From Azorinus chamasolen (taxonomy: Eukaryota > Mollusca > Bivalvia > Cardiida > Solecurtidae): DNA of 64,000 nucleotides. The stretch spans positions 41,681,552 to 41,745,551 of the forward strand of contig OY755252.1 in NCBI GenBank assembly GCA_963576725.1, read 5' to 3'. The position numbers and the translations under genes were made by a program. Numbering within the stretch: position 1 is the first letter of the stretch; the number at the start of each line of letters is the position of its first letter. Shown piece by piece: positions 1-64,000 of this stretch. Under the pieces are notes generated by a model. The model had not been told where the DNA came from. It did not search any database and saw only the letters and a list, made by a program, of their open reading frames with translations.

Positions 1-700
1 TTGAAACATTAACATAAGCTTAGATATTGAAGAAAAATTTGCTATTCAGTAAATTGTTTGATCATTCATTAATTTTCAGATATGTTTTCGCAAGCTCCAA
101 ACATGACACGGACATACCTGGTATCAGTTTAAATTAATTATATGTGGTATATTCAAATACTAAAATCGTCATTACTCAAATACTAAAATCGTCAAACCCT
201 AAGTTGTGACAACTCTTTAGAACCGTATCTTTGAGACGATTCTAAAGAGTGGTCACAATATAGAGTTCGGTGAAGAAATAAGTTATTCTTGAAAATGTTT
301 TAATTTTTTCTGGATCTCTTATGAACTATTTTGTGTTGACCTTTGCCAACATGTGGATCCAGATGAGACGCCCAGTAACTCTGCGTCACATCAGTATCCA
401 AACTAATTAACACTCAGTCTCTTTCTTGAAACGAAATGAAAGAAAAATGTACTTTTAGAATTGAAGCACACAACATGTCATGACGATGGATAACTTTTTG
501 ATTTGGAAATGATTAGTTTAATTTTGACTCTGCTGTAAAGAATAACTAATTTCGTTATCAAACATGTCGAACGTACGACCATGCTGTGTGTTTACTTATA
601 TTACCAGGGAGTAAACATCTTGGTACCTAGCTAGACCTCCATTTACATAAGCCTTGTTTGTATGTTTGCCAAAGTTAAAACAAAGTTACGTATGGTGTAC
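1..700. repeat. Duplicated TRIM-locus 3' flank
   Basis: 1-125 matches 34850, 38856 and 41785. 160-470 (an ACTCTTTAGA...TCTAAAGAGT hairpin, then ATATAGAGTT) matches 37590-37900 and 42665-43010. 525-700 matches 37915, 39550 and 44725. Suggests another paralogous gene just before the window. Confidence 0.65.
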
Positions 701-2660
701 CCATCTATATTGGAATTCTAGATTAATAGAATCAAGCATATACCCTCGGTTGGTCTGTTCCTGTCGGAAACTCGCTAAAGGGTATATTTAAACCATCGTC
801 TTTAAACAAACCCCATGCTTGATTATTATTTTTCTCGCTGAAATACGCCCTAAAACCAAGTAAATTAACGGATTTCGTGAAGTACTACTTTACATTGCGT
901 ATTTACGACTTCCATATCTAATAGCAACAAACTGCAGCATAAAAGCGTGACACCAAATGACGTCATTTGTTATGACAACCACAAACGTTACGTCTTGGTG
1001 TAAAATATAAATGACTGAATGACTACAAAACAACGTCTTCGGTTAATTAAATAGGCTTTTAAAATGTTTTTATGATAAATAGAATTTCCTATTCGTGCCA
1101 ATTACTTATATTAATTTTAATTTATAAGGTTGTTGGCTATAGAAATGTTGATATAATTCTGTAAGAATTCCTTCCCTGGTATTGATTTTACCCAATCGCG
1201 CGTATGAATACACCAGACAAGGGGTGTTCCAGATTAATACAATCAAGTATGGGTTTTGTTAAAGACGGGGGTTTCTATACCCGAGGTTGGTCTGTTCCAG
1301 TCGGAAACGAGCTTTAGCGAGTTTCCGATAGGAATAGACCAACCGAGGGTATAGAACCCCCCGGCTTTAACAAAACCCGTGATTGATTATTTTTCTCGCT
1401 GAAATACGCCCTACAACCAAGTAAATTATCGAATTTTGTGAAGTACTACTTTACATTGCGTAATACGACTTCCATATATAATAGCAACAAACTGCAGCAT
1501 AACTTTAGGCGTGACAAAGTGACGTCATTTGTTATGACAACCACAAACGTTACGTTTTGGCGTAAAATATAAATGACTGAGTGACTACAAAACAACGTCT
1601 TCGGTTAATTAAATAGGCTTTTAAAGTGTTTATATGATAAATAGAATTTCATATTCGTGCTAATTACTTATATTAATTTCAATTCATATGGTTGTTGCCT
1701 ATAGAAATGTTGGTATAATTCTGTAAGAATTCCTTCCCTTGTATTGATTTTACCCAATCGCGTGTATGAATACACAAGTCACGGGGTGTTCCAGATAAGG
1801 ATTTCTAGTACGGCTATTTTTAGTAACTCAGCTTATCTAGCACGGCTGAGAAGCGAGAAAAGGATTTTTCGCTTCTTAGACGTGCTAGATAAGCTGGGTT
1901 ACTAAAATAGCCGTACTAGACATCCTTATCTGGAAATTATCTGAAATTCTATTTATCATATAAACACTTTAAAAGCATATTTGATTAACCGAAGACGTTG
2001 TTTTGTAGTCACTCAGTCTTTTATATTTTACGCTTTGTCATTTTGGTGTCACTCCTAAAGTTATGCTGCAGTTTGTTGCTATTAGATATGGACGTCGTAT
2101 TACGCAATGTAAAGTAGTACTTCACAAAATTCGTTAATTTACTTGATTTTAGGGTATATTTCAGCGAGAAAAATAATCAAGCATGGGTTTTGTTAAAGCC
2201 GGGGGGGGGGGGTATTTACCCTCGGTTGGTTTGTTCCTATCGGAAACTTGCTAGAGCTCGTTTCCGACTGGAACAGACCAACCTCGGGTATAGAAACCCC
2301 CGTCTTTAACAAAACCCATGCTTGATTCTATTATTCTAGTACAGCAATTTTAGTAACTCAACTTATCTAGCACGTCTGAGAAGCAAGAAAAAAGTTTCTC
2401 GCTTCTCAGACGATATTAGATACGGAAGTCGTGATACGCAATGTAAAGTAGTACTTCACAAAATCCGTTTATTTACTTGGTTTAGAGCGTATTTCAGCCA
2501 GAAAAATAATCCAGCATGGGTTTTGTTACAGCCGGGGATTTCTATACCCTCGGTTGGTCGGTTCCTGTCGGAAACTCGCTAAAGCTCGTTTCCGACTGGA
2601 ACAGACCAACCTCGGATATATAAACCACGTCTTTAACAAAACCCATGCTTGAATCTATTA
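700..2660. repeat. Cluster of related foldback/MITE units
   Basis: A ~390-bp block occurs twice in direct orientation (829-1215 and 1384-1776) and again inverted (1935-2180), with a partial copy at 2405-2510. Between these are hairpins sharing ACAAAACCCATGCTTGATT termini and a GGTTGGTCTGTTCC core (722-828, 1240-1386, 2178-2330, 2511-2655). No protein is encoded. Confidence 0.75.
1790..1934. repeat. 145-bp near-perfect palindrome
   Basis: CCAGATAAGGAT...TAGTACGGCTATTTT pairs with AAAATAGCCGTACTAG...ATCCTTATCTGG; the centre is GAAAAGGATTTTTC. A half-copy lies near 2335-2410. Confidence 0.85.
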
Positions 2661-2999
2661 ATGTAGAAGGCTGCTCAATGCAAGGTGAGGGGAGCTTTCT
2701 GCATGACTTTCACCATGCATTAAGCTGCAACCTATTGATGAACACCAGTGTGTTAATTTAAAAACAGGTGGACAATAAAGAGGCTACGTGGTTCTCTTGT
2801 TTGCTAATTGAATGTGTCCGTTTCTATAACCCTTACCCACACTATCCGCGACCGGAATCGCATTTGTAAACAGTTTGAATCCAAATGACACGCCGAATAA
2901 CTGGATGTCTCATCAGGGTCTAAGCTGTTTGACACTCGGTCAATAGTCCAGCTGTTTGACACCCGGTCAATAGTTCAAATGCGTGATTGAACCGAAAGT

Positions 3000-3450
3000 A
3001 GTACAAACTGCACGAGACCCAAAGTTGAGCTGATATTGTTGTTTTTACTCACAGTGGGGGTAAAGGTTAATGTCAAGTCTATGGTGCGCAATGTATACAT
3101 GACCGACTGTTCAGTATTCATGTTATAAATAATGACATCATGATTTTTTATTAGATTAATTTTTACAATTGCATGTGAATACTGGACATGTTGGCTCATA
3201 CTTTGCACTTCATGGTGACTTCCGTACTCCCTTTTAAGATTTTTGCTCTTTGCGTTTTCTCTAGTGTGACTTTACCTTACTTGTGTTTCTTCTTACGTTT
3301 AACCTATTCAATGTTTCCCTTCATATTCTTAGTCTTCTTTATTTTTGTCGTAACCTCTGGTATGTTTTTATTCTTTTACACCACTTTTCGTTACATACTA
3401 CATACGTATGTCGCTTTTTACGGAAGGGTGCTACAGTTACTACACAAATT
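3000..3450. other. Upstream of Naiad copy 1; no gene recognised
   Basis: T-rich on the plus strand. Open frames at 3188-3454 and 3283-3555 are hydrophobic low-complexity; the last ~35 codons of the second (from 3451) may be degraded Naiad N-terminus. Confidence 0.4.
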
Positions 3451-3858
3451 ATGAATAGTCTCCCTATACTCAAAATTACTAACTTAAACTTACACTCTGT
3501 GTCTTCCATTCAGATTCCTCATAACCTGGCTAATTTCCAATCACTACAGCCGTAAGTTTGTATTAAACCTCTAAAATTGTCTTCTGCTTCATCTTTTCAT
3601 GTTCCCTCTTCGGCTATTAGTAACATTTTTCATAATGGACCTAAAATCGTTCTGTCTCCTTTAAAGCAATCTATCCTTTGTTATAGTAAAGTCCATCTAA
3701 ATTCACATTATTTGAACAAAAGACATAGGGTGTATCAAATAATTACTAAGTGCAATAGTAAGAGGTGTATGTGTTGCAATTTCATTTCTACTAGATCAAC
3801 AATTAAATCTCTTATTAATGGTAGAGTGTTTAGCGTGAAGATTAATTCTGATTTAGAT

Positions 3859-3909
3859 TGAAACACATCTAATATTATATATATTCTTACATGAAATGCG
3901 CCACGTTGA
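3859..3909 (+). other. Three in-frame TGA codons at endonuclease Cys positions (candidate selenocysteines)
   Basis: TGA at 3859-3861, 3892-3894 and 3907-3909, all in the frame that runs from 3577 to 4602. The local reading is DLD-U-NTSNIIYILT-U-NAPR-U-GIQYVG. In PLE endonucleases this block normally reads C-(9-10)-C-(2-4)-C just before the GIY-YIG core, and the last two Cys belong to the CCHH zinc motif. No TAA or TAG occurs in the same 340-codon stretch, so random decay is a poor explanation. Confidence 0.75.
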
Positions 3910-4714
3910 GGCATTCAATATGTAGGTCAGACAGGACGTTCTTTAAAAACTAGGTTTCGTGAACACAGTTACCATTGCCGGATAAAAAAAGTACGCAATT
4001 TTCTTTACCAGCATTTTCGTCATACAGGACATTCTTTCAAATATGTTTCGGTTCAACCAGTTGAACGAATTTATTATGATTCTAAAACTACTGGTAGTTT
4101 AAAATCTAAAGCTCGTTTTATCACAGAGCTAGACTGGATAAAGAAATTACAAACACCTTTTCCTTTAGGCCTTAATGATAACATTTTCCAAAGCGGCAAC
4201 ATTTCTAAAGATCCAAGCATCGATATTTTCTCTATATTTTCTATTCGAAAACGTAAAAGTAGATCACATGGCAGACGTAGAAATGGTAATATTAAGCGTA
4301 AATTACGTCGTAATATGTCTATTCATGATTTACATACCATTCTAAAACAAACTGGTAAACATTCTATGTTATCTTGTTTATCGTCTTTACCCTTTTCCTG
4401 TCTTAAGTCCATAGACGAAGAAGCTGATAAAATCTATATGCGTACAGATCCGTTTATTAATACTGCCTCACTTATACAAAGTTACACACAGCATGTTCTT
4501 CGTCCACGTATTGATAAAGAATCGGTTCATAAAAGACATTTTCTTCAGTTCCTAAATAAAGGTATCAATTTTATTGATATTCAAAGTATATTTCGTGAAT
4601 AGAATGTAATCGATACTATTCCCAAATATTTCAACAACTCTGAATCACCTATCATCTGTTATAAATATAATAAACTTTTTAACTACAATAAAATTGTCTC
4701 TGACTCCCTATTCT

Positions 4715-4717
4715 TGA
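4715..4717 (+). other. In-frame TGA in the CxC linker motif (U-D-C), copy 1
   Basis: The reading is S-U-D-C-S followed by FCYKPVGHVITGNF. The Naiad linker is defined by a CxC motif; here its first Cys codon is TGA and the second is TGT. Copy 4 (32643-32645, minus) has TGA-GAT-TGC at the same place. Confidence 0.75.
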
Positions 4718-5128
4718 GATTGTAGCATTTCTAGCTTTTGCTATAAACCAGTTGGTCATGTCATTACTGGTAATTTTGATATCATTAAGGATAAACGTCT
4801 CAGGACCCTCCAAACTAAAGGACCTAAATATAGATTACCTTCCCTTATTGATTTTGACGCTTGTCGAACTCATATTGCGGAAGCTATTCAAGAATTCTGC
4901 ATAAAATGGTGTCGACGAGAACATGCTGATGTTAATGCCCTTTCGGATTGGAAGAAATGTATTTTCGATATTATTGATACGCGTATTACTTTTTACAAAT
5001 CAAATTACCATCTTTTACCACCTCGACCTAGAGTTAAATTTCGCTACTTGAAGAAAAACATTTCTAATTTTCATTCAGATTATGTTCTTGTTCCTGCTGA
5101 CAAGGCATCAAACAATGTAATCATTATT

Positions 5129-5131
5129 TGA
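5129..5131 (+). other. In-frame TGA in the RT fingers, copy 1
   Basis: The reading is PADKASNNVIII-U-RLYYVDVLKKE. It is in the same frame as the linker TGA at 4715, with 137 open codons between them. Copy 4 has TGA at the identical position (32229-32231, minus). Confidence 0.75.
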
Positions 5132-6894
5132 AGATTGTATTATGTTGATGTTTTAAAGAAGGAGGTAACTGATTCAGAAACTTAAATAACAGTTCAAACA
5201 CCTGAAAAAGACATAGTCTCGGAACATGTAAAAATGTGCAATAAATTCAAGTCTGGTCCTAACGTTAAACAAAATAAACTTTCTACTTTGTACTGGATTC
5301 CGAAACTACATAAAACCCTTATAAGGCGCGTTTTATTGCCAACTCTAGCTGTTGTACCACTACTAAATTATCTATAATGTTGACGTCCTGTCTTACTACG
5401 ATCAAAGAACATGTAAAACGCTACTGTGATAAAATATATGAAAATTCTGGTATTAATGTTTTTTGGTCCATGAAAAATTCAAATGGTGTTTTAACAAAAC
5501 TTGAAAATGAACAGTATAACATTTCTTTACTTAGCTCTTATGATTTCTCTACACTCTATACTACTCTACCTCACCATCTTATAAAGGATAAACTTATTAA
5601 ATTAATAGAAAAAACCTTTGCCAGAGAAAACAAAATGTTCATTGCTTGTAATGTTCAACGTTCATTCTTTTCGAATTCAGAAGTTGAACATTACACAATG
5701 TGGACTTGCCTTGATGTTTGTAGATCTCTTACCTTTCTTTTAGATAATATATTTGTGCGTTATTGGGATACCATAAATCGCCAAGTTGTTGGTATATTCA
5801 TGGTTACAAATTGTGCCCCTCTGTTGCGGATTTGTTTTTGTATTGCTACGAGAGGGATTTTATGCTTAGCTTAAAACCTGATACACAGACCGATATTGAT
5901 AATGCTTTTAATAAAACTTCAAGGTATTAAGACGATATTTTGAATTTAGATAATCCTTATTTTGATACTTTGATTTCTTCAATATACCCAAAAGAATTGT
6001 CTTTAAACAAAGCTAATCAGTCTGACATTAAAGCTGCATTTTTAGATTTGAATCTTTCAATTACAAATGATAAAGTTTCGTCCAAAGTATACGATAAAAG
6101 AGAAGATTTTAATTTTAAAATTGTTAATTATCCTTTTGTAGATGGAGATGTGCCACGTTCTACATCTTATGGGGTTTATATTTCTCAACTTATTAGGTTT
6201 GCCCGGGCCTGTTCTTTGCTTAAAGATTTTAACAGACGTTATTCAGTTATAACTGATAAACTTCTTAAGCAAGGTTACAGATATCACAAACTTCGGAAAA
6301 CTTTTTCTAAATTTTATTATCGAAATTTACCTCTCATTAGTAAATATAATTGCAATCTACGGACGTTACTGTGACAAGGCATTTCTCAACCAGAATTTTA
6401 TGGGGATGTTATCTACAAACTTCGGGGTCATATCCATTTTCATTATTTGTTTATAAAACGCATTAAACATTTAAAAAGAAAGGTTATGATCCTATTATAT
6501 TGCAACGCACTGCATGTTTGGTTATCGACCCTTTTACAGTCGATAGCTACGCTTCCCTCTTTGCTTGCGCGATGACAGGCCGAGGGTAGTACTCTATGAT
6601 GGTATACTCTTAAACTTGGATACAGGATGAGCTTACCAGACCCATGTATTACTTTTTCCCTGTCGTGCCCTTAACGGCTTACCTGCAGGTGCTCTGACTT
6701 CAGCAAAGTCATTGAGTACATATTTGACGGATTGTCACAGTTATTATGCTATGTTTTACATGTTGTCCTGTGTTCACCGTCGTCTATGTTGTGGGTAAGT
6801 CCAGCGGGGATACCTTTATTTACAATGTTTGTAAAGCTAGGGTGACTTTGAGAGAAGTGTGAGGTTAGGACGTCCGTAAACCGGTTTAAACCCC

Positions 6895-6914
6895 CAGTGG
6901 TGTTTTTGCTACTG
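6895..6914 (+). promoter_or_regulatory. Conserved 3'UTR hairpin, Naiad copy 1
   Basis: Stem CAGTGGT/GCTACTG around a T-rich loop, preceded by GGTTTAAACCCCC and followed by ACC..CCAAGGCGGTACT. The flanking blocks are conserved in all Naiad 3'UTRs here, while the stem varies by compensating changes (compare 30422-30439 and 54219-54240). It is a candidate part of a SECIS or other 3' RNA signal; no canonical SECIS core was found by eye. Confidence 0.4.
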
Positions 6915-7649
6915 ACCTTGCCAAGGCGGTACTCTCTTTGTCACCCTTCCTTTTGTTTGCCTTGCGTCTTTGTGCTTGTGATTTTGTTCATGTGTGGAAC
7001 GTTTGTCTCTGGTTCTTGTTTGTCTTTTGGTGTATTCTGTGCTCATTTCGTGTGTGAGTGTGCGTTTGGGTGTGTGGTTGTGTGTGTGTCATGCTGTCTA
7101 TCGGTATTTTGGTGGTGGTTCCGTCTTGTATGTGGCTTTGCCTGCTTCACTTTACTACTTTTCCAATCAAACAGAAACTGTAGACTCAAATCTATATTAT
7201 AGCATAAGCAAACAGAGCAGATCCTGATCAGACGGCTCCTATTGGACCTGGGCATGCTCTGCTTCCAAATGCGTGAAAAGGCATTGCTATAAAGGAATTG
7301 GTTAACTCTTTACTACATAAGTAGTCATGTTAGAAATGATGACAGCATGAATAATATTAAAAACGTGCGAAAGTTTACATCTCTTAGCCCTCACCGCTAT
7401 CAGCTCGAATCCCATTCGGGCACTTTCGAGTTTTTTGCAAATTACCACCAACTTGCAGTATTTCGGTGATTCCAATCGAACGGTCTTCTGTGTCAGAAAT
7501 AATGCTGGTCGTTTCGTATACAGACTGAATTTGTTTCAACTAAAATACTGCTGAATCGATGGGAAAAAATAAAAAAAAAACAAGCAATCAAGCATATCCT
7601 ACGGTTATAAAGGATGAATGTAAGATTTAATCTGCATGTACATGGTTAA

Positions 7650-8090
7650 TGAAACAGTAGTAAAGTCAAGCAGGAAAAGCCACACACAAAACGCCACCAT
7701 CACCAAAACATCTACAGAAAGCATAGCAATTTATACTCATACACACACACACATACAGTAGAAAGTCACATACAAGACGCAGTCACCACCAACACATCAA
7801 TAGACAGCATGTCACACACACACACACAACCAAACACACGCAAACACACGAGAAGAACACAGAAAACACCAACAAATACACGATTACCAGAGACAAACAT
7901 GAACAAAACACAAGCACAAAGACACAAGACAAACACAAGTAAGGGTGACAAAGAGAGAACCGCCTTGGCACGGTCAGTAGCAAAATCACCACTGGGGGTT
8001 TAAACCGGTTTACGGACGTCCTAACCTCACACTTATCTCAAAGTCACCCTAGCTAAACAAACATTGTAAATAAAGGTATCCTCGCCAAGC
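7650..8090 (-). mobile_element. Inverted Naiad 3'-end fragment next to copy 1
   Basis: Reverse complement of about 6810-7150: it contains the GGGGGTTTAAACCGG block, the GGACGTCC palindrome and the ACATTGTAAATAAAGGT segment seen in copy 1. The terminal block (CCACCATCACCAAAAC, then CACCACCAACAC) occurs twice. Tail-to-tail inverted fragments are a known feature of PLE insertions. CA-rich simple sequence lies between the two arms. Confidence 0.7.
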
Positions 8091-8620
8091 CTTTATTCCA
8101 TAAATACGCCTTTCTACGTCTTAGCAACAAAGTAGACCCAGATCAGAAGGCTCCTGTAGGAGACGTTTGATCAGAAGGCTCCCTGTTTGCTTATGACATA
8201 ATTAAGATAAAATTCTGCAATTTCTGCTATGGCCAAAATTTCCTGTGCACATTTATACAATTAATCTAATAAAATAATTTCTTATATGATTATTCAGATA
8301 ATCCAGATTCTGATAAGTCGAGCAAACCGTCCAAAAAGGATCGTTCTAATCTTATTTTTATGTAAAATATATTTATCTACAATGTAATAAATGACTAACG
8401 ACTGAGCTAAATGCCATGTTGCATTGGATATAATGAAAATATTTGTACATGTAACCATAGGTATATATAATAAATTCAGGAATATATATAAACGTTTAAA
8501 ACGGTTTATTATCTTTGTCTTTCTAAATAACCAAAGGTGACAGTGCATATGAATATTTGAACATCTGTGACGTTATTTGTTTCAATGTTGACGTGAAGTT
8601 TGTTTCAGCTGTTTAACCCT
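8085..8620. repeat. Segmental duplicate of 59158-59670
   Basis: Shared order: CCATAAATACGCCTTTCTAC, AAAGGATCGTTCT, ATAAATGACTAACGACTGAG, TTCAGGAATA and GAAGTTTGTTTCAGCTGTTT, with scattered indels. No gene recognised. Confidence 0.7.
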
Positions 8621-8629
8621 TATATGAAT

Positions 8630-9436
8630 GACGCCATTAACCGTAACCATTTACATATCAATGACATCCATTAATATTTGATTTTTGTATTCTTTGCGAA
8701 GCAATAGAATACAAAGGTGGCGTTCCACAGTCAAACTATGGTACCCTCGCCGGCCTGACAAAATAGTGCAAATTACTGACCTGCATTCGATGGATATAAA
8801 GGGTGTTTAATAACATGGCACCCGGAACCAATCGTGGTATACTATATCTGACATGAAAAAGCTTCGTAACATAAGCTTCGGAGTAGTATATGCAAAAATC
8901 AACAACACCGACAAAATATAGCAATGTGTAAGAAGGGCGCACGGATATACAAATATCAGTCACATGAATAAATCACGTGATCATAACATGAATGAAAATA
9001 CTCAATGAATAAAGAAGCGCGAGTCGGATGACCTTATGCAAGCGATTAGGTAAGCACGCCCATAACTGCGAGTGGTCAGTGTGATAATAAGCATAGTGGG
9101 AAACGGCTGAAGTGTCAGCTGCAACTCTATCATCAACTGGATGGAGTGTTAATGCCTTCCCTTATAGAAACACAATTCCATGCCAAAGCGAACGTATTCG
9201 ATATCAGATTGATACCATACAAAGAATACTGCAGCGTCTACAACGCTTTGATTAATATAAGCTATGATATCACATCTATGTGAATATGTCTAAAGTAACC
9301 TTTTTTGTAGGTGACATATAGGCCCATGGGGCCGGGTGTTTAATAATTTGTATATATGTTTGTATATATAAGAATATGATGTAATACATGTCACTATAAT
9401 AAACAATTTACTACTAATACTACCACTACTACACTG
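8630..9436. other. No recognisable gene
   Basis: AT-rich sequence with no repeat partner noticed in the window and only short chance frames. Confidence 0.5.
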
Positions 9437-9628
9437 TTAAATATCGCTAGTCACTTCTCGCGAGAAGTAAGCTGCAGAATTAAAAGGGCGCTAATAGCCC
9501 TAGTCGACTCATGCAATATTTGAAAGAGGCTACAGTATAGCCTGTTGAATCCCTCCCCAGACTTACATATATGTGCCCTTTTAATTTCGCATTTTACTTC
9601 TAGCGAGAAGTGACTAGCAATATTTAAA
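9437..9628. mobile_element. ~190-bp MITE with long TIRs
   Basis: Ends AAATATCGCTAGTCACTTCT and its inverse AGAAGTGACTAGCAATATTT, pairing for about 50 bp inward through TTAAAAGGGC. The flank is TTAA-like on both sides. Confidence 0.75.
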
Positions 9629-9718
9629 TGGCTTAATATCTCATGTATGTAAGTTTCGTTTTTCAAAGACGCGATCAAACACTTTGGACCATGATATTTT
9701 TTCTTGTAACTCGGTATT

Positions 9719-10193
9719 ACCTCTGGATCCATGCTCTATGTAAATGTTACCTCTGGATCCATGCTCTATTTAAATGTTACCGCTGGACCCATGCTCTATT
9801 TAAATGTTACCTCTGGTAAATGTTACCCCTGGATCCATGCTCTATGTAAATGTTACCTCTGGATCCATGCTCTATGTGAATGTTACCTCTGGATCCATGC
9901 TCTATGTAAATGTTACCTCTGGACCCATGCTGTATATAAATGTTACCTCTGGATCCATGCTCTATGTAAATGTTACCGCTGGATCCATGCTGTATATAAA
10001 TGTCACCTCTGGTAAATGTTACCTCTGGATCCATGCTCTATGTAAATGTTACCTCTGGATCCATGCTCTATGTAAGTGTTACCGCTAGACCCATGCTGTA
10101 TGTAAATGTTACCTCTGGTAAATGTTACCTCTGGATCCATGCTGTATATAAATGTTACCTCTGGATCCATGATGTATATAAATGTTACCATGG
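9719..10193. repeat. 30-bp minisatellite (~15 units)
   Basis: Unit GGATCCATGCTCTATGTAAA plus TGTTACCTCT, with shortened units at 9816, 10010 and 10117. The 30-bp period keeps several frames open, which explains overlapping frames encoding (M)LYVNVTSGS repeats. Confidence 0.9.
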
Positions 10194-10220
10194 ATTCGTC
10201 CGTCCAGTGCCAAAGGTAAT

Positions 10221-10520
10221 ATATTCAATTCAAACTTTATTTAAAGTCGGTGCATATACAACAATATAACATTAGCTATGTGTAGCTATTTACTGACATT
10301 ACGAAAGTTGCCAACTCTGAGGGGTCTGAACAATATGTACAAGAAACGTGGCAAGGTGCTCTCTTATATATATGTAGTGTGACGTAATTGAGATCCTTCA
10401 ATAGCCTGTATAAATGACTCCATCCTGTCCGGTGCAGGGACATTTTGTTGTACAAGGAATTTCGCGATCGTTTTAGCGTAACGACAAAAATGAAGATCAA
10501 CAAGTAGGCGATAAGTTGTT
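10221..10520 (-). mobile_element. 5'-truncated LINE 3' end
   Basis: AACTTTATTTAAAGTCGGTG..., then AACATTAGCTATGTGTAGC and TATTTACTGAC, parallels the start of the LINE 3' end at 12130-12210. On the minus strand it ends GACTTTAAATAAAGTTTGAA, a CR1-like tail. No coding part remains. Confidence 0.55.
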
Positions 10521-10612
10521 ACACAGAGAGTGAAGAGCGCTGAAGGGGAACCGTCACAACACTCGTTATAGGTTTAACTCTGTACTCTTTAAATACGTTT
10601 TTTCTATCCTTT

Positions 10613-10676
10613 TGCAAACAGAGTAGACCCAGATAAGACGGCACCTATAGGAGCCGTCTGATCAGGGTCTGATTCA
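10613..10676. repeat. Palindromic MITE remnant (CAGAGTAGACCC family)
   Basis: GCAAACAGAGTAGACCCAGA, then a GACGGC...GCCGTC hairpin, then CAGGGTCTG. Relatives at 7208-7262, 8118-8200, 17948-18018, 20205-20255, 24955-25015, 39010-39060, 59190-59260 and 61005-61045. Confidence 0.6.
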
Positions 10677-11189
10677 TGATTTAAATGCTAGGCCTGACCG
10701 ATTTAGACCATAGGCCTAACTCTATCAAGTCGGCGTGTGAGCCTTGGGCAGGCGGCATTTTGCTTGGGTAAACAGTGAAGATGTTTTAAAGCGATGTAGT
10801 GTAACCATTGTGTAAGCTATAGTCTAAAACACAAATGTTAAGATATCATCTTGGGTTACTATTAAAACATCCTAGTATCTCAGAAACTACACCGATATGG
10901 GCACAATTAGTTAACATGTGTGTAACCAATTTACTGCACCATGTAGGTGTTAAATAGCTTTCCCATGAACAAATCCGAGTCCTCAGGCATCTTGGAAGAA
11001 CTAGTTGAACATACAGTGTACTGAATTTCGTATAGTTTCAACACAGAGCATCAGCGAGACCTCTACACAAGGACCAGTTTAAAGCGGGCTACTGGTTGAG
11101 AATAAAGTACTAAAAATAGATAGAGATCATTCTGAAAGCGCAAAATAATGGTACAAACCAATACAGGGATGTGATAAAAACATTTGAAG

Positions 11190-11381
11190 ACAGTAGAACC
11201 TGTCTTAAGCGGCCATCAATGAGAAGTCTAATTACGGGTCTGTAAGGCAGGTGGGAACTTAATGCAGGTCAAAAGTAATGCTTCCTACTTTTCGTTTGAC
11301 CTGCATTAAGCGATCACCTGTTTTAAATTTAAAACTCCTGTATTTAATAATGAATGACCGCTTAAGACATATTCTACTGTA
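11190..11381. mobile_element. Tc1/mariner-like MITE
   Basis: CAGTAGAACCTGTCTTAAGCGG at the left and its inverse ending ATTCTACTG at the right, with an inner TTAATGCAGGTCAAAAGTAA palindrome. TA at both edges. Confidence 0.7.
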
Positions 11382-11504
11382 TATATATATATATTGACCT
11401 GAATTCCTCCAAAAAATCGTTGCAACCTTGCTAACCCTCTCATTAATTATCGACTTAACCAGGTCGTGTTTACAAAATAAACCATTATTTCTGCCATATT
11501 ATTA

Positions 11505-11641
11505 CTTGACCATTTTAAACTGAGACTCATCAATTTCCGTTAGGGTTTCCGGCTATACTCTGATGAATTCGATTACCATACATAACAATACATACGAATG
11601 TATACGGAATATGCACGGAGTCTCAGTTTAATCTGGTCAAC
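11505..11641. repeat. Hairpin MITE
   Basis: TTGACCATTTTAAACTGAGA pairs with TCTCAGTTTAATCTGGTCAA. Confidence 0.65.
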
Positions 11642-11662
11642 CAATACATATGTACAGTTAGA

Positions 11663-11939
11663 TATTGTCCTGTTTTATTAACCTGTCAAATTATACGCTT
11701 GCTGAACACGCAATATATAGCTTCGGTTGATATCGATTGTTTCCGCTACTGAAAGGATATATTTAGCTTGGGTAAACCTGTGTTTCAAACGTTTTTCACG
11801 AACTTCACAATAAATATACAGGTACTTGAATATGCCAAGTAGGAAAGCTTTTATTAGCGGAAACAATCGATATCAACCGAAGCTATATATGGCAGTTCAG
11901 CAAGCGTATAATTTGACAGGTTAATAAAACAGGACAATA
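11663..11939. mobile_element. ~277-bp foldback MITE
   Basis: Arms of about 90 bp: ATTGTCCTGTTTTATTAACC... and its inverse, continuing through GCTTCGGTTGATATCGATTG. The loop is 90 bp of unrelated AT-rich DNA. Confidence 0.75.
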
Positions 11940-12632
11940 ATAAGTTAAAACGTTTTATCAGTCGTCACGCTGTTGTAAATCTTAAGCTACTTTTCGACAC
12001 ATTACGAGCATATAAAGTTAGAGGAGGATACTTCGACTTACAAACAGGCCCCGAGGTTATAAAACGTTTTGCTTGAGCGTGAGATCGTTCTCATAACTTG
12101 AGTTGTCAGATTTTGAGCTTGTTACAAGATACAAGAATCTTTATTTTGAGTCGGTTGTACAACAGATAACATTAGCTACAATAAGCTATTTACCGACTAT
12201 ATAACAAAGATTATAACAGTTTAGCATAACAACCTGTGGAATTAAAAGATATTTTTCAAAGCATGAGTAATATACATTATACAATAAGAATCAGAAAGAT
12301 TAAGTATTGGTAAAATACACAAGAATTTGTTAAAATGTCATATCTAGAGTATGTAATACGGAATAAGATTTACAAAAGTACAAGTATTACTAAAATGTAT
12401 CACATATTTGCTTTCACAAGATGCTATTCTGCTAGTTCAGACAAAGATGCTATTTGTTTCAAATAAAAATCAATTTTTCATACAAAGAGGAGAAATACAT
12501 GAGAGTCTCAGATCCCTAAAAACAACTTCCAGGGTATACAGAGTTAAGATGGCTCGTGCTAGAGCATTCCAAGCTTGGTCTGCAGTGTAAGTCCTAGAGA
12601 AGTTGATGATATTCAGCCTCCTGCACCAGAAA

Positions 12633-12725
12633 TATTCATACATATACACACATATATACACCCATACGCATGAACGCACATACATACATACATACAACTT
12701 CACATGTACACATGCATGCATATAC
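12633..12725. repeat. CACA/CATA microsatellite in LINE 3'UTR
   Basis: Alternating CATATACACA and CATACATACATA runs. Reading frames across it are low-complexity artefacts. Confidence 0.8.
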
Positions 12726-12975
12726 ACTGTACATGTGCCACAGCTCAAAAAGCAAACATGCATGGAGTTTACAAATACATTCATATAATACTGAATAGCA
12801 TGCAGGCGAAACAAAATGCAAGCAGAACACAGAAAAATGCAAACAAAAGGAGCATGCATCTAACAAGTTTACAAGCTAAACAAGTAAAGCCTAGGCAAAA
12901 GACATGGATATATAAGCATTTTTAAATAAAATGTGAAAAACAGAGTAGTACATAAAACTAGCAAACTACAATGGA

Positions 12976-13581
12976 TCAGGCAACACAAACGGAGCATTTC
13001 CAGGATGGGCCCATCCAGGTGTGGATCAGCCTTTTGAACTCTTTATAGTTCTCGACTTGCCTTGTGTTATTTGGAAGGCCATTCCACAGCTGGGCAGCCT
13101 CAAACCTGAAATACCTTTTGCCGTAAGTTGAGGTAATCACTGTTGGGATTTCAACTGTGTGGCTATACCTGAAAGAATAGTCTGTATTTCTAAATTTGGC
13201 AATATCATGTAGACAAGGTGGGGATATTTTATGTAAACACTTGAATGTTTCAAGAGCTATTCTTCTAATCCTACTCAGGTGTAAGGTTGGCATACCAGCG
13301 CTGGTCAAGAGTTACTCGTAATCTGAGGAAACGACATTAAAAGTTATTTTCAGGGCCCTGTGTTGGAGTTTCTCCAGTTTCTCTGTATCTGATTGACTGC
13401 AGAAGTGCCATACAAGGGGACAGAAATTGAAATTAGACCTGATAAAAGATTTATACACCAGTGTTCTATTCTTCAAATCCAGGAATTTACTGAGTCTGAA
13501 CAGAACATTCAGTTGTTTTGCTACCTTTTTACATGTAGTGCCTATATGGGTGTTAAAGTTCAACATGAAATCAAGCTCCAC
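12976..13581 (-). pseudogene. LINE C-terminal domain, two frames
   Basis: The first part (13312-13581) has HIGTTCKKVAKQLNVLFRL and SNFNFCPLVWHFCS, and the second (12976-13308) has the C-terminal FRFEAAQLWNGLPN block found at the end of CR1/Jockey ORF2 proteins. A stop or shift near 13310 separates them. Confidence 0.7.
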
Positions 13582-13706
13582 CCCAAGAAGTTTAACATGT
13601 ACCTCACAATCTATAGAGTTATTACATATATTTAGACTATGTACAATGTTGTTTTATTTTTTGCCCACAGCAATGGCCTGCATCTGATTAATCCTGAACC
13701 ACTCTA

Positions 13707-14420
13707 TTAAACTCTCACTTTCAGATTCCAATACAGTGGTAAGGATTGAAGGATCCTGATGTTATATGATAGAGTATTGTCATCAGCAAAATTATATAAC
13801 TTGGATGTTTTGATAAAATAGAAGATATCTTTTAAGAATATGTTAAAAATTGTTGGCCCAAGAATAGACACCTGGGGGACCCCTGTTCCAGTTTCACGCC
13901 ATTTACTGTGGGTTTGCTCGATTCCAACTCTCTGCCTGCGGCCTCTAAGGTAATATTTAAGCAGTTTGCAAGCGCCATCAGACAGCCCATATGCCCTCAT
14001 TTTAAGGATCACCAGATCATGTGGCAGATAATCAAAGGCTTTGGAGAGGCCCATCAGAATGGATGCCACATGATCCCCAACATCTAATGCCTTTTTCCAA
14101 TCCTCAATCAAGCGCAGTAGGGTTGTCTGACAACTATATTTAGGTCTGAAAGCAGATAAGTAGTAACTGTATATGTTATTAAAATGAGAGTGTATTTGAT
14201 CTTCCATGATTGTCTGAAATATTTTTGACATGGCAGGAAGAATGCTGACTAGCCTGTAAATTTTTGCTTCTAATGAGTCCCCTTTCTTAAAAACTGGAGT
14301 TACCTGAGCTAATTTAAGACTTTCAGGAAATGTTGAGGTTAATATCATGTCGTTTATTAGCTTAGATTTCAATATTTTCGGAGGCATTGAGTCAATTCCA
14401 GTAGCTTTCTTTACATTCAA
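13707..14420 (-). pseudogene. LINE reverse transcriptase core
   Basis: 237 residues with KATGIDSMPPKILK (RT start), AQVTPVFKKGD, LSAFRPKYSCQTTLLRLIEDW, SKAFDYLPHD (motif A region), GTGVPQVSILGP (motif B) and YNFADDNTLSY (catalytic FADD). The normal D of motif A is retained (AFD) but substitutions such as VSIL for SILP weaken function. Confidence 0.75.
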
Positions 14421-14827
14421 GTGTTGCAGATATCTATTTACTTGTTCAGCTTCTACAGGTTTAAATCCAAAACTTTCTGTACTATTGTTTACAGCAGCAA
14501 TTTGCCAATACTAGGATGATGTTCATTCATTTCTGTATTGTCAGATATACCGATGTTTTCTGCAATGTTCACATAAAAGTTGTTTAATATATTACATACT
14601 GCAGATTGATCAGATACTAGACTACCATTTTCATTTAACAAGATTTCACTACTGGATTTACTCAAATGCTTGCTTGTAAGAAAAGGTTTTATAGTTGGTC
14701 AGAAGTCCTTGGATTTGGGTCCACCACCACATCTTTCTGCACAGTACTGTCGGATAGAAGTTCGCATGGTCTTGGTCTTCTCATTTCTAAGTATATTATA
14801 TAATTCATAATTTCTTTTAGATCTGTT

Positions 14828-15082
14828 TTATAAGAATTTGTTATGAGCTTGCCTTGTCTTGTATATATGCTTTCTATAATTAGAATTCATGTAAGGTGGT
14901 GGGTCCTTTCTTGGGATCTTCTGTTTCATTGGAGCATGAACATCTATAACATCTTTCAAAAGTGTTTCAAAAGCCCAGTATTTGTCATCTGTATTGTCAA
15001 AAACATCACATATGTGGAATGGTACTTGAGAAAGATCTTTATCAAACAAACTCTCATCAAAACTTTTATAGCTCCTGAACAA
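14828..15082 (-). pseudogene. LINE inter-domain region
   Basis: HAPMKQKIPRKDPPPYMN and KHIYKTRQAHNKFL are typical of the segment between endonuclease and RT in CR1/Jockey LINEs. It is separated from both neighbours by frameshifts. Confidence 0.65.
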
Positions 15083-15226
15083 AACATTAGTTTTTAATAC
15101 TGGTTTTACCTGTTCTCTAATGCAAGTAAGAATAATGCAGTGGCAGTCACTGATGCAGCATTTTGTAACTGTAGTATTACATAAAGGGTTCTTAGTATTG
15201 GTGAGTATAACGTCAATTAGAGTGGG

Positions 15227-15487
15227 TCAATTATTTTTGGTAAAACATGTAGGATTCTTCACTATATTAGTCATACTGAAATTATCCATGAGGTTTGAGA
15301 TAGGTTTACTTCTATCAGTTTTCAAAAGATCATAATTGAGGTCCCCTATGACAATGATGTGGTTATAGTGCACATATATTTTGTCTAAAACAATTGACAT
15401 TTGTTGTTCAAAAATATGGTTTGACAGAGATGGAGGGCGATACGAGCATAAGATGGCCCACTTACGTCGATCTAAAATCAATTCTAA
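15227..15487 (-). pseudogene. LINE endonuclease C-terminal part
   Basis: Contains SYRPPSLSN and the IVIGDLNYDLL (GDFN-type) motif of AP endonucleases, then FSMTNIVKNPTCFTKNN. Continues the 15651-15920 frame across the SINE. Confidence 0.7.
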
Positions 15488-15494
15488 ACAAATA

Positions 15495-15655
15495 GTCAGG
15501 ATAATGTGACTGGGTGGTGGGATGCCCTTGCCATGTGCCCGCGGCAGGGGTATTTCAGTGAGGCAGCACTATAACTTGTCTCATGCGGGTTCCGTCTGCA
15601 TATAACTGAAATACTGTTGGTCGGACGTTAAACCCAACTCACTCACTCACTCACT
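15495..15655 (+). mobile_element. SINE 3' half inserted in the LINE endonuclease
   Basis: GTCAGGATAATGTGACTGGG at the start and AACCCAACTCACTCACTCAC at the end. About 90% like the 3' half of the composite SINE at 21468-21619. The tRNA-like head is missing. Confidence 0.75.
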
Positions 15656-15920
15656 CTACCGCTTCACGCTCCATGTTTCGCCGCCGTCTTGTTGGTAGAT
15701 CTGACCGAATAAAAGTTAAAACTCCACCTCCATTTGCATTTTGATCTCTCCTCTCAATCTTGTAGCCTAGAATTGAAAATATATTAGTACTGAAAGAGTC
15801 ATCAATTTTAGTTTCAGCGAAGGTAAAAATGTCCACAAGGAGCTCTCTGGTCTCATTGAATTTATAACGAAGACTGTTTATGTTGAGGTACCCAATAATA
15901 GGTCTTTTAGGGTTTTCCAT
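15651..15920 (-). pseudogene. LINE endonuclease N-terminal part (EEP fold)
   Basis: IIGYLNINSLRYKFNETREL, FAETKIDDSF and GGVLTFIRSDLP are the first motifs of the AP-type endonuclease of Jockey/CR1 elements (N, E and later blocks). The frame ends at the inserted SINE tail. Confidence 0.7.
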
Positions 15921-16105
15921 ACGTAAATGTTTTATATCTCCAAAACTGTTTGTGTTGTCCGGTGATGGTGATCGCGGTGAGCCTAGTGACCTGTCAGGTG
16001 AGCCTAGCGATCTGTCAGGTAGGTCTCGTCCTTGGCTTAGGCTTTCCCAGTTTTCTTCCTATTCCTCTTGCGGGATGAAACTATCATTTACCTTTCTTAG
16101 AGGAT

Positions 16106-16561
16106 CTAGATGGGGGACAATGCAGACGGGTGATTTGAGCGTGTTGCATGAGCTATATCAATACACGTTGGACAAGTAAATGTTTGATTGACATTTCCAC
16201 TTAGCATCTGGTCTTTATGCAGCCTGAAAGCCTTAGATTTCAATCCAGAATATTTCTTGTGGGTCCAGTGTAAACATTGTTCACAGGAAAGCACTTGGTG
16301 GTTCTTATTTACGCATCTCAGATATACACGTGTGGTATCTGTAGAACAAGGATTTGGTTCGATGTCTCTACCTAATAATAGAATCAGCGTCAGTTTGTAT
16401 TTTCGATTTATTTCCCTGACCGGCGGGCACCAACGGGGTTTTACCCCACCCACTCCAGTTATAATGTAGTTCTTCGATTTCAAGGTAATTTCGTTTGTGT
16501 TTGTGTTGTTTCTAACCTTATTTGCGTATATGGCGTCTAAACAGCAACTGTATGTTTCCAC
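16106..16561 (-). pseudogene. LINE N-terminal region: degenerate 2A-like motif and PHD-like finger
   Basis: 151 residues. A hydrophobic LTLILLLGRDIEPNPCS segment resembles the DxExNPGP 2A-like motif found at the N-terminus of some invertebrate CR1/L2-type LINEs, but the final Gly-Pro is Cys-Ser, so ribosome skipping is not expected. A PHD-like pattern (RC..., CEQC, HWTH, CPTC) follows with one Cys ligand lost (HKKY). Confidence 0.6.
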
Positions 16562-16599
16562 GTAGCGGGTTGTTCAGAACCCAGACTCGGAAATTTAAA

Positions 16600-17210
16600 A
16601 GAGCCTTGGACCCATAGCGGTATATTTTTCATCTTTATTTTGGATATACATGTACTTGTCTACATACAGATATGTTTGGCTCATTTATGTACAATATTAC
16701 AAAAATAAAATGACTTGTGTGTACACTATTGTAGTACCAGAGTCTGAAGAATGGCGCTGTATATCATTGTATATATTTGGCTTTTATCCAAGCATTGAAT
16801 TGACTATGAAAATGTCTGAATTTCACAAACTTTTGTTTATTCCGTCATTTGACCATGACCCTTTACGCATTTTCCATCTTTAATGTATGATAGGGACAAA
16901 TGTCTACCTTACTCACAAAATTTACCTTGGATGTCTTCTTGTCCATCAGCTTATTAATAGCTAATTGGTCTCTATGATACCGTTTGTGCAGTTGAAACAC
17001 CCTGCCAGTGTAAGTTTCATCGTACGCCCGGGCAAATGCCGTTCTCAGATGAGTACTAACTGTATATTGAACTCGTTGTATAGTAGTTTATTAGTCTGCT
17101 TTCATTTCGTTCCACCAGCTGTGCCATGCCTATGGTACTAGGAAAAGTTTGCCTATAACTGTCAAATTGTAGGATCGCCAAATATGTATAGTCCTGTCGT
17201 AAGATAAACC
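16600..17210. other. No recognisable gene
   Basis: AT-rich; no repeat partner noticed. 17320-17730 is similar. From 17740 to 17925 it parallels 20960-21745 without the SINE. Confidence 0.5.
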
Positions 17211-17212
<2 letters not shown>

Positions 17213-17273
<61 letters not shown>

Positions 17274-17316
17274 CTTCTCCCTCTCCATCTCTCTCTCTCT
17301 ATATATATATATATAT
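17213..17316. repeat. (CT)n and (AT)n microsatellite
   Basis: About 28 CT units, a CT-rich interruption, a second CT run, then ATATATATATATATAT. Confidence 0.95.
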
Positions 17317-18578
17317 GTTCGCATAGGATACACATTAAATAATTGTCACAGTCTGCTATAGGTTTGGAAAAGGAAACAGGGATGGGGACAAAATATAAAA
17401 ATATCATTTTCATATGGCAATGATTTTAATGAACTCATTAATATTAGAAATAAAAAGGAAGTGAAAAATATACATTTATTTTATATTACAAATGTATACG
17501 ATTTTCCTTAGATATTGCTTTGGTTCACAGCCTGGTGTATTTTATATACAATCTAAATCAGTGTTTGATAACTAACGATGCAACAACACACACAATTAGA
17601 ATATGATTCAGTTTACATATATGCTTCATGATTTATATGCAAATGATAACCGTATGCATGCCCTTCAAAGACACTGATTAAATCAATATTTATTCACCCA
17701 ACCCAATGTTGTTACCACCTATGTTAATGTCTCGTAGAAACAGTTATAAATAGGCAGGGATGTGGCTAGCTATGCACAATTGCATAATATCAATCTGAAA
17801 GGTGATAACAGTTCTATGGCCAAAATAGAACAAACATCGAAGGCTAAGGTGGGTAGACTTTGATAAACGTTCTGTTTTGCCATGTAAGCTTTAACCAATT
17901 CCCTCATGTTGACGCCTTTGATTTATATAAATCTTATATAATTCCATAAGCAAACATAGCAGACCCTGATCAGACATCTGCTACAGGAAATATCTGATCT
18001 GGGTTTACTGTTTGCAAAGGCATAAAAAACAGCGGAGCTAAACTATATAGGTTTCCAAAATACAGATGGTAGCTTAAAGCATACTGAAACCAATACAGAA
18101 AGCTCCCCTAGGTTTCTGCATTATTTTCATTCTGCTTTAAGGAACCACATGTGTACAAAATGCAAGAAGCTCATTTTAAAAAGTGTTTCGCCTCCAGGAG
18201 TATTTATCAGAGATAATACGATATTAGAATAGCAAGTAACATTGTTCACGTGAGCAACACAATTGTGATACATGTCCATACAATATGGATACAGATATGG
18301 TGCCAAGTAACTCTAAGTCGAATCAGGATCCAAACCCAGGAGGGTAGCTGAATCCAAATGTAATGTACACATCGTGACTATCGGGTCCGATGCATGCTTC
18401 CCTGGAACAATTTAGAATTGTGTAGTTTTGTGGAGCAAATGCTCTATTTTTAACAATGGTTTCAAAAAGTGATTTTACAGAGATGTCTAAAAGCCTTTAT
18501 AAGAGAGAATTAGTTAAAGGCAGAGTTATTAAGTGAATGGTTAACACTTTCCTTCATGTTTTACGTTTTTGCAATTAG

Positions 18579-20208
18579 AAGTACAAAAAGGAGTCATGCA
18601 GGAAACACCACATACAGAACAAACACTCGCCCGAACAGCAACACAAGGAAACAGCAAATGTACATAACTAGAAAAAACAACACGCATAAAGACAAAACAA
18701 ACATACAATAGGAGGAAGATGGAAGTACCGCATTGGAACGGTCAGTGACAAAAGTCACTGGGGGTTAAACCGGTTTATGGGCGCCCAACCTCACTCTTAT
18801 TCCATCCCCACCCTAAAAGACAAACAGTGTAAATAAACGTATCCCCTCTCCGACTAATCTACAACAACCGCAACGGCAAATACAATGGTAAAGTGCATGT
18901 ATAACGAAAGAACATTTGATTGAACATACTGTATCCACCGGGTGCTACTAAACAGAGTCTGGTAGAGTCAGGTGGAGTCTGGTAGAGTCCGGTAGAGTCT
19001 GGAGGCTTTTTTAGAAAATTAAGTGCATTTTCAAGGTTATACTGCTGTTATATAACATTATTTAGTATGTTTGTAGCTATAGTAATTAATATCCATTTAA
19101 AAATGAGCGTATAATAGCTTGAAAGCACCCGGTAAATGTTACCCGGTCGGATAGAGTCTGGTCAAGTATTATCTAGAAGCCCTATTAGTATAAGAATACC
19201 CTGAATTGTATCAGTAAACATTCTACATACATTGATAAGTGATTTCATCATAAATTCAAATGCAGTATGTTGGCCTAAACTTCCGTTTTCATCTCCAGAC
19301 TCTACACTACCCCCCGACATTTCGCCAGACTGCAGTCTGAAAAAAGCGAAATAATAATCTGTCATACAATACATATCAAGCTCATACTGCTTTTATATTT
19401 ATGATAAAATCACTTATAACCAGAATGTTTTCTGATAAAATTAAGCGTATTCTAATACTAGTAGAGCTCGTATTCTAATACTAGTAGGGCTTCCAATACT
19501 TGACCAGACACTACCCGACTTACGTCGGCCATTACCGTGTCACCGGGGTAATATTTGCTTCAAGCTATTATAGGCTATTTTGTTAAGGATATTACCTGTT
19601 ACAGCTGCAAACATACTAAATAATGTTACTTATCAGCATTATAATCATGACAATGCACCTAATTGTCTTTAAAAGCCCCCAGACTCTACCGGACTCTACC
19701 GGACTGTACCAGACTCTGTTTAGTATCACCGGTATCCACCTATCGCTAGTGTACTCAATGATTGAGCTGCAAACAGAGTAACTGTAGAAAAGTAATAAAG
19801 GGTACGATAAAATGAAATAGTACAGACATCCGACGTTCTCCTTTCATTTCTTGATTTAAGAGGTCGCCTTCATAGAGTACTAAACCTTTCTTGTCGGCGT
19901 ACATGCAAAGAGGCCAGCGTGATTGCCAACTGTAAAAGGGTTCACAACCAAACATGCAGTATGTTGTAGTACTACAGGATCATATCCCTTTTTAATGAAT
20001 TATTTAACACAGTTGATGAACAAAGTGAGAAAATGGGTATGTCAAATAATATTACGAAGTTTGTTAATCACATCACCATAAAATTCAGGATATGAAATAC
20101 CGTGTCGCAGAAGCACCTTGAGATTACATTGGTACTTGCCAATAAGCGAGAGATTTCGATAGTAAAATTTAGAGAAAGTTTTTCTTAGTTTATGGTATCT
20201 ATATCTGA
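18579..20208 (-). mobile_element. Naiad copy 2, 5'-truncated and interrupted by a foldback element
   Basis: The 3'UTR (18579-18939) and the last ~155 codons of RT (19741-20208) closely match copies 3 and 4. The coding part is cut off at a TATGGTATCTATATC sequence where the other copies continue. A 792-bp foldback element (18940-19731) splits the 3'UTR. Too short to encode any RT catalytic motif. Confidence 0.8.
18940..19731. mobile_element. 792-bp foldback MITE inserted in Naiad copy 2
   Basis: Ends GGGTGCTACTAAACAGAGTC and GACTCTGTTTAGTATCACC are inverted repeats followed by GGTAGAGTC-type subterminal repeats. The arms extend inward about 230 bp (TAGTATGTTTG..., TAGCTTGAAGC...). A 9-bp direct repeat GTATCCACC flanks it (18931-18939 and 19732-19740). 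Copies 3 and 4 of the Naiad show the uninterrupted site CTGTATCCACCTATC. Long TIRs with a 9-bp duplication suggest a Mutator-like origin; no transposase is present. Confidence 0.8.
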
Positions 20209-20591
20209 CAGCTCCTTCAGGAGTCTTCTAATTAGGGCCTGCTCTGTTTGCCTATGAAATTACATAATGTTTATAGTGTGTACCAATGCCAAAGAAATCA
20301 TGTGCACGCATGGCATAATAATTATAAGAGTTCACCTACTAAATTATTACTATGCCATTATTTATTACATGAATATTTAGCAGGGAAAGGGTTTTCTCAC
20401 ATACCTTCCCTTATCTCCGAGTTAGAACAACAGGTTAAGATTCCCTGATCTATAACACGTGTAATATCACTTTAGAACATGTATGACGTCATACGTCATA
20501 TATGACATAAAACGATGGAAACCGATGTTTACATGTCATTTAAATGGCGAAAATACACTTTTTTGTTATGTGAGAAAAATAATCTGATGCT

Positions 20592-20709
20592 CGTTGTCTT
20601 TTAAGATCACATTCCTAAACTCACCAAGAAAATGTCATTAAGCTCGCCAAGGCTCACTTAATCACATTATCTAAGGCTCGTTTAGGAACATGTGATCTTA
20701 AAAGACAAC
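20592..20709. repeat. 118-bp hairpin
   Basis: GTTGTCTTTTAAGATCACAT pairs with ATGTGATCTTAAAAGACAAC, with TCCTAAAC/GTTTAGGA just inside. Confidence 0.7.
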
Positions 20710-21000
20710 CCGCAACAAATCCTCTATATAAGGTGCACATGTACATCAACATTATCAGCTAAACATGTGTCTGATTTTAGTTTTGAGTCGGACAAAGTAG
20801 CAAAAATAGAATACACTTTAAATGTTTCAAAATTCAACACATTTGAATAGAAAGAACAGTTATTTGTTAGTACTGTTTGCAAATGTTTCTTGACATCTAA
20901 ACTTTTCATATGAATTTATTCCTCCATAACTCATTATAAATCCAGATTATCAAACTTTCAGGGTCGTAGCTAGCGATACGCACATACGAACATGCGTAAA

Positions 21001-21072
21001 CCGGCCGCGTGGCTCAGTGGTAGAGCGTCCGCCTGCGGTACGGAAGGTCGTTGGTTCGATCCCCGGCCGCGA
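21001..21072 (+). other. tRNA-like head 1 of composite SINE
   Basis: A-box TGGCTCAGTGG and a near B-box GGTTCGATCC. The D arm GCTC..GAGC is perfect, the anticodon stem has a C-A mismatch and the anticodon would be GCG, which is not normal for animal tRNA-Arg. The acceptor stem is imperfect. Pol III promoter of a SINE rather than a functional tRNA gene. Confidence 0.6.
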
Positions 21073-21138
21073 CAGACCAAAAGTCGTTAAAAGTTGGTAC
21101 TAGTAGCTCCCTTGTCTACGCTCGACAATAAAGGTGTA

Positions 21139-21210
21139 GGTGGCTGTGGTCTAGTGGTAGCGCGCTTGACTATCAGTCCGGAGGTCCGGGGTTCAAATCC
21201 CGGTCCCACC
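21139..21210 (+). other. tRNA-like head 2 of composite SINE
   Basis: TGGTCTAGTGGT (A-box) and GGTTCAAATCC (perfect B-box) with a good T stem (CCGGG/CCCGG). The anticodon stem is poorly paired. The same head, inverted, appears in the SINEs at 47.0 and 56.7 kb. Confidence 0.65.
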
Positions 21211-22537
21211 CGGAAATTTCAGAGACGCTTTTCCGTGTCTCCCACCCGCACATACTCTCCACCCAGGGGTTAAAATGGATACCTGTAAGGGTCACTCGCC
21301 GGTACTGTGGCTGCATGATTGCGCCATATGTTAGCAGTGCTCAATATTGTAGGCCAATGACCAGGGGAGTAAATGTACAGTCGGCTGAACGGTCATTCGG
21401 ACTGAAAGTAGACTATAACTAGGTACTTTACTTTTTACTTTTTTAGTTCTAGGACTGGTCGGCCCGGTGTCAGGATAATGTGACTGGGTGGGGTGCCCTT
21501 GCCATGTACCTGCGGCAGGAGTATTCCAGTGAGGCAGCACTATAACTTGTCTCATGCGGGTGCCGTCTGCAAATAACTGAAATACTGTTGGTCGAACGTA
21601 AAACCCAACTCACTCACTCACATGCGTAACATCAATCTGAATGGTGACATCATTATTATGACCAAATCGAAGGCTAAAGGGAGTAGACATTAATAAATGT
21701 TCTGTCTTTTCATGCAAGCTTGAACTCGTTCCCTCATATTGACGCCTCTGTAAAAGTCACGTTTTGAAACTATTATGATAAATAGTTATCACAATGGTTT
21801 CAAAATACAATTCTAAAATGTTCCTTTTTTCTAGTAAATGCACATTTAATCAAAGATGTTAAGTCTAAAATAAAACCTATGCGAGAATCTTGTCTATTTA
21901 CTTGTTACAATCTATTTCCCTACTATTTACAATGGCAATCTCTGATGTGATTCTAATGTATTGACCATTTGCCTGCTAAGTGCGACCTGCAACCTGGCTG
22001 TCGTGTGTAAGCAGCTTGAGTCCAGATGGGACGAGTAACTCAGTATCCAGTCTGTTTGACCATCGGTCAGTAGTTTCTCAAACGTTTGACCGAATCAGAT
22101 GTAAAATTAAAAATGTCAACATAACGGTGTTAACACATTACCTCATAGGCTATTTTCAGATCCAACCTCTTTGAATAAATCGACCGAAAAGGAGCATTAA
22201 CTAGAGAAAAGGAAATTTTAGAATTTAGTAGTTTGAAATCATTGTGATAAATAGAGCTATCACAATGGTTTCACAAAGTGACGTCAAAAGTCGTTAGAAT
22301 GAGGGAATGGGTTAAAGCAGACAGCTCTTTCAGCAGACTAACAGTTATATGTTTAAAATAACCTAGAGTTATTTTACTTCCGACTCGTCTAATGTTATGA
22401 GAAACTATTGACAGGGTGTCAAACAGACTCTACCCGGATGAGACGCCGAGCTACTCGGGGTATCATCTGAACCCATTCTGTTTGTAAAGGTGATCACAGA
22501 TTCGCATTAACGCATTTCACCTGTTTGATACTCTTAA

Positions 22538-22755
22538 CCCATTCCTTCATATTGACACCTTTTGATGCCCCTGTAAAAGTCACTTTTTTGAAACGATTGT
22601 GATAAACAGAGTATTTGCTAATCAAACCATTAGAATGTTATTTATCCGAATGGCTTCAAAACTACCCAATTCTAAAAAAACTTTTCCTCTAGTAAATGGT
22701 CCTTTTCGGTAGATTTGTTCAAAGAGGTTGGGTCTATAGCATATGAGGGAATGGC
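22538..22755. mobile_element. TTAA-flanked MITE (piggyBac-like)
   Basis: TTAA duplication at 22534-22537 and 22756-22759. Ends CCCATTCCTTCATAT and ATATGAGGGAATGGC are inverted; an inner palindrome around AAACGATTGTGATAAA is decayed. Other copies: 57244-57453, about 48595-48775, and partial at 21725-21870 and 22200-22330. Confidence 0.7.
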
Positions 22756-22961
22756 TTAATTTAACCGGAAAACTTTGAGAATTGATGGGGAGAAGATTAC
22801 CTAGATTGCTGAGGTAAGATAACGTTGAGCATTACACAAAGACAAATCTTAAACCTATTTTTTTGTTTTAATTTAACCCCGTCCATTATGAAAATTAATT
22901 GATTTAAGGAAATTTATCGTCACCAGTAAGAATCATATAATTTAGCTTGTTAAAACAGTAC

Positions 22962-24857
22962 ACAAGTACAAAAATGAGTCATGCAGGAAATACCACATAC
23001 AGAACAAACACTCGCCCGAACAGCAACACAAGGAAACAGCAAATGTACATGGGTAGAAAAAACAACAAGAGACGCACAAAGACCAAACAAACATACAATA
23101 GGAGGAAGATGGAAGTACCGCCTTGGAACGGTCAGTGACAAAAGTCACCGGGGGTTTAAACCGGTTTATGGGCGCCCAACCTCACCCTTATTCCATCCCC
23201 ATCCTAAAAGACAAACAGTGTAAATAAACGTATCCCCTCTCCGACTAATCTACAACAACCGCGACAGCAAATACAGTGGTAAAGTGCATGTATAACAAAA
23301 AAACATTTAATTGAACATACTGTATCCACCTATCGCTAGTGTACTCAATGATTGAGCTGCAAACAGAGTAACTGTAGAAAAGTAATAAAGGGTACGACAA
23401 AAATGAAATAGTACAGATATCCGACGTTCTCCTTCCATTTCTGGATTTAAGAGGTCGCCTTCATAGAGTACTAAACCTTTCTTGTCGGCGTACATGCAAA
23501 GAGGCCAGCGTGATTGCCAACTGTAAAAGGGTTCACAACCAAACATGCAGTATGTTGTAATAATACAGGATCATATCCCTTTTTAATGAATTGTTTTATA
23601 TATTTGATGAACAAAGTGAGAAAATGGGTATGTCCAATAATTCTACGAAGTTTGTAAATCACATCACCATAAAATTCAGGATGTGAAATACCGTGTCGCA
23701 AAAGTACCTTGAGATTACATTTGTACTTGCCAATAAGCGAGAGATTTCGATAGTAAAATTTAGAGAAAGTTTTTCTTAGTTTATGGTATCTATATCCTTG
23801 TTTAAGCAGTTTTTCAGTTAAAATGAGATTTCGACTGTTAAAATCGTCAATAGATGAACAAGCTCTAGCAAAACGAATAAGTTGAGATATATAAACCCCG
23901 TAAGATGGAGCACGGGGAACATCCCCGTCAAGATGAGGAAAATTTACAATATTAAAATCAAAATCATCTCTTTTGTCATATATTTTAGAAGAAATCATTC
24001 CATTATTAATTTTAAGGTCTAGGTCAAGAAACGCTGCATAATTGTCGGACGGGTTAGCTTTATTCAATTTGAGTTCTTTAGGATAAATTGTAGGAATCAG
24101 AGCATTAAAGAAAGGGTTATCTAAGTTAAAAATATCATCCAAATATCGACAAGTATCATTGAAGGCTTTTATAACATCTTCTTGTGATTGAGGATTCAAA
24201 CTCAACATGAAATCTCTCTCATAGCAGTACAAAAACAAATCTGCGACAAGTGGTGCACAATTCGTACCCATGGGAATACCAATTACCTGACGGTATATAG
24301 CATTCCCATAACGTACAAATATGTTATCCAAAAGAAAGGTTAGTGCTTCGCAAACTTCTGAGCAAGTCCAATTGGTGTAATATTTCATTTGCTCGTCAGT
24401 AAAGAAAGCTTTTTCAGCATTACATGCCAAGAACGATGTTTTTTCTCGGGCAAATACTTTCTGGATCAAGCTAGTAAGCTTATCCTTAATTAAAATATGA
24501 GGAAGAGTTGTGTACAGAGTAGAAAAATCGTAAGTGCTTACAGTGGATGCAAGATACCTTTTGTTCTTAAGTTTGTTTAAGACTTCTGAAGAGTTCTTAA
24601 TAGACCAGAAGAGATTTATTCCAGAATTTTCATAAGTCTTATCACAGTAAAATTTTACATGTTCCTTTACCTTCGTTAAACAAGAAGTCAAAAGTATAGA
24701 CAATTTAGTAGTTGTACATGAACTAGAATTTGCAATGAAACGCGCTTTATATGGTTTTTTATGTAGTTTTGGTAACCAATACATAGTAGGAAGTTTATGT
24801 TGTGTAATTTTAATATCGGTTCCAAATTGTTCACACTTTTTGACATGGTCTGAAGAC
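22962..24857 (-). mobile_element. Naiad copy 3, 5'-truncated, with intact RT core
   Basis: Nearly identical to copy 4 over its whole length, so recently active. It is 5'-truncated at TGACATGGTCTGAA. It is enclosed by an 18-bp perfect direct repeat TTAATTGATTTAAGGAAA (22895-22912 and 24877-24894), with about 50 bp of extra sequence at the 3' side and about 19 bp at the 5' side. Confidence 0.85.
23471..24784 (-). CDS. Partial Naiad reverse transcriptase (RT core without endonuclease)
   Basis: 437 residues open from the first Met to the stop. RT motifs: YDFSTLYTTLP (residues 85-95, motif A Asp at 86), GIPMGTNCAPLVADLF (169-184, motif B), RYLDDIFN (213-220, catalytic YLDD) and AAFLDLDL (motif D), then LDGDVPRAPSYGVYISQLIRFARAC. 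The stretch between WLPKLHKKPYKARF and motif A may be the insertion-in-fingers region shared with telomerases. The catalytic aspartates are intact. It lacks the N-terminal endonuclease and linker, so it cannot be autonomous. The first Met is internal to the full protein; the homologous frame continues upstream to 24857. Confidence 0.85.
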   Translation of the reverse strand: MYWLPKLHKKPYKARFIANSSSCTTTKLSILLTSCLTKVKEHVKFYCDKTYENSGINLFWSIKNSSEVLNKLKNKRYLASTVSTYDFSTLYTTLPHILIKDKLTSLIQKVFAREKTSFLACNAEKAFFTDEQMKYYTNWTCSEVCEALTFLLDNIFVRYGNAIYRQVIGIPMGTNCAPLVADLFLYCYERDFMLSLNPQSQEDVIKAFNDTCRYLDDIFNLDNPFFNALIPTIYPKELKLNKANPSDNYAAFLDLDLKINNGMISSKIYDKRDDFDFNIVNFPHLDGDVPRAPSYGVYISQLIRFARACSSIDDFNSRNLILTEKLLKQGYRYHKLRKTFSKFYYRNLSLIGKYKCNLKVLLRHGISHPEFYGDVIYKLRRIIGHTHFLTLFIKYIKQFIKKGYDPVLLQHTACLVVNPFTVGNHAGLFACTPTRKV

Positions 24858-25189
24858 GAGTTTTAAATTATAAATGTTAATTGATTTAAGGAAACTAACT
24901 GACATGATAAACAGTATGAAACAAGTTTGTAACATACATGTATACCCAAATAGAACAGACCCTGATCAGACAGCTGCTGCGGGAACTTTCTCGTGTGGGT
25001 AGACTCTGTTTGAAGGTACAGTTGAGCCTGTCTTAAGCGGTCATCAAAAAGAGGTCTCATTATGGGTCTGTAACGCAGATGGTAGCTTAATGCAGTCAAA
25101 CGCAGTAAGCTCTTATATGAGCATTGTTTGATGCACAGAACCACAGACCTACAGTAAGCCAACTGGAAGGCTTCATCACATAAGAAAAT

Positions 25190-26200
25190 TATATACTATA
25201 CAAGGTACTTAAAATATTTTTGAAAATCCCTACTCCTTCACCCCATGACGTGATGAAACTGTCCCGTTGTGGTGTATTCTTCAATCAGTTAGAAGGGTCA
25301 GAAAATCACATGACCGTCCGAGAGCTAGCAATTCTTTGCAAGACTGTATGCAAAATCAAGAGAATTAACACTACTACTTTGAAACATTAAATTCATTAAC
25401 ATTTACCTCCCCTGCTTTTATAGGTCGTTAACCCTTTGAAATATTTCCTTGAAAAAAAACCCACTCTTTTTTAAAGTTTTAGTTTTCCGTGGATGAATAA
25501 AAAGCCTTGATTTATGACGTCAGTTTACAAACAACATTTCTAATAGTATACGTAAAACCTAATACAATATGGTAGTGAATTATCTTATTTTTTAGCATTC
25601 ATCATGTTGGTAATCCAATTTGAATAGATACATTTTCTTCTAACTCAACACAAATAAATGAATTTTCACGTACTTATTGTTGACTATTTCCACCACCTTC
25701 CTTAGTGGAAAACTATTGTAACTGTTTGGAAAACCTGCATAATATATACTGTATATGAATAACAAGAGCTTAGTGGAAAACTACTGTAACTAGTCTGAAA
25801 GCTTGCACATTGCATACTGCGTTGGAATATCGAAGATTTGGTGGAAAGCTGTTGTAACTGTACTAGTGGCCTGCAAAATGCCCACTGCGTTTGAATATCG
25901 AGGGTTTAGTGGAAAACTATCGTAACTGTTCTGAAAGCCTGCATATTGCTTACTGTGTCTGAATTACGAGGGTTTAGTGGAAACCTGTTTCAACTATGTT
26001 CAGCATAATGCCTGCGTAATGTCTACTGCATCTGGATAAGGGATGGGTTGGGACTCAATCAAGAAACAAACTAGTGTAAGTATATTATAAAGGCCGATTT
26101 CGATAAAGCAGTTTGAACAATTTGAATTCGGATGAATGTTTATGCAACTCATTGTCTTTTATAGATCCAAATGCTTTGCCACTTTATCAGTGTATACTTC
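25190..26200. repeat. Segmental duplication unit A, upstream block (partner 49085-50050)
   Basis: Shares TATACTATACAAGGTACTTA, GTGATGAAACTGT, AACATTTACCTCCCCTGCTT and TTATAGGTCGTTAACC with unit B, and the same downstream runs of GTGGAAAACTA.TGTAACTG repeats. It is the distal 5' flank of the interrupted TRIM-like gene. Confidence 0.75.
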
Positions 26201-26774
26201 GTTAATGTTGACTGCTAAGATAAATAAGGGAAACTAGCACATGAAGTTATGTAACAAATATATTTGTTTGCACTGTATGAGTATCTATTTAACGTCGAAA
26301 ATATATTCGTATAAAACATAAAAACAAGCGAGATTTTACGCAAACGTAAAATGGTTGCCAAACATATTTTAAGCAGAATAGAATAAAAGAGGAAGCAATA
26401 TTGCTGAGTACGTTTAACTAACTGATACATGGGGAAACACGAATGTATAAATTAATAGCAGAAAAGGGGCATGTTTTAATGAGCCATGATGCATATCCGT
26501 GTATGACACCAATCACAAAGATTCTAGCATCATTCGAAATTCACCACTAGTTTCATCAAACACTTCACATAACTACTGCTAAATGAGCATACTCCCACAC
26601 GTGCCCCCAATTAACAACAAATTAGTATAACGTATACATTTTGATGCACACTGGTGAAATATGTAAACACGGGTCACCTGAAAACAAAACCACTAGTAAA
26701 CGGTCTGAGCTAAATAGCAAAACAAAAGCCATAAAAAACGAGAGACAAAAAAGTTATTGGCTTATACTAAGGAT

Positions 26775-26840
26775 CAAACCAACGACCCCAGACTTACTAA
26801 GCCAACGCCATATCCAATGGACCACGATGACTGCTATACT
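26775..26840 (-). other. Degenerate tRNA-like sequence (SINE relic)
   Basis: The minus strand reads GTGGTCCATTGGATATGGCG, then GGCTTAGTAAGTC, then GGTCGTTGGTTTGATCC, in tRNA order. No folding-competent acceptor stem is visible. Confidence 0.3.
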
Positions 26841-26984
26841 GATGTCAGTTATTTTAATCTAGTATATATAATTCACTAGCATTCACTGAAAATGGGTCGT
26901 GGCAGAAAAGAAAAAAAACAACAAAAAATGTCGACACGACATCAAACCAGGTTTTCCTTCACTATTAACTGGTGATTTCTAAGT

Positions 26985-28830
26985 TCAAAAGGGCATAACT
27001 CCCAGAACAAGAATTGTGTCACAGTACGTGACAAATGCCCCCAAAGCAATGCATTGACAATATGCGTTTACCCCAAATGGCAATCTTTTTTTCATATTTG
27101 AGGTCAAAGGTCAAGGTCATTGCCACATTACCTACAAAAGGAATGCAACATTCCACCATCCGAAGATGAACTCAAGGTCATGGTCACACTGACCTATAAC
27201 TAGTATGCGACACTCTGCTATCCCAAGATGTACTCACAAACCATATTTGGTGATCCTAGCTGAAGTAGTGTAGAAGATATGCTCTGGACAAGCCTTTTTT
27301 TAAATAAGGTCAAAGGTCATGGTCATGGTCACATTTAACCTATAACTAGTATGTGATTCCAAGACGAACTCACACACCACATTTGGTGATCGTAGCTGAT
27401 GCAGTGTAGGAGGTAAGCTCAAGACAATGTTTTTGTAAATGAAGCCCAAGGTCACATTGACCTATAAATAGTATGCGACACTCTGCCATCCTAAGATGTA
27501 CTCACACACACACACACCATATTTGGTGATCTTAGCTGAAGTAATGTAGGAGATATGCTCCGGACAAGCTTTTTTTGTAAATGAGGTCAAGGTCAATGTC
27601 ACATTAACCTAAAATTAGTATGCAACACTCCGCCATTCCAAGACGAACTCACATGCTATATTTGGCGATCCTAGCTGATTCGGTATAGGAGGTATGCTTC
27701 GGACAAAATGTCCAAGGTCAATGTCACATTGACCTATAGATAGTATTGACACTCTGCCATCCCAAGATGTATACACACACACACCATACTTGGTGATCAT
27801 AGTTGAAGTAAGTAAAAGACATTTTCCGGACAAGCTTTTTTGTAAATGAGGTCAAGGTCAAGGTCACCTTGGCCTATAAATAGTATGTGACACTCTGCAT
27901 CCCAAGATGTACTCACACACCATATTTGGTGTTCCTAGCTGAAGTAGTGTAGGAGATATGTTGCGGACAAGCTTTTTTGTAACTGAGGTCAAAGGTCAAG
28001 GTCACATTGACCTAGAAATAGTATGCGACATCCGCCATCCCAAGATGAACTCACACACCATATTTTGTGTTCCTAGATGATTCCGTATAGGAGGTATTCT
28101 CCGGACAAGTGTTTTTGTAAATAAAGCCCAAGGTCAAGGTTACATTGACCTATAAATAGTATGGGACACTCGGGCATCCCAAAATGTACTCACACACTAC
28201 ATTTGGTGATCCTAGCTGAAGTAGTGTAGGAGATATGCTTCGGACAAGCTTTTTTGCAAATTAGGTCAAAGTTCAAGGTCAAGGTCACATTGACCTAAAA
28301 ATAGTACGTGACACTCCACCAACCAAAGATGAACTCACACACCATATTTGGTGATCCTAGCTGATTCCGTATAGGAGGTATGATCCGAACAAGTTTTTCT
28401 TGTAAATGAAGCCCAATGTCAAGGTCACACTGACCTATAAATAGTACGCGACACTCCGCCATCCCAAGATGTACTCACACACCATATTTTTTTATCCTAG
28501 CTGAAGGAGTGTAAGAGATATGCTCCGGACAAGCTTTTTTGTAAATGAGGTCAAAGTTCAAGGTCTAGGTCACATTGCCCTTAAAATAGTATGCGACACT
28601 CTGCCATCCCAAGATGAACTCACACACCATATTTGGTGATCCTAGCTGATTCTGTATAGGAGTTATGATCCGGACAAGTTTTTCTTGTAAATGAAGTCCA
28701 AGGTCAAGGTCAAGGTTACATTGACCTATAAATAGTATGCGACACGCCTCTATCCCAAGATGTACTCGCGCACCATATTTGGTGATCCTAGCCAAAGTAG
28801 TGTAGGAGATATGCTTCGGACAAGCAAAAT
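26985..28830. repeat. ~139-bp satellite with alternating A/B monomers and AGGTCA palindromes
   Basis: About 13 monomers; CACACCATATTTGGTGATCC recurs every 132-147 bp. Two monomer types alternate (GAAGTAGTGTAGGAGATATG and GATTCCGTATAGGAGGTATG), giving a ~280-bp higher-order repeat. Each monomer holds AGGTCA half-sites; AGGTCAcayTGACCT is perfect at 27449-27463, 27999-28013, 28282-28296 and 28422-28436. The 3' flank (28830-29340) continues in GGACAAG/CCGGACGG-type sequence common in mollusc repeats. Confidence 0.85.
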
Positions 28831-29189
28831 CTGTTAATCCGGTTAAAAATATACATGATTTTGACTTTTGACCTCTAAGTATGACCTTGACCTTTCAGCT
28901 ATTGACATGGGGGTTTTTTCATGCGACACTCCGTATCTTCTAGAGGAACATTTATGCCAAGTGATTTCACAATCCATCCATGGAGTTCTGAGTTACAGCC
29001 CGGACAAGACCGGACGGACGCTCGGATGTACACATTTTTAAGTTCAAAGGGGCATAACTCCAATATTAGTGAAGCCAGAGTTATGGACCTTGTGCATGAC
29101 ACTTCCTATTATCATGATCTTTCTATGTATGAAGTTTCAATCCAATGGCATGAGCCATATAGGAGTTATCGTCCGGACAAAATTAGCAG

Positions 29190-29262
29190 CCGTCCGCCCG
29201 TCCGCTCGCCCGCCCGTCCGTCCGCCCGCCCGACCGCCCGTCCGCCCGCCCGCCCGCACGCC
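29190..29262. repeat. CCGCCCGT simple repeat
   Basis: GC-rich CCGC/CCGT/CCGA tetramers in otherwise AT-rich DNA. Arginine/proline-rich frames across it are artefacts. Confidence 0.9.
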
Positions 29263-29962
29263 GTACATCACCATTTCAATAACCGAAGTTTTCCGTGGAA
29301 AACCCGTTAAAAATCCGGACAAAAATATGTGCCCCCGCTGGGAAATATATATAAATTATTATAAATGAAACAACTAAATTTATATAAATAAAACCTAGTT
29401 TTACCGTAAACCATGGTCATTAAAAAGAATGGTTTTATAGAAACGCAGGATCGCAGTAAATCATGGTCCAAATTCAAAGCCGTATAAGATTGGGCTGCTT
29501 TCGAAGCCCAATAAAACAATGAAAGAGTGAAGTCTGCTTTGAGTGTCGAGCTCATATCATTACCGTTTATCTATAAAGATACTGTACTGTCACGACCATT
29601 TTTGCTGACTTATCAGTACCTTTTAATAATACTCATACATCATGACATATTTTAAAGTATCATTGTACATATTATGGTATTTAGTGTGGGGTTAAACGTC
29701 CTGGGCTATAATATTGTCTGTTCAATTTCCGATTTCAAACACATAAACATACAGTGTATGGATTCATCCAATAGAAATCATTCTTTGAATAGTGTTGAAG
29801 TGTTGTTTATAGATACAGACTAACATTAAGTTATTGATAGTATAGTTTGGGTGTTCATGTATGCCGTGTGTTATCTGATCTGTATGAACATGTACATAAA
29901 CATGTGACTGAAACCTAAGCGACACAATTTGAAAGAGGAAGTAATTGCACAACCGTTTAAAC

Positions 29963-30252
29963 ATGGCGACCGGGAATTCAAGGAAAGATTTAAGTGCATC
30001 TATAGTTACGGGGTCAGAAGAAATATTTGACTTTTCTTGTCAACCGTGTAGCACCGAACATCTTCACGTGGAAGCCGTCGGCTACTGTCAGGATTGCTGT
30101 GAGTATTTATGTGATAATTGTTGCAAAACTCATCGTAAACTTTCTGCCACAAAACATTATACAATGTTAGACAAGTCGAACATGTCGAAATCGAAACTAC
30201 AATCCATTGTGAAAGACGTACTGACAGAAACATGCCCAAAACATAATGGTAA
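29963..30252 (+). pseudogene. N-terminal part of interrupted TRIM-like gene (B-box 1 and start of B-box 2)
   Basis: Starts with the same ATGGCGACCGG context as the intact copy and encodes the B-box 1 ligands in order. After NGK the reading frame runs about 50 codons into antisense Naiad 3'UTR sequence before a stop at about 30427, so a truncated ~154-residue chimeric product is possible from this ATG. Confidence 0.8.
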
Positions 30253-30421
30253 AAGTACAAAAATGAGTCATGCAGGAAACACCACATACAGAACAAACAC
30301 TCGCCCGAACAGCAACACAAGGAAACAGCAAATGTACATAGGTAGAAAAAACAACAAGAGACGCACAAAGACAAAACAAACATACAATAGGAGGAAGATG
30401 AAAGTACCGCCTTGGAACGGT

Positions 30422-30439
30422 CAGTGACAAAAGTCACCG
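30422..30439 (-). promoter_or_regulatory. Conserved 3'UTR hairpin, Naiad copy 4
   Basis: Element-sense stem CGGTGAC/GTCACTG with a TTTT loop, between GGTTTAACCCCC and ACCGTTCCAAGGCGGT. The same position in copies 1 and 5 has a different but still paired stem. Identical in the 22.96 and 43.73 kb copies. Confidence 0.4.
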
Positions 30440-32228
30440 GGGGGTTAAACCGGTTTATGGGCGCCCAACCTCACCCTTATTCCATCCCCATCCTAAAAGA
30501 CAAACAGTGTAAATAAACGTATCCCCTCTCCGACTAATCTACAACAACCGCGACAGCAAATACAGTGGTAAAGTGCATGTATAACAAAAAAACATTTAAG
30601 TGAACATACTGTATCCACCTATCGCTAGTGTACTCAATGATTGAGCTGCAAACAGAGTAACTGTAGAAAAGTAATAAAGGGTACGACAAAAATGAAATAG
30701 TACAGATATCCGACGTTCTCCTTCCATTTCTGGATTTAAGAGGTCGCCTTCATAGAGTACTAAACCTTTATTGTCGGCGTACATGCAAAGAGGCCAGCGT
30801 GATTGCCAACTGTAAAAAGGTTCACAACCAAACATGCAGTATGTTGTAGTACTACAGGATCATATCCCTTTTTAATGAATTGTTTTATATATTTGATGAA
30901 CAAAGTGAGAAAATGGGTATGTCCAATAATTTTACGAAGTTTGTAAATCACATCACCATAAAATTCAGGATGTGAAATACCGTGTCGCAAAAGTACTTTG
31001 AGATTACATTGGTACTTGCCAATAAGCGAGAGATTTCGATAGTAAAATTTAGAGAAAGTTTTTCTTATTTTATGGTATCTATATCCTTGTATAAGCAGTT
31101 TTTCAGTTAAAATGAGATTTCGACTGTTAAAATCGTCAATAGATGAACAAGCTCTAGCAAAACGAATAAGTTGAGATATATAAACCCCGTAAGATGGAGC
31201 ACGGGGAACATCCCCGTCAAGATGAGGAAAATTTACAATATTAAAATCAAAATCATCTCTTTTGTCATATATTTTAGAAGAAATCATTCCATTATTAATT
31301 TTAAGGTCTAGGTTAAGAAACGCTGCATAATTGTCGGACGGGTTAGCTTTATTCAATTTGAGTTCTTTAGGATAAATTGTAGGAATCAAAGCATCAAAGA
31401 AAGGGTTATCTAAGTTAAAAATATCATCCAAATATCGACAAGTTTCATTGAAGGCTTTTATAACATCTTCTTGTGATTGAGGATTCAAACTCAACATGAA
31501 ATCTCTCTCATAGCAGTACAAAAACAAATCTGCGACAAGTGGTGCACAATTCGTACCCATGGGAATACCAATTACCTGACGGTATATAGCATTCCCATAA
31601 CGTACAAATATGTTATCCAAAAGAAAGGTTAGTGCTTCGCAAACTTCTGAGCAAGTCCAATTGGTGTAATATTTCATTTGCTCGTCAGTAAAGAAAGCTT
31701 TTTCAGCATTACATGCCAAGAATGATGTTTTTTCTCGGGCAAATACTTTCTGGATCAAGTTAGTAAGCTTATCCTTAATTAAAATATGAGGAAGAGTTGT
31801 GTACAGAGTAGAAAAATCGTACGTGCTTACAGTGGATGCAAGATACCGTTTGTTCTTAAGTTTGTTTAAGACTTCTGAAGAGTTCTTAATAGACCAGAAG
31901 AGATTTATTCCAGAAATTTCATAAGTCTTATCACAGTAAAATTTTACATGTTCCTTTACCTTCGTTAAACAAGAAGTCAAAAGTATAGACAATTTAGTAG
32001 TTGTACATGAACTAGAATTTGCAATGAAACGCGCTTTATATGGTTTTTATGTAGTTTTGGTAACCAATACATTGTAGGAAGTTTATGTTGTGTAATTTTA
32101 ATATCGGTTCCAAATTGTTCACACTTTTTGACATGGTCTGAAATGATAGTCTTTTCGTCAGTGGTAACTGAAATGTATGACTTGGTATTAATAATTTCCT
32201 GCTTCAAGACATCGATATAATGTAATCG

Positions 32229-32231
32229 TCA
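32229..32231 (-). other. In-frame TGA in the RT fingers, copy 4
   Basis: Minus-strand reading is DKASNNVIII-U-RLHYIDVLKQE, homologous to TGA 5129 in copy 1. Frames on both sides are continuous. Confidence 0.75.
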
Positions 32232-32642
32232 AATAATAATCACATTATTTGATGCCTTATCAGCAGGAACAAAAACGTATTTTGAATGGAAATCCTGTAA
32301 ACCCTTTTTAAGATGTCTAAATGAAGTTCTAGGTTTAGGTGGAAGAAGGTGTTTATTAGAGCTGTAAAAGGAAATGCGTTTATCAATAATATCAAAAATT
32401 AGTTTTTTCCAACAAGAAAGGGCATTAGACTCAACATGTTCTCTTCGACACCATTTAATACTAAAATTTTGTAAAGCCTCCGCAATCTGAACTCGACAAG
32501 AGTTAAAATCTATCAAGGATGGTATTCTATATTTGGGAACTTTATTCAAAAGAGATCGTAGACGTTTATCTTTAATTATCTCAAAATTACCAGTAATCAC
32601 ATGACCAGCCGGAGAATAGCAAAATTTTGAGGTGGCGCAATC

Positions 32643-32645
32643 TCA
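32643..32645 (-). other. In-frame TGA in CxC linker motif (U-D-C), copy 4
   Basis: Minus-strand reading is IPDN-U-D-C-ATSKFCYSPAGHVI. It is the same position as TGA 4715 in the divergent copy 1. Confidence 0.75.
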
Positions 32646-33029
32646 ATTATCAGGAATATTATCATTAATATTAAGGTCGGCCACAATTTTATTATAGTTG
32701 AAAATTGTATTTCTGATGGGTTTGTTATATTTGTAGCAGATGATAGGTGGTTCTGTATTTTTAAAGTATTTAGGAATAGTGTCAATTACATTTTTGTCTC
32801 TAAAAATACTTTGGAGGTCAATAAAATCAATACCTTTATTAATAAAAGGAGTTTTCAAGAAGAATCTTTGGTGTTCAGATAATGTGTCGATGTGCGGTCT
32901 GAGAACATGTAGAGTAAAGCTTTGTATCAAACTAGCCGTTCCTATGAGAGGATCTGATCGAAAAATAATTTTATCGGCTTGCTCGTCAATTTCTTTTAAT
33001 GAACATATAGATAAGGAGGAAAGTCTAGT

Positions 33030-34466
33030 AAGGTGCTGGAATATGTCTGCAATAGCCATAACCAGATATGCTGTAGTGTCTGTCTTACCTTGAATCACAG
33101 TTCCTGTTCAAACAAGGGCTATATACCAGACATCTCTGATGGTATTGCAAGCAGTCAGGGGTACATGCGTTTGAAGACGGATTTAGACAAGCTAGTTACT
33201 TTGGTAACCGTTCGACAGAAGATGATCGACACCGACAGGAAGGACAACGAGAAACAGCATTCTAAAGCACTGGCAGACATAAAACACTTTAGAGAGAAAA
33301 TCAATACGTTTCTGGATAAACTTGAAGAAGACACCATTCGGAAAGTGTCTTCGGTTAATAAGGTGAATTCCGAGAAGATTGCAACTGTGTCAGATAAATA
33401 CAGCAACCTTCTATCGGAAGTGAACAACCTGAAATCAGACTTATTGCGAAAAGAGACTGAAGGAAAAAACAATCTTTTATATGTAACAGCGAAACTGTCT
33501 GAAGATCGTACAACTGCCATGAACAGTAGAATAAATCAGTGTAGTATAGATAAGGTGACCATCTACTCATTTCACCAGGACGAGACAATTCAGCAGATGA
33601 TGTCTACACTGTCAGCCATATGGTCATTGTCATTGAGGCAGAATGACACACCAAATACGACCCGTTACGTTCGGGAGGTCAACGTAAAGTCGAAGGACGA
33701 TGCAGAGGACTGCCATATCATTAGTATAGCTGTACTGACCGGGGACCGCGTGGTTGTTACCGACTACTGGAACATGAACGTCAAACTGATCGACATGAAG
33801 ACGAACAAGCTTACATCAAGTCTAGCTTTGTCTTCACAACCATTCGATGTTATAGACATAACACCAAATCAACTTGCCGTGGCTTTAGGAATCAAGAGAA
33901 AACTTGCGATCATCACTGTGTCAGACGTCTTAACCCTTAGTCACACTATAGATACACCTGGCGCTTATATTGTCGGGCTTTGTTATGATGGGTCAAACTT
34001 TATTACTGTATGTCACGAACCGAACAGTGTTAAAGTCATCGACATGTCCGGTAGAACTTTGAACACATTCACCACTGACAGCAATAGCAAAGAGCTGTTC
34101 GCCGAGCCTTTTCGTATCGCAATAGGCCGTGACAATGACGTTATCTACGTAACTGACAGGGAGGCTAACACGGTGACGAGTATGACTACCGGCGGTCACG
34201 TCATCTCCGTGTACACACATGACATGTTACAACATCCATACGGAGTAGCTGTAGACAGGAACGGTACCGTGTATGTGTGTAGCAAAGGTACCCACACTGT
34301 CCATCAGCTCTCCCCTACTGGAGAATTTACTCGGGTCTTACTTAGACAGGATCAGGAACTGGATTTTCCCTTAGCCATAACTTACAGTGATGAGGACGAC
34401 AGACTCTACATCAGTTGTAACAGCACCGAGAAGTGTGACTACATCAGTCTATATCAATTGGAATAA
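33030..34466 (+). pseudogene. C-terminal part of interrupted TRIM-like gene (B-box 2 remainder, coiled coil, NHL propeller)
   Basis: Open for about 478 codons with no internal stop. It keeps the B-box 2 C..H..C..C..H ligands, the coiled coil (KDNEKQHSKAL, also present in the intact copy) and the propeller with VTDREANTVTSM and QLSPTGEF-type strands. The first codons (VLEYVCNSHNQ) match VLEIFCHDHNQ of the intact gene, which fixes the junction. The stop again overlaps AATAAA. Confidence 0.85.
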
Positions 34467-34469
34467 AGG

Positions 34470-35240
34470 GTACAGATGTTTTGTGTTATGGATCGAAGTT
34501 GAAATATTCTAAAACTAATAAACTCTTTCAATCCCTACGGGATGACTTTTCCAACCAGTTTGAAACAATGTGTCGAGTAACGCAGCATATAATCTGGACG
34601 GAGACCTTTTGATACTGAGTCATTTTAAAAGGAATTGCAGAAAACTATACAGGTATAATTGAATGGTTGCAATAGAATGATAGATCTACCACGTTCTGAA
34701 ATGTTTACAATCGAATATTGAACCTTTAGCATGAAAAGAAAACTGTATGATTTTCTTTTCACTTTAGCCCTTACAGCTGTCATTATTGGAAAATGTGCAT
34801 TTGGCTGTACATTGTATATTTTATATTATTGTTGAAACATTAACAAATCATAGATATTGGAGAAAAATGTGATATTCAGAACATTATCTGATCATTAATT
34901 AGTTTTCAAATATAATATTTTTTCGCAAGCTCAAAACATGACACAGACTTTCCTCATGTGACTTTAAGTTAATTATGTTTGTTATAATTATAACTGACCT
35001 TGTAGATACACTTAACTAGCTTTGTATGTAGCGGATATGTAAGTACCACTTGAAGTGTTATATTCTGTACGAGCTTTAGTCCGATTATTCCATCTTTACC
35101 TAAAAGTAGCGACGGAAACGGCTGTGTCACATCCGTGTTCTCCACTCCACTGAGATATAGAACATTCGGACTAAATCATTATTTGCCATGTTTCATTTCA
35201 TATCTTCGTTAGTTAGACTATTCAATATATTTTAAAAAGA
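34470..35240. repeat. 3' flank of interrupted TRIM-like gene, duplicated
   Basis: 34470-34800 aligns with 54450-54900 (3' flank of the intact gene). The GTTGAAACATTAA...TTTTTTCGCAAGCTC block recurs at 1-125, 34850-34970, 38856-38985, 41785-41905 and 56085-56205. The AGTACCA.TTGA.GTGTTATATTCTGTA block recurs at 34985-35240, 39175-39375 and 41990-42230. Confidence 0.7.
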
Positions 35241-35689
35241 GAGGTAAGAAAAAATACGAGTATCAAACACATTTTACTAAATCTTAGTTGCTACCACAGT
35301 AGTAAAAGTTGATAAACAAACATAGTTACTTGACACATTTTTGAGTGAGTCTGAGAAAATCTAGTTACATTATTTATGTACATGTAGTTACATCTAGAGA
35401 TGCATTTTAAAAAGAATCGATTCATACTCCGCTATTCGCGATTTCATAGCACAAAATCGAAAATGACTATAATTTATATCACTCAGTACATTATATTATT
35501 ATTATACTGCAAAGTAAAATCCTCGATTTTGATTGGTCAATCAGCCATAAATAAAGAGTCGTGTATACCACAAAAGTCTGATGTATATACGGAGTCATCA
35601 GCAACAATGGAATTTTTCCCCCGTCGAAAGCCTCGCTTCGTTGCTACAACAACAAAATAGCCCACCGTTCACTTCGTCGATTCGATCAA

Positions 35690-36920
35690 AACCACAGGCG
35701 TTAGGCTCATGAAATATGTCTAAAATAAGTTAAAAATGACCCTAAATTGACGTTTTGTAACATTTGGAGCCGAAATATAAAGCTTAGGGCGTTTCGAGAC
35801 AAAGCTGAAATTTCGTATATTCCATATAAAAGAAAGGCAAATAACTCTCGGGCCGTCCGCTCCACGGGTGCTCCGCTTCAACTGCAATCTATTTTCGACC
35901 GGAGGGGAATTTTCCCACAAAACAAAGATTATATAGAAAGAAAAATGTTTTATCTACACGCTGGTACCAAATATCCCATACTTTGTCTCCGTTTTAGCGA
36001 GTACGGGGGGCAAATACCTTCAGAAAACCATGTTTTTTATTTAGTCGGAAACGATATAGTTGGCGACCAAGTGCTCGATTTCACTAAAATCCCTATTCGG
36101 GAGCGAATCTGACGCTCTTTTTTGGTAGGTCCTGATGTGAAATGATAAAACAAGTTCACATACCGGTGACAATGCATTCTACTGCCACAGATCCGATTAT
36201 ATCTTTTCCAACACCTCAACGCTAACAGACTCAACCATTTTGACCAGGAAGCGTCTATTCGAATTGATTTAGTTAACCGACTTGTCAATTACGTAAACAT
36301 TCATATTATGGAACCCTGGGAACCAGTATGTATTCTTCTGAGCGCTTGATACGTTAAAAATGAAAGTAGCCGTTTCTGGTCCTCGGAATTTTCCGAAAAG
36401 ATTTAATCGGATATGTGGCAATAAAATGCGATGTCACCGGTATGTAAGATTCCCTTTGAAATTATTTCATCATTTCTCATGAGTATCTACCAGAAAGAAG
36501 CGTCAGTTTTGCTCCCGAATAGGGATTTTAGTGAAATCGAGCACTTGGTCGCCAACTATATCGTTTCCGACTAAATAAAAAACATGGTTTTCTGAAGGTA
36601 TTTGACCCTCGAACTCACTAAAACGGAGACAAAGTATGGGATATTTGGTACCAGCGTGTAGATAAAACATTTTTCTTTCTATATAATCTTTGTTTTGTGG
36701 GGAAATTCCCCTTCGGCCGAAAATAATTGCAGTTGAAGCAGAGCACCCGTGGATCGGATGGCCCGAGAGTTATTTGCCTTTCTCTTATATAGAATATATA
36801 AAATTTCAGCTTTGTCTCAAAACTCCCCAAGCTTTATTTTTTCGGCTCCAAATGTTACAAAACGTCAATTTAGGGACATTTTAACTTATTTTAGACATAT
36901 TTCATGATCCTAACGCCTGC
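35690..36920. mobile_element. 1.2-kb foldback (long inverted repeat)
   Basis: Arms ~35690-36110 and ~36512-36920 are inverted repeats of about 400 bp, roughly 90% alike (TTAGTCGGAAACGATATAGT..., GGAGCCGAAATATAAAGC...). The spacer holds a second inverted pair (36135-36210 and 36385-36475, CATACCGGTGACA...). Short open frames inside (for example 35747-36112) have no recognisable domain and are treated as chance. Confidence 0.75.
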
Positions 36921-36999
36921 GATCCAAACAACCGCTCTCAAACGAAGAGTTTGGGGTGGAACTAATTTATCCAGTGAGAACGTTTTGTTATAGTTGTAT

Positions 37000-37590
37000 A
37001 ACAACATAAATTGTTCTAAATCTTTAGCAACAGAACCCCGATACATGGTGAAAGACTTATTCTGCTGGGATGCTGCAAATGTTGTCAAGGTGCTAGTGCA
37101 CGTACCGGTTAACCCCAAATCCCCCGCTTTTACAAAGACAATCCTCGCCCGATTCGATTCAGATTTTATTTATGCACATGCACAGTACAGATATCGGTAA
37201 TTGAATGGCGCCATTCCCTCAATTAAGTAACCGTTTCTCATGCTGAAAAAGTGTCTGCTTAATGCCTGATCTACTGAATGTTTTTATTAACGTCTGAATC
37301 GTTCAATCCTTTGATGACCCCTTTCTATCCACAAATGCAATAAGCAGGTGAACTAGGATCGCAGAGTGATATTCACCCTTACATTATAGTACGGCCTATA
37401 TTAACAGCACTAATTAACTGCCTCAAATATTAAACTTTGCAGTATATTAAAATCGTTATACGCCTAACGACTCGGGCAACATGAGTTTCCCCAGCAGGAA
37501 ATAAAAAGTCAGATACCCTGCCAATGATCTGTATAACTAATAATGTACTGTGTGTTATAAATCACAGAGCTACAGATAAAGATGCGTATT
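37000..37590. other. No recognisable gene
   Basis: Beyond the foldback arm. A short frame at 36994-37200 has no domain features. Confidence 0.4.
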
Positions 37591-39710
37591 CAACTACTAA
37601 AACCGTAATTTCTCCACCGAACCCAATGTTGTGACTACTCTTTAGAGTCGTCTCTTCGAGATGATTCTAACGAGTAGTCACAATATAGAGTTTGGTGGAG
37701 AAATAAGTTATTCCTAAAACATTTTTAATTTGCACATCTTATCTGGAGCTCCGTTGTGAACTATTGTGTGATGACCTTTGCAAACATTTGGATCGGAATG
37801 AGATGCCAAATAACTCTGTGTCACCTCAGTATCCAATCAGAAATGTCAAAAATGTACCTTTAGAATTGACGCACACTATATCACCCCGATGAATATTTTT
37901 TAGTTAAAAATAGTTAATTTAATTTTTACTCTGCTGTAAAGAATAAGTAATTTTCGTTATCTAAAATGCCAATGTCGAATGTTTATAATTATGTTCAATT
38001 ATATGTTCAAGTATGGTGAACATAAGAACACCTCTTAACCGGAATTCTAGTAGAGAATGATATTTAGATACTTTTGGGCAGGTGACTGCTCAATGCAATG
38101 TGAAATTGACGCAGAAAGGTCCTAGAGGAATTTTCTGCATAACTTCTACCCAGCATTGAGCTGACGCCTGTCTAAAAACCAGTATTTATACTAGATCTAA
38201 ATGTAACGTCCGGTTTAGAGGGGTTTACTGTAGTTACTTCTGAAAAGGTAGAGATGCATTGACCTGTTAATAATAATACAAATACCATATGTTAATCGAA
38301 ATGTGTATATTAATCATGTATATGATATTAATTGTGTATATTGTAATCTAATCAATGTAGGTTAATGCATGTATATCATGATGTTGTACAGTTGTTTATA
38401 ACATAACTCGTGGCTTCAGCGTGACGTAACACTATCATATATATTTTGATATTCACGGGCATATATTCACTAGTGAATAACATTATCTTTGTCAGATTAC
38501 TTTAAGAAAATTAGGAAAATATAAAGACCATATTATGAAAATTTCATAAATTAGAAATTGGCCATTTCATTTTTCCTTTTTCTGATTTGTGAAAATTTAG
38601 TTCACCGGTAAAGGGAAATTTACCATTTACTTAATTATTCTGTAAAAAAAATCTTTAACTCAGATCTGAAAATGCAGATCATGTAAATGCAATATATCAA
38701 GAGATTTATGCAGGGCGAACGTCATGCAGAAAGCTCTTAGATATGCTTTCTGTGGTGACATTCACCCTGCATTAAGCTTACCTGTCTCCAAGACCGATAT
38801 TTATACTACATTGGATGTCCGGTGTACAGAGGTTTTGCTGTATATGTTTTATTTCTGTTGAAACATTAATAAAATCAGAGATATTGAACAAGCATGTGAC
38901 ATTTACAACATTATCTGATCATTTAATTTTCAGACATGGTATTGTTTCGCAAATTAATGACATGGACTTGTCTGATATAACTTTAACTCCTTACTCCGTA
39001 AATACGCCGTTCTATGCCTTTGCAAACAGTATAGACCAAGATCAGACGGCTCTTATATGGCCAAAGATTCATGTCTCCATTTGCTAGTATAACAAATTAA
39101 TCCAATTAATATTCATGAAGTCATTATTTTTTATATTTTTATAAACGTATTCATGGAGGAAAGGGTTACGTTAATTATGTAAATGTTATAATTGTAACTG
39201 ACCTTGTAAATACATGCAACTAGTTTCTCTTTTTGTAGCGGATATGCAAGTACCATTTGACGTGTTATATTCTGTATAAGTTTTAGTCGGAATATTCCAT
39301 CCCCTTCTCTTAGATGCATACTGAACTTTCGGACTAAACCATAATTTTCCATCTTTCATTTCATATTATCTTATTCAATATATTCTAAAAAGAGAGTTGA
39401 GAATTTTTCAGATACAAAGAAGCCAATTTTTCTAACGGGGTGGACTCAGAAATTGACTTTGAGGCTGAACATCTAAGTATCAAACACATTTTACTACATC
39501 TTAGTTGTTACCATAATAGTAAAATCTGGTAAACAATCAGAGTTTTGACACATTTTTGTAAAGAATAAGTAATTTTCGTTATAAAAACTGTAAAATGTCG
39601 AATGTATATATGTTAAATTATATTATCAGAGTGTAAAGATCCTTTTACTTGGTTTAACCTCCATTGTTTGTATGCAAAAATTTACCACTAAGTTACGTAT
39701 GGTGAGCATT
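37590..39710. repeat. Duplicated TRIM-locus 3' flank (second and third partial copies)
   Basis: Contains the hairpin cassette (37590-37900), a degenerate Tc1-like MITE (38028-38232), a half MITE (38690-38840) and the GAAACATTAA block (38856-38985). No gene. Confidence 0.65.
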
Positions 39711-39912
39711 AGAAGACCTCTAGACCGGAATTCTAGTAGAGAATAATTTAGATACTTTTAGGCAGGTGGCTGCTCAATGCAGTGTGAAAGTGACACAGAA
39801 AGCTCATGGAGGAATTTGTTGCACGACTTTCACCCTGTAATGAGCTGCCGCCTGTCTCAAAGACCAGTATGTATACTAAATTTAAGGTCCGGTTTAGAGG
39901 GGGTTTACTGTA
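39709..39912. mobile_element. Tc1/mariner-like MITE
   Basis: ACCGGAATTCTAGTAGAGAA at the left, TCCGGTTTAGAGGGG at the right, and a TGCTCAATGCAGTGTGAAAG palindromic core. The left end is decayed. Confidence 0.65.
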
Positions 39913-40395
39913 GTTACTTATGATGTGTGTCAATATTCTTTGATATGTTCATAATAGCTTAATATCATATGTTAATCGAATATGTATGTTAGTTTTTCAT
40001 GCATATTATATAAATTGTGTATATTGTAATCTAATCAATGTAGGTTTGTATATGTATATCATGATTTTGTAAAACAGTGGTCTATATCATAACTGGTCAC
40101 CTGGTCGCACATACATCTTAAGTTTGTTGACAATCTTTTTACTTCCGATTGTAAAGAAAATACCTATGACTTATTGAAAAGAAACGTTGTTTTGGGATTA
40201 ATAAAATGTCTTACACAGCGTGAGTTTATATTTGTTTAGGTTACTTCGGGTAACGACCGTATTATGACAATATAGGAAACATGAAAATGGTTTATTATAT
40301 CTCCTTGGCTTTTCTGTCAGACAAAGAAACCATGTAAATGATAGGGTGACAAAATGCACCATCTCCCTGTAGGCTCTTAACGTTTTTAAACTATA

Positions 40396-40600
40396 CAGTA
40401 GAACCCTTCTAAACCGGAATTCTAGTGGACACGAATTTAGATACTTTGTGTAGGTTGCTGCTGAATCCATGGTGAAAGTAATACAGAAAGCTCCTAGAAG
40501 AGTGTTCTGCATTACTTGCATCCTGTATTAAGCTGCCACCTGTCTCTAAGCGAGATATTGATACTGAATTTAACGTCCGCTTTAGAGGTTTTTTCCTGTA
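40396..40600. mobile_element. Tc1/mariner-like MITE
   Basis: CAGTAGAACCCTTCTAAACC at the left; the right end TTAGAGGTTTTTTCCTG is imperfect. TA on both sides. Confidence 0.7.
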
Positions 40601-40669
40601 TGTGTAATAATGAAATTGCAACCGCGTTTTGTAAATATCTGAGTTCTGAACAAGTGCATTCTATGATTT

Positions 40670-40790
40670 ATTTTAGCTCACCAGAGCACAAAGTGCTCAA
40701 GGCGAGCTTTTGTGATCGCCTGATGTCCGTCGTTGTCCGTCGCCAACAATTTGAACCTTCAAATGACTGGTTTAATCTTTTAATGGCCGC
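40670..40790. repeat. Fragment of a dispersed CACCAGAGC-type repeat
   Basis: TTAGCTCACCAGAGCACAAA, GTGCTCAAGGCGAGC and GTCCGTCGTTGTCCGTCG resemble a repeat type I know as widespread in mollusc genomes; the rest is missing. Confidence 0.45.
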
Positions 40791-41784
40791 GTTGACACGA
40801 AGTGTTCAGTGTGGTCGTCTTGGATTGTTTGATGTCCGATATTCGTTTATCAGTTGAGATAGATATAACACAAATTAAATACTGCGTTAGATAACTAATT
40901 TAAGAATGCTGTACAATTGTTTGCCACTTAATTGTCAAAATGTAACACCAGGCAATATTTCTAGCTTGTTTCTAACCGTACACGAAATTATTTTGTTTCA
41001 TGACCATTCTTTGTACTGTACGCGTATTACCTATCTTACATATCGATCGTGAAAAGAATATTTATTTAGAACCGTTATCGAATTATATGGGCTCACTTGT
41101 GAACTAGTTATTGTAGTATGTTTAGCTCTACCTTTAGTTTACTTTGCATTTTAACGTCTGTAAAAATATTCAATTTTAAAATTATTTTCATGCTTTAACA
41201 ATTCACCTGCTAAAAGCGATCTGTCAATCATTTGCAAATAGCAGAGTAAATTGGCGTCTCATCAGAATCCAAACTGTTTGACAATTGGTCAATAGGGAAA
41301 CCTCCAACACTTTGGAGTTAAGCAAATACCGTTTTATATCAGTCTAAATGTCAAACAGTCTGGATCCTCATGAGACGCCGAGCTACTGCAACGGTCATAC
41401 AATCAAGTTAAAGGTACCTGAAGAGTTTGTTAGTTAAGAGTACCTAAAGAATGGGCTGTATAGAGATACGTATTTGTATATCTATGATATTTGTATCAAT
41501 TGAGTGTTGTCTGTACAGTTAAAATACACTAACGACCGATTTAATAAACCAAGATCAGCTGTCATAATCAGAAAACGAGCATTTGGCTGTACACTTAACC
41601 GAGTATAGAAGAATGTATTTACTTTTAGGCAGATGGCTGCTTAATGCAGGGCGAAAGTCGTGCAGAAAGCTCCTAGATATGCTTCCTGTGGCCACATTCA
41701 CCCTGCATTAAGCTGCTACATGTCTCCAAGGCCGATTGAATGTCCGGTGTACAGAGGTTTTGCTGTATATGTTTTATATATGAA

Positions 41785-43010
41785 ACATTAATAAAATCAG
41801 AGATATTGAACAAGCATGTGACTTTTACAAAATTATTTGATCATTTAATTTTCAGACATGGTATTTTTCGCAAGCTAATGACGTGACTTGTCTGATATAA
41901 CAAATTAACCCAATAAATATTCATGAAGTCATTATTTTTTGTATTTTTATATAGGTATTCATGAAGGAAAGGGTTAAGTAATGTAAATGCTATAAATGTA
42001 ACCGACCTTGTAAATATATGCAACTAGTTTCTATTTTTGTATCGGATATGCAAGTACCATTTGACGTGTTATATTCTGTATAAGTTTTAGTCGAAATACT
42101 CCATCTATACCTAAAAGTAGCGACAGCAACGTCTGTGTCACACCCGTGCTGTCCCCTCCTCTTAGATACAGACTGAACATTCGGACTAAATTATAATTTG
42201 CCATCTTTCATTTGATATCATCTTAAAGTTGGAAATTTCAAAATATTCACAAAGAAAGGTGAGAAATTTTCAGATACAAAGAAGCTATTTTTTTCTAACC
42301 GGGTTAACCCTGACTACATCTTAGTTGTTACCAGAAAAGTAAAATCTGGTAAACAGACAAAATTCAGACACATTTTGAGTCTGAGAAAATATTAGCAAAT
42401 TCAAGTCCAATTATATGATAGAGGTGCATTTTAAGCAGTATTAATTCCTACTCTGCTATTTGCGATTTCATTCACGTTTGTAAACAGTTTGAATCCATAT
42501 TAGACTCAGAGTAACTCGAAGTCTTACCAGGATCTAAACAGTCTGAAACTCGGTATAAAAGATTTCCAACATCTTGTTCGAATTGTAAATATTCCAAGTC
42601 CTCCCAGATCCAATTTGAATATACATTTACGGATCACATCCCTTTATGTCACAGAGCTACAGATAAAGGTGCGTACTCAAATACTGAAATTGCCATTTCT
42701 CAACCAAACCCTATGTTGTGGCCAGTCTTTAGAATCACCTCTTCTAGACGATTCTAAGGAGTGATCACAATATAGAGTTTGGTGGGAAAATAATTTATTC
42801 TTGAAAATGCTTAATTTACGCATCTTATCTGAACCTCAGCTATGAACTATTTTTTCTTGATCTTTGTAAACATTTGGATCCAGATGAGATACCAAGTATC
42901 TCTGTGTCACCTACGTATCCAAACTAATTAAACTCAGACTCCTTTTTGAAACGAAATGAAAGAAAACTACTTTTAGAATTGACGTACACAATATGTCATG
43001 GCGATGAATG
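41785..43010. repeat. Duplicated TRIM-locus 3' flank (further partial copy)
   Basis: GAAACATTAA block, TTATATTCTGTATAAG block, TTTGTAAACAGTTTGAATCC MITE relic (42475-42580) and hairpin cassette (42665-43010) in the same order as elsewhere. No gene. Confidence 0.65.
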
Positions 43011-43549
43011 CATGTTTAGTTGGAAACTAGAACTCTAAGCAAAAGGCTAACGAATACTCCCACCTGGCTACTTGTCAGAACACATATCATCAATCTGAAC
43101 ATATGTACAAACAGACACATGAAGAGATTTAAAACAATTCATGCCCCACCCCCAGTAATAAAAATGACAAGATGTTTAGCAAAAATGAAGAATAATTCAG
43201 AATTCAGAGAATTAAGACCCTTTCATAAGGTTTTATCCACACAACATATTTTTCTCACATTCTTAGTACATGTGTAATAAGTTCTGGAAGCATTGAAAGC
43301 AGTGCCATGGTCCCTAACCGGTTGAACTTTGTCACAATTTAACGAAAAGCACTTATGTGCTGCACATTCATACAAGAACCTGTATAGCATGCTTATTGAT
43401 TCAAATATATCACTTCTAACATGTAATAGTCAATCCCAGATCAATCACAAACATAGATAAAGCAACTTTTACCAAATATTGTCGAATCCAAAAAGGGAGA
43501 TAATTCTGTTAAGATTCACAGAAGTGTTATGGCTGCTGCCAATGTCATC

Positions 43550-44340
43550 CAATAAGTTCAAGCAGCTTTGTTTATTTTTGTGAAGTGTAAACTCCAAAGT
43601 TCTAAACCTAGGTACCTTTTCAGAAAAACATTAAGTTCAAGGACCATAAATCTGACAAAAGTTATTCAACCAGACCGATATTCAAACTTAAGCTGTAACT
43701 CATCTAAATTAAGCTTTATGTCTAATATAAAAGTACAAAAATGAGTCATGCAGGAAACACCACATACAGAACAAACACTCGCCCGAACAGCAACACAAGG
43801 AAACAGCAAATGTACATAGGTAGAAAAAACAACAAGAGACGCACAAAGACAAAACAAACATACAATAGGAGGAAGATGGAAGTACCGCCTTGGAACGGTC
43901 AGTGACAAAAGTCACCGGGGGTTTAAACCGGTTTATGGGCGCCCAACCTCACCCTTATTAAAGTTAATATCTCCAACCACTTCCAAAGAAAGACCGGAAA
44001 ATTGAAAATTTGACAAAAAAATAAAGTTCAAGGGCCATAACTCAGGCAAAACTTATTCAACCAGACTGAGATTAGGAATTAAGCTGTAAATCATGTAGAT
44101 TTAGCTTCATGCCAAATATAAAGTTAATATCTCTAACCACTTCCGAAAAAAGTCTGGAAATTCAAAATTTGAAGAAAACAAGTGAACTTCAAGGGAAATA
44201 ACTCTGGAAATAATTATTCAACCGGACTGAGATTAGAACATAAGCTGTTACTTATCTAGTTAGCTTTGTACTAAATATAGAGTTGACATCTCCAGTCACT
44301 TCCATAAAAAGTTGAGAAAACCGGGAAACATTGGTAGGGG
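43550..44340. repeat. ~165-bp satellite, about four monomers
   Basis: AAGTTAATATCTCCAACCAC, TTATTCAACCAGACTGAGAT and AGCTGTAA.TCAT recur about every 165 bp. The first full monomer is interrupted by the solo Naiad fragment. A (GGACGGACAGAC)n tract follows at about 44490-44520. Confidence 0.8.
43731..43959 (-). mobile_element. Solo Naiad 3'-end insertion inside a ~165-bp satellite monomer
   Basis: 229 bp identical in type to the 3'UTR of copies 3 and 4. It interrupts a monomer whose uninterrupted form (AATATAAAGTTAATATC at ~44115) shows that TAAA is duplicated at the junctions. Extreme 5' truncation. Confidence 0.8.
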
Positions 44341-44895
44341 ACTAATGGGGGAGATAACTCCTGAAGTAATGGTCCGATCATAATGGAAATATGCGGTGCA
44401 CAGGTTAATATGGTCATATGGCTATACATGAAGTTTCAACAAAATTGAAGCAAAACTGTAGAAGAAGGCCGGACAAAAGTGTGTCCACGGACGGACAGAC
44501 GGACGGACGTTCTAACGGATTGAGTGTATGTGGCTATTCTTTTGTTCAATATAGCCACACAAACTGAAAATAAGCCACATAAAGAAGATCTTTTGTTCTC
44601 ATGTAATTATCTAGTCACATAAACAGGAATTGTTAGAGCGGACAGACGTCCGTCGGACGGACAGACAGACGGGCAACCTGATTCCAGTATACCCCCAAAC
44701 TTCGTTGTGGGGGTATAATGATTCATTTTTACTCAGCTGTAAAGAATACGTATTTTTCGTTATAAAAACTGTTAAATGTCGAATGTATATATGTTAAATT
44801 ATATTATCAGAGAATAAAGATCACGGTACGTGGTTAAACCTCCATTGTTGGTATGTCTGCAACGTTTATCGCTAAGTTACTAATGGTGATCAACT

Positions 44896-45104
44896 GAACA
44901 TTAGAACATCTCTAAACCGGAATTCTAGTAGAGAATTATTTAGATACTTTTATATGCAGGTGGCTGCTCAATGTAATGTGAAAGTGACGCAGAAAGCTCA
45001 TAGAGGAACCTTCTGCGTGACCTTCACCCATCATTTAGCTGCCACCAGTCTCAAAGATCAGTATTTATACTACATTTAAAGTCCGGTTTAGAGAGGTTAT
45101 ACTG
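44896..45104. mobile_element. Tc1/mariner-like MITE
   Basis: AACATCTCTAAACCGGAATT at the left and CGGTTTAGAGAGGTTATACTG at the right, same core as the copy at 50515. Confidence 0.65.
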
Positions 45105-45589
45105 TAGTTACTTATGACGTGTGCCAATATTTAGAGATGCTTTGATATGTTAATAATAACTTAATATAATATGTTAATCGAAATATATATGTTAGTTTGT
45201 CATGTATGTTATATACATTGTGTATATTGTTACTGTCTTGCTTGTAATGATGATAGTATATATCTAAGTACATGCATGTAATATTAAGATAAAGAGCACA
45301 CTCCTTGGTCAGTAAGTTCAAAACTTTAAACTTTCTGATATGTGTAATAATATGTTTGAATTGTATTGATGCGTATGTAACTGTATATTTTGCAATTACA
45401 GAAGGTATGGTTAAACAAACATACTGTTATGATATGTTTGTATTAACGTACTGTTTAGGTATTTTTTTATTTCTCGGGGTGTAGGGTATGTTTTTCGTTC
45501 GGTAAGATTATCGTGTTTTGAATCTGATTGGTGTAGGTTTAATGCGCTTCACTCTACTGCATGTGATGTAATATCAATATGTAAATATA

Positions 45590-46920
45590 ATACCGATGAC
45601 GCAATAAACTGTAGTACAACCATTTTTTCAATAATAACCAGAATTGCAATAAATTTATTGCGAATCTGGTTGGGATGTAAAATGGGTCCAAATTCGTATT
45701 GCAATTACTTGACAACCAGTTTTGCAACAAAAACGAGAATTGCAATAACATTTCTAGATTTAAGAATTAAGTTACCGTTGCATTTCGAGTAGTTGCTAAT
45801 ACATGTAATTGCAAACATCTTAATAGGACATACCTGGATGAAAACAAAGCCCAAATTGGCTTATCAGTAAATTAGAAAAACAATCATTTGTCAGTATTTT
45901 CTCTGCTTGAACACCGGCTGGATTGATAAATTAGTCGATGAAAGGATTGTTTGTTTCGAAGGTAGTTGCAAACATCTTTTTAAAGCTAATTCGGATAATC
46001 TGGAAGCCTGATAGGCTTATCAGCCATCTATGAAATTGTCCAAAAACTACCTGTTCTGAACTTATATATTCGAAATTTGACAGGAATGATAACAATGAAG
46101 ACGAATTTGCCATAGTCTGCTAGATCAGACACATTTTCAAGAATTGCAAAATATTTATTGCGAAACTGGTTTGGATATAAAAAGTGACAATAACTTTATT
46201 GCAATTATTTGACAACCAGTTTCGCAATAAAGCCCAGAATTGCAATAAACTTTTCGACATTGGAGAAGTGAGTTATTCGTGCTTTGGTGGCAGTTATAAA
46301 CAGATGGGAACATCTTAAATGGACACATCCAAATGCCAGAAAAGCCTAAATGGGCTTATCAGCGCATTACAAAACCAACCTTATATCGTCTGTTTCTGTT
46401 TGAACATTTGGAATTGACAACGTAGTCCCAACCACTTTTGCAATAAATTTAGTGCGAACAGGTTGGGATGTAAAAAGTGTCTAAATGCGTATTGCAATTA
46501 CCTGACGACCAGTTTTGCAATAAAAACCAGAATTGCAAGAAACTTTTCTGGATGAAAGAAATAAGTTACTGTTGCATTTCGGATGGTTGCTAATAGTCGC
46601 AAACATATTTACATGACATACCTCGATATAGATAAATCCCAAATGGGCTTATCAGTAAATTAAAAAAAAAAACAATTTATCAGTATTATCTGTTTGAACA
46701 CTGGCTGGGTTGATAGACTAGTCGATTATAGAATTGTTTGTTTCGAAGGTAGATGCAATCAACTTTTTAAAGCCATTTTGAATAATATAGAAGCCTAATA
46801 GGCTAATCAGCCATCGATGAAATTGCCCAAACACCACCTGTTCTGAACTTATATAATCGAAATTTGACAGGAATGATAACAATGAAGACGAATTTTATTG
46901 CGAAACTGGATTGGAGGTAA
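45590..46920. repeat. ~790-bp tandem duplication rich in ATTGCAAT motifs
   Basis: TTTGACAGGAATGATAACAA occurs near 46074 and 46864, and TTTGTTTCGAAGGTAG near 45948 and 46736, giving a period of about 790 bp. Within each unit GCGAAACTGG.TTGGATGTAAAA and TTGCAATTA.TTGACAACC recur at about half-period. No coding frame. Confidence 0.75.
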
Positions 46921-47034
46921 AAAGTGACAAGATTTATATTTGGAACAACCATTCAAGGGAAATATTCAACTGAACATATTCTGTAAAACTGGCTTCTTTA
47001 GCACAAGAATTAACAAGTTCCCGTTTATAAAAAA

Positions 47035-47350
47035 AGTAAAGTACCTATTTATAGTCTACCTTCAGTCCGAATGACAGCTCAGCCGACGGTACATTTACAC
47101 CCATGGCCATTCAGCCATTCGCCTACAATATTGAGAACTGCTAACATAATTATAGCGAATCATGCAACTGCAGTGCCGGATAGTGACCCTCACGGGTACC
47201 CATTTTAACCCCTTGGTTGAGAGGAGGAAACCTCGTGCGGGTGGGAGACACTGAAAGCCGTCTCTGAAATTTCAGGGAGGGACCTGGATTTGAACTCCGG
47301 ACCTCCGGATTGGTAGTGAAGCTCGTTACCACTAGAATATCGCAACACCA
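47035..47350 (-). mobile_element. tRNA-derived SINE (head 2 family)
   Basis: Reverse complement matches the 21139-21450 part of the composite SINE: GGTCCGGAG..., CACCCGCAC, TTAAAATGGGTACC, GCATGATTCGC, CAATATTGTAGGCG. It ends with an A/G-rich AAAAAAAGTAAAGTACC tract on the plus strand. The head is mutated (TTTGAACTCC in the B-box). Confidence 0.75.
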
Positions 47351-47399
47351 CAATGGGATCAGAATAGATATACCCGTTTTCCACCAAAGACACGTGTGT

Positions 47400-47482
47400 G
47401 TGGTATTGTGTGCGTGTGTGTTTGCGTACGTACGTACGTGCGTGCGTGCGTGTGTGCGTGCCTGCCTGCCTGCCTGTGTACG
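47400..47482. repeat. Microsatellite TGTG/TACG/TGCG/TGCC
   Basis: TACGTACGTACG, GCGTGCGTGCG and TGCCTGCCTGCC blocks. It abuts the Naiad 3' fragment. Confidence 0.9.
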
Positions 47483-47489
47483 TGTGTCA

Positions 47490-47560
47490 CTTATTTTCTA
47501 TCGACGTTTTGGTGGTGGTTGTGTGTGGCATTTCCTGTTTGACTTTACTAATTGTTTATT
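47490..47560 (+). mobile_element. Naiad 3'-terminal fragment beside a microsatellite
   Basis: CTATCGACGTTTTGGTGGTGG followed by GCATTTCCTGTTTGACTTTACTA-type sequence resembles the 3' end of copy 1 (7095-7155). It directly follows a TGCG/TACG/TGCC simple repeat, consistent with the microsatellite insertion bias reported for Naiads. Confidence 0.45.
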
Positions 47561-47740
47561 TAGATATATACTGAATCATTTTCTTGATTGATATTCATAG
47601 AATATTATTAGTCTTTAGGAATATGCTTAACCATTTGCTTGATTGATAGTCATAAACGGTTCCGCCGATGAGGATTATAAATTGGCAATCGGTCATCAGT
47701 TTCTCAAACGCTTTAAAGTCCCTGGACGTCCTGGGTCCAT

Positions 47741-47905
47741 GCTTATAAAGCTTTTAGTTGAGTCTGAGTTTCGTTCTCAGGCTTTTGATTGGTCAGATTT
47801 GAGTTCTCAAGCTTTTGATTGGTCAGATTTGAGCCAAAAGGCTCAAATCTGACCAATCAAAAACTTGAGAACGATCTCAGACTCAACTAAAAGCTTTATA
47901 AGCAG
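47741..47905. repeat. 165-bp palindrome
   Basis: GCTTATAAAGCTTTTAGTTG against CAACTAAAAGCTTTATAAGC; the TTTTGATTGGTCAGATTTGAG block is present twice on the left arm. Relatives at 54560-54690 and 12060-12130. Confidence 0.85.
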
Positions 47906-47954
47906 GGACCCTGATGTCGAAAAGTGACACAATGGTGTTTTTGATAGAGTGTCC

Positions 47955-48018
47955 ATCGGTGAAAACGAAAGTAGGTTTAAATATAGAGAGAAAACGAAAG
48001 TAGGTTTAAATATAGAGA
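47955..48018. repeat. 29-30 bp tandem duplication
   Basis: GAAAACGAAAGTAGGTTTAA followed by ATATAGAGA occurs twice in tandem. Confidence 0.85.
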
Positions 48019-49084
48019 CTGTGAGCATCTCTACCTTTTCTTTCCTCTTCGGCGACGATGTTTTTTAGAGACAGTACTCATCCCACTTCGGCTTCCAGGA
48101 GACACCTAAATGCATTGTTTGATTCAAAAGGCGCATATTTATAATGAATATTTATTAAGTCATACTTTTTGACCGCTGGAACAAAAAGTACAGCGCGATA
48201 TGTGTTAGAATTTTATGGCTGTTTCTCAACAGAAAACGATCAAATTAAAAGCAAGACTATTCAAATGGTATCTTGAAGGGTACATTCAGCATATAATTAT
48301 TTTTTTAATGCAAAGACGTTCGGGGACTTTAACGAATTAGATGTAAATAAAATGGCAAACAACGTTTAAGCAGACAGTAAAATGATCAAACAACTGTTTG
48401 GGTATACATACTCTGCAGGTACAGTAATCTTTATAGGACCTTTCTGCATTACTTTTGAACTGCATTAAGAAACTATCTACTTTTTAACACTCCTATATTC
48501 AATAAACGAATGGCCTCGTCAGACAGGTTCACCTATACATATAAATGGTCAACGTATTTAATTCACCCGTATGATACACATACAACGTAGAGATTTACAC
48601 ATTCCTTCATATTGAAGCTTTGCCGTTGGTCACTTTTGAAACCATTGTGATAAATAGAGCATTTGCTCAAATGGTTTCAAAATAAGCAATTCTTTTGTTT
48701 TTCCTTTTCTTATGTAAATGCTCCTTTACAGTACTTTTATTCATAGAGGCTGGATCTTAAAGTGGCCAAGAGGTATTGAGCATTTTCAGTCATTTCGCTA
48801 GTTACAGGTGGACGAAGCTCCTGGAGAGGTATTCATGTATATGCAATAAATTGCATTGTTTGATGCATAAAAGCACAACCGGGTAGAACCAGACCTACCG
48901 TAAGCCAACTGGAAGGCTTCCTCATATAGAGAAACAAGAAAAACAAAAACGGATTAACATAATCGGAGTTACCCCACGCACTCATATACATGAAATATAC
49001 ATGCTTTAATTTTCTTTACATTCACTTCTAAATATCAAACCCCCATTAATCGTTTCGATAATCACGCCAAGATGCAAATTATTA

Positions 49085-50050
49085 TACTATACAAGGTACT
49101 TAATCTTGTGAAAACCCCGACTCTTTCCGATGTCGTGATGAAACTGTTCCATTATCATGTATTTTCCAATCAGTTAGAAGGTCAGAAAGTCACATGACAT
49201 TTCCAGAGCCAGCAATTCTTGGCCAAACTACATGTACGTGCACAATCAAGAGAAGTAACACCAATTCTTTTAAACATTAATCCCATTAACATTTACCTCC
49301 CCTGCTTTTATAGGTCGTTAACCTTTTGGAATATTGACCTGGAAAAAATGTGGGCTATAATACTCGTAATGTCAATCAAAATATTTAAGTTTTCTATGGA
49401 TGAAAACCCCTTGTGTTTATTGACAGCTCATTCCGTCAGTTTACAAACAACATTTCTAATAATATTTGAAAAAAACTTGAATTGTGTGACCACGTTTGAA
49501 AGCCAATGTATTATTGTCTGTGGCATGTGAATAACAAGAGATTGGTGGAAAACATATTGTAACTATATTGAAAGTATTGTAATTCCAACTGCATTTAAAT
49601 AAGGAGGTCTTAGTGGAAAACTATTGTAACTGTATGGAAAATCTGGATTATACATACTGCATACGAATAACAAGAGCTCCCCGGAATTCTACTGTAACTA
49701 GATTGATTGCCTTTGCAAGGTCTTCTGCGTTGGAATATTGAGGTTTTTGTGGAAAACTACTGTAAGTGTTCTGAAAACCTGCACAACGCATACTGCGTTA
49801 TATTATCGATGCTTTAGTGGGAAACTGATGTAACTATGCTGAAAGCATGTGTAATGCCTACTGCGTCTGGATAAGGAATAGTTGGGGCTCAATGAAAAAA
49901 CAAAATACTGTTAGTATAATATAAGGGTCGATTTCGTGAAAGCAGTTTGAACAGTATACAGTATGAATTCGGACGAACCGTTATGCAAATACATGTACAT
50001 GTATACTCATTTAGATCCAAAGGATTTGCCATCAATATTGACTAATATGT
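49085..50050. repeat. Segmental duplication unit B, upstream block (partner 25190-26200)
   Basis: Distal 5' flank of the intact TRIM-like gene. The order of shared blocks is the same as in unit A. No gene inside. Confidence 0.75.
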
Positions 50051-50057
50051 CTAAATG

Positions 50058-50148
50058 AAAAAGTAGTAAAGTCAAGCAGGAAAAGCCACACACAAAACGC
50101 CACCATCACAAAAACAGCTACAGAAAGCATAGCAATTTATACTCATAT
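50058..50148 (-). mobile_element. Naiad 3'-end fragment
   Basis: Matches 7655-7742 closely (AAGTCAAGCAGGAAAAGCC, CACCATCAC, CAGAAAGCATAGCAATTTAT). It is absent from the paralogous unit A sequence. Confidence 0.6.
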
Positions 50149-50514
50149 TTAATGAAAATTAGCACACGGGATTGTAAACAGATTTGTCTGCACTGTTTCG
50201 TCATTTATTTAAAGTTATCAACATATTCTTATAAAACATAAAATTGAAATGTAAAAGAGTGAAGTCCACTGTGAGTGTCAAGCACATATCATTACCTATT
50301 TGTCTGTAAATATACTGTACTATCACGGCCATTCTTACTGACTTACTTATGGGTTATAATATTATCAGTTCCATTTCCAATTTCAAAGACATAAACATAC
50401 AATGTGTGGGTTTATCCTATTGAAATAATTATTTACCAAACCAGTCTTTAAAGTTTTGATGTATTGTTTGTAGACTAGCTTGTCAAACATTAAGTTATTA
50501 AGTACAGTAAAACC

Positions 50515-50708
50515 CCTCTAAACCGGACGTTAAATTTGGTATAAATATCGGTCTTGGAGACAGGTGGCAGCTTCATGCAGGGTGAAAGTCATGCAGAAAG
50601 CTCCTAGAGGAGCTTTCGGCATGAATTTTATCCTGCATGAAGCAGCCACCTGCCTAGAAGTATCTAAATTATTCTCTACTAGAATTCAGGTTTAGAGGGG
50701 TTTTACTG
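50515..50708. mobile_element. Tc1/mariner-like MITE, best copy, with empty site
   Basis: CAGTAAAACCCCTCTAAACC and its exact inverse bound 194 bp, flanked by TA. The paralogous unit A sequence (GTTATTGATAGTATAGTTTG near 29833-29852) is the empty site with one TA. The interior is a long hairpin around AGCTCCTAGAGGAGCT. Confidence 0.85.
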
Positions 50709-51079
50709 TATAGTTTTGGGTGTCTGTGTATTGTGTCTGGTATCTACGTTAACCCTTTCGGTGCCAAATTTCTATTTGTCGTCTGCAACCTAATACTGTT
50801 AAAACATTCAGTAAAGTAATGAAATGATATAAATAAATGCACAAGAATAAAGCACAGATATAGAAATAGAGTTTGAGAGCAAAAATGATGATTAGACACC
50901 GCCTTAAAAAGGTAGCGTCTGATCTGGGACTGCACTATTTGTCATGGTGCATTTTTGCGACAATGACGGTGTGCGACGGTATAAACTCTGACCCGTAACA
51001 CGTACATTCTCATTATACCTCTGATCGACATAGAAGCGATACGATTTGAAAGCAGAAGTGATTACATAACAGCTTAAAC

Positions 51080-52810
51080 ATGGCGACCGGAAAGTTAAGT
51101 GCATCTATAGTCACGGGATCGGACGAAATGTATGACTTATCTTGCCGACCGTGCAGCACCGAAAATCTTCACGTGGAAGCCATCGGCTACTGTGATGATT
51201 GCTGTGAGCCTTTATGTGATAATTGTTTCAAAGCTCATCGTAAGCTGGCTGCCACAAAACATCACACAATGTTAGACAAGTCGAGCATGTCGAAATCGAA
51301 ACTGGAAGCCATTATAAAAGATGTTCTGACGGAAACGTGCCCAAAACATAACGGAAAGGTTCTGGAAATTTTCTGCCATGACCATAACCAGGTATGTTGT
51401 AATGTATGTGTTACCATGAACCACAGCTCTTGTTCAAACAAGAGATATATACCAGCTGTATCTGCTGGCATTGCAAACAGTCAGGAGTACAGACGTCTTA
51501 AGATGGCTTTAGAAAAGCTGGTTACTTTGTTAACTGATCGTCAGAAGAAGGTCGACACCGACAGGAAGGACAACGAGAAACAGCATTCTAAAGCACTGGA
51601 AGATATAAACAACTTCAGAGAGACGATCAATACGTTTCTGGATAAACTTGAAGAAGACACCATTCGGAAAGTATCTACTCTTAATAAGGCTAACTCCGAG
51701 AAAATTACAACTGTGTCAGATAAATACAGCAAACTTCTGTCGGAAGTGAAAAACTTGAAATCAGACATAATGCGACAGGAAACTGAGGGAAAAAACAATC
51801 AACTATATGTAACAACCAAACTGTCTCAAGATCGTATTACTGCCATGAATAATAAAATAAACCAGCTTAGTATAGATAAGATAGCCATTTACTCATTTCA
51901 CCAAGACGACAAAATTCAGCAGATGAAGCGTACACTGTCCGCCACATGGTCACTGTCTTTGAAGCAGAATAACACCCCCGCTACGGCACGATACGTCCGG
52001 GAAGTCAACGTGAAGTCAGAGGACGATACAGAGAAGTGCTGTATCAAAGGCATAGCTGTACTGACCGGAGACCGAGTGGTTGTTACCGACTGTAAGAACC
52101 TGAACGTCAAACTGATCGACATGAAGACGAACAGACTTACATCAAGTCTAGCTTTGTCTGCAGAACCGTTCGATGTTACAAAAACAAAACCAAATCAACT
52201 GGCCGTGGCTTTAGCAATCGAGAAGAGACTAGAGATAATCACTGTGTCAGACGTCTTGACATCTAGTCACACTATATATACACCTGGTGCAGCTGTTGTC
52301 GGGCTTTGTTATGATGGGACAAATTTTATGACCGCATGTCAACATCCAATGAGTGTTAAAATCATCGATATGTCCGGTAGAACATTGAATACGTTCACCA
52401 CTGACAGCAATGGCAAGGACCTGTTCACTATGCCTTTGCGTATCGCAATAGGCCATGACAATGACATTATCTACATAACTGACAGGGAGGCTAACACGGT
52501 GACGAGTATGACTGCCGGCGGTCACGTCAACTCTGTGTACACACACGACATGTTGCAGCGTCCACTTGGAATAGCTGTAGACAAGGACGGTACTGTGTAC
52601 GTGTGTAGCAATGACACCCACACTGTCCACCAACTCTCCCCTACTGGAGACTACATTCGGACCTTACTAAAACAGGACCAGGAACTGGATTCTCCCTCAG
52701 CCATAGCTTACAGTAGCGAGGACGACATACTCTACATCAGTAGTAACAGCACTGCGCCTGAGAAGTGCAATGAGAAGCGTAACTACATCAGACTATATCA
52801 ATTGGAATAA
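51080..52810 (+). CDS. TRIM-like protein: two B-boxes, coiled coil, NHL-type beta-propeller; no RING (intact)
   Basis: An intact single-exon frame of 576 residues. Two zinc-binding B-boxes open the protein: B-box 1 uses C22, C25, C38, C41/C42, C46, C49, H53 and H61; B-box 2 uses C87, H90, C99, H102, C107, C110 and H115. A Lys/Glu-rich region with coiled-coil character follows (about residues 135-255). The C-terminal half (about 310-576) shows repeated GxxV-DxxNxxVKxID and AVDKDGTVYVCSN-like units typical of NHL/six-bladed propellers. No RING precedes the B-boxes, so ubiquitin-ligase activity is doubtful; proteins of this layout are expanded in bivalves and usually act as cytoplasmic sensors or adaptors (family knowledge). 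The start ATG is in good Kozak context (AAACATGGCGACC) and is conserved in the paralogue at 29963. The stop TAA lies inside an AATAAA hexamer. Exact function unknown. Confidence 0.9.
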   Translation: MATGKLSASIVTGSDEMYDLSCRPCSTENLHVEAIGYCDDCCEPLCDNCFKAHRKLAATKHHTMLDKSSMSKSKLEAIIKDVLTETCPKHNGKVLEIFCHDHNQVCCNVCVTMNHSSCSNKRYIPAVSAGIANSQEYRRLKMALEKLVTLLTDRQKKVDTDRKDNEKQHSKALEDINNFRETINTFLDKLEEDTIRKVSTLNKANSEKITTVSDKYSKLLSEVKNLKSDIMRQETEGKNNQLYVTTKLSQDRITAMNNKINQLSIDKIAIYSFHQDDKIQQMKRTLSATWSLSLKQNNTPATARYVREVNVKSEDDTEKCCIKGIAVLTGDRVVVTDCKNLNVKLIDMKTNRLTSSLALSAEPFDVTKTKPNQLAVALAIEKRLEIITVSDVLTSSHTIYTPGAAVVGLCYDGTNFMTACQHPMSVKIIDMSGRTLNTFTTDSNGKDLFTMPLRIAIGHDNDIIYITDREANTVTSMTAGGHVNSVYTHDMLQRPLGIAVDKDGTVYVCSNDTHTVHQLSPTGDYIRTLLKQDQELDSPSAIAYSSEDDILYISSNSTAPEKCNEKRNYIRLYQLE

Positions 52811-52877
52811 AGGGTATGAAGCTTCCATGTATTAGAAAAGTTAGAACATTAATATACAGGTTTTGTGTTATGGATCA

Positions 52878-53767
52878 GAGTTATTGTGACGCAATTACAT
52901 TTCTGTTAGACAATATATTTGTTCGTTTGGGTAATTCTGTATATCGGCAGGTCATTGGTATTCCCATGGGAACCAACTGTGCTCCTTTAATTGCAGACTT
53001 GTTTTTGTATCGTTATGAACGGGATTTTATGTTTAAGCTTAAAACCGATGCACAGGCGGATGTCATCAATGCTTTTAACAATGCAGCACGTTATTTGGAC
53101 GGCATATTTAATATTGATAACCCATACTTTGATTCCATGATAATCTCAATTTAACCCTAGAGAGCTCAAGCTTAATAAAGCAAATAGTTCTGACATATCT
53201 GCAGCCTTTTTAGATTTAAATTTATCTATAAACAATGGAACAATTTCTTCTGGAATTTATGACAAAAGGGGTGATTTTAATTTTAAAATAGTTAACTATC
53301 CTCATTTGGATGGGGATGTTCCCCGTACTACATGTTACGGTGTATATATTTCTCAGCTTATTCGTTTTGCTAGAGCTTGTTCTTCTGTTAATGATTTTAA
53401 CAATCGTAACCTTATTATCACTGAAAAACTACTAAAACAGGGCTACAGATATGACAAACTTCGTAAAACCTTTTCAAAATTTTACCACCGTAATGTTCTA
53501 CTCATCAGCAAAAACAATTGTAATTTATGTTCTTTTCTAAAGTTAGGTATTTCACATCCGGAGTTTTACGGTGATGTCATTTACAAACTTCGAAAAATTA
53601 TTGGACACACATATTTTAACACTTTGTTTGTCAAACGTATAAAACAATTCATTAAAAAGGGATATGACCCCTCTATATTGCAGCACACTACATGCTTGGT
53701 GATCGACCCCTTCACAGTTGGTCATTATGCTTTCCTCTTTGCTTGTGCGACGACGGAAAAGACTTAA
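52878..53767 (+). pseudogene. Naiad RT fragment, copy 5 (catalytic Asp lost, frameshifted)
   Basis: Encodes TFLLDNIFVR, then motif B (GIPMGTNCAPLIADLF), then RYLDGIFN: the second catalytic Asp of YLDD is Gly (about 53098-53106). A one-base insertion near 53153 shifts the frame in ISIYPREL. The downstream part (SGIYDKR, LDGDVPRTTCYGVYISQLI) is open to TAA at 53767. Non-functional. Confidence 0.85.
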
Positions 53768-54218
53768 TACTCTATAAAGATTCCCTCTTAAACACGTTTA
53801 CGGAGAGAGGAAAATAGATATTTGTATTTTGCCAGTTCTGTCGTACCCCAAATGACTTCTCCACAGCTGCTCTGACTTCTGAATAGTCATCGAGTACATG
53901 TCTACGATGTCAAGTTTTATCTATTTCAAGTTGTACATACTTAATATCCACTAGTATTTGTATCTTCTTGTGATTTATTTTTTATAAAATGTTGGTGTAG
54001 AAGTGTCTCATATAGTTTTCCCGTACTTTTAAATTATGACGTCATATGATGACGTCGCTTGTTTACCTCTAATGTTTATTTTAAAGTCATTTCGTTTTGA
54101 CAGACATCGTTATTCATGTTGTGAAGTTGTCCGGAGGGGGGATTTTATTTACAGTTTGACTTTGGTGAAAATAGGATAAGGACGAAGTTGGGTACCCATA
54201 AACCAGGTTTAAGTCCCC

Positions 54219-54240
54219 CAGTAGCTTATTTTAGTTACTG
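54219..54240 (+). promoter_or_regulatory. Conserved 3'UTR hairpin, Naiad copy 5
   Basis: Stem CAGTAGCT/AGTTACTG with loop TATTTT, same flanks as in copies 1 and 4. Several stem pairs differ from those copies yet remain complementary. Confidence 0.4.
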
Positions 54241-55364
54241 ACCGTTCCAAGGCGGTACTCTTGTTTTCAGCCTATGGTCAATTTTGTTATTTAATATGCT
54301 TAATGTTTAATGTTTTTCGTCTGGATATGCGTCCTGTTATGTTTTGTCTTGTGACCATACCGTTTCCAGTTTGATGGTGTTCGGTGCGGTGTCATTTCGT
54401 GTGTGGCTCTCCCTGTTTGACTATTTTTCCATACTGACACATTCTAAAACATTGAAACTGACAAACTCTTTCAACCATAAAGATGAATTGTTGATAACCT
54501 TTCCAAACAGTATGGAATAATATGTCGAATAACTAGGCATCTAATCTGGCTCCGAGGTTATATATATTATTTGCTTGTGTCTGAGGTCATTCTCAAGCTT
54601 TCGATTTGATAGATTCTGAGCATCTGAGAATCTGACCAATCAGATACTTGAGAATGATTTCAGACTCAGATTCGGAAGTTTTATAACTTAAACCCAGGCT
54701 GAACGGAAACATTTTGACATTGAGTCGAAAACACTTTAAAGGAATTTCAGAAAAATGTGCCGTTATGATTGAATGTTTATAGTAGAATGGTAGATCTACG
54801 TTTTGAAAGGTTTAAACTTAAGAATGAAGAGAAGACTGTGGTCGTCTTTTGACTAGATCCCTTATTGTTAGCCGGCATCCATTGTGGTGTTTTATTGTAT
54901 GTACATGTATACTTACCTGTCTTATAAAAAAGTCAGAAATAATTCTGAACCCGCGAAATAATGGAATTGATAAGGGTGTGATAAAAACAATTGAACTGTC
55001 TTAAGTGGCCATGAAACGAAGTCTAGTTGTGGGTATATAAGTCTGGTGCTAGCTTAATGCAGGTCAAAAGTAACTTCTTATAGGAGCTTTCTGTATTACT
55101 TTTGCCATGCATTAAGAACCCACTTGCATTTTAAGACTCGTATGTTCAGTGAATAGGCTAAACAATTCGCCTGCTAAGAGTAACCTGACAAAAAGCAGAG
55201 TAAATTGACATCTCATCAGGATGCAAACTGTTTAATATTTGATCAGTAATGAAACAGATCTGAGTTAATCAGACACCATTTTACACCGGTCTAAGTGTCA
55301 AACCGTCTGTACCCTGGTGAGACACCGAGTTACTGTAACGGTCATACAATCAAGTTAAAGGTAT

Positions 55365-55510
55365 CTGTACAGTGTGTTAGTTAAAGGTACCTGAAGGGTT
55401 GGTTAGTTAAAGGTACCTGAAGAGTGTGTTAGTTAAAGGTACCTGAAGGGTTTGTTAGTTAAAGGTATCTGAAGAGTTTGTTAGTTAAAGGTACCTGAAG
55501 CGTTTGCTGT
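55365..55510. repeat. 26-bp minisatellite (~6 units)
   Basis: Unit AAAGGTACCTGAAGGGTT plus TGTTAGTT. The paralogous stretch near 41400-41450 has only about two diverged units. Confidence 0.85.
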
Positions 55511-55641
55511 ATATAGATACAAGTGTGTATATCTGTGATATTTGTATCAATTGAATATTGTCTGTACAGTTAAAATACACTAACAGCCAATTTAGTAAAC
55601 CAAGATCAGTTGTTATCATCGGAAAATGTGCATCTGGCTAT

Positions 55642-56078
55642 ACAGTCAAATCCCTCTAGACCGGGATTGTTACCGGGATTTTAGTAGAGAACAATTTAGA
55701 TACTGTTAGGGCTACGACTGGTTAACCCTTTCGCTGCCAAATTATGTCGTCTGCTAACTTTGTCGTCTGCTACAAATTTTCATTTTTTTGATTTTCTTCA
55801 TATTTGTTTCAAAACATAGTAACAGCAACAAACAGTTTGGATCCTGATGAGACGCCGAGTTACTCGGCGTCTCATCTGGATCCAAACGGTTTGCATAGGT
55901 AATCACAGATCCGGTATTGGCAGCGAAAGGGTTAATGCAGCGTGAAAGTCAAGAGAATGGTCCTAGAGGAACTGATTGTATGACTTTCACCCTGCATTAA
56001 GCATTCACATGTTTCCAAGACTGATATGTATACTAAACTCGATGTCCACTTGAGAGGTGTCTTACTATATATGCTTTA
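55642..56078. mobile_element. Tc1-like MITE carrying a second nested TTAA MITE
   Basis: Left CAAATCCCTCTAGACCGGGA, right ACTTGAGAGGTGTCTTACT. The host is split at the TTAA of its ...TTAATGCAGCG core by 55726-55931. Confidence 0.65.
55726..55931. mobile_element. TTAA-flanked MITE with perfect central hairpin
   Basis: TTAA at 55722-55725 and 55932-55935; ends CCCTTTCGCTGCCAA and TTGGCAGCGAAAGGG are perfect inverse. The centre (about 55830-55895) is a hairpin, GGATCCTGATGAGACGCCG against CGGCGTCTCATCTGGATCC. A half copy lies at about 50750-50940. Confidence 0.8.
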
Positions 56079-56715
56079 TTTCTGTTGAAACAATAAAAGC
56101 ATAGATATTGAAGAAAAATGTGAAATTCATAAGATTCTCTGATTATTTAATTCTTATATATGTTTAGATATGTTATTTTTTCGCAACCTCGTGACATAGA
56201 ATTGTGCATATAAAAATGGTTCCAAGAGGCCAAATAAAATTTGATTTCCATCAAAACAAACCCGGAGTGAAAAAAAAAGCATTATTATTATTAATCATTG
56301 AAAGACCTGATTATCGAGTGAGTTAACAGTACCCGCTTGAGATCCAAGTACGCCGCAAGAAATTGGTTCCATGCCTATAGAAAGCACGCGATGATGGTAA
56401 AAATGCGCGTCTGTCGTTTGACAAACTCTACATAGGCTCAAAAGTATATTCTTGTGACAACCTTCCACTTGGCCATGTGCGTAAAATACAAGTAGGAGCT
56501 TCTGCATTACTTTCGCCTTGCACTAAGCAGCCACCTGCTTATAAAGAAAATTGCCTTTATGCATTAAGTGGTCGCATTAGAGGGGTTCTACTGTATGCCA
56601 TGGTAATGAATAGTGTGGGTGGGTTTTTATAAATGATTAATATAATTTTGACTCCACTCTAACGAATAAGTAATTTTTTACAAGTTATGTTCAATTATAT
56701 TACCAGAGAGTAAAA

Positions 56716-57014
56716 CCTAGTTATAGTCTACTTTCAGTCCAAAGGACCGCTCATCCGCCTGTTCTTTTCCTCCTCTGGTCATTGAGTCATCCGCCTACAA
56801 TATTGAGCACTGCTAACATGAGGCGCAATCATGCAACAGCAGTACCAGCTAGTGAACCTCACAGGTACCCATTTTAACACCTTGGTGGAGAGGAAGTGCG
56901 GGTGGGAGACATTGAAAAGCGTCTCTGAAATGTCTTAGAGGAACAGGGATTTGAACCCCCGGACCTCCGGATTGGTAGTCAAGCGCGTTACCACTAGACC
57001 AATGCACACCATGA
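56716..57014 (-). mobile_element. tRNA-derived SINE (head 2 family)
   Basis: Same family, with B-box GGATTTGAACCCC on the plus strand. Flanks AGAGTAAA and AGTGTAAA form an 8-bp TSD with one mismatch, and the paralogous flanks at ~600 and ~44815 are uninterrupted. Confidence 0.75.
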
Positions 57015-57108
57015 AAGTGTAAACATCCTGGTACCTGGCTTCGCCCTCCATTTCAACGAGTCATGTTTGTATGTTTGCAAAAAGTATCACTACATTACGT
57101 ATAGTGTA

Positions 57109-57525
57109 CAGTAGAACAGCTCTACGGAATACTAGTAGACAATAATTTAGATACTTTTAGGCAGGTAGCTGCTCAATGCAATGTGAAAGTGACACATAAA
57201 AGTTCCTAGAGGGGTTTTCTATATGACTTTCATCCTGCATTAACCCCTTCCCTCATATTGACGACTTTTGACGACTCTATAAAAGTCACTTTGTGAAACC
57301 ATTGTGATAGATAGAGCATTTGCTCCTATGCTCTATTTATCACACTGGTTTCAAACTGCAAAATTCTAAAAGTCTCATTTTCTCCAGTTAATGCTCCTTT
57401 TCGGTAGACTTATACAAAGAGTTGTATCTAAAAATAGCCTATGAGGTAATGGGTTAAGCAGCCACCTGTCGCAAAGACCAGTATTTATACTAAAGTCACC
57501 GTTCGGTTTAGAGAGGTTTTACTGT
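57109..57525. mobile_element. Tc1/mariner-like MITE carrying a nested TTAA MITE
   Basis: CAGTAGAACAGCTCTACGG and CGGTTTAGAGAGGTTTTACTG ends. The core TGCATTAA|...|TTAAGCAGCC is split by the element at 57244-57453. Confidence 0.75.
57244..57453. mobile_element. TTAA-flanked MITE nested in a Tc1-like MITE
   Basis: TTAA at 57240-57243 and 57454-57457. Ends CCCCTTCCCTCATAT and CTATGAGGTAATGGG are near-inverse. The inner hairpin GTGATAGATAGAGC.../GCTCTATTTATCAC is long. TTAA plus CCC termini suggest piggyBac-type mobilisation. Confidence 0.75.
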
Positions 57526-57996
57526 AGTTACTTATTATGTGTTTCAATATTTAGAGATGCTTAGATATGTTAATAATAACTTAATATCATATGTTAATCG
57601 AAATATGTATTGTATTTTAGTTTGTCATGTATATTGTATACCTTGTGCATATTGTAATCTAAATGCACGTACGCAAATGTACATGTATATCATGTTTTTT
57701 GTGAAACAGTACAATTTTCTAAGTTATAATTGGTCACCTGGTCGCACATAAATCTTAACGATGTTTTCATTTTGAATAGTAAGGTGACAAGCCTTTGTCT
57801 TCCGATTGTAAAGAAGTTACCTAAGACTTGTGAAAAGAGGCTTTGTGTAACGACCGATTTATGTCATTATATGAAACATGAAATCGGTTTGTAAAATTGT
57901 CTTGACTTTTCTGTCTGTCAAAGGAACCATGTTAATGACTGGGTGAAAAATGCACATTGTCTTCCTACGCTTTTAACGATGACATTTTAAACTATA

Positions 57997-58190
57997 CTGT
58001 AGATCCCTCTAAACCGGAATTCTAGTAGATATAAATTAGATACATTTAGTCAGGCTGTTGTTAATGCAAGATGAAAGTCATGCAGAAAGCTCCAAGTGTG
58101 ACTTTTACCCAGCATGAAGCTGCCACCTGTCTCCAAGCGAGACATTTACACTAAATTTAACGTCCGGTTTAGAGGGATTTTACCGCTATT
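57997..58190. mobile_element. Tc1/mariner-like MITE
   Basis: ATCCCTCTAAACCGGAATTC at the left and CGGTTTAGAGGGATTTTACC at the right. Confidence 0.7.
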
Positions 58191-58880
58191 AACAAAACAA
58201 ACAATATTTAATATCTCATAGACTATAGCAGAGGAAATCAAGTTATTTTTGAAGAAGTCTTACAGCTTGTGTGTCTCTCTACTCCTTCGTAAAGACGTTC
58301 GGTCTTTTCAAAACGCCAATTCGTCCACTTTAAACGACACTTGGTGGTATACTTCCAACATTACAATACGACAAAGCCGGTGACCATATAATCATTTTGA
58401 TTTTGTATCTAATTATATGTGTATGTAATTTCGGAATGAAATCTATCCAAAAAGTATCTGTCATGCAAAGAAACAGACACCTGACACGGGAATTAATCAT
58501 TTACTTGAAATAAATAAATACATGAATAAAGTACTCCTCTCAAGCATCACTTTGTTAACCTTTTTTTCAATTAGAATTCATGTAATAAATAATGACACGA
58601 TGCAAATTGGTTAGAATAGAAGTTTCTTGTAGTATTTCCCTCCTTTATTAAGTAGCCTGCTACTTTCAAAGACACAGATGTTTATTCATTAAGTGGTCGC
58701 TTTAGATAGATTCCACTGTTTATTGGTCTAGATTTAAATATACAACCAGGTCCAAAATATCATCTGATCTAATGGCCATTAACCAAAATTATTTTGTACA
58801 TACGATTAGAAACAGGCTACGCATAATATTGATTATATATATATGTATAAAGTAGTAAAAGTAGTAAAGTAAAGTAGTAG
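58190..58880. other. No gene; partial MITE near 58650-58720
   Basis: AT-rich spacer. AAGTGGTCGCTTTAG near 58699 is a decayed MITE end. Confidence 0.4.
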
Positions 58881-58882
58881 TA

Positions 58883-59059
58883 AAAAACCCGCTAATGCGA
58901 CCACCCAAAAGATGTATAATTATGGGTGCTAGATGCAGGTGGTAGCTTAATCCTAGAGGAGCTTTCTGCATTACTTTTGTCCTGCATTAAGAAACCACCT
59001 GCTTATAAAGACAACCATGTTTATTCATTAAGTGGTCGCATTAGAGGGATTTTACTGTA
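58883..59059. mobile_element. Tc1/mariner-like MITE, GCGACCAC subfamily
   Basis: CGCTAATGCGACCACCC and AGTGGTCGCATTAGAGGGAT ends; related to the copy at 60770 and partials at 56500-56595 and 58650-58720. Confidence 0.65.
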
Positions 59060-59157
59060 TATGACCTTAACAGTAGACTAGTAGAGTGATATCAGACTTC
59101 AAACGATCCCAAACAACCACACTGAACATTTCGTGCTCACGTGATCATTAATAATAT

Positions 59158-59670
59158 CAAACCCTTTACTCCATAAATACGCCTTTCTACGCATTTGCAA
59201 ACGAGGTAGACCAGGACCAGGCGGCTCTAGTAGAGCTGTCCCATCTAGGTCTGTTCATTTTGCTTATAATTTAAATCTGATTCTATAGTTTCTGCTGTGA
59301 CCGAAATTGCCTTGTCTGGGACGTTACCAGGGGGGTTAAATACCTGAAGTATATGCAAACAATCCAGACCCGGACAAGTCGAGTACGCCGTCTCAAAAGG
59401 ATCGTTCTTTTTTTAATCTAAAATATTTTTATCTACAATATTCTGAAAATGGGAGAATGTATAAATGACTAACGACTGAGGTAAATGTCATGTAGCATTG
59501 GCGCATAATGGTCATATGTGTACATGTAACCATATGTATGTGTATATATATATTCAGGAATAAATATAGACGTTTGAAATTGTTTATTATCATTGTCTTA
59601 AATGACCAAAATGGCAGTGTTTGGTCGTCAATGTAGACGCGAAGTTTGTTTCAGCTGTTTACCCCTTAAC
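59158..59670. repeat. Segmental duplicate of 8085-8620
   Basis: See 8085-8620; this copy has an extra ~45 bp before the shared AAAGGATCGTTCT block. No coding potential. Confidence 0.7.
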
Positions 59671-59679
59671 CCGCTAAAA

Positions 59680-60765
59680 CTCTCAACAGCTTAGATCCAG
59701 ATCAGACATCGAGTAACTAGGCCTCTCATCTTTATCTTAGCTGTCTGACAATCGGTTTATAGTTTCTCAAATGTTTTATTAAACATGTAGTCAGAATTGC
59801 ACCAGATCCAAATTTGAGCAAACATAACTTTTTTCCACAGGTACCAGACACGTGGCCATTTCATAAATATTACTGATAAACATCTTCAAATAGGTTTAAA
59901 CATCATACTTTTACAGCAGAAAAAAAACTTTAAATTTTTCGTTTAGTATATACTATGTATTATACCATACGAAAAACAAAATTCAAAACTTTTTTCTGTT
60001 AAAGAATTATGTCTAAATGTATTTGAAGATGTCATGTCAGTAGTATTTATGAAATGGTCACGCGCCTGGCACCTAGAATTTCTTGATATTGGTGGAAAAT
60101 GTAGTTACATCTATTATAATTTCATAAGCTAACAGAGCACAGTCTAATGCAAGGACTCACGGGATGTTATGAGTTAAAATGTCGATCGTTATTTCAATAT
60201 GTAACATGAAAGAAAAATAGTCAATATGGCTTTTTGTAATTATGTGCATGTAGTCAGAATACAAAGAAACATTTTGGTGTAATTTTGAGCGTCGAAAAAT
60301 CAATATATAGCATTCTTTACAATTAAGTTTGTACGGTATATTTGTGTGCATGGATAATTGGACGATTAACAACTTTCGTCTGCAAGATTTTCGTCTGCGA
60401 TTTGTTGTCGCTTGCTCATATTTCATTCATTTATATTTATGTATTTGCAGAGTTATTACGATCTGCGTGTCTAAGAAGTTGGCTTATCTGAGTGTCAAAC
60501 AGCATGGTTCTTGATCAGACATTGAGTTATTCCATAGGTTATCACAATTGCGTGATGGTACGTTACAGGCGTCTAAAGACTACATAATATACGGCTTTAT
60601 TATTTAGTCTTCTCATGAGGCAGCAATGTTTAAATTCACAAGGTGCAAACCCATGGCATTTACTACTTTACATTTTAACTTTGAGTTCTACAATACCACC
60701 GTCCAAATAAAATTAGGAACTAGTCCATTTGTCATACCGAGTGGTAGGGAGCATCACGAACAGAA
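59680..60765. other. No gene; hairpin remnants
   Basis: 59690-59800 carries a relic of the GATCCAGAT/CATCTTTATC palindrome family. An inverted pair, ATAACTTTTTTCCACAGGTA with ACCAGACACGTGGCCATTTC and its inverse near 60045, spans 59828-60078 (foldback). Confidence 0.45.
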
Positions 60766-60769
60766 TATA

Positions 60770-60974
60770 CAGTACACCCCCTCTAATGCGACCACCAAAC
60801 ATGAGCATAATTCTGGATGACAGAGACTGGTAGTAGCTTAATACAGGACGAACGTTGTGCAGAAATCCTATAGGAGCTTTCTGTATTACTTTCGGCTTGC
60901 ATAAAGCAGCAACCTGCTTATAAAGGCAGAAATGTTTATTCATGAAGTGGTCGCATAAGAGGGGTTCTACTGTA
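60770..60974. mobile_element. Tc1/mariner-like MITE, GCGACCAC subfamily
   Basis: CCCCTCTAATGCGACCACC and GTGGTCGCATAAGAGGGG ends with TA edges, and an inner TCCTATAGGAGC palindrome. Confidence 0.7.
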
Positions 60975-61049
60975 CAGATATAAACCATGAAAATCAATAG
61001 GGTCAGCAAACAGTGTTGACTCTGATCAGAGTCCATACTGTTTGTCTAC

Positions 61050-61960
61050 GTCCCAGTAATGGCAACATGGGAGTTAATAGATTATGTTCTAGCATGCTAC
61101 AGGGAAAGTTAGAGGAGTAATTCATTAAAATCTAATTTCAGTTCATGTGACCTAATTATATAATGAGCCGGAACGATTTACATGATTTTTATGTCCAGTT
61201 TGGTTGAAACCTTTTTTGTTGTTAAAGAGATGTTCTTTAGAGAAATCATTCGTTCATTTTCTTTTAGCTCTCGTGGCCTATTTATGCAACGGACCAGAAT
61301 TATTTATATAACTGCCATGGAGGGTCATCTGCAGATTGTTCCTGTAAATGTCGTTGGATTTCATTCAGTTGTTTAGGAGGAAATAAATTCTGAAGGTCAT
61401 CCGCCGAAAGCCAAAATTACAATACAAAAAGGGAGAATTGTAAACTCGGTTTTATTGAGTCTGCTCACGGGCAGTAATTGAACGCGCAACACTGCCCACG
61501 CACCCTAGCACCGGCTTAAGCGGTATTCAATTTTCAGAACAAAAAAGTACTGAAATTCAGGATCTCGAAGGACCAGAAAGTATGACAATGTTATGTTAAG
61601 TAATTGTTCGTTTAAATCTATTTTTATCTCGTGTGGCCTAGCTATGCAATTGACTGAACTATCTATATACGTCTTGATAAGGTGTCGCCTACAGATCATT
61701 TAGAACTGTGAAATTGAGTTGAAACCCTTCAGTAGTTTAGGAGATTTCGTGTAAAGAAATGTATGTTATGCTCGTGTTATCTGAAGGACGGTGTAGAAAA
61801 CATTAATAAAAGTAATCACTCCCTTTGAGAAAGCTTCATAAATATTCATTTATCAATGTATAATATACAGCTTTGTAGTTTTTTATGCATTGTACCGTAT
61901 TCACCGTGTTTCATATAGAACATGCAAATACAAAAATGTATAGTGCTAAACGCCGTACAC
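61050..61960. other. No gene; two diverged copies of one short segment
   Basis: 61255-61385 and 61620-61750 share CTC.TGTGGCCTA.CTATGCAA and GTTTAGGAG blocks, an old tandem duplication. Chance frames only. Confidence 0.4.
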
Positions 61961-61964
61961 CTTG

Positions 61965-63000
61965 CAAGCTATTTACCGTACAGCCTCGTAACATAGGGGT
62001 CTGGACCGCTTCATGGGGTCTATATGTACTAAATAATAACAAGGGTTCCAACTAGCAGAACAGATATCCGTGTACCATGAGTACAAATATGACTGTAACT
62101 CTTACAATTTAAATGATAATTTCGTAAGTATTTCGGGTATTGAATGCCGATATATCTTTCTATCGAATGAATATAATCTTATAACGGTAACTTATGAACA
62201 AGTATCAATCAAACAATGATTTTCTCAAAGTTTCGCGTGTTTTGGGTCATAAATTCGTTCACCCCGGTTTCACAATATCACATAGCAATAACCTGGCAAT
62301 TTGTAGTTTAAAAATGATGCGGTTCAATAAAACGAATCAATTCTATCAACCCCCCCCCCCCCTCAAATTTTTAGTCCCCAGCATCAAAAGAATGATGTAA
62401 AACTAGCGAGTTTTGTCAGTTTGTTTCAAATCCTCGAGGTAGGAGCCATTGTACGTGACGTCACGAATTTCCAAACTTTTCCTTCGCTCATCCAATGAAA
62501 TGGCTCCATTCAAATTTGTTACAAAATGGCACCATCCGAAAAAAAACATAACGACTGACTTAAAGGCCACTGTTGCTAGTTGCTTATTTATTTAGAGGAC
62601 AAAACAAATGGAGATTGGTGATATATTTGGGTTGTTTTATTGAACCATGCCATCTTTTGAACTGAAAATCGCCATGTTATGGCTGTGATATAGTGAAACC
62701 GGGGTGAACGAACGTTTGTCAATGACCCAGAAAACAGGTGAAATTTTGAGAAAAGCACTGTTGGATTGATAATTGTGCATAGATTACCGCCAGAAAATTA
62801 TATTTATTTGATAGTAAAATACGTTGTCTTTCAATAGCCGAAAGAATTACAAAAGTATCATTGGAATTGCAAGAGTTACATTCATATTTGTACTTGTGGT
62901 ACATGGGTGTCCGTTCTGCTATTGGGAACCCTTGTTATTATATAGTTCATATAGACCCAATGAAGCGGTCCAGACCCCTATGCTTCGTAACACATTTACC
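61965..63000. mobile_element. ~1-kb foldback element with a nested TIR element
   Basis: Arms 61965-62210 and 62770-62995 are inverted copies (CATAGGGGTCTGGACCGCTT against AAGCGGTCCAGACCCCTATG; AACAAGGGTTCC against GGAACCCTTGTT). The centre 62243-62728 is itself bounded by inverted ends GTTCACCCCGGTTTCAC and GTGAAACCGGGGTGAAC. Confidence 0.7.
62243..62728. mobile_element. TIR element nested in the 62-kb foldback
   Basis: Inverted ends of about 30 bp built around GTTCACCCCGGTTTCAC. It includes a C13 homopolymer (~62350) and has no coding potential. Confidence 0.6.
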
Positions 63001-63955
63001 TGTATTATACCCATATTCCACACAGACCACGAATCCAACGAATCGCCAAGAATTGATAATTTTTAGGATTCGTGACGATTCGTGGAAGTTTGTAAATGTT
63101 CTGTTCCAATTAGTGACGATCTACGATTTAGCTACGAAAGTGTTACGAATATTCGTGGGATTCGGCTGGAATCGCACGAATATTGTAAAGAATTCACAAC
63201 GAAGAATCAACTACGAATACTACACGAACGTTAGGAATCAGTTACGAATCAATTCAGAGTACACCGAATGCATATATACGAATGAGGTACGAATAATAAT
63301 GAAATTTTGACTATTCTTGACAATTCGTTTGATTTTCCCTAAGTATGTGTATAGAAAGGCCCTCAGCCCTGCTTGCATGGCATCAGTTCTACAATGGATG
63401 TTAATCGTAAAGCAGATGTAGTGTTTCGCCCTGGACTTGGAGTATCAGCACCAGCTGTTGTAGTTAGGAGACTGCTTCAAAGAAGAAGGAGAAGAGCCCC
63501 AAAGGTATGGGTTATACCGTGGCTGACACCACGTAGAAGGATACAGTCACTACAACAGACTGATGCAGGAGCTTAGAGTACAAGATTCAATTACGATTCC
63601 TAAGAAAGCACTACGAATTAAGTTAACAGTTAAGAGTTAATGAGTTTAGAATATCTACGAATACCTACGAATCAGTAACGATTCAATTACGATTCCTAAG
63701 AAAGCACGACGGATTTGATACGAATTAACTACGATCTTTTGCATTCTGGAGTTCGTGGTCAAAATTTTGAACAGCTCAAAACTTTTGTCACGAATTCCCG
63801 ATTGCTCAAGAATTGCACGAGCTGATTACGAATATATACGAATCATTTAAGAACTGCACGAGCTGATTACGATTCCACTACGAATCCGAACATTTGTCAA
63901 TTCGCTGCGATTCATGGGATTCGTGGCCTGTGTGGAATAGGGGCATAATGGAACG
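63000..63955 (+). mobile_element. PIF/Harbinger-derived element with TIRs
   Basis: Ends TACCCATATTCCACACAGA and its near inverse near 63925-63952 (CTGTGTGGAATAGGGGCA). Most of the interior is AT-rich CGAAT/ACGAAT-type degenerate repeats. A short transposase-like frame lies near the centre. Confidence 0.6.
63373..63595 (+). pseudogene. Harbinger transposase N-terminal fragment
   Basis: KVWVIPWLTPRRR followed, after a one-base frame change near 63540, by GYSHYNRLMQELRVQDS. This resembles the N-terminal WVRPWL...YNxLMxELR segment of PIF/Harbinger transposases. Catalytic DDE regions are absent. Confidence 0.55.
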
Positions 63956-64000
63956 AACCACTATAGGGATGTGGAGCGGTGAAACAATTGAAGAAAGTAG

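Follow-up and report, generated by a model that had tools for sequence, protein, structure and literature searches.

The window, a 64-kb stretch of DNA, contains five copies of a multi-copy element of the Naiad type, whose single open reading frame (ORF, about 1,063 codons) is, to judge from its sequence, very probably decoded with four selenocysteines (Sec; we put the probability near 0.9). Naiads are N-terminal EN+ Penelope-like elements in which GIY-YIG comes before a telomerase-like reverse transcriptase (RT), with a CxC motif between the two. The copies in the window are as follows:

3451..6589, plus strand: Naiad copy 1 (family 1), decayed ORF with ATG at 3451 and terminal TAG at 6587-6589; N-terminal GIY-YIG region, CxC linker and C-terminal telomerase-like RT, this domain order being taken from relatives and from locus L016
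30694..33032, minus strand: Naiad copy 2 (family 2), 5'-truncated; TGA at site 4 (from 32645) and site 5 (from 32231); putative SECIS at 30699-30761
23405..24853, minus strand: Naiad copy 3 (family 2), 5'-truncated; putative SECIS at 23410-23472
52885..53899, plus strand: Naiad copy 4, a diverged fragment; SECIS-like stretch at 53762-53833 in which ATAA replaces ATGA
19814..20203, minus strand: Naiad copy 5, a 3' fragment; putative SECIS at 19819-19881

Copy 1 extends as a whole from 3451 to about 6990 on the plus strand and is about 70% identical to copy 2 in its DNA. Copies 2 and 3 are 98% alike across one 300-nt stretch, and copy 5 is 95% identical to both over 300 nt. A first search pass through the source genome (1.72 Gb in 137 contigs) turned up 5,744 candidate places for family 1 and, for family 2, 5,004; the two sets may overlap and are not copy numbers, and 40 of each were scored. 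Both families are young, with median pairwise divergences of 2.2% for family 1 (25 loci) and 0.9% for family 2.

Copy 1 is a Naiad-type Penelope-like element that has decayed. In the protein relative P0003, a GIY-YIG domain (107-195) is followed by RVT_1 (625-826). The domain search of L016, another family-1 locus of the same genome, returned no family at E ≤ 0.001; its GIY-YIG match (142-190; 18.1 bits, E 0.0033) lies below the cut-off of 22.6, and RT-region sequence and fold are present downstream of it. GIY-YIG is N-terminal to the RT, as in Naiads generally, and the CxC motif between them is present as UxC (U, predicted Sec), its second Cys being encoded by TGT in 32 of 33 loci and conserved as Cys in 11 of 11 relatives. 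The RT is telomerase-like on an AlphaFold2 model (pLDDT 77.1, from a 26-sequence alignment with Sec modelled as Cys), for which telomerase entries take the first 16 places among PDB matches ranked by E-value, with low TM-scores by query (0.23-0.31) and large rmsd.

The initial annotation had reported five in-frame TGA codons in copy 1, and all five are present: those at 3859, 3892 and 3907 share one frame, and those at 4715 and 5129 are in the next, after deletions in this copy. We compared the 1,043 codon columns of copy 1 (spanning 3436 to 6600) with 39 further loci around the best family-1 matches in the same genome; codon cells were taken from blastn matches of at least 85% identity, gapped cells and short zones at frame changes were dropped, and the counts at each site are of the loci that cover it. 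Family-2 counts are of loci among the best matches compared with L055, which is itself counted; copy 2 of the window is locus L049 in that survey. Relatives in the following list are the 11 proteins found by a first protein search:

3859..3861, plus strand: predicted Sec site 1, a Cys position upstream of the GIY core; TGA in 24 of 24 family-1 loci, TGT in family 2 (6/6), Cys in 5 of 5 relatives
3892..3894, plus strand: predicted Sec site 2, the first Cys of a C..C pair before GIQYVG; TGA in 25 of 25 loci and in family 2 (6/6); Cys in 7 of 9 relatives, with one gap and one Arg
3907..3909, plus strand: site 3, not a Sec site of the family; TGA private to copy 1, TGT in 25 of 25 family-1 loci, Cys in 9 of 9 relatives
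4715..4717, plus strand: predicted Sec site 4, the first Cys of the CxC linker; TGA in 31 of 33 loci (one TGC, one TCT) and in family 2 (8/8); Cys in 10 of 11 relatives, Trp in P0001
5129..5131, plus strand: predicted Sec site 5, in the RT fingers (ADKASNNV-IIIU); TGA in 36 of 37 loci (one TCA) and in family 2 (8/8); Cys in 9 of 11 relatives, one Trp and one Tyr
6372..6374, plus strand: sixth in-frame TGA, apparently a decayed Arg codon; CGA in 30, CAA in 4 and TGA in 1 of 35 loci

Across the 39 loci TGA is fixed, not sporadic, at 3859, 3892, 4715 and 5129, and the fourth of the annotated codons does lie, as had been claimed, at the first Cys of the CxC linker, the fifth in the RT fingers. Five Sec sites in the family can be rejected at 3907, where all 25 loci have TGT, so that four family sites are left; the TGA at 6372, which the annotation did not report, is ordinary decay to judge from the codon found in the other loci. 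The four TGAs and the terminal TAG at 6587 are the sole fixed stops in the 1,043 columns (the terminal codon is TAG in 31, TAA in one, AAG in one and CAG in one of 34 loci); elsewhere stops are scattered, each confined to one or two of the other loci, and they replace AGA, CGA, TGG and various further codons much as ordinary decay would. In locus L016 a single frame of 1,063 codons runs unbroken between ATG and TAG, and TGA occurs in it only at codons 137, 148, 436 and 574; L029 has a frame of the same length with three TGAs and none at site 5. These are the two of the 39 loci with a full open frame, and the longest TAA/TAG-free runs in the other 37 (255-893 codons) are short in part because some loci hold only part of a copy.

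Cys columns make up 13 of the 842 columns with at least four relatives (14 when 4715 is counted), and four random columns would all fall within 14 of 842 with p about 5e-8, columns being treated as independent. Within the family, codons at the TGA sites have changed in 3 of 119 cells (2.5%, vs 2.0% for Cys); selection on TGA was not accepted from retention alone, since this rate resembles that of other codons. A genome-wide search with the exact pattern of site 5 (TGA followed by CGA) gave eight matches and is uninformative on the share of TGA. Many copies have in common a 1-nt frameshift in the RT, and most copies may be inactive because of it; no standard slippery heptamer for programmed -1 frameshifting was seen by eye at the shared gap.

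Over the five sites the pattern is U U C U U in family 1 and C U C U U in family 2 (U again denoting predicted Sec), site 3 of the latter being TGC in 6 of 6 loci. TGA at sites 2, 4 and 5 is common to both families, which have about 70% DNA identity. Most relatives have Cys at the TGA sites and the sister family has TGT at site 1, in line with what a Sec reading had led the annotation to expect. That annotation also placed Sec in a zinc motif (C...C..C) before the endonuclease core; in the C..C pair there this stands for the first Cys (3892), but the second (3907) stays Cys, so one member of the putative zinc pair would be replaced. The most likely origin of the Sec codons is a one-step exchange of TGT or TGC to TGA, tolerated once a SECIS is present. 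Such an exchange would fit the Cys at site 1 in family 2, whichever way that site changed, a TGT-to-TGA change in one family-2 locus and the private TGA at 3907. This Sec/Cys exchange between sister families is a further detail that may or may not already be part of the published account of multi-Sec Naiads.

A SECIS in the 3' end was an expectation of the initial annotation, and a conserved, covarying candidate lies directly after the ORF:

6587..6651, plus strand: putative SECIS of copy 1; its lower stem starts in the terminal stop codon UAG, and the Rfam SECIS_1 match covers 6588-6650 (21.2 bits)

In the 801-base 3' end of copy 1, SECIS_1 is the top match among 4,227 Rfam families (E 0.23), as it is in the 801-base 3' end of copy 2 (26.0 bits, E 0.012). 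These matches, at 21-26 bits, are all below the Rfam gathering score of 35, and a scan at the gathering threshold returned no SECIS. When both strands of the whole window were scanned, only three SECIS_1 matches were found at E ≤ 10, and these are at the 3' ends of copies 2, 3 and 5 on the sense strand (E 0.94, 0.94 and 6.3, respectively), copies 1 and 4 having no match at that level. We accept the SECIS despite its sub-gathering score because of its position and its covariation. Starting in the UAG, the hairpin runs through a lower stem, the AUGA, an upper stem and an AAA placed twelve bases after the AUGA to a short apical stem, and its 3' side carries a GA. The ATAA of copy 4 is a decayed core, and the family-1 3' quartet is AGAC, which departs from the usual SECIS consensus.

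A motif search of the window and the loci gave 54 matches, 34 of them distinct, and base pairs were counted on 25 chosen distinct sequences; the remainder include a broken match in L053, a stretch of the window at 47539-47610 that is unrelated, and a number of variants nearly identical to others. In these 25 sequences 94.5% of cells are paired, vs 35-50% with slid structures, and when all 34 distinct rows are used, odd ones included, 93.3% of cells pair vs the same 35-50%. Cells with double changes number 25, compared with 6.5 in shuffles, and none of 500 shuffles reaches 25; the number of pairs with double changes (five) is reached by 125 of 500 shuffles and so is not above them. RNAalifold, unprompted, draws nearly the same helices. 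One SECIS is seen per 3' end. The stretch is codon-like in one frame, and a chance match in coding sequence was considered as its source; this was rejected on the place at which the ORF stops, which is the same in copies 1-4, on the covariation, on the RNAalifold structure and on the window scan.

Read past its TAG, the copy-1 frame continues Y S M M V Y S and then stops. Among the C-termini of relatives that fit a simple pattern, 25 of 30 have two Met at the place of the SECIS core (24 SMM and one AMM, several of them near-identical); two terminal Met force ATGATG, the SECIS core, into the coding sequence, and these relatives may carry a working SECIS there. The host genome has no match to a pattern that places a TAA stop codon within the loop of the SECIS. 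The overlap of SECIS and stop codon is likewise an added detail that may or may not already be in published Naiad work.

In the decoding that we propose, the mRNA would be translated once, with Sec inserted at every UGA by host machinery: the SECIS, whose stem starts within the stop codon, would bring in the host's SECIS-binding protein, the Sec elongation factor and Sec-tRNA, and all of the UGAs would be decoded. Two of the Sec residues would then lie where GIY-YIG begins, one at an extra Cys position and one at the first Cys of the C..C pair; the other two would be at the first CxC position and in the RT fingers. At site 2 Sec would replace a Cys that is probably a zinc ligand of the endonuclease; at sites 4 and 5 it would take the place of Cys in the UxC pair and in the RT fingers, respectively. 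Eukaryotic selenoproteins are recognized by in-frame UGA aligned with Cys in homologues and by a SECIS downstream of the UGAs, and both are found here. The annotated reading of the TGAs as Sec is thus strongly supported, on sequence rather than peptide grounds, by fixed TGA at four sites, by Cys in most relatives and by the covarying SECIS; the protein itself is predicted to work with Sec. The host has a SEPSECS gene, seen as seven exon-like matches that follow one another in order along contig C11 (85.21-85.23 Mb) and together span profile positions 18-444. Each scores below the cut-off for a whole gene, as is probably to be expected of a gene split by introns, and a stop occurs in three of them, perhaps at intron edges.

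Copy 1 by itself would allow its TGAs to be ordinary stop mutations of a decaying repeat that were never sense codons. Its decay had been noted in the annotation and is borne out by the other loci: the codons at TAA 3553, TAG 4600, TAA 5183 and TAA 5928 are sense in all other loci that cover them (22/22, 32/32, 36/36 and 37/37, respectively), and deletions of 6, 15, 19, 1, 1, 9 and 1 bases lie near 4544, 4675, 4705, 4712, 5821, 6420 and 6464, the missing bases being present in each case in at least 26 other loci. The CGA-derived TGA at 6372 and the private TGA at 3907 are of the same character. The remaining four TGAs, however, stay fixed throughout the 39 loci while the frame is otherwise open; all lie at Cys columns, a family diverged by about 30% has three of the four, and downstream there is a conserved SECIS. 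Ordinary stop mutation is contradicted at these four sites and probably holds for 3907 and 6372; as an account of all the TGAs we give it almost no credence.

A tryptophan reading of UGA, generic readthrough in place of Sec, or an origin of the TGAs from TGG is also highly improbable; such ideas draw their appeal from a wider set of protein relatives. A second protein search gave 778 matches, 120 of them listed, and the tallies that follow are over 130 proteins among the matches listed, many of which are near relatives of each other, so that the counts are not independent. Trp is present in 9 of the 23 listed relatives that cover site 4 and in 21 of the 67 that cover site 5, but Cys is present in 13 (with one Phe) and 44 (with one Arg and one Tyr) of these, respectively, all 23 have Cys at the second CxC position, and a SECIS is present; moreover, Trp at these sites in predicted proteins may be TGA translated with genetic code 4. 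A different kind of alternative makes Sec itself irrelevant, the UGAs serving mainly as a translational throttle by which scarce full-length protein limits transposition. With the first UGA at codon 137 of 1,063, four serial UGAs should indeed lower the full-length yield, but a throttle alone requires neither Cys positions nor a SECIS, and the first UGA precedes the GIY-YIG match (142-190), so no active fragment is expected. We consider a throttle unlikely.

Among the listed relatives, 23 of 130 align starting at the second residue past site 5, as would be expected if gene callers had stopped at a UGA there. Two of the listed matches are named Candidatus Thiodiazotropha; since these are symbionts of lucinid clams, clam DNA in the assemblies behind the two matches is suggested. 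DNA of the P0001-like relatives was not found among the viral contigs searched, and a scan of genome contigs for the DNA of relatives gave one mussel-symbiont contig, with Cys at site 5.

One can tentatively go further, with somewhat less than even confidence: in this clade the SECIS may have moved into the gene end (its stem uses the stop codon, and the AUGA core of the relatives is read as the last Met-Met), Cys and Sec may flip back and forth by single mutations once it is there, and the Sec sites may be a freely drifting, ratchet-like character of which a mobile element makes many copies per genome. Young multi-Sec families with a sister that has Cys at one site constitute a natural experiment on the replacement of Cys by Sec, a putative zinc ligand and a residue of a reverse transcriptase being among the positions concerned. 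Were the elements expressed, they could count among the commonest selenoprotein genes in an animal's genome, and their transposition would depend on selenium supply.

Naiad Penelope-like elements with multiple Sec have reportedly been described in clams and spiders, by Craig and co-workers in 2021. Those Naiads reportedly likewise have an N-terminal GIY-YIG, a CxC linker, a C-terminal RT, several Sec, pseudo-LTRs and tandem or inverted arrangement; the present element belongs to that published kind and could be the same family. A literature search by title or abstract opening brought up no paper recognizable from those parts as one on Sec Naiads. The PAc element of Anolis (Penelope/Poseidon) has a GIY-YIG endonuclease and a telomerase-like RT in one ORF (excerpt of PMC11167929); in canonical Penelope/Poseidon elements the endonuclease is C-terminal, whereas here it precedes the RT. 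Selenoprotein P likewise has several UGA-Sec codons per mRNA, but it has two SECIS elements (excerpt of PMC5133445) where the present element shows one per 3' end. Fowlpox virus GPx4 (Mix et al. 2007, as cited in an excerpt of PMC7409322) has a coding-region SECIS, which overlaps coding sequence, whereas in the present families it is the lower stem that overlaps the stop codon, and overlap with codons is proposed for the relatives only.

Inverted arms are present at 6804-6984 and 7905-8085 in the window, and a repeat of about 325 nt flanks the family-2 units at both ends; these features fit the pseudo-LTR and inverted arrangements reported for Naiads.

The run of A residues immediately ahead of the RT motif ARFIANSS recurrently lacks one nucleotide in the Naiad loci. 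This run and two further features of the window lie as follows:

5303-5340 (forward strand, copy 1), 32057-32022 (reverse strand, copy 2) and 24769-24733 (reverse strand, copy 3): region of the A-run before ARFIANSS, found by motif search, as in loci L009-L056
6804-7139 and 7762-8085: 3′ end of copy 1, present twice in inverted orientation with a spacing of 622 nt
21002-21211: two tRNA-like genes, Arg (gcg) and Asp (atc), predicted by ARAGORN

Among the family 1 motif-search matches, 12 of 19 carry the 1-nt deletion, six are in frame and one has an extra base; in family 2 all eight of loci L049-L056 carry it, and copy 3 is without it. When loci are aligned with copy 1 as the reference, only 11 of the 37 that span the run have an extra base relative to it. 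Possible causes of the recurrence are trans-mobilization of defective masters, frameshifting and assembly error.

Two loci, L046 and L014, have a family 1 5′ part apparently fused to a family 2 3′ end, and these joins suggest template switching or recombination between the families. A Naiad-like RT with Cys at site 5 (the RT fingers TGA codon of copy 1) is encoded at 4671-5174 of L048. This contig is assigned to the genome of a Bathymodiolus symbiont and is probably mussel DNA.

The inverted copies of this 3′ end at 6804-7139 and 7762-8085 adjoin TG/CA-rich stretches. The first tRNA-like gene (Arg) has an Rfam match, and the pair may be tRNA-derived repeats.
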